This document shows, one piece after another, positions 1 to 34,365 of a stretch of 34,365 nt of DNA. The stretch is from Planctomycetota bacterium. Its GTDB lineage: Bacteria > Planctomycetota > Planctomycetia > Gemmatales > Gemmataceae. Position numbers and translations under genes: made by a program. The stretch's first letter is position 1. Each line of letters starts with the position of its first letter. The stretch is from positions 1 to 34,365 of the forward strand of contig JAJPIY010000046.1 of NCBI GenBank assembly GCA_021324515.1. Direction: 5' to 3'. The notes under the pieces were generated by a model, which was not told the DNA's origin, did not search any database, and saw only the letters and a list, made by a program, of their open reading frames with translations.

Positions 1-1
1 A

Positions 2-934
2 GACCGCGCTGGTGGAGGCGGCGGGCAAATTCGGAGAGAGGTTTTCCCTTCTGTAGCCCAGGGTTCTTCCCAGGAGCAATCTTCAGATTACTATGCGCGT
101 AGGGGAGCGTCTTACTGGGGGTTGGGGGAGTATCGGAAAGCCATAGCGGATTGCGACAAAGCCATCCAACTCGATCCCAACAATTCGTCTGCTTATGCAG
201 TCCGGGGAGATTCTTACCGGAAGTTGGGGGAGTATCAGAAAGCCATAGCGGATTGCGACAAGGCCATCCAACTCAATCCCAACGATTCGTTTGCTTATGC
301 ATTCCGGGGAGCGTCTTACTGGAGGTTAGGGGAATACCAGAAAGCCATAGTGGATTGCGACAAGGCCATCCAACTTGATCCCCATAATCCGTTTGCTTAT
401 GCACACAGGGGAGCATCTTACCTGGGGTTGGGGGAGTATCGGAAAGCCATAGCGGATTGCGACAAGGCCATCCAACTCGATCCTAACGATTCGTTTGCTT
501 ATGCAGCCCGGGGAGCGTCTTACCGGATGTTGGGAGAGTATCGGAAAGCCATAGCGGATTGCGACAAGGCCATCCAACTTGATCCCCATAATTCGTTTGC
601 TTATGCAGTCCGGGGAGCGTCTTACTGGAAGCTGGGGGAGTATCAGAAAGCCATAGCGGATTGCGACAAGGCCATCCAACTCAATCCCAACTATTCGTTT
701 GCTTATGCAGTCCGGGGAGATTCTTACCGGTTGTTGGGAGAGTATTGGAAAGCCATAGCGGATTGCGACAAGGCCATCCAACTTGATCCCAACTATTCGT
801 TTGCTTATGCAGTCCGGGGAGATTCTTACGGGGAGTTGGGTGGCATTTTTAATAAGCTCTTGCGCTCCGTCATTCAGCTTATGCAGTCCGGGGAGCGTCT
901 TACGGAGGGTTGGGGGAATACCAGAAAGCCATAG
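2..934 (+). CDS. TPR-repeat protein, 5' end outside window, frameshifted at 3' end
   Basis: The reading frame is open from the left edge, so the true start lies upstream. The first ~28 residues are low-complexity (Gly run, then Ser/Gln-rich). They lead into half a repeat and then seven nearly identical 34-residue TPR units of the form LGEYxKAIADCDKAIQLxPN followed by SFAYAVRGASY. TPRs are protein-protein interaction helical hairpins; the partner is unknown. After unit 7 the next unit (836-909) is only 74 nt long instead of 102, and its 841-872 stretch is unrelated to the repeat. This shifts the frame and ends the protein with a non-TPR tail at 934. The array resumes in another frame. The gene is therefore probably broken, or the repeat has been misassembled. 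Sure of the fold, unsure whether the protein is functional. Confidence 0.7.
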   Translation, partial: DRAGGGGGQIRREVFPSVAQGSSQEQSSDYYARRGASYWGLGEYRKAIADCDKAIQLDPNNSSAYAVRGDSYRKLGEYQKAIADCDKAIQLNPNDSFAYAFRGASYWRLGEYQKAIVDCDKAIQLDPHNPFAYAHRGASYLGLGEYRKAIADCDKAIQLDPNDSFAYAARGASYRMLGEYRKAIADCDKAIQLDPHNSFAYAVRGASYWKLGEYQKAIADCDKAIQLNPNYSFAYAVRGDSYRLLGEYWKAIADCDKAIQLDPNYSFAYAVRGDSYGELGGIFNKLLRSVIQLMQSGERLTEGWGNTRKP

Positions 935-1430
935 GGGATTGCGACAAGGCCATCCAACTTGATCCCAACAATTCGTCTGCTTATGCAGTCCGGGGAGATT
1001 CTTACCGGTTGTTGGGGGAGTATCGGAAAGCCATAGCAGATTGCGACAAGGCCATCCAACTTGATCCCAACAATTCGTTTGCTTATGCAGCCCGGGGAGC
1101 ATCTTACCTGGGGTTGGGGGTGTGTGGGAAAGCCATAGCGGATTGCGACAAGGCCATCCAACTTGATTCTAACAGTTCGTTTGCTTATGCAGTCCGGGGA
1201 GATTCTTACGGGCTGTTGGGAGAGTATCAGAAAGCCATAGCGGATTGCGACAAGGCCATCCAACTCGATCCCCATAATTCGTTTGCTTATGCACGCAGGG
1301 GAACGTCTTACTGGAAGTTGGGGGAGTATCAGAAAGCCATAGGTGATTGGGTAACCTGGATGAGTGAGTAGCGACAAAGCTATCCAATTTAATTCCTATG
1401 ATTCGTCGCTCATGCCGTCCTGATGAAGGC
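86..1430 (+). repeat. Tandem 102-nt DNA repeat encoding TPR units
   Basis: About twelve head-to-tail copies of a 102-nt unit are present, several differing at only a few bases. Examples are the recurring stretches 'aaagccatagcggattgcga' and 'gcttatgcagtccggggag'. Two units are damaged: one is 28 nt short (836-909) and one carries a 22-nt insertion (about 1348-1369). The near-identity at DNA level, including silent positions, points to recent expansion or gene conversion. Confidence 0.9.
910..1430 (+). pseudogene. Downstream out-of-frame remnant of the TPR array
   Basis: Four more intact TPR units (910-1317) continue in a frame different from the upstream part, so they are translated only if the frameshift is repaired or a new start is used. 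In the next unit a 22-nt insertion at about 1348-1369 introduces the stop at 1369-1371. Behind it a diverged piece of the same unit is still readable as DKAIQFNSYDSS, ending in a stop near 1424. I see no good ribosome binding site for an independent start. This looks like the decayed 3' half of one original long TPR gene. Confidence 0.6.
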
Positions 1431-1598
1431 GCACCAGCAGTTGAGGGAACAGGGGGGGTAGCATTACGGCATCTCCATCTTGAGAAGTCTGCTCGGGGCG
1501 CTCACGCCTCCTGCTCGCCGCAGAGCAGCAGGTGTTGTGCGGAGTTGTAGCGGCGTATGTCCGAGACCCCGATTGATTGACACGGAAAGGACTTGGAC

Positions 1599-3314
1599 AT
1601 GGAGCATGCAATTGCCAAGCAACTTGTGGAAGCGCTGTCTCAGAGTGCCGAGCGCCTTCGTGTTCTCCGTCTGCCGGAAGACCTGATTGCTTCCCTGGAA
1701 CAGTTGGCAGCTCAGGTCGATCAACCTTGTGTTCTGGCCGTCGTGGGGCGTATGAAGGCGGGCAAGAGCACCTTCCTCAATGCCCTTCTGGGCGAGGACC
1801 TGGCGTGCGTGGGCGTGACCGAAACCACAGCCACCATCAACTACTTCCGCTACGGCAACCCCTCCGACCCGTCCCGACCCATTCGCTGCTGCTGGCGCAA
1901 CGGCACGCAGCAGAACGTCGACCGCGCTTTCCTCGACCGTTTGCAAGGCAACGACCTCGACACCCTCCGCCGCGCCGAAGGCATCGATCATCTGGAATAT
2001 CTCTTGCCCCATTCGTTTCTGCGTGAAGTCACTCTCGTCGATACGCCGGGCACTACCGCGGTGGTGGACGAACATCAAGACCGTACCGCCGCTTTCCTGC
2101 AACTCCGCCAACAGCTCCGCCAACGACACGAGGAAGCCACCCAACGTCTGGGCAGCGAAGCCGATGCCATCATCTACCTGGTCGGCCAAGTACCCCGAGC
2201 TACCGATCAAGCATTTCTGGAGGAATTCAACCGGGCCACCGGTGGTCGCTCCCGCGCGCTCAACGCCCTAGGCGTCTTGGCCAAGATCGACCTGCAACCC
2301 GAAATCCTCGAACGTCGCCATGAGTTGGCCGCCAAGATTGCTCGCCAGCTCAAAGACCAGCTCAATACCGTCGTTCCGGTCTCCGCCGGTCTCCGCCGCG
2401 CCCTCGACACCCTGTGTGCGGACGACCGCAAAGGTTTGCAGACGCTCCTCACCACCCTCCGCCGCATTCCGCCCGCTCGTCTGCAAAAATGGCTCGCCAG
2501 CGAAGAACTGTATCTGGAGGCGGAAAGCAGCGATTGCCCGGTAACGCCGGCCCAGCGCCGGCAACTGCTCGGCACCATGCCTTGGAGTGTCTTCACCACC
2601 CTGGCCCGCATTGCCGCCGACGCCACGCTCACCGAGGAAGCGGTGTTCCAGCACCTCGAAGAGTTATCTGGCTTCGAACTGCTGCGGCAAACGCTGCAAC
2701 GGCATTTTTTCCAACGGGGACGTTTTCTTCGCTGCTTTCGTATCCTCCATGATGTGCGGAAGGTCTTGAACAAAGCCCGTTTCGAGCGCTTGCCTGAATT
2801 TCGCAAGCAGGATCGCGCCGACTTGGCCCGCCGCGAACGGTTTGTGCAGTTTATTCGCGCCGCCCGAGGCGATCCCCATGTGGCCCGTGAATTGGAAGAG
2901 TTTGTGACCGTGCAGTGCGGCGTCGCCCACCGCGCCGACCGTTTGGAAAAAGCCCTCGAAGAACTCGATCACCGCTTCAGCCAGCTTTACCACCAGTTGG
3001 AGGAACACAACGCGGATTTCCAGGCGCTCGTGCAGCTAGAGGACCACGCAGCGCTTTTTACCTGTGACGAACGCGACGAGTTGCAGGGCCTCTTTGGCCT
3101 GCACGGCCTGGAGATAGACAAGCGTTTGCCGCCTGGTAAGGCCCATGTCGACTACGCGGTCCCCCGGCAGCAGTACTGGCGTGACATGCGCTACCGCAGC
3201 CGTGAACCCGTGCGGCGTGAGCTAGCCGCGCTTGCGGAAGCACGGTACGCTTCGTTGTTGTCGGAGTTGCTGCCACAAGCAGTAAAAGGGTCCGAAGGCC
3301 CGCCTTCCTCATAG
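1599..3314 (+). CDS. Dynamin-like GTPase family protein
   Basis: This is a 571-residue cytosolic protein with an N-terminal GTPase domain. The P-loop GRMKAGKST is at residues 50-58, a switch-I-like TETTAT follows at about 75-80, the G3 motif DTPG is at 148-151, and a degenerate G4 (AKID) is at 228-231. The C-terminal half is helical and rich in Arg, Glu and Leu, as in bacterial dynamin-like proteins that bind or remodel membranes. Target and partners are unknown. I chose ATG 1599 because a GGAAAGGA site lies 7 nt before it; the in-frame TTG at 1593 is too close to that site. The G4 Asn/Thr is replaced by Ala, so nucleotide specificity could differ from classic GTPases. The gene stands alone between the TPR remnant and a secreted protein. 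Confidence 0.8.
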   Translation: MEHAIAKQLVEALSQSAERLRVLRLPEDLIASLEQLAAQVDQPCVLAVVGRMKAGKSTFLNALLGEDLACVGVTETTATINYFRYGNPSDPSRPIRCCWRNGTQQNVDRAFLDRLQGNDLDTLRRAEGIDHLEYLLPHSFLREVTLVDTPGTTAVVDEHQDRTAAFLQLRQQLRQRHEEATQRLGSEADAIIYLVGQVPRATDQAFLEEFNRATGGRSRALNALGVLAKIDLQPEILERRHELAAKIARQLKDQLNTVVPVSAGLRRALDTLCADDRKGLQTLLTTLRRIPPARLQKWLASEELYLEAESSDCPVTPAQRRQLLGTMPWSVFTTLARIAADATLTEEAVFQHLEELSGFELLRQTLQRHFFQRGRFLRCFRILHDVRKVLNKARFERLPEFRKQDRADLARRERFVQFIRAARGDPHVARELEEFVTVQCGVAHRADRLEKALEELDHRFSQLYHQLEEHNADFQALVQLEDHAALFTCDERDELQGLFGLHGLEIDKRLPPGKAHVDYAVPRQQYWRDMRYRSREPVRRELAALAEARYASLLSELLPQAVKGSEGPPSS

Positions 3315-3486
3315 GGGACGGCAGACGGCTTCCTACTCCCCCCCCGATGCAACCTTGTTCGCCCGAATCGAGCAGCGGTTCCTGCGTCGCGACATCACCC
3401 TTTTCATCTGGGGCCAAGGACCGTATCATCGTTTGCAGAGGCTACCCGCCTTCAGAAGTTTGCTTTCCTTCCTGCGAGACCGCATC

Positions 3487-5517
3487 ATGACCCGCTGGTA
3501 TTATCTTTCCCGGAGCATCTGTTTAGGGATCGTTGTTGTCCTTTTCCCAATGGGCCTTAGCGAGGGACGCGCCCAGAAAGGGCCGGCTGTGGCCGTCAAC
3601 CCGCAGGCCCCGGTGCTGAACCCCGCCGTGCCGTTGGGCATGCAGCGCGGCACCACGCTTGATCTGACGCTGACCGGCACAAACCTCGCCGAGCCGACCG
3701 GATTGTGGACCAGCTTTCCCGCCAAGGCGACCATCCCCCTCGAGGGCAACAACGGCAAAGACAACAACAAACTGCTGGTCCGCCTGGAAGTGCCCAAGGA
3801 CGCGCCGCTTGGCTTCCATGCAATCCGCCTGGCGACGCGGCGGGGCATGTCGAACCTGCGGCTGTTCTGCATCGACGATCTGCCCCAGGTGATCGAAAGC
3901 GCCACGAACCATACGCCGAGCATGGCCCAAGTCGTTGCCGTGCCGTGCGTGATCGTCGGCAAGGCCGATGCCGAGACGACGGATTACTTCCAGTTCCACG
4001 TTACGGCCGGTCAACGCCTCAGTTTCGAGGTGCTGGGCCGGCGTTTGGGCAGCCTCTTCGACCCGCAGTTGCAGTTGCTCGATGTCAACGGACGCGAATT
4101 GCCGAATGCGTATAGCAACGATGCCCCAGGTTTGCAGACGGATGCTCGGCTAACCTACACCTTCCCGACGGCGGGGGACTATCGGGTGGCAGTGCGCGAT
4201 GTTAGCTATCGCGGCGGCGAGGACTTCCATTATCGGCTACGGATCGGCGATTTTCCCTGCGCCACCACGACACTGCCATTGGCCGTCCAACGCGGCAGCA
4301 AAACCGCAGTGCGCTTCGCTGGCCCCAACGTGGACGGCGTGGCCCCGGTCGAGGTGACGGCGCCGACCGATCCGGCGATCGAGTTTCTCTCGTTGGCCCC
4401 GCGCGGGGCCAACGGTTTGCACGGCTGGCCGGTCTATCTGGCGCTGTCTGACATCGAGGAAACCCTGGAAAAAGGGCCGAACGATGAGACCGCAAAGGCC
4501 CATCGCATCCCAGTGCCAGGGGCGATCACCGCACGCTTCGAGAAGAAAGGCGATAGAGATACGTTTATTTTCGCTTTAAAGAAAGGCGTGCGCTATCGCA
4601 TCGAGGCGCAGACGCACGAGCTGGGTTCACCGACCGAAGTATACATGACCCTGCGCGACGCCAAGGGGGGCCAATTGCAAGTCAGCGATCCCATGAAAGC
4701 GGCAGAACTGGATTTCACGCCGCCGGCCGACGGCACTTACACGCTGCAAGTGGAGCATCTGCATTTATGGGGCGGGCCGGAGGAGGTCTATCGTGTTAGC
4801 GTCACGCCCTTTGAACCGGGCTTCGACTTGACCGTGGCGTTGGATCGCTTCAACGTCGAACAAGGCGGCAAGCTGTCAATTCCGATTCTGGCGCCGCGGC
4901 GCGACTTCAATGGGCCGATCGAACTCAGCGTGCTTGGTCCCAAGGGCATCAATGGCAAACTCACCGTCCCCGCGGGCAACGTGCCGCCACCCAATCAGCC
5001 GCTAGGTACGCTTGTTGTCAATGTGGCCTCCGATGTGCCGGTAGGACCGTATACTTTTCAGATCCAGGGCAAAGCGACCATCAACGGCAAGATGGTGACG
5101 AAGCTCGCCAATGTCCGAACCATCGTCAGTCAGAGTTTGGCCAATCTGCCGTTGCCGCCCAAGAACCTGCTCACATCGATTAGCCTGGCCGTCACCGAGA
5201 GACCGCCCTTCACGTTGACGGCAAAGCTCGACGCGGCCTCGTATGCGCCCGGCAAGGCGGCGACGCTAACCGTCACGGCCACCCGCGCCCCCGGCTTCAC
5301 CGCGGAGATCACCCTCAGCACCTCTGCACTGCCGCCCGGCGTCACGGCGATGCTCAAGAACATTCCCGCCAATCGGAGTGAAATCCAGCTGGCACTGACA
5401 CTGACACCGCAAGCCAAGGTTGGCAACACTGCCATCACTGTCATCGGCAAGGCCAAGTCCCAGGACCGCGAGGTTACGGCAACTGCACCACCGGTCACGC
5501 TGGTTATCAAAAAGTAA
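3487..5517 (+). CDS. Secreted protein with two PPC-like beta domains
   Basis: This 676-residue exported protein starts with a signal peptide (MTRWYY followed by a hydrophobic stretch), with likely cleavage near GRAQ around residue 28. After an N-terminal beta-rich region come two stretches resembling bacterial pre-peptidase C-terminal (PPC) domains: one at about 4000-4250 (DYFQFHVTAGQRLSFEV up to the FPTAGDYRVAVRD strand) and one at about 4540-4800 (RDTFIFALKKGVRYRIEA up to PPADGTYTLQVEH). The C-terminal third is further beta-sandwich-like sequence. No protease catalytic motif is visible. Proteins of this kind are common in Planctomycetes and their role is unknown. The frame is open upstream to 3355, but ATG 3487 immediately precedes the signal peptide and is preferred; no strong ribosome binding site supports either start. 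Confidence 0.7.
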   Translation: MTRWYYLSRSICLGIVVVLFPMGLSEGRAQKGPAVAVNPQAPVLNPAVPLGMQRGTTLDLTLTGTNLAEPTGLWTSFPAKATIPLEGNNGKDNNKLLVRLEVPKDAPLGFHAIRLATRRGMSNLRLFCIDDLPQVIESATNHTPSMAQVVAVPCVIVGKADAETTDYFQFHVTAGQRLSFEVLGRRLGSLFDPQLQLLDVNGRELPNAYSNDAPGLQTDARLTYTFPTAGDYRVAVRDVSYRGGEDFHYRLRIGDFPCATTTLPLAVQRGSKTAVRFAGPNVDGVAPVEVTAPTDPAIEFLSLAPRGANGLHGWPVYLALSDIEETLEKGPNDETAKAHRIPVPGAITARFEKKGDRDTFIFALKKGVRYRIEAQTHELGSPTEVYMTLRDAKGGQLQVSDPMKAAELDFTPPADGTYTLQVEHLHLWGGPEEVYRVSVTPFEPGFDLTVALDRFNVEQGGKLSIPILAPRRDFNGPIELSVLGPKGINGKLTVPAGNVPPPNQPLGTLVVNVASDVPVGPYTFQIQGKATINGKMVTKLANVRTIVSQSLANLPLPPKNLLTSISLAVTERPPFTLTAKLDAASYAPGKAATLTVTATRAPGFTAEITLSTSALPPGVTAMLKNIPANRSEIQLALTLTPQAKVGNTAITVIGKAKSQDREVTATAPPVTLVIKK

Positions 5518-5553
5518 AAGCGCAGTAGAGATTGGCACCCGGTAGACTTTGGT

Positions 5554-5579
5554 GAGCGGGGGGTGTCAACCCCCCGCTC
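5554..5579. repeat. GC-rich perfect hairpin next to the 37-nt array
   Basis: An 11-bp perfect stem, GAGCGGGGGGT (5554-5564) pairing with ACCCCCCGCTC (5569-5579), closes a GTCA loop. It sits 37 nt downstream of the secreted PPC-protein gene but has no T-tract, so it is more likely the first element of the adjacent repeat family than a classical terminator. Confidence 0.75.
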
Positions 5580-5730
5580 GCCCTCGGTTCTACCGGGGAG
5601 TTCACACCCCCCGCTCGCCCTCGGTTCTACCGGGGGGTGTCAACCCCCCGCTCGCCCTCGGTTCTACCGGGGAGTTCACACCCCCCGCTCGCCCTCGGTT
5701 CTACCGGGGAGTTCACACCCCCCGCTCGCT
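5570..5730. repeat. 37-nt tandem repeat array
   Basis: Copies beginning with CCCCCCGCTCGCCCTCGG occur at 5570, 5607, 5644, 5681 and (partial) 5718, exactly 37 nt apart. Each full copy contains 'ttctaccgggg' and either GGTGTCAA or AGTTCACA before the next copy. Reading frames across it encode only repetitive Pro/Ser/Gly peptides and are not genes. It fills the gap between the secreted protein and RNase R. Confidence 0.9.
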
Positions 5731-5871
5731 ATGTTTGTGTCGATCTCTACCGCGCCCTGTATAGCGAAGGCGTTCGGGCTGCGCTCCAACTTACTGATAT
5801 GATAAGAAGAGAGGTCCGCGCCAAGTGGCTCAGCAGCCAAAATAGTCCGTCGCGCCAACACCGAGTATGCG

Positions 5872-8028
5872 ATGTCTTCTTTTGAAGAGAAAATCCTGGA
5901 AGTTGTCTCCCGCCGTACCTACGAGCCGCTCAAGCCCAAAGCCCTGGCCCGCAAGCTCGGTGTGACGGCCCCGCAATACACTGACTTTCGTCGCGCTCTA
6001 CGTAGCTTGCACCGCGACGGCCGTATTGAAATGGGCAAAAACCATACGATCAAGCCCAAGCCGCCGCATGGCACCGTCACTGGCACGTACCGCCGCACCA
6101 GCAGCGGACTGGGTTTCGTCCGGCCTCATCTCCTCGAAGGCCAATCAGGCGCCGAAATTCGCATCCCGGAAGAGCATTCCCTTGATGCCGCCACCGGCGA
6201 CACCGTACTGGTGCGTCTGACCCGCAAACCGACCCGTCCGGGCCAACTCGCCAGCGGTCACATCCTCCGCGTCCTCGAACGCGCCACACGGCAATTCGTC
6301 GGCACCTACTTCGAGCGCGAAGGGCAAGGATTGGTGCGGGTCGATGGCACGGTTTTCAGCCACAGTGTTTACGTCGGCGACCCCGGCGCCAAGGGAGCAC
6401 GGCCGGACGATAAGGTTGTCTTCGAGATGCTGCGCTTCCCGACCCCGGACGACCGCGGCGAAGGCGTTATCACCGAAATCCTCGGCCCGCGCGGTCAACC
6501 GGGCGTCGATACGCTGTCGATCATTCGCGCCTTCGGTCTGCCGGACGTGTTTGCCGAGGACGCTTTGCAAGAAGCCCGCGAAGCCGCCGCTGCTTTCGAT
6601 GAGAACGACCTCGCCGGCCGTGAAGATTTCACCAACGACGTAGTCATCACCATCGACCCCGCCGAGGCACGGGACTTCGATGATGCGGTATCACTGACAC
6701 GCGACGAAAAGAGCGGACATTGGCAGCTGAGCGTCCACATCGCCGATGTGGGCCATTTCGTTCCGCCGGGAGGCCCGCTCGACCGCGAGGCCCGCCGCCG
6801 CGGCACCAGCGTGTATCTGCCCCAGCGCGTGCTGCCGATGTTCCCAGAGATCATCTCCAACAGCCTGGCCAGTCTCCAGCAGGGCCGACTGCGCTATGTC
6901 AAAAGCGTTCTCATCGACTTCACGCCCCAGGGCCAGAAAACCGCCGTGCGCTTCGCCAACGGCGCTATCCGCGTCCGCCGCAGGTTCACCTACGAACAGG
7001 TGTCCGAATGGCTCGATTCGCGCGAATCGAGGGATCGCAAAATCGAGCCAGAAATCCAAGAGATGCTCCTGCACATGCGCGATTTCGCCCTCATCCTGCG
7101 CAAGCGACGCATCCGCCGCGGGGCGCTGGAGTTGAACATGCCCGAAGTCGAGCTGGAATACGACGAACAAGGGCGCGTGGTCGGCGCGCACTTCCGCCCC
7201 TATGACATCAGCCATCAGATCATCGAGGAGTTCATGCTGGCCGCCAACGAAGCCGTCGCCGAACACCTGGCCGGTCTCGGCGTCGCCTTTCTCCGGCGCG
7301 TCCACCCCGATCCAGACCCGAACAAATTGTCCGCCTTCGCTGATTTCGCTCGCAGTCTCGGCTACAAGATGCCGACCGATTTCGACCGCTTTGCCCTGCA
7401 ACGCATCCTGGCCCAATCGGCGACGCGGCCGGAAGTTCATGCTGTACATTATGCTCTTTTGCGATCTCTCAAGCAGGCAGTATACAGCCCGGAAGAAGAA
7501 GGCCATTACGCCCTGGCCAGCACCAATTATTGCCATTTCACCTCGCCGATCCGTCGTTACCCTGACCTAACGGTGCATCGCTTGCTTGATCAGTGGCTTC
7601 GGCGCGGCAAATGTGGCAGCGATGAGACGGAGTTGATTGGGCTGGGCGAGCATTGCAGCAAGATGGAGCGCCGCGCCGAGATGGCCGAACGCGAGCTAAT
7701 CAAGCTGAAATTGCTGACCTACCTCAGTGAACGGCTGGGACTGGAATTGGAGGCGATCATCACCGGCGTGGCCGACTACGGCTTCTATGCCCAGGCCGAA
7801 GAATGGCCAGTCGAAGGCCTGGTCCACATCAGCACGCTGACCGACGATTATTATTACTTTGAGGAAGCGCATCATAGCTTGATTGGCCGCCGTACCAAGA
7901 AGCGTTATCGACTCGGCGACAAAGTGCAAGTGCGCGTCGTGCGCGTCGATGTGCAGCGACGCCAGCTGGATTTCCGCATCGTGCGAGCGGAATCGCACGG
8001 CAAGAAAAAAACAGGACAGGGAACATAG
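5872..8028 (+). CDS. rnr: Ribonuclease R (RNase II/RNB family exoribonuclease)
   Basis: This 718-residue protein is a 3'-to-5' hydrolytic exoribonuclease able to degrade structured RNA in the cytosol. In order it shows an N-terminal winged-helix-like region (residues 5-65), cold-shock/OB domains (about 65-205), the RNB catalytic domain, and a C-terminal S1 domain (about 630-710). The catalytic motif IDPAEARDFDDA carries the metal-binding Asp residues 262, 268, 270 and 271, and the conserved YCHFTSPIRRYPDLTVHR block follows. A short Lys-rich tail resembles the basic tail of RNase R. Length and the extra N-terminal domain favour RNase R over RNase II. The ATG at 5872 begins MSSFEEKILE; no strong ribosome binding site is visible. 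Confidence 0.93.
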   Translation: MSSFEEKILEVVSRRTYEPLKPKALARKLGVTAPQYTDFRRALRSLHRDGRIEMGKNHTIKPKPPHGTVTGTYRRTSSGLGFVRPHLLEGQSGAEIRIPEEHSLDAATGDTVLVRLTRKPTRPGQLASGHILRVLERATRQFVGTYFEREGQGLVRVDGTVFSHSVYVGDPGAKGARPDDKVVFEMLRFPTPDDRGEGVITEILGPRGQPGVDTLSIIRAFGLPDVFAEDALQEAREAAAAFDENDLAGREDFTNDVVITIDPAEARDFDDAVSLTRDEKSGHWQLSVHIADVGHFVPPGGPLDREARRRGTSVYLPQRVLPMFPEIISNSLASLQQGRLRYVKSVLIDFTPQGQKTAVRFANGAIRVRRRFTYEQVSEWLDSRESRDRKIEPEIQEMLLHMRDFALILRKRRIRRGALELNMPEVELEYDEQGRVVGAHFRPYDISHQIIEEFMLAANEAVAEHLAGLGVAFLRRVHPDPDPNKLSAFADFARSLGYKMPTDFDRFALQRILAQSATRPEVHAVHYALLRSLKQAVYSPEEEGHYALASTNYCHFTSPIRRYPDLTVHRLLDQWLRRGKCGSDETELIGLGEHCSKMERRAEMAERELIKLKLLTYLSERLGLELEAIITGVADYGFYAQAEEWPVEGLVHISTLTDDYYYFEEAHHSLIGRRTKKRYRLGDKVQVRVVRVDVQRRQLDFRIVRAESHGKKKTGQGT

Positions 8029-8225
8029 CGAGCCAATGGTAATCCGCGCATGCAACGATGGCGTCGCCCTAGAGGGCATCGTCTACGGCGATCCCACACG
8101 GAGGGAGCGAGAGCATGCTTCTTCCGGCGAGGGGTGAAGAGCAGCAGGAGGATAGACGATACCCTCCTTGGGGTACTGTGCTGTATAACAGAGGAGATGA
8201 ACAACCAGGTCTTGTACATTGCCTG

Positions 8226-9260
8226 ATGATAAATCGGATGGCGCGAAAAGACACAACGGTATTCCTTGAGCCTACTTCCATCTCTGCCGAGCACGCCGGC
8301 CTTACCCTCGCTGCGCTATTGCGGCGGCAGCTTCCCGACCATTCTTGGGAGCGGGTGCGCCGACTCATCGCCGCACGCCGCGCTCTCGTCAACGGCGAGT
8401 TGTGTCTCGACCCGGCACGCCGTCTGAAAGAAGGGGAAACCTTCTCGTTGTTGGCACGTCCTGCGGCCAGACCGCGTTCGCATGAAGCCGTCGTCCTCCG
8501 TCATCTGGACGACCACCTTGTCGTCGTCGAGAAACCGGCGGGCCTTTGTACGGTTCGCCATCCTGCCGAACGCGACTGGAGCGAACGCCGCAAGATGCTA
8601 TCGCCGACCTTGGAAGATCTGACGTCCAAGCTCATTGCCCAGCGCCAAGGCCGCGTCCGCAAAGGGCCGTTACCGCGTCTACGGATCGTCCATCGGCTCG
8701 ATAAGGAAACGAGCGGCCTGGTAGTGTTCGCGCGCACGGTCGCCGCTGAGCGCGGACTGGGCAAGCAGTTTCACGCGCACACGGTCATCCGCCGCTATCT
8801 TGCCGTGGTGCCTGGTTTCGTGCCGTCGCAGCGCATTGTCTCGCGCCTCGTGCGAGACCGCGGCGACGGCCGGCGGGGAAGCACCGCTCAACCCGGCATC
8901 GGCAAGGAGGCGATCACGCATGTTGATGTGCTGGAGCGTTTGCCCGGTTATACGTTGTTGACCTGCCGGTTGGAAACCGGACGCACGCATCAGATTCGCA
9001 TTCATCTGGCCGAGCTAGGCCATCCCGTCTGCGGCGATAAGGTGTATCATCGCTTGCCCAATGGCAGCGTACTTCCCGATCATAGTGGGGCGCCGCGCTT
9101 GGCCTTGCACGCTGTCGAGTTGGGTTTTGTGCATCCGATCACTCATCAAGAGATGCACTGGGAGATGCCCTTGCCGCCAGACTTGCAAGCCTTTCTGGAG
9201 CGTTTGCGCACGGCTGGACGAGGCGAACATGCAGATCAAGTGGACCGACATCGATCCTGA
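8226..9260 (+). CDS. RluA-family pseudouridine synthase
   Basis: The enzyme isomerises specific uridines in rRNA or tRNA to pseudouridine. It has an N-terminal S4-like RNA-binding segment (SWERVRRLIAARRALVNG), followed by the catalytic block with motif HRLDKETSG, whose Asp is the catalytic residue. The C-terminal signature GRTHQIRIHLAELGHPVCGD also matches the family. Substrate position cannot be told. The start is uncertain. ATG 8226 or 8238 begins near the conserved domain but lacks a clear ribosome binding site. ATG 8115 has a good GGAGGGA site 8-9 nt upstream but adds 37 residues of unlikely composition. The last 32 bases overlap the next small gene. Confidence 0.88.
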   Translation: MINRMARKDTTVFLEPTSISAEHAGLTLAALLRRQLPDHSWERVRRLIAARRALVNGELCLDPARRLKEGETFSLLARPAARPRSHEAVVLRHLDDHLVVVEKPAGLCTVRHPAERDWSERRKMLSPTLEDLTSKLIAQRQGRVRKGPLPRLRIVHRLDKETSGLVVFARTVAAERGLGKQFHAHTVIRRYLAVVPGFVPSQRIVSRLVRDRGDGRRGSTAQPGIGKEAITHVDVLERLPGYTLLTCRLETGRTHQIRIHLAELGHPVCGDKVYHRLPNGSVLPDHSGAPRLALHAVELGFVHPITHQEMHWEMPLPPDLQAFLERLRTAGRGEHADQVDRHRS

Positions 9261-9492
9261 GACAGGGCAGCGGCGTTTCTTGTGTGCCGAGCGTTTTGCC
9301 GGCGTCTGGCGCTTCAAATGGAAGCGGCAACGCCGCGGTGATTGGACCAAGGGCCTCCACCCAACGCGTGCTATGTGGGAACACGTCCTCGACAGCCTCC
9401 GCCGCCGCTATCGCCGCCGCGAAGGCGTCAGCGACGAAGATATTGAGCAAGTCGAGCGCATCCTGCGCGAACTGCCGGATTGGGCCGGATAA
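9229..9492 (+). CDS. Small basic/aromatic hypothetical protein
   Basis: The product has 87 residues and starts at an ATG inside the end of the pseudouridine synthase gene (32-nt overlap), suggesting translational coupling. It begins MQIKWTDIDPETGQRRF, is rich in Arg and Trp, and ends with an acidic helical stretch (DEDIEQVERILRELPDW). I do not recognise a named domain. The overlap with an RNA-modifying enzyme and the basic first half would fit an RNA-related accessory role, but that is guesswork. Confidence 0.6.
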   Translation: MQIKWTDIDPETGQRRFLCAERFAGVWRFKWKRQRRGDWTKGLHPTRAMWEHVLDSLRRRYRRREGVSDEDIEQVERILRELPDWAG

Positions 9493-9529
9493 TCTTGTTC
9501 GCGCAGTCTTTGTTTCTGCTCAGTGAAAG

Positions 9530-10240
9530 TCAAAGAAGATCGCTTAAGCGTTTAATACATGCCTCTGCCGGGACAGGAGCAGGTTCATCGGGAGACAGCA
9601 GTATGGCATGCAGGCCCGCTGCCCGTGCTCCTTCGTAATCGTTGACAAAGTCATCGCCGACATAGAGGATCTGTTCCGGTGGTGAATCGGCTTGCTGGCA
9701 CAGCGCCGCGAAAAAATCACGGGCCGGTTTGCGCCAGCCGATCTCGGAACTGATAACGAGATGACGCACGGGTTCAAAGGCAGGCATGTTTTTGACTAAT
9801 CCACGTAGGCGACGGTCGAAGTTCGAAGCGATCCCAAGCACATGACCGCGCACCGCCAGCGTGGCGAGTACCTCGGCGACCTGCCGTTCGATTCGCCACG
9901 CATCCGGGCGCGCGAAATGAGCATGCAGTTCTTGAAAACACGCCTCGATGTCCTTCACATCGTCGAGTACTTCACGAACAATAGCATGCCAGCGCGCCCT
10001 TTCGCGCGTTTCGTCTGTGTGAAGGTTGCCGGCGCGATCTGCTTCTTCCTGACGGTGGAAAGCGGCGCGGAACCGAATGCGGACGACGGCCTCGTCGAGC
10101 TGGCTGCCCAAACGGCGTCCCACTGCTGCATAGACGGCGGCTGCCGGAGGTTCGGGATGGAGGAGTGTGCCGACAGCGTCGAAAAAGACAACAGCAGGAA
10201 GAGGATGCATAAAAGACATAAAGGATATAAAAATAGTCAT
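9530..10240 (-). CDS. HAD-superfamily hydrolase-like protein
   Basis: This 236-residue protein shows the HAD motifs in order: motif I FFDAVGTLLHP near residue 20, motif II as IASNFD, motif III Lys in WRKPARDFF, and motif IV as YVGDDFVNDYEGARAAG. The helical cap between motifs I and II puts it in subfamily IA. Motif I has Val where most phosphatases carry the second (acid/base) Asp, a variant also seen in other DAVGT-type HAD proteins, so catalysis may differ. The substrate is unknown. Its ATG at 10240 overlaps the stop of the upstream coiled-coil gene as ATGA, which supports this start over the in-frame Met codons at 10219 and 10210. Confidence 0.8.
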   Translation of the reverse strand: MTIFISFMSFMHPLPAVVFFDAVGTLLHPEPPAAAVYAAVGRRLGSQLDEAVVRIRFRAAFHRQEEADRAGNLHTDETRERARWHAIVREVLDDVKDIEACFQELHAHFARPDAWRIERQVAEVLATLAVRGHVLGIASNFDRRLRGLVKNMPAFEPVRHLVISSEIGWRKPARDFFAALCQQADSPPEQILYVGDDFVNDYEGARAAGLHAILLSPDEPAPVPAEACIKRLSDLL

Positions 10241-10665
10241 GAAGAGGAGAGTTGTTCGAGGAGTCGGTCGAGTCGGCGTTGCAGTTGGCGAACTTGAAAA
10301 TGCAAGCTCCAGCAGCGTTGTTCCAGGCGCGGACAGGCTTCCTGATCGGCGGCGAGTCTCTGACGGAGGTGGTCTAGTTCCAGCGCGGCGTTCCAGGCTT
10401 GCTCTGCTTGGCCGTTGCGCAACAGGGTTTCAATGCGCGAGTGCAGCAAGGCGGCAGCAGTCGGATTGTCGCGCAGCCGCCGTTTGACATCGGCCAACTC
10501 GCGTTGCGAACGGGTCAATTGGTTGCAACACTGTTGTAGTTGGAGGCTGAGACGATCGATGTCATCGAGCAATTGTTCGCGCGGGCTGGACTGCACCAAG
10601 CGCTGGCCCAAGCCTTTCAGCCCCGATTCGATGGTATGAATCAGTTGCTCCAGCATTTCCCTCAC
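10237..10665 (-). CDS. Coiled-coil hypothetical protein
   Basis: This 142-residue, highly charged, Gln/Leu/Arg-rich protein has heptad-like Leu spacing over most of its length (LLDDIDRLSLQLQQCC in the first half, VRQLQRRLDRLLEQL at the end), predicting a long coiled coil. It has no signal peptide and no recognised domain. A strong ribosome binding site, GGAGGTGAGGGAA, precedes the ATG, with a TATAAT-type -10 element about 40 bases further upstream. It is the first gene of a two-gene operon with the HAD protein, joined by an ATGA overlap, so the two products are probably made in fixed ratio. Confidence 0.65.
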   Translation of the reverse strand: MREMLEQLIHTIESGLKGLGQRLVQSSPREQLLDDIDRLSLQLQQCCNQLTRSQRELADVKRRLRDNPTAAALLHSRIETLLRNGQAEQAWNAALELDHLRQRLAADQEACPRLEQRCWSLHFQVRQLQRRLDRLLEQLSSS

Positions 10666-10704
10666 CTCCGGGTCCGCGCCCGCGACCTCCTCGCCTTACT
10701 TGCT

Positions 10705-10710
10705 ATTATA
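10705..10710 (-). promoter_or_regulatory. -10 element of the coiled-coil/HAD operon
   Basis: On the minus strand a perfect TATAAT lies at 10710-10705, about 40 bases upstream of the coiled-coil gene's ATG and just upstream of its strong ribosome binding site. The -35 position (GCGTCA, 17 nt away) is poor. The element sits in the divergent gap shared with the CYTH gene. Confidence 0.45.
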
Positions 10711-10789
10711 CTTGTGGGAGGTTGGGTTGACGCCGACTCTGACAAGGAAAATGCGAGATACACATGCTGGCTTTGAGGACTTGCGCGTC

Positions 10790-11377
10790 ATGCTCGAAAT
10801 CGAACAGAAATTTGCCGACGTCGATTTCGCAGCTATCGAAAAGCGCCTGGCCCAATGGAAGGCGCGGCGCGGCGAAGAGCGCTGCGAGGCCGATCACTAT
10901 TTCAACGCTCCCGACCGCGATTTCGCGCGCACCGATGAAGCGTTTCGCCTTCGCCGCGTTGGTTCAGCCAACTTTCTGACCTATAAAGGCCCCAAGCATC
11001 CGGGGGCCGTCAAGGTGCGCACCGAATTGGAAGTGCCTCTACGCGACGGTGACGAAGCTGCCGAGCAGTTCATACGGCTGCTTGGTTATCTCGGTTATCG
11101 GGTCGTCGCCGTCGTCCGTAAGCAGCGGCGAATATATCACCTGGAGCGGAATAGTTTCGCTCTGGTCGTTTGCCTCGATGAGGTTGAGAAACTCGGCCGC
11201 TTCGCTGAGGTCGAAATAGTTGCTCCGGAAGAGCAAGTGGATGCGGCCCGATCGGTCCTCGCCGAAACCGCCGCCCTGTTGGGGCTGACCAATCTGGAGC
11301 GGCGTTCCTATCTCAATCTGTTACTGGCGGCACAAGGGATGCCCCAGTCTGCCGACATTGCGGAGAATGCGCCATGA
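10790..11377 (+). CDS. CYTH-domain protein (class IV adenylate cyclase / triphosphatase family)
   Basis: This 195-residue cytosolic protein begins with the CYTH signature MLEIEQKF, giving the ExExK motif (E3, E5, K7) that binds metal-triphosphate. Further family features are the DHYFNAPDRDF strand, the ARTDEAFRLRR segment, and the ELEVPL and CLDEVEKLGRFAEVEI acidic strands that line the tunnel fold. Family members are either CyaB-type adenylate cyclases or inorganic/thiamine triphosphatases; sequence alone does not decide. I place the start at ATG 10790, with GAGGA about 11 nt upstream, rather than further upstream in the open frame, because the motif must lie at the N-terminus. The stop overlaps the panC start as ATGA. 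Confidence 0.8.
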   Translation: MLEIEQKFADVDFAAIEKRLAQWKARRGEERCEADHYFNAPDRDFARTDEAFRLRRVGSANFLTYKGPKHPGAVKVRTELEVPLRDGDEAAEQFIRLLGYLGYRVVAVVRKQRRIYHLERNSFALVVCLDEVEKLGRFAEVEIVAPEEQVDAARSVLAETAALLGLTNLERRSYLNLLLAAQGMPQSADIAENAP

Positions 11378-12228
11378 AGCCCCTCTTCATCACCGACATC
11401 ACTCCTCTGCACCACGCTGTCGGCGAAGCGCGCCGGTGCAAGCGGACGATCGGCCTGGTGCCGACAATGGGAGCGCTGCATGCGGGCCACCTCAGCCTTA
11501 TCCAAGCTGCCCGTGCCGAGACGGACTTTGTCGTCGTCTCGATCTTTGTCAACCCGACGCAATTCGGCCCCACCGAGGACTTCCATCGGTATCCGCGTCC
11601 CCTGGAGCGCGATTTGGAACTGTGTGCTCAAGCGGGTGTCGATCTGGTTTTTCACCCGCAGCCGGAGGTCATGTATCCGCCGGGTTATCGCACCTTTGTC
11701 GAAGTTACCGGCCTGCAAGATGTGCTGTGCGGCACGGCGCGGCCAGGGCACTTCCGCGGCGTTGCCACCATTGTCCTGAAGCTGTTCAACCTCGTGCAGC
11801 CTGACCGGGCTTACTTCGGTCAAAAAGACGCCCAACAGGTGCGCATTATTCAGCAGATGGTACGCGATCTGAACGTGCCGGTGGCAATCCGCGTCTGTCC
11901 GATTGTTCGAGAAGCGGATGGTCTGGCTCTTAGTTCTCGGAATGCGTATCTTGAAACGGAGGAGCGTTGCCGAGCTACGGTACTGTACCAGGCCCTGACC
12001 GAGGCGCGCCGGCGGATTGAGGCGGGGGAGCGCGATGCAGCCGCAGTGCGGCAGGTAATGGTGGAGCAAGTCGCTTCTGTGCCTGGCGCCGTCCTCGATT
12101 ATGCCGCTGTCGTAGACGCCGACTCGTTACAAGCTCTGGACCGAATTAGTACGGAGCGCCCGATCCTGCTGGCCCTTGCTGTCCGCTTCGGCAGCACGCG
12201 CTTGATCGATAATTTGCTCCTTCAATAA
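11374..12228 (+). CDS. panC: Pantothenate synthetase
   Basis: The enzyme joins pantoate and beta-alanine with ATP to make pantothenate, a precursor of coenzyme A. The 284-residue length is normal. The nucleotidyl-transferase signature VPTMGALHAGHLSLI (residues 29-43, with the HAGH motif at 36-39) is intact. So are FVNPTQFGPTEDF, the pantoate-binding FGQKDAQQ region, and the KMSKS-equivalent ADGLALSSRN. The start overlaps the stop of the CYTH gene by 4 nt, so the two are translationally coupled. No other pantothenate gene is nearby. Confidence 0.95.
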   Translation: MKPLFITDITPLHHAVGEARRCKRTIGLVPTMGALHAGHLSLIQAARAETDFVVVSIFVNPTQFGPTEDFHRYPRPLERDLELCAQAGVDLVFHPQPEVMYPPGYRTFVEVTGLQDVLCGTARPGHFRGVATIVLKLFNLVQPDRAYFGQKDAQQVRIIQQMVRDLNVPVAIRVCPIVREADGLALSSRNAYLETEERCRATVLYQALTEARRRIEAGERDAAAVRQVMVEQVASVPGAVLDYAAVVDADSLQALDRISTERPILLALAVRFGSTRLIDNLLLQ

Positions 12229-12249
12229 CTTCGATCTCCTAATGGGACC

Positions 12250-13899
12250 ATGTCACACCCTCTGTTCACTCCCGAAGCCCGTCTGCTGCTGGAGAAAGAC
12301 GATCGCGCAGCGATGGAAGTCTTTTGCAATACGCTGCACCCGGCCACCGTTGCCGAATCGCTGACTGACGAGACCATCAGCGTCGAGGACGTTTGGCGCT
12401 TTCTCAATACGACTACGATCGCCAATCAAGCAGCGATTTTCGCGTATTTCCCTCTGGAATGGCAGGTGCAACTGGTCGAAGGGACGGGCCGGCCGCACAT
12501 GGCCCGGCTCATCGAACAGATGTCGCACGATGATCGCGTCGATTTGCTGCGCCGCCTGGAGCCGAAGGTCGCCGAGAGTTTGCTCCGTTTAGTCGATGAG
12601 GCCGAACGCCGTGACATTGCGACTCTGGTTAAATATCCGGAAAACACCGCCGGCGCCCTCATGACCACCGATTACGCCTGGCTGCCGGCCAACATTACCG
12701 TCGATCAGGCCTTGGACCGTTTACGTCTGCAAGCCCCCGACAGCGAGACCATTTATTACGTCTACATTGTCGACGAGCAACGGCGGCTGCTCGGCGTGGT
12801 GACGTTGCGCGAGCTGATCTTGGCGCCGCGCAAGGCCCTCGTCAGCGAGTTGATGGACAAGCAACCCGTGACGGTCCGCGTCAACGATGATCGGGAGAAA
12901 GTCGCTCAGGAGATCACGCGTTTGGATCTCTTGGCCATCCCCGTCCTCGACGCCGAAGATCGTCTGGTCGGCATCGTCACCTATGACGACGTAATCGATG
13001 TGGTGGTGTCCGAAGCGACTGAGGACGTGCATCGCCTGGGGGCGGTGGCGCCCTTGGAGGAAAGCTATCTCGAAACCAGTTTCGTCAAGCTCTGGTGGAA
13101 GCGAGCCGGTTGGCTGGCCCTGCTGTTCCTGGCCGAGTTGTTCACCTTCACGGCCCTATCCAGTTTCGAGGACGCCATCGCGGCGGTAGTCGTGCTCAGC
13201 CTCTTCGTCCCCTTGTGTATTTCCACCGGGGGGAATTCCGGCTCGCAAGCGGCCACGCTCATTACCCGCGCGATGGCCCTGGGACAGATCAGCCACCGCG
13301 ATTGGCCGCGCGTTCTGCGGCACGAGTTTCTTATGGGGCTGGTCTTGGGCATTACTCTGGGAATTATCGGATACGGCCGCGCCGCTTTGACGCCAGAGAG
13401 TGTACGCAGCAGCTCGCCGCCTCGCCCGGAACCCTTTCAAGCCAAGGTCTCCAAAGACACTCCCTTGGTGAGAAAAACCGTCAAGGAAGGTTGGCTGTGG
13501 ATGGAAAAGGCCATTGAAATCGTGGAAATTCCCCGCGGGACTCAGCAGGTCATGCTCGAAGAGCATGACATCACCGTCGCCCTGCCGGAAGGTGCAACGC
13601 TGACGGTTGTTGACGATCCCAACGATCCCCAATTCACTCTCTGGAACTTCCCGGCCAATTGCAGGGTCCATCATCCGCCGGTCGATCGTTACCGGCTATC
13701 GCTGGTCATCGCCTTGGCGGTAGCATCGATTTGCTTATGGGGCACTCTGGTCGGCTCGATGCTGCCGTTGTTCTTCCGACGTATCGGCATCGATCCGGGC
13801 ATTGCCTCCAGTCCTTTCGTGGCCACCTTCGTAGATGTGACCGGCATCATCATCTATTTCACCATCGCCAAATACCTCCTTGGCCAGTACCTTGTTTAG
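12250..13899 (+). CDS. mgtE: MgtE-family magnesium transporter with an extra extracytoplasmic segment
   Basis: This 549-residue protein is a Mg2+ channel/transporter of the inner membrane. Domains in order are the N-terminal helical Mg2+-sensing domain (about 15-130), a CBS pair (about 135-255) and the MgtE transmembrane domain. Family features include the TM2 sequence STGGNSGSQAATLITRAMALG and the final helices SMLPLFFRRIGIDPGIASSPF and DVTGIIIYFTIAKYLL. It is ~100 residues longer than typical MgtE because of a hydrophilic insertion at about residues 377-480 between TM3 and TM4, which should face outside the cytoplasm. It begins 21 nt after panC, probably in the same transcript. Confidence 0.92.
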   Translation: MSHPLFTPEARLLLEKDDRAAMEVFCNTLHPATVAESLTDETISVEDVWRFLNTTTIANQAAIFAYFPLEWQVQLVEGTGRPHMARLIEQMSHDDRVDLLRRLEPKVAESLLRLVDEAERRDIATLVKYPENTAGALMTTDYAWLPANITVDQALDRLRLQAPDSETIYYVYIVDEQRRLLGVVTLRELILAPRKALVSELMDKQPVTVRVNDDREKVAQEITRLDLLAIPVLDAEDRLVGIVTYDDVIDVVVSEATEDVHRLGAVAPLEESYLETSFVKLWWKRAGWLALLFLAELFTFTALSSFEDAIAAVVVLSLFVPLCISTGGNSGSQAATLITRAMALGQISHRDWPRVLRHEFLMGLVLGITLGIIGYGRAALTPESVRSSSPPRPEPFQAKVSKDTPLVRKTVKEGWLWMEKAIEIVEIPRGTQQVMLEEHDITVALPEGATLTVVDDPNDPQFTLWNFPANCRVHHPPVDRYRLSLVIALAVASICLWGTLVGSMLPLFFRRIGIDPGIASSPFVATFVDVTGIIIYFTIAKYLLGQYLV

Positions 13900-13923
13900 G
13901 GTGCGTCCAAACACAACTTCCAA

Positions 13924-13986
13924 GGTTAGCCGCGACGCGCAGCGGAGCGCGTGGCCGTCGCGCTCCGCTGCGCGTCGCGGCTAACC
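13924..13986. repeat. 28-bp perfect inverted repeat
   Basis: Positions 13924-13951 are exactly complementary to 13959-13986, leaving a 7-nt loop (TGGCCGT). The arm begins GGTTAGCCGCGACGCGCAGC. It lies 24 nt after the mgtE stop but has no T-tract on either side. It may act as a transcript-end hairpin or be a dispersed palindromic repeat. Confidence 0.85.
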
Positions 13987-14143
13987 GAAATTATTGTTGG
14001 GCGCCGCCTTAGCTGCTTGGGACATTTGACAGGCATCCGCCCAGCCCCGTAAGATAAATGTAGATCGATGCGTTGCTCGAACACACCACAGCAACCGACG
14101 CGAGAGGAGTTGGCCATTCGTTTTCTATGAGGAGGGCTTGACC

Positions 14144-14866
14144 ATGACAGGGAAATGGTTCGTCGCCTACTTGCTGGCGGCGGTGGGGATCTTTGCCTGG
14201 GGAGGAACGTCGCGCGGCGGCGACATCATCCTCCTGAACGGGGGAAGCCACACGCCGACGAAGGGCCTGGTCGATGACGGTTCGGGCGCTGAAACCCTCC
14301 GTACTTGGCACCATCATTTCGGCTGGGGCTGGGGCCATCACGGCTGGGGGTGGGGCGGTTTTTATCGTCCCTATTGGGCCTGGGGCGGTTTTTATCGTCC
14401 CTACTGGGCCTGGGGCGGTTTGGGCTTCTATCGCCCCTTCTATGGCCTGGGCTTCTATCGTCCGTACTACAACTTCGGCTTTGGCTATGGGTTCGGCGTG
14501 GGCGGCTTCTTCTGGCCGTGGTGGTGTGCGGGTGCCTCGGCCAATGTGTACACTCTGAATATGCCGGCCGTCACACTCGGTTCACCGCCGCCGAATGCGC
14601 CGCAACCGCGTGCTCCAGACTCAACTCCAAGACAACCGCACGACGAGAGCACCTTCCCCTATGACGGTGGCCCAAACAACCCTGTGCCCAACCCTAAGGA
14701 CACGCCGCCGTCTTCCATCCCACGGCGTTCTGTCCCGCTGGAAGGCCGAGCTGTTTCTTTGCCGAAAGCGACGCCAAAGTGGACCTATCCGGCCTATGGC
14801 GAAAGGGTGCGCCGGACCACGCCGGCACCGGAACCCACCTATCTGACGCGCGGCGAGCAGAAGTAA
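14144..14866 (+). CDS. Secreted Gly/Trp/Tyr-rich protein with proline-rich tail
   Basis: The protein has 240 residues. An N-terminal signal peptide (MTGKWFVAYLLAAVGIFAW) is followed by a HHFGWGWGHHGWGWG stretch and repeats of GGFYRPYWAW. The first two repeats are near-identical 30-nt DNA copies. The C-terminal half is Pro/Arg/Thr-rich and looks disordered. Gly- and aromatic-rich proteins like this may form surface or envelope material, but I recognise no family with a known function. ATG 14144 is preferred over the in-frame TTG 14138 because GAGGAGGG sits 7-8 nt before it. A strong hairpin follows the gene. Confidence 0.65.
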   Translation: MTGKWFVAYLLAAVGIFAWGGTSRGGDIILLNGGSHTPTKGLVDDGSGAETLRTWHHHFGWGWGHHGWGWGGFYRPYWAWGGFYRPYWAWGGLGFYRPFYGLGFYRPYYNFGFGYGFGVGGFFWPWWCAGASANVYTLNMPAVTLGSPPPNAPQPRAPDSTPRQPHDESTFPYDGGPNNPVPNPKDTPPSSIPRRSVPLEGRAVSLPKATPKWTYPAYGERVRRTTPAPEPTYLTRGEQK

Positions 14867-14885
14867 CCAGGTTCGTGCTTAGAAA

Positions 14886-14928
14886 GTGAACTTTTCCCTC
14901 CCTCCTTTGGGGGGAGGGAAAAGTTCAC
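14886..14928. terminator. Hairpin after the Gly/Trp-rich gene
   Basis: A 17-bp perfect stem, with arms GTGAACTTTTCCCTCCC (14886-14902) and its complement (14912-14928), lies 19 nt after the stop codon. The A/T-rich outer stem could serve as a bidirectional transcription end, though there is no separate U-tract. It shares the CCCTCCC/GGGAGGG core with other palindromes in the window. Confidence 0.55.
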
Positions 14929-15000
14929 TAGCGCTTTATCTTGCCTCAATAAATCCACTTCATTCAGTTTATCTGTCCTGGGGTGACTCAAACAAATGCA

Positions 15001-15031
15001 GAAGAGCGAGTAGCAGTGCTACTCGCTCTTC
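15001..15031 (-). terminator. Hairpin terminator of the DUF2203 gene
   Basis: A 15-bp perfect stem with arm GAAGAGCGAGTAGCA and its complement around a single central base lies 29 nt downstream of the DUF2203 stop on the minus strand. On that strand it is followed by a T-rich stretch (TGCATTTGTTT), consistent with an intrinsic terminator. Confidence 0.6.
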
Positions 15032-15059
15032 CTGGGTCGGGGGGCTCCAAGCGTACGAG

Positions 15060-15569
15060 TCATGATTTCGTGCGGCGTGATTTGCTGCGGCGCGATTTCG
15101 GCGCAGGCGGACTCTTGGTCCACGATTCTGGCACCGCATGGCGCACCGGGTCACCGGCGAAATTCCAGAAGATTATGTCTTCCTCACCAGGGCGCCACGA
15201 GAAGAAGGCAGGACGATCGTTCACAATGGTCGGGAAACCGACCAGGCCAGACGGGCCATGCAGCACAGCGACGCCCAGCGCCTCCAATTCGCTATACGCC
15301 TCCCGAAGTCCCTTCTCCACAGCGACGAGTTCTTCCTGAACTTGATAGCGCCGAGAACGTTGGGGCCAGTCCAACGTCTGTCGTTGGCTATCGAGGCGTT
15401 CCTGTTCGGGGCGTAGTTGAGCGAGGCGATCGTGGCCATGCATGATGTCCGCGACGATGCGTTCCACCAGGGGCAGCATGGCGTGGCTGGCGCCCCAAGT
15501 GAACACCAGATCATGTGGGCCAGGCCGCTCATAGGCCCCAGATGCCCTGTTTTCGGTGTAACCGTTCAT
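15060..15569 (-). CDS. DUF2203 family protein
   Basis: This 169-residue protein has an N-terminal FTWGASHAMLPLVERIVADI segment, a central helical/coiled-coil stretch, and the family C-terminal pattern ALGVAVLHGPSGLVGFPTIV, then FFSWRPGEEDIIFWNF. Together these match DUF2203, a family of unknown function. A basic, Ser/Lys/Arg-rich tail (SRRSKSRRTKS) follows the domain. ATG 15569 is chosen over the TTG directly before it because an AGGGGGA site lies 7 nt upstream. It is transcribed alone and ends in a strong hairpin. Confidence 0.75.
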   Translation of the reverse strand: MNGYTENRASGAYERPGPHDLVFTWGASHAMLPLVERIVADIMHGHDRLAQLRPEQERLDSQRQTLDWPQRSRRYQVQEELVAVEKGLREAYSELEALGVAVLHGPSGLVGFPTIVNDRPAFFSWRPGEEDIIFWNFAGDPVRHAVPESWTKSPPAPKSRRSKSRRTKS

Positions 15570-15757
15570 CAATCGTTCCCCCTAGGCCATGGAGCCAGGT
15601 GTGTTTTTCCCACCTGCTTATTCTACGGTCGGAGATCAAGGGCGCCGGCCTAAATGGAATCGCAACGTTCGACGACAAAATAAAGAGGTCAGAAGAAGGC
15701 GCAACGCGAAGGGTTCACTAAGTTCTCCAGATAGCGCTCCATGTCGGCGGCGCGCCA

Positions 15758-15839
15758 GAGCCGCCGGGTTAAACCCGGCGGCTCGCCAGCGGGGTAGTGA
15801 GCCAGCGGGGTAGTGAGCCGCCGGGTTAAACCCGGCGGC
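15758..15839. repeat. Two palindromic GCCGCCGGGTT repeats with a short tandem between
   Basis: The palindrome GAGCCGCCGGGTT-A-AACCCGGCGGCTC (15758-15784) recurs almost completely at 15815-15839. Between them the 14-nt stretch AGCGGGGTAGTGAG occurs twice. The whole 15570-15959 gap is otherwise without a credible gene; small reading frames here are repeat artefacts. Confidence 0.85.
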
Positions 15840-15959
15840 ACGCCAAGATGTGCTGGTCGAGAAAGTACGGGAATTGGCCGCAAAGGGGGGGGCGCAAACT
15901 TCCGGCGCAATGACCCTAAAGATTGTTGAGCAGCCAGGGGAGAGCGAAGGCGCCATCGA

Positions 15960-16883
15960 TCACGCTTTGGATTGCTTTGCCGGCCTGCCGCGGCGCGGCG
16001 GTTTTCGTCGAGGATGAAGCGTCCGCGCGAAAGCGGCGAGATGGCCTAATTTATCTCCGTAGGTGGTGTAAGGAATTGCCGAGCGGATCTCCTCAACCAG
16101 GGCCCGGCCTCCCACCGCTGTCGCCACCCCTTGGCGTTCGACGAGCGAGTAAAAATTGCGGTATTCCACGAGGAAACCGGTGCTGTCTACCAAATACGAA
16201 ACGGACAGCCAAAGCAGTCGTGGGCGAAGAGTGCTTACCGCCTTGGCCAGGCTTGGCAACGGGGTGTTCGGCCCTAAATTGACGGCTTCCCAACCAGCAT
16301 CCAGCAAGACCAGTTGAGCCAGAAGGGTCGCCAGCAGATAGGGATCGCCTTGGGGCGCGCCACCTACAGCAATCGGCCGATCGCGCTCGGCTCGGGTTTC
16401 CAGGACTTCTTTTAACTCGTATAGCCCCGCAGCGCATAGCTGCGTCGCGCGATGTTCCTGCCATACATCCAGGCGCTCCGTCTGCCACTCATGCCCGATT
16501 GCGGCCATCGCTGGCGCAACAACCTGATCGGCGAGGACTTCCACGGCCATGCCGGAAGTATAAGCGCGGCGGAGGATGGCCGTCACTTCCGCCCCTTGTC
16601 CACGTATCAGCGCATCAATCAAAGCTGTCGCAGTCGTTTCGGGATCGGTTGCGCGCTTTCTGGAAGAAACCGGACTCAAAGCCGACGGGTCGCCGCGCGG
16701 CAAAGCGCCTTGCCGGGTCAGGGCGAGGACTTCCGCCCTCAGCAGTTTGCGATGACCACCCGCCGTCTTGTGCGCCGGCAGGATGCCTTCGTCCACCCAG
16801 CGTTTGACCGTGCTCACGCTCACGCCCAGCGCCTCTGCTGCTTGGAGCGTACTTAGGTAAAGACCTGGTTCGCCGCTTCGCAT
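15960..16883 (-). CDS. MerR-type regulator with B12-binding-like domain (CarH/LitR-like)
   Basis: This 307-residue cytosolic transcription factor has three parts. An N-terminal MerR/excisionase-type helix-turn-helix covers about residues 9-55 (LSTLQAAEALGVSVSTVKRW). A helical cap domain covers about 85-160. A Rossmann-like B12-binding domain covers about 168-285 (GWEAVNLGPNTPL). The cap carries the Wx9EH motif of light-sensing CarH/LitR proteins (W133, E143, H144). The usual E/DxH cobalamin loop reads GDPY instead, with Tyr182 where the ligating His is expected. It may bind B12 differently, bind another tetrapyrrole, or sense nothing. ATG 16883 is chosen because a putative promoter lies 40-75 nt upstream; the frame stays open to 16991. 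It is divergent from the fasciclin/TspO/photolyase genes and is their natural candidate regulator. Confidence 0.8.
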   Translation of the reverse strand: MRSGEPGLYLSTLQAAEALGVSVSTVKRWVDEGILPAHKTAGGHRKLLRAEVLALTRQGALPRGDPSALSPVSSRKRATDPETTATALIDALIRGQGAEVTAILRRAYTSGMAVEVLADQVVAPAMAAIGHEWQTERLDVWQEHRATQLCAAGLYELKEVLETRAERDRPIAVGGAPQGDPYLLATLLAQLVLLDAGWEAVNLGPNTPLPSLAKAVSTLRPRLLWLSVSYLVDSTGFLVEYRNFYSLVERQGVATAVGGRALVEEIRSAIPYTTYGDKLGHLAAFARTLHPRRKPPRRGRPAKQSKA

Positions 16884-16928
16884 GGTTTTCGTTTGTCCCC
16901 CCTTGGTTTGCACGGATTGCCTGAAAAT

Positions 16929-16957
16929 ATAATGAGCGATTTGACCAAATTTTTCAA
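16929..16957 (-). promoter_or_regulatory. Putative promoter of the MerR-B12 regulator
   Basis: On the minus strand TTGAAA (16957-16952) and CATTAT (16934-16929) are separated by 17 nt, placing transcription start about 40 nt before ATG 16883. The surrounding DNA is much more AT-rich than the rest of the window. Confidence 0.5.
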
Positions 16958-16987
16958 GACTTTTTATCCATTTTGGACTTTTACCCA

Positions 16988-17001
16988 TCAAGACCTCTTG
17001 A
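16988..17001. promoter_or_regulatory. Dyad TCAAGA-CC-TCTTGA, candidate operator
   Basis: This is a perfect 6-bp inverted repeat with a 2-bp spacer. It overlaps the putative -35 hexamer of the fasciclin promoter and lies about 30 bp from the -35 of the divergent regulator promoter. Another TCAAGAC half-site is at 16954-16960. Position and symmetry suit autoregulation by the adjacent MerR-type protein, which is inference. Confidence 0.4.
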
Positions 17002-17027
17002 CTTTTTGGCCTCGCTTAAAGAAAATG
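16999..17027 (+). promoter_or_regulatory. Putative promoter of the fasciclin gene
   Basis: TTGACT (16999-17004) and GAAAAT (17022-17027) are separated by 17 nt. Transcription would start near 17034, leaving a leader of about 120 nt before the fasciclin ATG. The -35 is strong, the -10 moderate. Confidence 0.45.
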
Positions 17028-17155
17028 AACGATATGAACGATTTTTTGGATCTTTCGAAGGAACACCTGAAGAGGAAGGATCGGGTGGCTGCATCAGAAG
17101 CGGTTTCTGAAGGCGAGTCATTCGGGACCGATGTTTCTGCTAAGGAGTCGCATCA

Positions 17156-17662
17156 ATGAAGCGGCTGGTTACAGTTGTTGGTGTTTTGGGGCTGTTGGCT
17201 TTGATGAGCAGTATTCGCCTTGGGATTTCTCAGGCGGGCGAGAACGATGCAAAAGACATTGTGGATACGGCCAGCGCCGCTGAGCAGTTCAAGACCCTGG
17301 TCAAAGCGGTTGAAGCAGCCGAATTGGTGGACACCTTGAAGGGCAAAGGCCCCTTCACAGTGTTCGCGCCCACCGATGAAGCGTTTGCCAAAGTCCCCAA
17401 AGAGAAACTGGAAGCGCTGCTGAAAGACAAGAAAGCCCTGACCGCTGTGCTAACGTACCACGTAGTCCCCGGCAAGGTCATGGCTGCCGACGTGGTCAAG
17501 CTGGAATCAGCCAAGACAGCTCAGGGCAAGCCTCTGAAAATCGTCGTCAAGGATGGCAAAGTCACAATTAACGGCGTCAATGTTGTCAAAACCGACATTG
17601 TTTGCAAAAACGGAGTCATCCACGTGATTGATGCCGTTTTGCTGCCGCCCGAAGACAAATAA
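17156..17662 (+). CDS. Secreted fasciclin (FAS1) domain protein
   Basis: This 168-residue protein has a signal peptide ([19 protein letters not shown], likely cleaved near SQA-GE) and one complete FAS1 domain. Family landmarks are [30 protein letters not shown], the [11 protein letters not shown]-box and the final [16 protein letters not shown]1 domains mediate adhesion or carry small ligands outside the cytoplasm. The ATG has an AAGGAG site 8-10 nt upstream. It is the first clear gene downstream of the divergent control region shared with the MerR-B12 regulator, and is separated from TspO by a long hairpin. Confidence 0.88.
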
Positions 17663-17707
17663 AGGTTCGTTTTGTACGAACTGGATCGTGGAAGACAAAC
17701 TCCTGCG

Positions 17708-17762
17708 CGGAGGGGCCAGCGCTCCCTGTGACTCGTAGAAAACAGGGAACTGACGCCCTCCG
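17708..17762. terminator. Long three-segment hairpin between fasciclin and tspO
   Basis: Outer stem CGGAGGG/CCCTCCG (17708-17714 with 17756-17762), middle CAG/CTG, and inner TCCCTGT/ACAGGGA (17723-17729 with 17742-17748) form one long interrupted hairpin. A TTTTGTT stretch follows a few bases later. It may terminate or attenuate transcription of the fasciclin gene. A smaller GTTCGT/ACGAAC hairpin sits just after the fasciclin stop. Confidence 0.5.
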
Positions 17763-17855
17763 TTCAGGATTTTGTTCCAGCAGCCCTATAAACAACAGCA
17801 GGTTTCCGTGGCTTGTGTTTAGGGTTCTTTGGCACTTTAGGGAGGATTTTTATCT

Positions 17856-18359
17856 ATGTCTTCTCTTCGAGTGTTGCCGCCTCTCTCTGTCAGAGCGTTT
17901 TCCGTATTACTGCTCCTGTTGGCTGCCTGTTTTGCGGCGGCTGTCTTAGGTTCTTGGTTCAATCTTGGTCCCCTCCAAGACTGGTATCCATCCCTGCGTA
18001 AACCGACCTGGACGCCGCCCAATTGGGTGTTCGCGCCCGTGTGGACGATGCTGTACGTGCTGATGGCGTTGGCGGCCTGGCTTGTTTGGCTCCGTGCCGG
18101 CTGGCCGGCCTGCCGCGCGGCAATGACTTTGTTTATCGTTCAACTCATCCTTAACGCCGCTTGGTCTGGTCTGTTTTTCAGCTTGCATCAACCCGGAATC
18201 GCTTTCGCGGAAATCGTTGTTCTGTGGTTCGCCATCGCCGCCACCTTATGGCACTTCGGGCGTATCTCAACCTTGGCAGCGGGTTTGTTCACCCCTTACT
18301 TGCTTTGGGTCACGTTCGCAGCCATCCTCAATGGGACCATCTGGAGGATGAACGCATGA
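17856..18359 (+). CDS. tspO: TspO/MBR family membrane protein
   Basis: This 167-residue protein has five hydrophobic helices and the family signatures WYPSLRKPTWTPPNWVFAPVW (helix 1-2), QLILNAAWSGLFF (helix 3-4) and PYLLWVTFAAILNGTIWRMN (helix 5). TspO proteins bind porphyrins and cholesterol-like ligands in the membrane and in bacteria link tetrapyrroles with light or oxidative stress. GGGAGGA lies 10-11 nt before the ATG. Its position between a fasciclin protein and a photolyase, opposite a B12-domain regulator, fits a photo-oxidative stress role, which is inference. Confidence 0.9.
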   Translation: MSSLRVLPPLSVRAFSVLLLLLAACFAAAVLGSWFNLGPLQDWYPSLRKPTWTPPNWVFAPVWTMLYVLMALAAWLVWLRAGWPACRAAMTLFIVQLILNAAWSGLFFSLHQPGIAFAEIVVLWFAIAATLWHFGRISTLAAGLFTPYLLWVTFAAILNGTIWRMNA

Positions 18360-18392
18360 ACTTGAGCATCGCGGCCATGTCCTTGTAAAATC

Positions 18393-18420
18393 TTGTGATT
18401 GAAAAGTTGGCTTGAATAAT
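18393..18420 (+). promoter_or_regulatory. Putative promoter of the photolyase gene
   Basis: TTGTGA (18393-18398) and AATAAT (18415-18420) are separated by 16 nt in an AT-rich 164-nt gap. A GTCTTGA half-site matching the motif in the regulator/fasciclin gap lies downstream at 18455-18461. Confidence 0.4.
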
Positions 18421-18523
18421 GGGCAACTTTATTACTATATTTTTCGTCTTATATGTCTTGATTAGGCCCACGTCCCTGTTGCTAAACGCTCTTGCCGTCT
18501 CTGGTTTGGGGGCTTCCTGAAAA

Positions 18524-20017
18524 ATGAACCCCACGCCTGCCATCCGCATACAAGATTGCAATGGCGCTCCCATCTGCGGCAACGGGCAATTCGTGCTTTA
18601 CTGGATGATTGCCTTTCGCCGTACCACCTGGAACTTCAGTCTCCAGCGGGCCGTCGAGTGGGCCAAACGGCTGCAAAAACCCCTGGTGATTTTCGAGCCG
18701 TTGCGTATCGGCTATCGGTGGGCGAGCGAGCGCTTGCATCGCTTCGTACTCGACGGCATGGCTGATAATCTTGAGCGCCTAGGACCTTTGAAACGGCACG
18801 GCATCTTTTATTATCCCTATGTAGAGCCTGTAGAAGGGCACGGCAAAGGGCTCCTTGTTACTTTGGCCCGCCATGCCTGCGTCGTCGTCACGGATGATTA
18901 TCCGTCGTTCTTTTTGCCGCGGATGGTCCGGGCAGCTGCACAACGCCTTTCGGTGCGTCTGGAACAGGTCGATTCCAACGGTCTGCTTCCCTTGCGTGCA
19001 GCAGATCAGCTATTCGTCACCGCCCAATCGTTCCGAAACTTTTTGCACAAGCAGATTGGCCTTCATTTGGAAAACTTTCCGCAAGCCGACCCACTCGCCA
19101 ATGTCGCATTGCCAAGGTTGCCCTCTCTGCCCCCAGCCATCGTGCGGCGTTGGCCTCCAGTCTCTGCTGTTCAGCTCCACAGCGCTTTTCCTTTGCTAGC
19201 GCAATTGGCCATCGACCACTCCGTTAAGCCGGTGGATTACCGTGGTGGTCCCAAAACTGCACGCCTTCAGCTGCTCGATTTCCTCGATCGGAAATTAAGT
19301 CACTATGGGGAGAAGGCCAACCAACCCGACGACGATTGCCGCAGCGGCCTTTCGCCTTATCTGCACTTTGGGCATTTATCTAGCCACGAGATCTTCACCG
19401 AATTGGCCCAGCGGCGAAATTGGACACCGGCCCGCCTTTCTGGCGCAGCCCAGGGAAAGCGTGAAGGGTTTTGGGGGATGGGGCCTTCGGCGGAGGCATT
19501 TCTCGATCAACTCGTCGTCTGGCGCGAATTGGGGTACAACATGTGTTCGCAGACAGAAGATCATGACCGTTTTGAATCTTTACCGCAATGGGCCCAGGCG
19601 ACTTTGATGAAACATGCTTCCGATCCGCGCCCTTATGTTTATTCTCTGGAGCAATGGGAAGCAGCCTGCACGCATGATCCTCTCTGGAACGCAGCCCAAA
19701 CGCAGTTGGTGCGTGAAGGACGCATCCATAACTATTTGCGAATGCTTTGGGGCAAAAAGATCCTGGAATGGAGCGCCAGTCCCCAGCAAGCCTTGGATAT
19801 CATGATCGAATTGAACAACAAGTATGGCGTGGATGGCCGCGATCCCAACTCGTTCAGCGGCATCTTTTGGATTTTAGGCCGTTATGACCACCCTTGGCCT
19901 CCAGAGAGGCCCATCTTCGGCGTCGTCCGTTACATGAGTTCCCACAATACCATGCGGAAACTGCGTCTGCGTGAGTACCTGGCCAAATACGGCTGCAAGG
20001 AAGAGACACGCGGATAA
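18524..20017 (+). CDS. phr: Class II CPD photolyase
   Basis: This 497-residue flavoenzyme repairs cyclobutane pyrimidine dimers with blue light. The N-terminal alpha/beta antenna domain starts near QFVLYWMIAFRRTTWN. The C-terminal FAD domain has SGLSPYLHFGHLSSHE, FLDQLVVWRELGYNM, HDPLWNAAQTQLVREGRIHNYLRM, WGKKILEWS and NNKYGVDGRDPNSFSGIFW. The last blocks, with the RPIFGVVRYM end, are characteristic of class II rather than class I enzymes. No strong ribosome binding site precedes the ATG. A likely own promoter lies in the AT-rich gap after tspO. The frame is intact and of normal length. Confidence 0.92.
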   Translation: MNPTPAIRIQDCNGAPICGNGQFVLYWMIAFRRTTWNFSLQRAVEWAKRLQKPLVIFEPLRIGYRWASERLHRFVLDGMADNLERLGPLKRHGIFYYPYVEPVEGHGKGLLVTLARHACVVVTDDYPSFFLPRMVRAAAQRLSVRLEQVDSNGLLPLRAADQLFVTAQSFRNFLHKQIGLHLENFPQADPLANVALPRLPSLPPAIVRRWPPVSAVQLHSAFPLLAQLAIDHSVKPVDYRGGPKTARLQLLDFLDRKLSHYGEKANQPDDDCRSGLSPYLHFGHLSSHEIFTELAQRRNWTPARLSGAAQGKREGFWGMGPSAEAFLDQLVVWRELGYNMCSQTEDHDRFESLPQWAQATLMKHASDPRPYVYSLEQWEAACTHDPLWNAAQTQLVREGRIHNYLRMLWGKKILEWSASPQQALDIMIELNNKYGVDGRDPNSFSGIFWILGRYDHPWPPERPIFGVVRYMSSHNTMRKLRLREYLAKYGCKEETRG

Positions 20018-20065
20018 GACTTCGTAATCTGTAGGTCCACTACAGATGATTTGTCCGCATCTTCG

Positions 20066-20158
20066 GCGATGCTGCGGAGTATCTTTCAGGGCGCGAGCGT
20101 TGAACTGGCGCACGCGCTCCTTGATGATGCCGAATTGCTGGCCGATCTCCTCCAGGGC
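20066..20158 (-). pseudogene. Remnant of sigma-70 region 4.2
   Basis: On the minus strand about 31 codons read ALEEIGQQFGIIKERVRQFNARAL and on, closely matching the helix-turn-helix of sigma-70 region 4.2 (family pattern TLEEIGxxFGVTRERVRQIEAKAL). The flanking translation is not sigma-like, and no region 2 or 3 is visible between here and the photolyase or the next gene. This is most likely a decayed fragment of a sigma factor gene. It sits in the 480-nt gap between the photolyase and the DUF1592 gene, which otherwise holds no credible gene. Confidence 0.55.
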
Positions 20159-20501
20159 ATGGACCGCTTGATGGCTACTCTCTGCCCGACCAGTTGCTCG
20201 TCGGCGGGACATTGCTGTTGGCCGAGGTTGTGGGACTGTTATGGCTACTGCTGGTCTGGGGCCGGGGGACGCCTGCTTCTCTTGAGAAATAGTATCCGAT
20301 TTCATCGTCCCTATTGCCCACTGGTTCCGTCGTGGATATACTCAACCACAAGCTAACCTGTACCCGGAGGGAGGCTTTGCGGGCGCGAACACTAACCTGC
20401 CGCCCGGCATAATCCGGCGGATCGATCCAACCTGCCCTAGATTTTCAAGCCGCGCGGACAGCGAGCTACCCCCGCCGGCCATCTTTGTCCGAGGATACAT
20501 G

Positions 20502-22604
20502 ATGCGGAAGCGATTGCTTGATGCATGGCTGATCGTCCTGTTGGCGATCGCGGTCCTACTTTGCTCGTCCGCGTTGGCGGCGCCGGACGCCGCGACTGGT
20601 TTCCGCAAGACCGTCGAGCCGATCCTGACAGAATATTGCTCGACCTGCCACAACAGCAACCTGAAGAAAGGCGGCGTGGCTTTCGATGCCGACGATGCTT
20701 CTGCGCTACTGGCGGACAAGGATCTTTGGCTTAAGGTGTTCAAGATGCTGCGGGCGGAGATGATGCCTCCAAGAGGAAAACCCCGTCCCTCCGCCGAGCA
20801 GGTGGAGCACGTCGTGAACTGGATCAAGTATTCGGCCTTCGCCATCGATCCGCAAAATCCAGACCCTGGCCGCGTCACCCTACGCCGGCTCAACCGCACC
20901 GAATACCGCAATACCATCCGCGACCTGATGGGCGTGGACTTCAATGTCACTGCCGAGTTCCCCGCCGACGACACCGGGCACGGTTTCGATACCATCGGCG
21001 AAGTTTTGAACCTTTCACCGCTGTTGTTGGAGAAATACATCGCTGCGGCCAAAGCGATTGTCGCCCAGGCCCTACCGAAGCAGCCGTGGAACAAGGCCGG
21101 TTCCGTTCCTGGCGATCCCCAGGAACGGCGTCGCTACGCTTCCAAAGTGCTAGAAGCGTTTGCCAGCCGGGCATATCGACGCCCTGTAGATCAAGAAACG
21201 GTGGAGCGTCTGGTTCACTTGGTGGAGACCACCGCTGCCCGGCCAGGACGGACGTTTGAGGCAGGCATGGCCCAGGCAATGACCGTCATTCTGGCTTCTC
21301 CCCGCTTTTTGTTCCGCGAAGAACAGACGCTGCCGAACTCGACTGACCGCTATCCGCTGCTCGATGAATACTCTCTCGCCTCACGGTTGTCGTATTTTCT
21401 GTGGTCCACCATGCCGGATGAGGAGCTGTTTGGGCTGGCGGCCCAGAACAAGCTACGGCAAAATTTCTCCGCCCAAGTCAGCCGCATGTTGGCCGACAAA
21501 CGCTCCAGCGAGTTCATACGAAATTTCGCCGGGCAATGGCTCCAGGCCCGGAACGTCGAATCGGCGAACGTCAATCCCTTCGCTGTGCTGTCGAAAGAGC
21601 AACCAAGAGATCCCAAGGCCGAGCAGGCCCGCACGCGCTTCCGTGAGTTGGCCCGCAAACCGCAGGAAGCGCTGACCGAGGCCGAGAAGAAAGAGTTGGA
21701 ACAACTCCGCAACAATTTCTTCCGCGGCTTCCGCCGTTTCCGGCAGTTCCAGCTGACCGGCGAATTGCGCCGAGCGATGCGCCAGGAAACCGAAATGAGC
21801 TTCGAGTATGTTGTGCGGAACGACCACAGCCTGCTCGAGCTTCTGGATGCCAATTACACCTTCCTGAACGAACGGCTGGCCAAGTATTACGACATTGAGG
21901 GCGTAAGCGGAGAGCAAATGCGTAAGGTGACGTTGCCGCCCGGCAGCCCACGTGGCGGCATTCTTACTCAGGCGACTTTCCTGATTACTACCTCAAACCC
22001 GGATCGTACTTCTCCGGTCAAGCGGGGTCTGTTTATTTTAGACAACATCCTGGGCACACCGCCGCCGCCGCCGCCGCCGGACCTTCCGCCGCTTGAACAA
22101 GCTGCTGAAGCGGTCAAAGGCAAGCCACCCACTCTGCGCGAAATGCTCGCCGTCCACCGCAACAAAGCCCTGTGCAACTCCTGTCATAACCGCATGGACC
22201 CACTCGGTCTGGCCTTTGAGAATTTCAACGCTCTGGGCCGCTGGCGCGACAAGGAGCTGGATCAGCCGATCGAGGCGGGCGGCCAATTGCTCACCGGCGA
22301 GTCGTTCAAAGATGTGCGGGAGCTAAAAAAGATCCTGACGACCAGCCGGCGTTTGGACTTCTATCGCTGCACGACGGAGAAAATGCTCATCTACGCCCTC
22401 GGAAGGGCATTGGGGCCTTCCGATATGCATCTGGTGGACGAACTGGTTGCCAAACTGGATGCCGCTGGGGGGCGTCCTTCGGTCCTTATCCGCGGCATCC
22501 TCGAATCGTCCGCTTTCCAACGCCGGCGCCCTTCAAACGGACAAGCCCAGAGGAGCGCCAGCGCCAGGCATTTTAGCCCGTCGCCGGCGCTCCAAGTTAA
22601 TTGA
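20502..22604 (+). CDS. Exported cytochrome-type DUF1587/1592/1588/1585 protein
   Basis: This 700-residue secreted protein has a signal peptide ending near ALA-APD (residue ~27). A cytochrome c-like segment has heme motif CSTCH around residues 46-50. Central DUF1587/DUF1595/DUF1592 regions follow (RVTLRRLNRTEYRNTIRDLMG, and LASRLSYFLWSTMPDEELF). Then comes a DUF1588 region with a Pro run (PPPPPPPDLPPLEQAAE) and a second CxxCH (CNSCH, about residue 557) in NRMDPLGLAFENFNALGRWRD, and a DUF1585 end. This is a hallmark Planctomycetes family; its substrate and electron partner are not established. ATG 20502 fits the GAGGA site better than the adjacent ATG 20499. It is followed after 29 nt by its usual DUF1552 partner. 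Confidence 0.92.
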   Translation: MRKRLLDAWLIVLLAIAVLLCSSALAAPDAATGFRKTVEPILTEYCSTCHNSNLKKGGVAFDADDASALLADKDLWLKVFKMLRAEMMPPRGKPRPSAEQVEHVVNWIKYSAFAIDPQNPDPGRVTLRRLNRTEYRNTIRDLMGVDFNVTAEFPADDTGHGFDTIGEVLNLSPLLLEKYIAAAKAIVAQALPKQPWNKAGSVPGDPQERRRYASKVLEAFASRAYRRPVDQETVERLVHLVETTAARPGRTFEAGMAQAMTVILASPRFLFREEQTLPNSTDRYPLLDEYSLASRLSYFLWSTMPDEELFGLAAQNKLRQNFSAQVSRMLADKRSSEFIRNFAGQWLQARNVESANVNPFAVLSKEQPRDPKAEQARTRFRELARKPQEALTEAEKKELEQLRNNFFRGFRRFRQFQLTGELRRAMRQETEMSFEYVVRNDHSLLELLDANYTFLNERLAKYYDIEGVSGEQMRKVTLPPGSPRGGILTQATFLITTSNPDRTSPVKRGLFILDNILGTPPPPPPPDLPPLEQAAEAVKGKPPTLREMLAVHRNKALCNSCHNRMDPLGLAFENFNALGRWRDKELDQPIEAGGQLLTGESFKDVRELKKILTTSRRLDFYRCTTEKMLIYALGRALGPSDMHLVDELVAKLDAAGGRPSVLIRGILESSAFQRRRPSNGQAQRSASARHFSPSPALQVN

Positions 22605-22633
22605 GTAACATGTAACACAAAAGGGGTCTTCTT

Positions 22634-24010
22634 ATGTCTATGAAACTGCCGCGTGGGGCCCTCAACCGACGGGCCTTCCTTCGAGGGACCGGGGCGTGCA
22701 TCGCCCTGCCGCTGTTTGAGTCGCTGCGCACCAGCGTGTTCTTCGCCGCAGGGCCCGCGGCGAAACTAGCCTGCACCGCCACGGGAGCGCCTTTGCGCAC
22801 GGCTTTCCTTTACTTCCCCAACGGGGCCATTCCCTCCGCCTGGTGGCCTAGCCGGGAAGGTACGGACTTCCCGTGGAGCCGTACTCTCAAGCCGTTGGAA
22901 AAGCACAAAGCATACGTGCAAATCCTCGGCGGTTTAGGGCACAAAAACGCCGAACCGGGGCCGGACGGCGCCGGCGATCATGCCCGGGGCAACGGCACCT
23001 TCCTGACCGGAGTGCGTCTCCGCAAGAGCGCCACCGACGTTCGAGCGGGGATTTCCATCGACCAAGTCTTGGCCAACGCTTACGGGCACTTGACCCGCTT
23101 CGCATCTTTGGAGCTCGGCTGCGACTCCGGCGCCCGCAGCGGGGCGTGCGATTCCGGCTATGCCTGTGCCTATCAGTTTAATCTTTCCTGGAGCTCGCCC
23201 ACCATGCCGAAAACGCCCGAGTCCAACCCACGCCGCGTCTTCGAGCGGTTGTTCGGCGAAGGCAAGCCGGGCGAGCGGCAAGCCAACTTGCTGCGCCGGC
23301 AGCAGGAAGACAAGTCCGTTTTGGATTTCGTGCTCGATGATGCCCGGTCTATGCAAAAGCGCCTAAGCCCCTCGGACAAGCACAAGCTCGATCAGTACCT
23401 GACGGGGATACGCGAAGTCGAAGCACGCATTCAAAAAACGGAGCGTTTCGGCCTCGTGAAAGATCCAGGTATCGAAACGCCGCCGGGCATTCCCGCGGAT
23501 TTCGGCGAACACATCCAACTCCTCCTCGATATGCTGGTGCTGGCGTTCCAGACCGATTCGACGCGGCTGGCGACCGTTTTACTCGCCCATGATGGCAGCA
23601 ATCGTTCGTTCGATCAGATCGGCATAAGCGAAGGCCATCACGATCTGACTCATCACCAGAACCGCAAAGAATGGATCGACAAAGTAGCCGACATCGACTT
23701 GTGGTACGTGCAACAGCTGGCCAAGTTCCTCGATAAACTGAATCAGGTCAAAGACGTGGATGGGCAAACGTTGTTGCACAATTCGATGATCGTCTATGGC
23801 AGCGGCAATGCAGACGGCAACCGGCACACGCACACCAACTTGCCCATAGTATTGGCTGGCGGCGGCGGCGGAGCATTGCGAACGGGGCGCTACGTCAAAT
23901 ATTCCGATCAGCCGATGACCAATCTGTTCCTCAGCATGGCCCACGTCCTTGGCGTGAGGGACTTGCAACGGTTCGGCGATTCGACCGGCCCCTTGAAGGA
24001 CATCGGATGA
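22634..24010 (+). CDS. Tat-exported DUF1552 protein
   Basis: This 458-residue protein starts with a twin-arginine signal (LNRRAFLRGTGACIALPLFESL). The mature part has DUF1552 landmarks such as FYPNG-like AFLYFPNGAIPSAWWP, the DHARGNGTFLTG stretch, SIDQVLANAYG and VYGSGNADGNRHTHTNLPIVLAGG. Function is unproven; the family nearly always lies beside the DUF1592-type cytochrome protein, as here, so the pair probably forms a periplasmic oxidoreductase-like system. An AAAAGGGG site lies 7-8 nt before the ATG. Two TatA-like genes on the opposite strand lie just downstream, fitting its export route. Confidence 0.92.
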   Translation: MSMKLPRGALNRRAFLRGTGACIALPLFESLRTSVFFAAGPAAKLACTATGAPLRTAFLYFPNGAIPSAWWPSREGTDFPWSRTLKPLEKHKAYVQILGGLGHKNAEPGPDGAGDHARGNGTFLTGVRLRKSATDVRAGISIDQVLANAYGHLTRFASLELGCDSGARSGACDSGYACAYQFNLSWSSPTMPKTPESNPRRVFERLFGEGKPGERQANLLRRQQEDKSVLDFVLDDARSMQKRLSPSDKHKLDQYLTGIREVEARIQKTERFGLVKDPGIETPPGIPADFGEHIQLLLDMLVLAFQTDSTRLATVLLAHDGSNRSFDQIGISEGHHDLTHHQNRKEWIDKVADIDLWYVQQLAKFLDKLNQVKDVDGQTLLHNSMIVYGSGNADGNRHTHTNLPIVLAGGGGGALRTGRYVKYSDQPMTNLFLSMAHVLGVRDLQRFGDSTGPLKDIG

Positions 24011-24022
24011 TAGTGTTTCGAG

Positions 24023-24095
24023 TGGGCGCTACTGGATTCGAACCAGTGACTTCCACCGTGTGAGGATGGCACTCTAGCCGCTGAGTTAAGCGCCC
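24023..24095 (-). tRNA. tRNA-Val (anticodon CAC)
   Basis: The minus strand folds into a complete cloverleaf. The acceptor GGGCGCT pairs with AGCGCCC, with discriminator A at 24023. The anticodon stem CCATC/GGTGG closes the loop CTCACAC, giving anticodon CAC. The T-arm is ACTGG-TTCGAAT-CCAGT. CCA is not encoded. Confidence 0.93.
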
Positions 24096-24161
24096 AAAAA
24101 AATCACGACTTCTCGCCCCGCCCGCTACGCCCGTGAGGACGAGCGAGGCGGGGTGGAAGAT

Positions 24162-24473
24162 TTACGCCTTGGGTGGCGTGGTGATGTTATTGGCAGGCGT
24201 TGGGACGTTCTCTTCGAACTTCGGCGCTGTGGTCGTGATGCGCTGGGGCGGACGCGGCGGCTCCAGGGGCATCGACTCCTGGCGCGGCGTCACGGAGGCC
24301 GAGGCGTCGTACTCATCTTCCAGGCCTTTGATGCCTTTCTTGAATTCGACAATGCCTTTGCCCAGGTAGCGGCCCACCTCGGGTAACTTCCGCCCAAATA
24401 GCAGAATGCCGATAATGAGCAGAATCAGCATCTCTTGGGGGCCGAGATTGAAAAAAGCGAACAACGGAGTCAT
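24162..24473 (-). CDS. tatA: TatA/Hcf106-type translocase subunit, long tail
   Basis: This 103-residue protein has one N-terminal membrane helix (NLGPQEMLILLIIGILLFG), the FG hinge, and the amphipathic helix RKLPEVGRYLGKGIVEFKKGIKG characteristic of TatA. A ~45-residue Pro/Thr-rich tail follows. TatA oligomers form the pore for folded proteins exported by the twin-arginine pathway. An AGAGG site precedes the ATG. A second, shorter TatA-like gene lies 143 nt upstream on the same strand. No tatC is in the window. Confidence 0.9.
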   Translation of the reverse strand: MTPLFAFFNLGPQEMLILLIIGILLFGRKLPEVGRYLGKGIVEFKKGIKGLEDEYDASASVTPRQESMPLEPPRPPQRITTTAPKFEENVPTPANNITTPPKA

Positions 24474-24616
24474 GGAAAGTAAACCTCTTTAGCAGGATAG
24501 TTCTCGTGAAGACGGCGGCGCGGTTCGCTCAACTTCTCGATCCCGCACCCCACCAACTATAGCAATGAACCAGCGGCCCCGGCAAGCGGAAAACCGCTGC
24601 CAACGGATGGCCTCCT

Positions 24617-24754
24617 TCAATCGCTGTTGAGTTCCTTGCGGAATTCCAGGAGCGATTTGCCCAGCGAACGGGCCACGCCCGGTAAGCGATTACCGAACAA
24701 CAGCAAGCCGATCACGCAGATTACCACGATCTCCGCCATGCCCAGGTTAAACAT
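24617..24754 (-). CDS. Short TatA/Hcf106-type protein
   Basis: The product is only 45 residues: MFNLGMAEIVVICVIGLLLFG, then an amphipathic helix NRLPGVARSLGKSLLEFRKEL. This is a minimal TatA, the membrane helix plus hinge plus amphipathic helix with almost no tail. ATG 24754 is chosen because AGGAG lies 9 nt upstream and the helix begins right there; the open frame to 24856 adds an unlikely Pro/Ser-rich leader. It may be a TatE-like paralogue of the longer neighbour. Confidence 0.85.
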   Translation of the reverse strand: MFNLGMAEIVVICVIGLLLFGNRLPGVARSLGKSLLEFRKELNSD

Positions 24755-25038
24755 GCGCGTTACTCCTGTCGAGTAGGGGGGAAACAAAATCACGTCCGCC
24801 GCGCTCTCGCTCGGAGGCTGGTGAAACGACGGACTTGGAAGGAGGGGTCGGAGCAACGACGCCCTGCGGAGTATCCAAACGGTTGGATAACTCTATTGTA
24901 TCTGCACGGCGAGTCGAAAGACAAGCACAAAAACCAAACCGATGCCTCTTGGGAGGGGCCGCTGGATTTGGGTGAGCGGGATTGCTCCCTCTCTGTACCT
25001 ATTTACAATGAGATCGATCGACAGGAAGCATTTACCGA

Positions 25039-25083
25039 CTCGCCGTGTCCCATAAAAGAACAAACCCTTGCGGACACGGCGAG
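25039..25083 (+). promoter_or_regulatory. 5'-leader hairpin before the TPR gene
   Basis: CTCGCCGTGTCC (25039-25050) is perfectly complementary to 25072-25083, giving a 12-bp stem with a 21-nt loop that ends about 6 nt before the GAGGAGGAGG ribosome binding site of the TPR gene. It could influence translation or mRNA stability. No known riboswitch is recognised. Confidence 0.45.
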
Positions 25084-25105
25084 CCGGTGAGGAGGAGGAC
25101 GATTT

Positions 25106-26320
25106 ATGGCGGTGATACGATGGACGAGCATTTTGGTGCTAGTGGCGCTTGTGGTGTCAGGGAGCGGCGCAGACGATACCGATGCGGCCAAGAAGAGTGA
25201 GGAGGTGCTCCAACAGGCCAGCCAAGCGTTGGAGAAACAAGAGTACGATCAGGCCATCGCCTTGCTCAATGCGGCGCTTAAAGTCAACGCCAAGGCCGCC
25301 AGCGCTTATGCTCTGCGCGGCCTCGCTCACAGCCGTAAAGGCGCGCGCGACGACGCTTTGGCCGACTACGAAAAAGCGTTGCAGCTGGACGCCCGGAACG
25401 TCCTGGCCTATACCTTCCGCGGCGCCCTGCGCTTGGAGAGCGGTGATCTTGACAAAGCGGTAGAGGACTTCAACAAAGCCATTGAAATCGATCCGAAGTA
25501 CACGATCGCTTACCTCAACCGCGGCAGCGCCTACAACATCAAACGTGATTACGCCAAGGCATTGGCCGATTTCACCAAGGTCCTCGAATTGGACCCCCAA
25601 TCGATAGCCGCCTATGCTAACCGTGGACAGACATACCTATACAACCACGATCTCGATAAGGCGCTGGCCGACTTCGATAAGGCCCTTGCCATCGAGCCGA
25701 AATTCGTGAGCGGGCATATCGGCCGGGGTATCGTTTTCCAGGAGAAAGGCGATCTCGATACGGCATTTAAGGAATTCAACACGGCGCTTGTCCTCGATCC
25801 CAAGAGCGTCGAGGCGTATCAGGCGCGAGGTGACGCCTGGATGGAGAAGGAAGCCTACGACAAAGCCATCGCCGATTACAGCCATGTACTCAAACTCCGT
25901 CCCCAAGATGTGCGGGCGCAGGTCAGCCGGGCCGAGGCTTATACCGAAAAAGGAGATTACGAAAAAGGCATCGCCGATTTCCAGGAGGCCCTGAAACGCC
26001 ACGCCAACAATCCCGAGGCCCTGGCCGGCCTGGCCTGGATTTGGGCGACCTGTCCCCAAGCCGAGCTGCGCGACGGCAAAAAAGCAGTGGCATACGCGGA
26101 GAAAGCGTGCAAACTGACCGCCTTCCAGGACGCAACTTTTCTCGATACGCTAGCTGCAGCCTACGCCGAGAACGGTCAATTCGACGAGGCCGTCAAGATG
26201 CAGACCGAGGCCCTAAAATCGCCTGCCGATTTCCCTAAAAAGGAGCTGGAAAAGGCGAAATTGCGTCTCCAACTCTACAAGCAAGGCAAGCCATACCGCC
26301 AAGCCGGGCTGCATTCCTAA
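25106..26320 (+). CDS. Exported TPR-repeat protein
   Basis: This 404-residue protein has a signal peptide (MAVIRWTSILVLVALVVSGSGA) and then about ten consecutive 34-residue TPR units. Examples are DLDKAVEDFNKAIEIDPKYTIAYLNRG and DYAKALADFTKVLELDPQSIAAYANRG. The units are diverged from each other, unlike the near-identical ones at the left edge, so this is a mature gene. The protein would act outside the cytoplasm as an interaction scaffold; partners are unknown. The ATG is preceded by a very strong GAGGAGGAGG site, with a 12-bp hairpin just upstream. Confidence 0.88.
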   Translation: MAVIRWTSILVLVALVVSGSGADDTDAAKKSEEVLQQASQALEKQEYDQAIALLNAALKVNAKAASAYALRGLAHSRKGARDDALADYEKALQLDARNVLAYTFRGALRLESGDLDKAVEDFNKAIEIDPKYTIAYLNRGSAYNIKRDYAKALADFTKVLELDPQSIAAYANRGQTYLYNHDLDKALADFDKALAIEPKFVSGHIGRGIVFQEKGDLDTAFKEFNTALVLDPKSVEAYQARGDAWMEKEAYDKAIADYSHVLKLRPQDVRAQVSRAEAYTEKGDYEKGIADFQEALKRHANNPEALAGLAWIWATCPQAELRDGKKAVAYAEKACKLTAFQDATFLDTLAAAYAENGQFDEAVKMQTEALKSPADFPKKELEKAKLRLQLYKQGKPYRQAGLHS

Positions 26321-26372
26321 GGAAACGGCCCCGGCCAACCGTTCTCTCCCGGCGCGGCCTTAAAAGAAAAAA

Positions 26373-26396
26373 ACCCGCGCCGGGGGGAGCGCGGGT
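26373..26396 (-). terminator. Intrinsic terminator, minus orientation
   Basis: ACCCGCGC/GCGCGGGT forms an 8-bp stem (26373-26380 with 26389-26396) with an 8-nt loop. On the minus strand it is followed by TTTTTTTCTTTT, a good U-tract. It would end transcripts arriving from the glycerate kinase operon, 418 nt downstream of its stop, and sits 53 nt after the convergent TPR gene. Confidence 0.6.
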
Positions 26397-26443
26397 GGGG
26401 AGGGGGAGAAGGGACCATGCTTCGTGCCAGGATGGACGGAATT

Positions 26444-26511
26444 GCCCGAGTCCGCCGGAAAACCCGGACGGACTCGGGCTACCACCATGCCGCTCGGGAC
26501 TGCGCCCGAGC
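26444..26511. other. Hairpins with alternative pairing in a gene-free gap
   Basis: GCCCGAGTCCG (26444-26454) pairs with 26469-26479, with inner CCGG/CCGG. GCTCGGG (26492-26498) pairs with CCCGAGC (26505-26511). Because all four arms share the CCCGAG/CTCGGG core, arm 1 could instead pair with arm 3. I recognise no RNA family. The rest of the 26321-26813 gap shows no credible gene. Confidence 0.4.
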
Positions 26512-26813
26512 CTCTTCTGTTCCAGCCCCGTCAGTTGCAGGGTTGCGACTTTCAGAGCCGCTTTTCATTGTTAGCAACTATCGTGCCAAAAGATGTTCGA
26601 CAAGCGGAGAAAAACCAGAAGTCCTGATGTGATTGACGGTTGCATCAGAAGATTGCTGGATAGAGAGCGGAGGGCTTTTGTTGAAACCTACCGCAATTGT
26701 TACAAAAAGAGGCTGGAGGATTGGTAAGAAGCGCTAACCAATGGGATGCCTTCTTAAGTCCCTAGCTCTGTTCTTAGCGTCCTGGGTCCTTGGGGGCCTT
26801 TCACTCGTCTGGC

Positions 26814-28151
26814 TCATGGGCCGATAAGCACCACCCGCACGTCCATGACATTCGTCTGGGTCAGTCCGGTTTTAAGGAGATCGCCCGTTGCTTCGAAGAA
26901 AGAATAAGCATCGTGGCGCTCCAGGTAAGCAGCGGGATCGAGTCCCATGGTGGCGGCCCGTGTCAGGGTGGATTCGTCGGCGAGCGCGCCGGCGGCGTCA
27001 GTGGGGCCGTCTTCGCCGTCGGTGCCGCCGCTGAGTACAACCATGTTCCGCAGTCCAGCCGCGCCCAAGTAAGCAGCGGCCGAGAGCACCCATTCCTGAT
27101 TGCGTCCTCCCCGGCCTGGCGAGGGGCCGAGCGTCACGGTCGTTTCCCCGCCAGACAGTAGACATACTGGCGGACGCAAAGGCCGACCGTCGGCGCGAAT
27201 GCTCCGCGCGATGCCGGCCAAGACAACGGCGGCATGACGGGTTTCTCCCTCGATGTAAGAACCCAGGTTCAGCACGGTGTAACCCCATTTCTCTGCTTGG
27301 CCTTGAGCAGCGTCGAGAGCGCGGCTGTTGTTGCCGAGAACCAGATTGTGTACTGAAGGCGGCAGCGTCTTAGGCGTCTCCGGAAAGCCTCCTGCACGAC
27401 CGCGTTCCAGATGGGCCAAGACGGAAGGCGGCACCTTCTTTCGCAGGCCGTAACGGTCGAGAATTGCCAAAGCGTCGGCGAAGGTCGTCGGGTCGGGCGC
27501 TGTAGGGCCTGAAGCGATCACGTCAAGAGGATCGCCAATCACGTCGGAAATAATCAGGCTAAACAACGGTCTCGCACCGAATGCCTGAGCCAGCCGTCCC
27601 CCCTTGATAGCGGACAGGTGCTTGCGGACGCAGTTCATTTCGTTGATGGTGGCGCCGCAGGCATGCAGGAGGGCCGTGACGTGCTGTTTGTCTTGCAGCG
27701 TGATCCCGGCGACAGGGGCCGGCAGCAGCGCCGACCCCCCGCCCGACAGCAAGCACAGGCCCACATCGTGCGGTCCTGCCTTGGCGACAAGATCGAGCAT
27801 GGCCTGGACGCCGGCCACCCCTTCGGCCGTCGGCTGATTGCTGCCGGCTGGCCGGGCCGCGTGGAGACGAAGCACACGCAGCGGCCGCACAGATTCCATC
27901 GGGACATTGACAACACCCGACAGCCGATCAAGCGAACCTACCAAGGCCGCTTCGACGCCGGCAGCCATCGCGGCCCCCGCTTTGCCGCCGCCCACAACAA
28001 GGATGTGTCCTGGTCCCGCCAGCGTTTTCGCCAACTCCGGTGGCGGATACATCAAGAAATCGCGTACCAGCAGAAACGGATCGACGGCGGCGACCGCAGC
28101 CTGCCAGATGGCCTGGGCATGTTGGCGCAGCAAAGAAGCAGTCCTCAGCAT
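26814..28151 (-). CDS. Glycerate 2-kinase (DUF4147/MOFRL family)
   Basis: This 445-residue enzyme phosphorylates D-glycerate to 2-phosphoglycerate with ATP, feeding glycolysis. The N-terminal DUF4147 domain has GHILVVGGGKAGAAMA, LCLLSGGGSALLPAP and NEMNCVRKHLSAIKGGRLAQ, followed by ISDVIGDPLDVIASGPTAPDP. The C-terminal MOFRL domain has CLLSGGETTVTLG, GRGGRNQEWVLSAA and VVLSGGTDGEDGPTDAAGA. All match the family, and the length is normal. Its ATG lies just inside the 3' end of the small upstream gene (7-nt overlap), so the two are translationally coupled; no separate strong ribosome binding site is seen. Confidence 0.93.
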   Translation of the reverse strand: MLRTASLLRQHAQAIWQAAVAAVDPFLLVRDFLMYPPPELAKTLAGPGHILVVGGGKAGAAMAAGVEAALVGSLDRLSGVVNVPMESVRPLRVLRLHAARPAGSNQPTAEGVAGVQAMLDLVAKAGPHDVGLCLLSGGGSALLPAPVAGITLQDKQHVTALLHACGATINEMNCVRKHLSAIKGGRLAQAFGARPLFSLIISDVIGDPLDVIASGPTAPDPTTFADALAILDRYGLRKKVPPSVLAHLERGRAGGFPETPKTLPPSVHNLVLGNNSRALDAAQGQAEKWGYTVLNLGSYIEGETRHAAVVLAGIARSIRADGRPLRPPVCLLSGGETTVTLGPSPGRGGRNQEWVLSAAAYLGAAGLRNMVVLSGGTDGEDGPTDAAGALADESTLTRAATMGLDPAAYLERHDAYSFFEATGDLLKTGLTQTNVMDVRVVLIGP

Positions 28152-28390
28152 AGAAACGCTGTTCTCGAATCTCTCGAAGGAGTTCGAACCGAAACAACCC
28201 TTTCAGAGTAACATAGGAAATCACGCAGGAGGCAGCGGACCAGAGCACCGGTAGTCATGCCCTGTTCCCGTGCTGTGGCCTCAAGGCGCTTCCACAAATG
28301 CGATTCGAGCAGGACGGGCACTTCCACTACCGTATCTTCGGATCGAGAGTTGCCCGTGAGGGAAACTTTCTGTGCATTCAGACTATTCAT
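28145..28390 (-). CDS. Small possible ribbon-helix-helix-like protein
   Basis: The product has 81 residues. The central stretch VEVPVLLESHLWKRLEATAREQGMTTGALVRCLLRDFL has the strand-helix-helix pattern of ribbon-helix-helix (CopG/Arc-like) DNA-binding proteins; assignment is by pattern only. ATG 28390 is preceded by GGGAGGAGAT, a very strong site; the frame continues upstream but with repeat-derived sequence. The stop overlaps the glycerate kinase start, so it could be a local regulator of that gene or simply an operon partner. Confidence 0.6.
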   Translation of the reverse strand: MNSLNAQKVSLTGNSRSEDTVVEVPVLLESHLWKRLEATAREQGMTTGALVRCLLRDFLCYSERVVSVRTPSRDSRTAFLC

Positions 28391-28496
28391 GATCTCCTCC
28401 CGTTCTGGATTGAGAGCGCTTTCGTAGGTGCAGGAGTGGTTTAGCGACGCTTCTGGGAAACATCGCCATACTGCCCCCAGCCGAATCCGACACAAC

Positions 28497-28523
28497 GCTC
28501 CCTCCCCCTGAGGGGGAGGGAGC
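28497..28523. repeat. Palindrome CTCCCTCCCCC-TGA-GGGGGAGGGAG
   Basis: A perfect 12-bp stem with a TGA loop lies between the cytidylate-kinase-like gene and the small coupled gene. Its arm is the same as the arms in the 35-nt palindrome array at 30393-30688, so this is a solitary member of that family. No U-tract is present. Confidence 0.8.
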
Positions 28524-28570
28524 AAAAGAGGCGCAGCTAGCCGCGCCCAGTATGCCCCGTGTCTTTTCGC

Positions 28571-29290
28571 CTACACGAGGCCCTGTAGATGTTCCGTCGC
28601 CTTGTGGTGCAGGGCGTGGAGGATAAAATCGGCGCAGTCGGACGGAGACCACCGCGACGTATTCAGGACCAAATCGTAGTTGCCTGGCTGGCTGGGATCG
28701 ATGTGAAAGTGCTCGCGGAGGAAACGGCTTCGCTCCCGATCGAGCTGGTCGAGTTGGCGGACGGCCGCCCCGTGATCGAGACGGCGAGTGCGGCCAAAGG
28801 TGGCGATACGGTCTTCGCGGTCGCCGACCAGGCACACGCGCAGCGTAGTATGCGGCGGCAAAAGAAACTCGGCCCCCCGACCGACGATCAAACAGCGGCC
28901 TTGCTCGCCCAGGGAACGAATCACGGAGATGAGATGGCGGAAATAGCGGCTTTCACTTAGGTCGCAGCGCGAGCTAAACGACTCCAGGCACTCCAGCAGC
29001 CAACCTTGACGCCGTTCATCGATACCCTCGACGACGGCCACAGGCAGGCGCAACGCTTGAGCGATCCGCGCCGGCACTTCCCGATCATACACCGGCCAGC
29101 CAAGCCGTTCGCCGACTTGCCAGGCTACTTCGCGGGCTGGCGTGCCAATCTCGCGGGACACGGCGATGGTAAAATGGTCTAACGCCGTTTGTTCTGGCGT
29201 CATGTGTTTCGGTTCCGGCTCGGCACAACAGCCCATTAATACATGCTTCAGCGCCTCTGCCTGACGATTCATAAAACTAGTCACAGTCAT
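28571..29290 (-). CDS. Cytidylate-kinase-like family protein
   Basis: This 239-residue protein fits the cytidylate kinase-like family (Cytidylate_kin2). It shows FTIAVSREIGTPAREVAWQVGERLGWPVYDREV near the N-terminus, a central CLIVGRGAEFLL, the RVCLVGDREDRIATF strand with following Arg-rich lid, and YDLVLNTSRWSPSDCADFIL near the C-terminus. The N-terminal loop lacks a canonical GxxGxGKS P-loop, as is usual for this subfamily, so substrate and activity are uncertain. AGGGAGG lies 6-7 nt before the ATG. It precedes the glycerate kinase pair on the same strand, with a palindromic repeat between. Confidence 0.8.
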   Translation of the reverse strand: MTVTSFMNRQAEALKHVLMGCCAEPEPKHMTPEQTALDHFTIAVSREIGTPAREVAWQVGERLGWPVYDREVPARIAQALRLPVAVVEGIDERRQGWLLECLESFSSRCDLSESRYFRHLISVIRSLGEQGRCLIVGRGAEFLLPPHTTLRVCLVGDREDRIATFGRTRRLDHGAAVRQLDQLDRERSRFLREHFHIDPSQPGNYDLVLNTSRWSPSDCADFILHALHHKATEHLQGLV

Positions 29291-29456
29291 GACAAACCTC
29301 CCTTGAGTTTTGGATTGTGCGTTCCCGTGCGGAACAAGGGAACGCCCTTGACTTTTCCGCTTAACGTTTGGAACGGCGACGGTTCAGGGGCGGGGGAATG
29401 CGCAGTGTCCCCATCAGAAATTCCCCCGTTGCGGGGGAAAGGAGGAATAGCTCAAA

Positions 29457-29832
29457 TCAGGAGGATGCACAAAGTCTGATGGCGCGGCACTTCCGTAGGT
29501 AGAGGCCGTGAACTGAACGGCAGAGAATTAGGACCATGCATCCGCTCTGGACAAAGAGGTGGCAAGCGCTCGTGGTTGGCTTTGCCATGGAGTCGTTCGG
29601 GATCGCCCTTGTCGTCATCGGGAGGGAGCACAGCATTCTTGCAGGGGCGGACAGGATGGTGAGCGGGGCTATCACCGCGACAGCGGCGCAGACGAGCCAA
29701 TACTCGACAGCGTTCTCGGCTGCTTCCGTCCTGCGGATAAACACGAGGGAGCGCCCGCCCTAGGCCGCTTATCCACGACAAGAGTAAGCAGGCGAAAGCA
29801 GCGCAAACAAGCACTCTGGAGATGGTTCGCAT
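29457..29832 (-). other. Possible small hydrophobic gene, unresolved
   Basis: Two overlapping minus-strand frames and one plus-strand frame (29536-29763) compete here. The minus frame from 29832 starts like a signal peptide (MRTISRVLVCAAFACLLL) but degenerates into an Arg/Pro-rich tail. The minus frame from GTG 29744 contains a Flp-pilin-like stretch, AENAVEYWLVCAAVAVIAP. None has a convincing ribosome binding site, so I call no gene. The rest of 29291-30023 has short hairpins (for example TTCCCCCG/CGGGGGAA at 29421-29439) and nothing else I can support. Confidence 0.25.
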
Positions 29833-30023
29833 ATTGGGTCCGCCATGCTATCAAGGGACGGAAGGGGCGATACCACTCCCCAAAGGAGGATGCCAACCCG
29901 TGATTTCATCCGCGTGTGCTTCGCTTTGGGCGCGCGTCTTTCGACTCCACATTATGCTGCAATATACCACCGCGAAAAGACTTCTCAAGGGCCGTCTCGT
30001 TACTTTTTCGTCAGGAGAGGTCT

Positions 30024-30239
30024 TCAGTTTTGTAGCATGATGTAGCGCCAGTGGTGCGGCTGGTTTTGCCGATAGCGCCAACCGGACGGCGTATCCATTG
30101 GGGCCGTAGTCTGGACTTGACCCGGTCGGCCAAACAGCGCTTTGGCGCTGTCTTTGGAGAACCAGCCTGTTTTGTACACCCCCCAACCGATCACCCCTAA
30201 GGCGCCGGCTGCCGTCAGAAGAACTTGCCAACGTCTCAT
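30024..30239 (-). CDS. Small membrane-anchored hypothetical protein
   Basis: The product has 71 residues. MRRWQVLLTAAGALGVIGWGVYKTGWF is an N-terminal membrane anchor or uncleaved signal, followed by a soluble tail with WRYRQNQPHHWRYIML at the end. ATG 30239 is supported by an AGGAGG site 6 nt upstream. Longer versions of the frame run into the palindromic repeat array and are artefacts. No domain is recognised and no operon partner is obvious. Confidence 0.6.
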   Translation of the reverse strand: MRRWQVLLTAAGALGVIGWGVYKTGWFSKDSAKALFGRPGQVQTTAPMDTPSGWRYRQNQPHHWRYIMLQN

Positions 30240-30392
30240 GTATCGCCTCCTGGCTCGATCGAAATTCGCCGCCTTCCCGGATGGCGTCGCGGAGGTAATT
30301 GATTGATCCACGGAAAAGCGAAACGGACGCACACACCCCACTCTGCCAAGCAGTAACTGGGCACGGGGAGATTGGACATTTTTTCCCTTTCC

Positions 30393-30688
30393 CCCCCCCA
30401 CCCCAACCCTCCCCCACCAGGGGGGAGGGGGCCTTGTTTCTCCCTCCCCCCTGGTGGGGGAGGGAGCCTTGTTTCTCCCTCCCCCCTGGTGGGGGAGGGA
30501 GCCTTGTTTCTCCCTCCCCCACAAGGGGGGAGGGAGCCTTGTTTCTCCCTCCCCCACAAGGGGGGAGGGAGCCTTGTTTCTCCCTCCCCCCTGGTGGGGG
30601 AGGGGGCCTTGTTTCTCCCTCCCCCCTGGTGGGGGAGGGAGCCTTGTTTCTCCCTCCCCCCTGGTGGGGGAGGGTTGGGGTGGGGGGG
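30393..30688. repeat. Array of eight palindromes in 35-nt units with inverted terminal arms
   Basis: The 8-nt linker CCTTGTTT recurs at 30432, 30467, 30502, 30537, 30572, 30607 and 30642, exactly 35 nt apart. Between the linkers lie palindromes of the form CTCCCTCCCCC-loop-GGGGGAGGGAG, with loop CTGGT, ACAAG or (first copy) ACCAG. The ends, 30393-30418 and 30663-30688, are perfect 26-bp inverted repeats, so the whole 296-bp block is itself flanked like a cassette. Reading frames through it encode only Pro/Gly-rich repeats. Confidence 0.92.
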
Positions 30689-31029
30689 AATTGTGCCAAA
30701 TTCAACTGTGCCCAGTGATAAAAGGGAACTATCCTGTTCCGTGCCACGCGTGGCGGCCCGTTGTACGATATTCTGACATCGATTGCAACAGGAACAGAGA
30801 CGCAGAACTGCCGGCTGTGTAATCGCGTTCCCTCGATGAAATCAAGAGAGCGAATAAAGGTGCAACCGATTTCGTCAAGGGAGGGCAGTTTGGCACGCGC
30901 GGGGCGCGAATGCAGCCCCGCGCGCCTAAATCGAGAGAGGCATGCCTGCTCGCCTGTTCATCTATTCAACGGTGGCACCATCGACTATAAAAGGATAGGT
31001 ACGTATCAGGCGACGCAGTTTGAGATCAC

Positions 31030-31100
31030 TACCCGGTGGTGTAACGGTAGCACAAGGGACTTTGGCTCCCTTAGTCCTGGTTCGAATCCAGGCCGGGTAG
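31030..31100 (+). tRNA. tRNA-Gln (anticodon TTG)
   Basis: A complete cloverleaf is present. The acceptor TACCCGG pairs with CCGGGTA, with discriminator G at 31100. The D-arm is GTGGTGTAACGGTAGCAC. The anticodon stem AGGGA/TCCCT encloses CTTTGGC, giving anticodon TTG. The T-arm is CCTGG-TTCGAAT-CCAGG. CCA is not encoded. No gene is visible in the flanks 30690-31029 and 31101-31520. Confidence 0.95.
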
Positions 31101-31520
31101 CTCTCTTCTTCCGGCTGTTCGTTGCCTTTCCCTCTTCGTGGCCATGAGGCTGTCCACGGAACCGTCCTATCGCCCAATCTGCAAAGCTGGCCGACGACTT
31201 TGGCCAAGAGAAATCCCCCTCCTCCTCTCTGGCCTCAATCGTGTTCGGATGTAAATCGGTTTTGCCGTTGATGAGCGTTTCCGCACAAGGGATGGCCGAA
31301 TCGCATACCTGGATCAGTGGCTCAGGCTTTGGATAGGGCAGACCCCTGTTTGTCTTTTTGCCCACGAGCTTCGGTCAGCAAGCGGCGGAGCATCCATCGG
31401 GGCCTGGCAAGATTGGTGCAAGGCTGCAACAGCGGGGCTGGCACTTGATTTGCTAAAACAAAAGAGCGGCGCACCAAATGACGTGCGCAATACTAATGAG
31501 GGAGAGGGCCATTCGGAATC

Positions 31521-32777
31521 ATGACGACATCGCATCAAGCGGATACCCGGATCCTACCCAAGGCGCGGCTTGATGACCTGATCCAGTTCCTGCTGCAAGA
31601 TGGATTCGAGGTGATCGGTCCCCAGATCGAACAACAGGCGATCGTCTATGGCCCTGTCCAATCGGCCAAGGAGTTGCCGGTTGGTTGGACGGATCGGCAG
31701 GCCCCCGGATCGTACCGGCTGGAGAAACGGCAAGATAATGCCTACTTCGGCTACGCTGTGGGGCCGCACTCTTGGAAGAAATATCTCTTCCCGCCGACGC
31801 TGCGACTGTGGCAGGCGCGGCGCATCGACGGGAGGTTCGAGGTCTGCGACGCCATGCCGGACCCGCCGCGCCGCGCTCTCCTGGGCGTGCGAGCCTGTGA
31901 ACTCCACGCCCTCGCTGTGCAAGATAAGGTCTTTCTCGACCGCGCAGGTCAGTTTACCGACCCGCATTACGCGAAGGCGCGCGAACGGTTGTTCCTCATT
32001 GCCGTAGAGTGCGAAACCCCGAGCGGAACGTGTTTCTGCGCCTCGATGGGCACGGGGCCTACAGTGGAGAGGGCCAAGCCGCACGGAATGCAGGGCGAAG
32101 AAAACCCGGTTGGCGCCGATCTTTCTTCTGCATCAGTTCGTCAGTCCTTGCCGCTCATCCCTGAGCCGTCGCCCCCCGGCCCCGTTTTTTTCGACTTGGT
32201 CCTCACAGAGCTGGACGAGGAGTTCGTCGTTCGCCCTGGCAGTGTGGCAGGCCAGAGTATGCTGGATCGGCTAGAGTTGACGACAGCTTCCCCAGAACAG
32301 GGGGAGGAAGCTCAGCGGCGCGTGGAAGCAGCGGCCCAAAAGATGGGCCGAACGCTTGATGTTACGGACATCCGAAATCTGCTACACCGCAATCAGGAAC
32401 ATCCGCGTTGGGACGAAGTCGCCGGCCGCTGCCTGGCCTGCACCAACTGCACCCTCGTCTGCCCGACGTGTTTTTGTTCTTGTGTAGAAGACGCCACTGA
32501 TCTGAATCTGCAAACCGCCGAGCGCGTCCGTCGCTGGGATAGCTGTTTTACTCCCGAGTTCGCCCGTGTCCACGGTGGGAATTTCCGGCCGAGCATCCGA
32601 GGGCGCTACCGCCAGTGGCTGACGCACAAGTTCGCCTCCTGGTTCGATCAGTTCGACGTGTCTGGCTGTGTCGGCTGTGGCAGATGCATTACTTGGTGTC
32701 CGGTGGGTATCGACGTAACTGAGGAGATCACCGCTATCCGAGCGACCGACGGCCAAAGAGAGGAGAAAAAGCCATGA
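31521..32777 (+). CDS. hydB: Group 3b [NiFe]-hydrogenase beta (iron-sulfur) subunit
   Basis: This 418-residue cytosolic protein carries electrons between the hydrogenase small subunit and the flavin subunit. It has an N-terminal half with GVRACELHALAVQDKVFL and a C-terminal two-cluster [4Fe-4S] ferredoxin region. The first cluster motif, CLACTNCTLVCP, is around residue 305 and is followed by extra Cys residues (CFCSC). The second, CVGCGRCITWCP, is around residue 381. This matches the HydB/HyhB-type beta subunit of sulfhydrogenase-like group 3b enzymes. It is the first gene of the operon and overlaps the next gene as ATGA. The ATG context lacks a strong ribosome binding site; GAGGGAGAGGG lies about 12-20 nt upstream. 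Confidence 0.88.
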   Translation: MTTSHQADTRILPKARLDDLIQFLLQDGFEVIGPQIEQQAIVYGPVQSAKELPVGWTDRQAPGSYRLEKRQDNAYFGYAVGPHSWKKYLFPPTLRLWQARRIDGRFEVCDAMPDPPRRALLGVRACELHALAVQDKVFLDRAGQFTDPHYAKARERLFLIAVECETPSGTCFCASMGTGPTVERAKPHGMQGEENPVGADLSSASVRQSLPLIPEPSPPGPVFFDLVLTELDEEFVVRPGSVAGQSMLDRLELTTASPEQGEEAQRRVEAAAQKMGRTLDVTDIRNLLHRNQEHPRWDEVAGRCLACTNCTLVCPTCFCSCVEDATDLNLQTAERVRRWDSCFTPEFARVHGGNFRPSIRGRYRQWLTHKFASWFDQFDVSGCVGCGRCITWCPVGIDVTEEITAIRATDGQREEKKP

Positions 32778-33232
32778 CCGACCTTGCCCTTCTTGGCGCC
32801 TTTGCCAGCCATGCCTTCCTGGAAGCGTTGAGTGAACAGCACCGGATGCGCTTGGCTTCGGGCGTGAACCCATTCCGCGCTGCTCCCGGCGAGTACCTGG
32901 CGCGGGAAGGGGAACCGGCCCAGGCGTTCTACCTCATTCAATCGGGCCACGTCGGTATCGGCACTCATCTCGGCAAGGGCGGCACTGCGCCGATCCAGAC
33001 CCTGGGCCCAGGCGATGTGGTAGGCTGGTCGTGGTTGTTGCCGCCTTATCAATGGCAGTTCGACGCCCGTGCCATCGATTCCGTGCAAGGGCTGGTATTC
33101 GACGCCGCTTGGCTGCGGGACCAATGCGAGCAGGACCACGAGCTTGGTTATCACCTGCTCAAGCAGCTCCTGACCGTCGTCAGCGGCCGATTGGCCGCCT
33201 GTCGGATACAGCAACTGGATATTTACAAGTGA
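32774..33232 (+). CDS. Cyclic-nucleotide-binding-fold protein of the hydrogenase operon
   Basis: This 152-residue stand-alone CRP-type sensor domain has the beta-roll pattern GEYLAREGEPAQAFYLIQSGHVGIG, followed by LGPGDVVGWSWLLPPYQWQFDARAID in place of the phosphate-binding cassette, and a C-terminal helix. There is no DNA-binding helix-turn-helix, so it is not a complete CRP/FNR regulator. Such proteins are found inside bacterial group 3b hydrogenase operons, between beta and gamma subunits, and may regulate or stabilise the enzyme; the ligand is unknown. Its start overlaps hydB by 4 nt. Confidence 0.85.
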   Translation: MTDLALLGAFASHAFLEALSEQHRMRLASGVNPFRAAPGEYLAREGEPAQAFYLIQSGHVGIGTHLGKGGTAPIQTLGPGDVVGWSWLLPPYQWQFDARAIDSVQGLVFDAAWLRDQCEQDHELGYHLLKQLLTVVSGRLAACRIQQLDIYK

Positions 33233-33248
33233 TGCGAGGGCCTGCGAC

Positions 33249-34100
33249 GTGACCGCGAACCTGCAAGTACACGAGCAATGTTCCTCGCCTATGCTGCCGG
33301 CCGTGGTACACATTCGGGATCGGCGGTCGGAAGCTCCCGGCGTCTTCACGCTCGCCGTGGAACCGCCGAGTGCCGGATGGACTTTTCGGCCTGGTCAGTT
33401 CAATATGCTGTACGTCTTCGGCGTGGGGGAGGCAGCGATTTCCTTGAGCGGCGATCCAGCCGATAGGGGAACCATTATTCATACCATCCGAAATGTTGGT
33501 TCGGTGACGGGGGCCCTGGATCGGCTCCGGGTCGGCGACGCTCTGGGCGTACGCGGTCCATTTGGCAGTTCGTGGCCGCTCGATGAAGCACGAGGGCATG
33601 ACGTGGTAATGGTCGCTGGCGGCATCGGGCTGCCGCCTTTGCGTCCCGTGATCTATCACCTGCTGCGACACCGCAGCGATTTTGGTCGCATCGTCCTGCT
33701 CTACGGCGCTCGCACACCTGCCGATGTACTGTATGGGGACGAACTTGACCAATGGCGGCAACGCGCCGACTTCCAGATACAGGTGACGGTAGACCACGGG
33801 AGTCCTTCGTGGCGCGGTCCGGTCGGGCTCGTCACCGAACTGTTCCCCCGCTGTGGGTTTGAGCCGTCGCGAACCGTCGGACTGATGTGCGGTCCGGAGG
33901 TAATGATGCGCTTTACCATCCGAGAGTTTCTCAAACGCCGCGTGACTGAAGACCGCCTATTTCTGTCCCTCGAACGCAATATGCAATGCGCCGTTGGTTT
34001 CTGCGGCCATTGCCAATTCGGGCCGAACTTCGTTTGCATGGATGGTCCCGTGTTCCGTTACGACCGGATCCGGTCCTTTTTCAACGTCCGTGAGGCGTGA
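33249..34100 (+). CDS. hydG: Group 3b hydrogenase gamma (flavin, NAD(P)-reducing) subunit
   Basis: This 283-residue protein belongs to the ferredoxin-NADP reductase fold and transfers electrons between iron-sulfur clusters and NAD(P). The FAD-binding RPGQF motif is at residues 47-51. The nucleotide-binding loop [12 protein letters not shown] is at about 122-133. The C-terminal [17 protein letters not shown] places four Cys (247, 252, 255, 263) as a [2Fe-2S] site like that of dihydroorotate dehydrogenase PyrK. It starts with GTG, 16 nt after the CRP-fold gene, and lies directly before the small subunit gene. Confidence 0.9.
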
Positions 34101-34105
34101 CGACG

Positions 34106-34365
34106 ATGGCCGAGACGCACCCCAAACCCCGCCTGGGCGTTTTCAAATTCGCCTCCTGCGACGGCTGCCAACTCAGCTTGCTGGACTGCGAAGACGAGTT
34201 GCTGGCCGTGGCTGGCGCCGTCGAGATCGCTTACTTCCTGGAAGCGACGCGGCGGCCGTTGGAGGGCGAGTTTGACCTGGTTCTGGTCGAGGGGTCCATT
34301 AGCTCTCCCGAACAGTTGGAACAGATCAAGGATGTCCGGAGGCGCAGCCGGTTCTTGGTGACGAT
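34106..34365 (+). CDS. hydD: Group 3b hydrogenase delta (small) subunit, truncated by window edge
   Basis: The reading frame from ATG 34106 stays open to the right edge, giving the first 86 residues: [18 protein letters not shown] and on. The CxxC motif of [NiFe]-hydrogenase small subunits, [15 protein letters not shown] (C18, C21), which binds the proximal [4Fe-4S] cluster, is intact. There is no Tat signal peptide, as expected for a cytosolic group 3 enzyme. The start follows the gamma subunit stop by 5 nt. The large (alpha) NiFe subunit would be expected next, outside the window. Confidence 0.88.

Follow-up and report, generated by a model that had tools for sequence, protein, structure and literature searches.

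The window analysed here, a stretch of 34,365 nucleotides from a member of the Gemmataceae (Planctomycetota), encodes a CarH-like regulator on its minus strand, divergent to a fasciclin-domain gene that is followed by tspO and a class II DNA photolyase gene (Table 1). A MerR-type DNA-binding domain, a four-helix cap and a Rossmann domain are all present in the protein, as judged by Pfam, AlphaFold2 and Foldseek. The HTH part matched the BldC-like PDB chains 6ama and 6amk in a sequence search, and the Rossmann part matched PF02310 (B12-binding) at residues 192-259 below threshold, with 19.3 bits against a cut-off of 32.1. For an AlphaFold2 model computed from 66 family sequences (pLDDT 92.7, pTM 0.88), the top Foldseek matches in the PDB were 8JBT and 8JBS, the cobalamin domain of CtMerR (E 1.7e-16, TMt 0.81-0.84), followed by TtCarH and photocobilin; phmmer also matched 8JBS/8JBT to the regulator (E 1.7e-35). 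The best-matching solved structures are light-responsive AdoCbl proteins, which we count in favour of a CarH-like light switch.

Table 1. Features of the regulator and its divergent neighbours, in window coordinates
Feature	Position	Strand	Evidence and remarks
CarH-like regulator gene	15960..16883	-	307 aa, ATG at 16883, stop at 15960
MerR/excisionase/BldC-type HTH, N-terminal, residues 9-59	16707..16859	-	Pfam HTH_17 2.5e-11, MerR 8e-9; excise 1.6e-11, BldC 3.3e-8
Four-helix cap, B12-binding_2, residues 86-158	16410..16628	-	Pfam E 8.8e-12
Cap motif W133-x9-E143-H144	16452..16487	-	Translation, alignment, survey of 121 homologues
Axial loop G179-D180-P181-Y182 (GDPY)	16338..16349	-	Tyr182 in place of the lower axial His
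Nucleotide-tail groove SxS (S227-S229)	16197..16205	-	Motif comparison, homologue survey
Nucleotide-tail groove GG (G258-G259)	16107..16112	-	Invariant in 121/121
Putative operator 1, perfect tandem 9-bp pair AATCGTTCA-TATCGTTCA (AATCGTTCATATCGTTCA)	17026..17043	-	Between the regulator and the divergent fasciclin gene
Putative degenerate operator 2, TTGGTCAAATCGCTCA then TTATATTTT	16933..16948	-	Before the regulator gene; 3 mismatches, weak alone
Fasciclin-domain gene, divergent, predicted target	17156..17662	+	Pfam E 4e-43
tspO, predicted target	17856..18359	+	Pfam E 3.5e-46
Class II DNA photolyase (phr2 family), predicted target	18524..20017	+	TIGR00591 2e-108, below the strict family cut-off

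As stated in the initial annotation, the light-sensing cap motif Wx9EH (W133, E143, H144) is intact in the translation; on the minus strand, the EH codons occupy 16457-16452 and the W133 codon 16487-16485, just beyond the range quoted there (16330-16460). Translation and alignment with TtCarH and CtMerR also bear out that the loop expected to supply the axial E/DxH ligand reads GDPY and holds no ligating His, Tyr182 being aligned with His177 of TtCarH (GERH) and His204 of CtMerR (GDLH). The annotation had allowed that another His might take the axial place. The regulator has six histidines in all (38, 44, 131, 144, 281 and 290), and by its sequence and the DSSP assignment of the model the loops that follow the Rossmann strands at their C-terminal edge contain none of these. 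The residue after the cap Trp is Gln134, not His.

An Rfam scan of the window returned only two tRNAs and no cobalamin riboswitch. Downstream of the regulator are two identical perfect palindromes, CCGCCGGGTTAAACCCGGCGG (15761-15781 and 15818-15838), which are REP-like and of which none is expected by chance. Further along, positions 14138-14866 encode a secreted-looking protein with tandem Gly/Tyr/Trp-rich repeats (WGGFYRPYWAWGG), and the MgtE-like magnesium transporter frame at 12250-13899 appears by eye to contain a non-membrane insert of ~110 residues in its membrane part.

Tyrosine at the axial position

Of 95 genomes from the family, 52 proved to have a homologue, as did 89 of 392 genomes sampled across the phylum; named records with one include Limnoglobus roseus, a culturable planctomycete with the Tyr form (GDHY), and Aquisphaera insulae. 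Conservation was counted over 121 distinct family members. The closest relatives, with 61-68% identity, likewise read GDPY, and a sequencing or assembly error behind the motif was rejected because all nearest relatives have it. Among the 121 Planctomycetota homologues the axial residue is Tyr in 100, Ser in 7, His in 7, Ala in 2, Phe in 2, and Asp, Gly or Thr in one each. The apparent lack of His is a conserved His-to-Tyr replacement and a trait of the whole family, a confirmed observation that is larger than the initial annotation stated. Tyr is not obligatory at this site, some members having Ser, Ala, Phe or Gly, and in 14 of the 121 the residue is neither Tyr nor His.

The comparison of the same positions in homologues, which the annotation had proposed, extends to the other cobalamin-contact positions. 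The cap W-x9-E(H/R) is kept in 118 of 121 members (WEH 88, WER 30), D180 in 115, G204-x3-P208 in 120, and a Ser or Thr at position 227 in 111; GxxxP, GG and the Trp and Glu of the cap hardly vary even at ~30% identity. On a maximum-likelihood tree the His state at the axial site requires several separate changes, which indicates that His and Tyr have been swapped for one another repeatedly. In sister species of one genus, His is found at two loci (L118, NDYH; L119, NEHH) and Tyr at a third (L120, NDHY), and all three operons are alike, with a sigma factor, two SDRs, a keto-disaccharide-hydrolase-like protein, a PQQ propeller and a class II photolyase. The occurrence of the same operon with either form argues that both states do the same job.

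Other changes are also seen among relatives. A large sub-group (L068, L070, L081 and similar loci) has W-x9-ER, not W-x9-EH, together with GDxY, representing a second change in the adenosyl cap. At one locus a tandem second copy beside a normal member (L095:2549-3463) has lost the W, the EH and the axial motif, which read I, DR and GSPD, and is probably a cofactor-free paralogue. Fragments resembling a second copy and containing stops (G000:C8:42840-43132, locus L065; 56-60% identity to residues 96-127 and 270-304) are probably a decayed regulator paralogue. Searching a plasmid collection gave only Thermus CarH and one Rhizobium match (28-29%).

Gene neighbourhoods and operator-like repeats

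A PQQ/BamB-like beta-propeller protein accompanies the regulator phylum-wide (L109:5733-7112 and ~20 other loci), often with a divergent RpoD-like sigma-70; in ~40 enlarged loci a propeller gene is adjacent or divergent in 20 and a fasciclin gene is present in 7. Other neighbours in these loci are class I or II photolyase, CMAS cyclopropane synthase, DUF1295, amine oxidase, DUF1731 and ferritin genes, and 20 of 41 neighbourhoods have a sigma-70 gene next to the regulator. In its photolyase, CMAS, DUF1295 and amine-oxidase genes this set is reminiscent of known regulons for light and singlet oxygen, and the TtCarH gene adjoins phytoene synthase and phr. A PduO gene, for AdoCbl supply, occurs in the regulator's own genome and in 85 of the 95 genomes of its family; being nearly universal, it does not separate genomes with the regulator from those without, and cobalamin supply was rejected as a discriminator.

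The upstream regions of the homologues have tandem 9-bp repeats, (W)CGTYCAWA, in common. In 79 upstream regions from 38 loci, copies of CG(T/A)YCA are spaced 9 bp apart 50 times, the next-commonest spacing occurring 5 times, and the 9-mer AAATCGTTC lies upstream of 24 of the 79 homologues, compared with at most 5 in shuffled sequence. TtCarH uses 11-bp operator repeats (PMC8156234), while BldC binds 9-bp direct repeats head to tail (PMC5859096). The likeness to BldC concerns the DNA-binding part only, in the similar HTH and the 9-bp direct repeats; BldC has no sensor domain, and its repeat is AATTnnnnC as opposed to WCGTYCAWA.

When the regulator's own genome was scanned with an extended pattern, putative operator 1 was the best match. 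There are three one-mismatch sites, two of which (C98:449-466 and C98:580-597) face each other 130 bp apart, between an operon with CrtI-like desaturases and a PQQ-propeller gene, a kind of gene that in other genomes lies beside the regulator. By domain annotation this operon encodes a polyketide-cyclase-like protein, two CrtI-like desaturases, an aldehyde dehydrogenase, an acyltransferase, a glycosyltransferase and an SDR, and it looks like a carotenoid operon. The third one-mismatch site (C222:1830) lies inside a reading frame and is probably due to chance, and a further exact match (C389:878-893), also inside a reading frame, was taken as chance. In 29 other genomes, of which 16 have the regulator, no such operator was found in front of crtI, so the link to the carotenoid operon is specific to the own genome so far. 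A strict pattern gave 28 exact matches across the 95 family genomes versus 11 for a reversed control; by coordinates, ~18 of the 28 directly precede a regulator gene, and the remaining ten resemble background. This excess at the regulators' own promoters supports only autoregulation at the level of the family. In the genome studied here, photoprotection genes are found among the predicted targets, namely the divergent fasciclin-tspO-phr2 genes and the carotenoid-type operon.

Probable cofactor and mode of action

CtMerR of Chloracidobacterium thermophilum (WP_157850694; 8JBS, 8JBT) is the known protein closest to the regulator in both sequence and fold. The two have in common a short excisionase-type HTH, W-x9-EH, GxxxP, GG and an Ala at the third residue after the axial site (GDLHEIA in AdoCbl-binding CtMerR, GDPYLLA here), and in neither is the cap Trp followed by His (Arg in CtMerR, Gln134 in the regulator). 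They differ in the axial residue itself, His204 (GDLH) in CtMerR and Tyr182 in the regulator. CtMerR binds AdoCbl via His204 and is light-responsive, with Arg after the cap Trp and no bis-His state (PMC11796333).

Domain order, the Wx9EH cap motif, the D/E of the B12 motif, the Ser and the GG are as in CarH and class I LitR (TtCarH; NF052513), and in both cases photolyase and carotenoid-type genes figure among the neighbours or predicted targets. The D/ExHx2G/P motif with its His is not found, the regulator reading D180-P-Y182-LL-A185, and with respect to the CarH tail groove x41-SxT/V-x22-27-GG its Ser stands at exactly x41, but the motif is SxS with 28 residues to GG. Unlike CarH, it has no bis-His partner after the Trp and no RxWERRY recognition helix (VKRWVDEG instead), its repeats are 9-bp WCGTYCAWA and not 11-bp, and its score against the NCBIfam CarH equivalog is 72.5 bits where the cut-off is 400. 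Because it lacks the axial His that defines CarH, we do not file the regulator as CarH; it most likely works like CarH, presumably with a bound cofactor.

Based on these comparisons, we give an even chance to a CarH-like, DNA-bound light (photo-oxidative stress) switch in which AdoCbl would be held base-off without His. The sequence supports the HTH/cap/Rossmann layout, the conserved cap and groove, the tyrosine of the family, the operator-like repeats and the gene context, and we infer binding of the cofactor and the response to light. In the dark, an oligomer assembled head to tail on the repeats would block the divergent promoters. The nucleotide tail of base-off AdoCbl would lie in the SxS/GG groove, with the adenosyl group under W133, E143 and H144, and the cobalt, without a His below it, would be five-coordinate or would hold water or the Tyr182 oxygen, as set by Asp180. 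Beside this near-invariant Asp, Tyr182 might thus be a ligand, a water holder or a mere shield of the cobalt. Light would cleave the Co-C bond and dissociate the oligomer, and its release would induce the photolyase, fasciclin, tspO and carotenoid-type genes. With Gln134 in place of a His after W133, the bis-His light state of TtCarH could not form, and the switch would operate as in CtMerR, by losing the adenosyl group and rearranging the cap Glu.

Several observations count against the CarH-like switch. TtCarH with the H177A mutation reportedly neither binds AdoCbl nor forms the tetramer, and M. xanthus CarH loses its function with H193A (PMC4557120); the axial site is variable, ER replaces EH in a quarter of members, the PF02310 match is sub-threshold, and the operator of the carotenoid operon was found in the own genome only. 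A cobalamin held without a lower ligand is known from Mmp10, where Leu322 lies below the cobalt (PMC8828468). With somewhat less confidence than the switch itself, we suggest a clade, spanning the phylum, of cobalamin photoreceptors whose cobalt has neither a His nor a benzimidazole ligand and whose conserved Tyr either ligates it as phenolate or shields a five-coordinate cobalt, as set by Asp180. Our literature search found no description of such a lower-axial mode for CarH-type photoreceptors, and no paper on a planctomycete CarH.

The initial annotation had left three readings side by side: cobalamin bound without the ligand, another chromophore such as a porphyrin, or lost sensing. On sequence grounds the first is best supported, since the remaining cobalamin-contact signatures persist across the phylum and the gene surroundings are photoprotective, while lost sensing is possible but less likely given the near-invariant cap and tail-groove residues. 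The main rival to the CarH-like switch is a domain working free of cofactor, in which the apo-form would oligomerise and bind the operator without cobalamin and the input of light or singlet oxygen would be supplied by another factor, either a partner protein or the sigma factor encoded next to it. We consider this rather unlikely. It would fit the need for the axial His in TtCarH and MxCarH, the variation at the axial site in the 14 members noted above, and the frequency of sigma-70 neighbours, which makes a second input plausible; there are also light-response regulators able to do without B12, as M. xanthus CarA represses without it and class II LitR acts together with a LOV partner. However, CarA keeps the B12 motif and has lost the cap Trp, the opposite of the pattern here, and class II LitR has only the four-helix domain left, whereas the regulator retains the Rossmann domain (in a high-confidence model), GG and GxxxP. 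Near invariance of GxxxP, GG and the two cap residues Trp and Glu is moreover not expected of a ligand-free domain.

Binding of another tetrapyrrole (heme, protoporphyrin or bilin) with Tyr182 as axial ligand, on the pattern of Tyr-ligated heme proteins or AppA SCHIC, seems improbable. Tyr is a common heme ligand, and tspO, which in the annotation's view made a porphyrin attractive, stands in the same predicted operon. Only 3 of 36 loci have this gene close to the regulator, though, and we rejected a porphyrin link through tspO as a conserved association. AppA SCHIC, which has the same fold and also a changed axial site, binds heme instead of cobalamin and shows that a cofactor swap is possible in this fold; its His is shifted by two, its eight-residue beta3-alpha3 loop hinders cobalamin, and its cap Trp is lost (PMC9144470). 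None of these three SCHIC features is found in the regulator, which has no His in those loops, keeps the cap Trp and has a beta3-alpha3 loop equal in length to that of AdoCbl-binding CtMerR. It is very improbable that the cobalt ligand has been relocated to residue 230 in the beta3-alpha3 loop, which would ligate the metal or hydrogen-bond Tyr182. This position holds His in 48 and Tyr in 17 of the 121 members, and Tyr in the regulator itself. The flavodoxin-like strand order places beta1 beside beta3, and His or Tyr at 230 occurs in 0 of 7 His182 members versus 65 of 114 others (Fisher p 0.004) and in 10 of 11 members with Ser, Ala, Gly or Thr at 182 (p 0.01). Against this, tree-aware independent-pairs tests were not significant, there being too few changes, and in 45 of the 100 members with Tyr182, residue 230 is something other than His or Tyr; the crude counts are a suggestive lead to a relocated or supporting residue.

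Meaning for likely light regulation in the phylum

The swap is conserved across the phylum, and either B12 light sensing works without the axial His or the fold has another trigger. The reported loss of AdoCbl binding in the TtCarH H177A mutant makes the Tyr family a real test of whether a B12 photoreceptor can work without a nitrogen ligand and, if not, of what triggers the fold. For such assays the predicted 9-bp operator may serve as a handle that works without knowing the ligand. The axial His belongs to the published signature of these light receptors (GxxH), and searches that demand GxxH will miss likely light regulators across the whole phylum.
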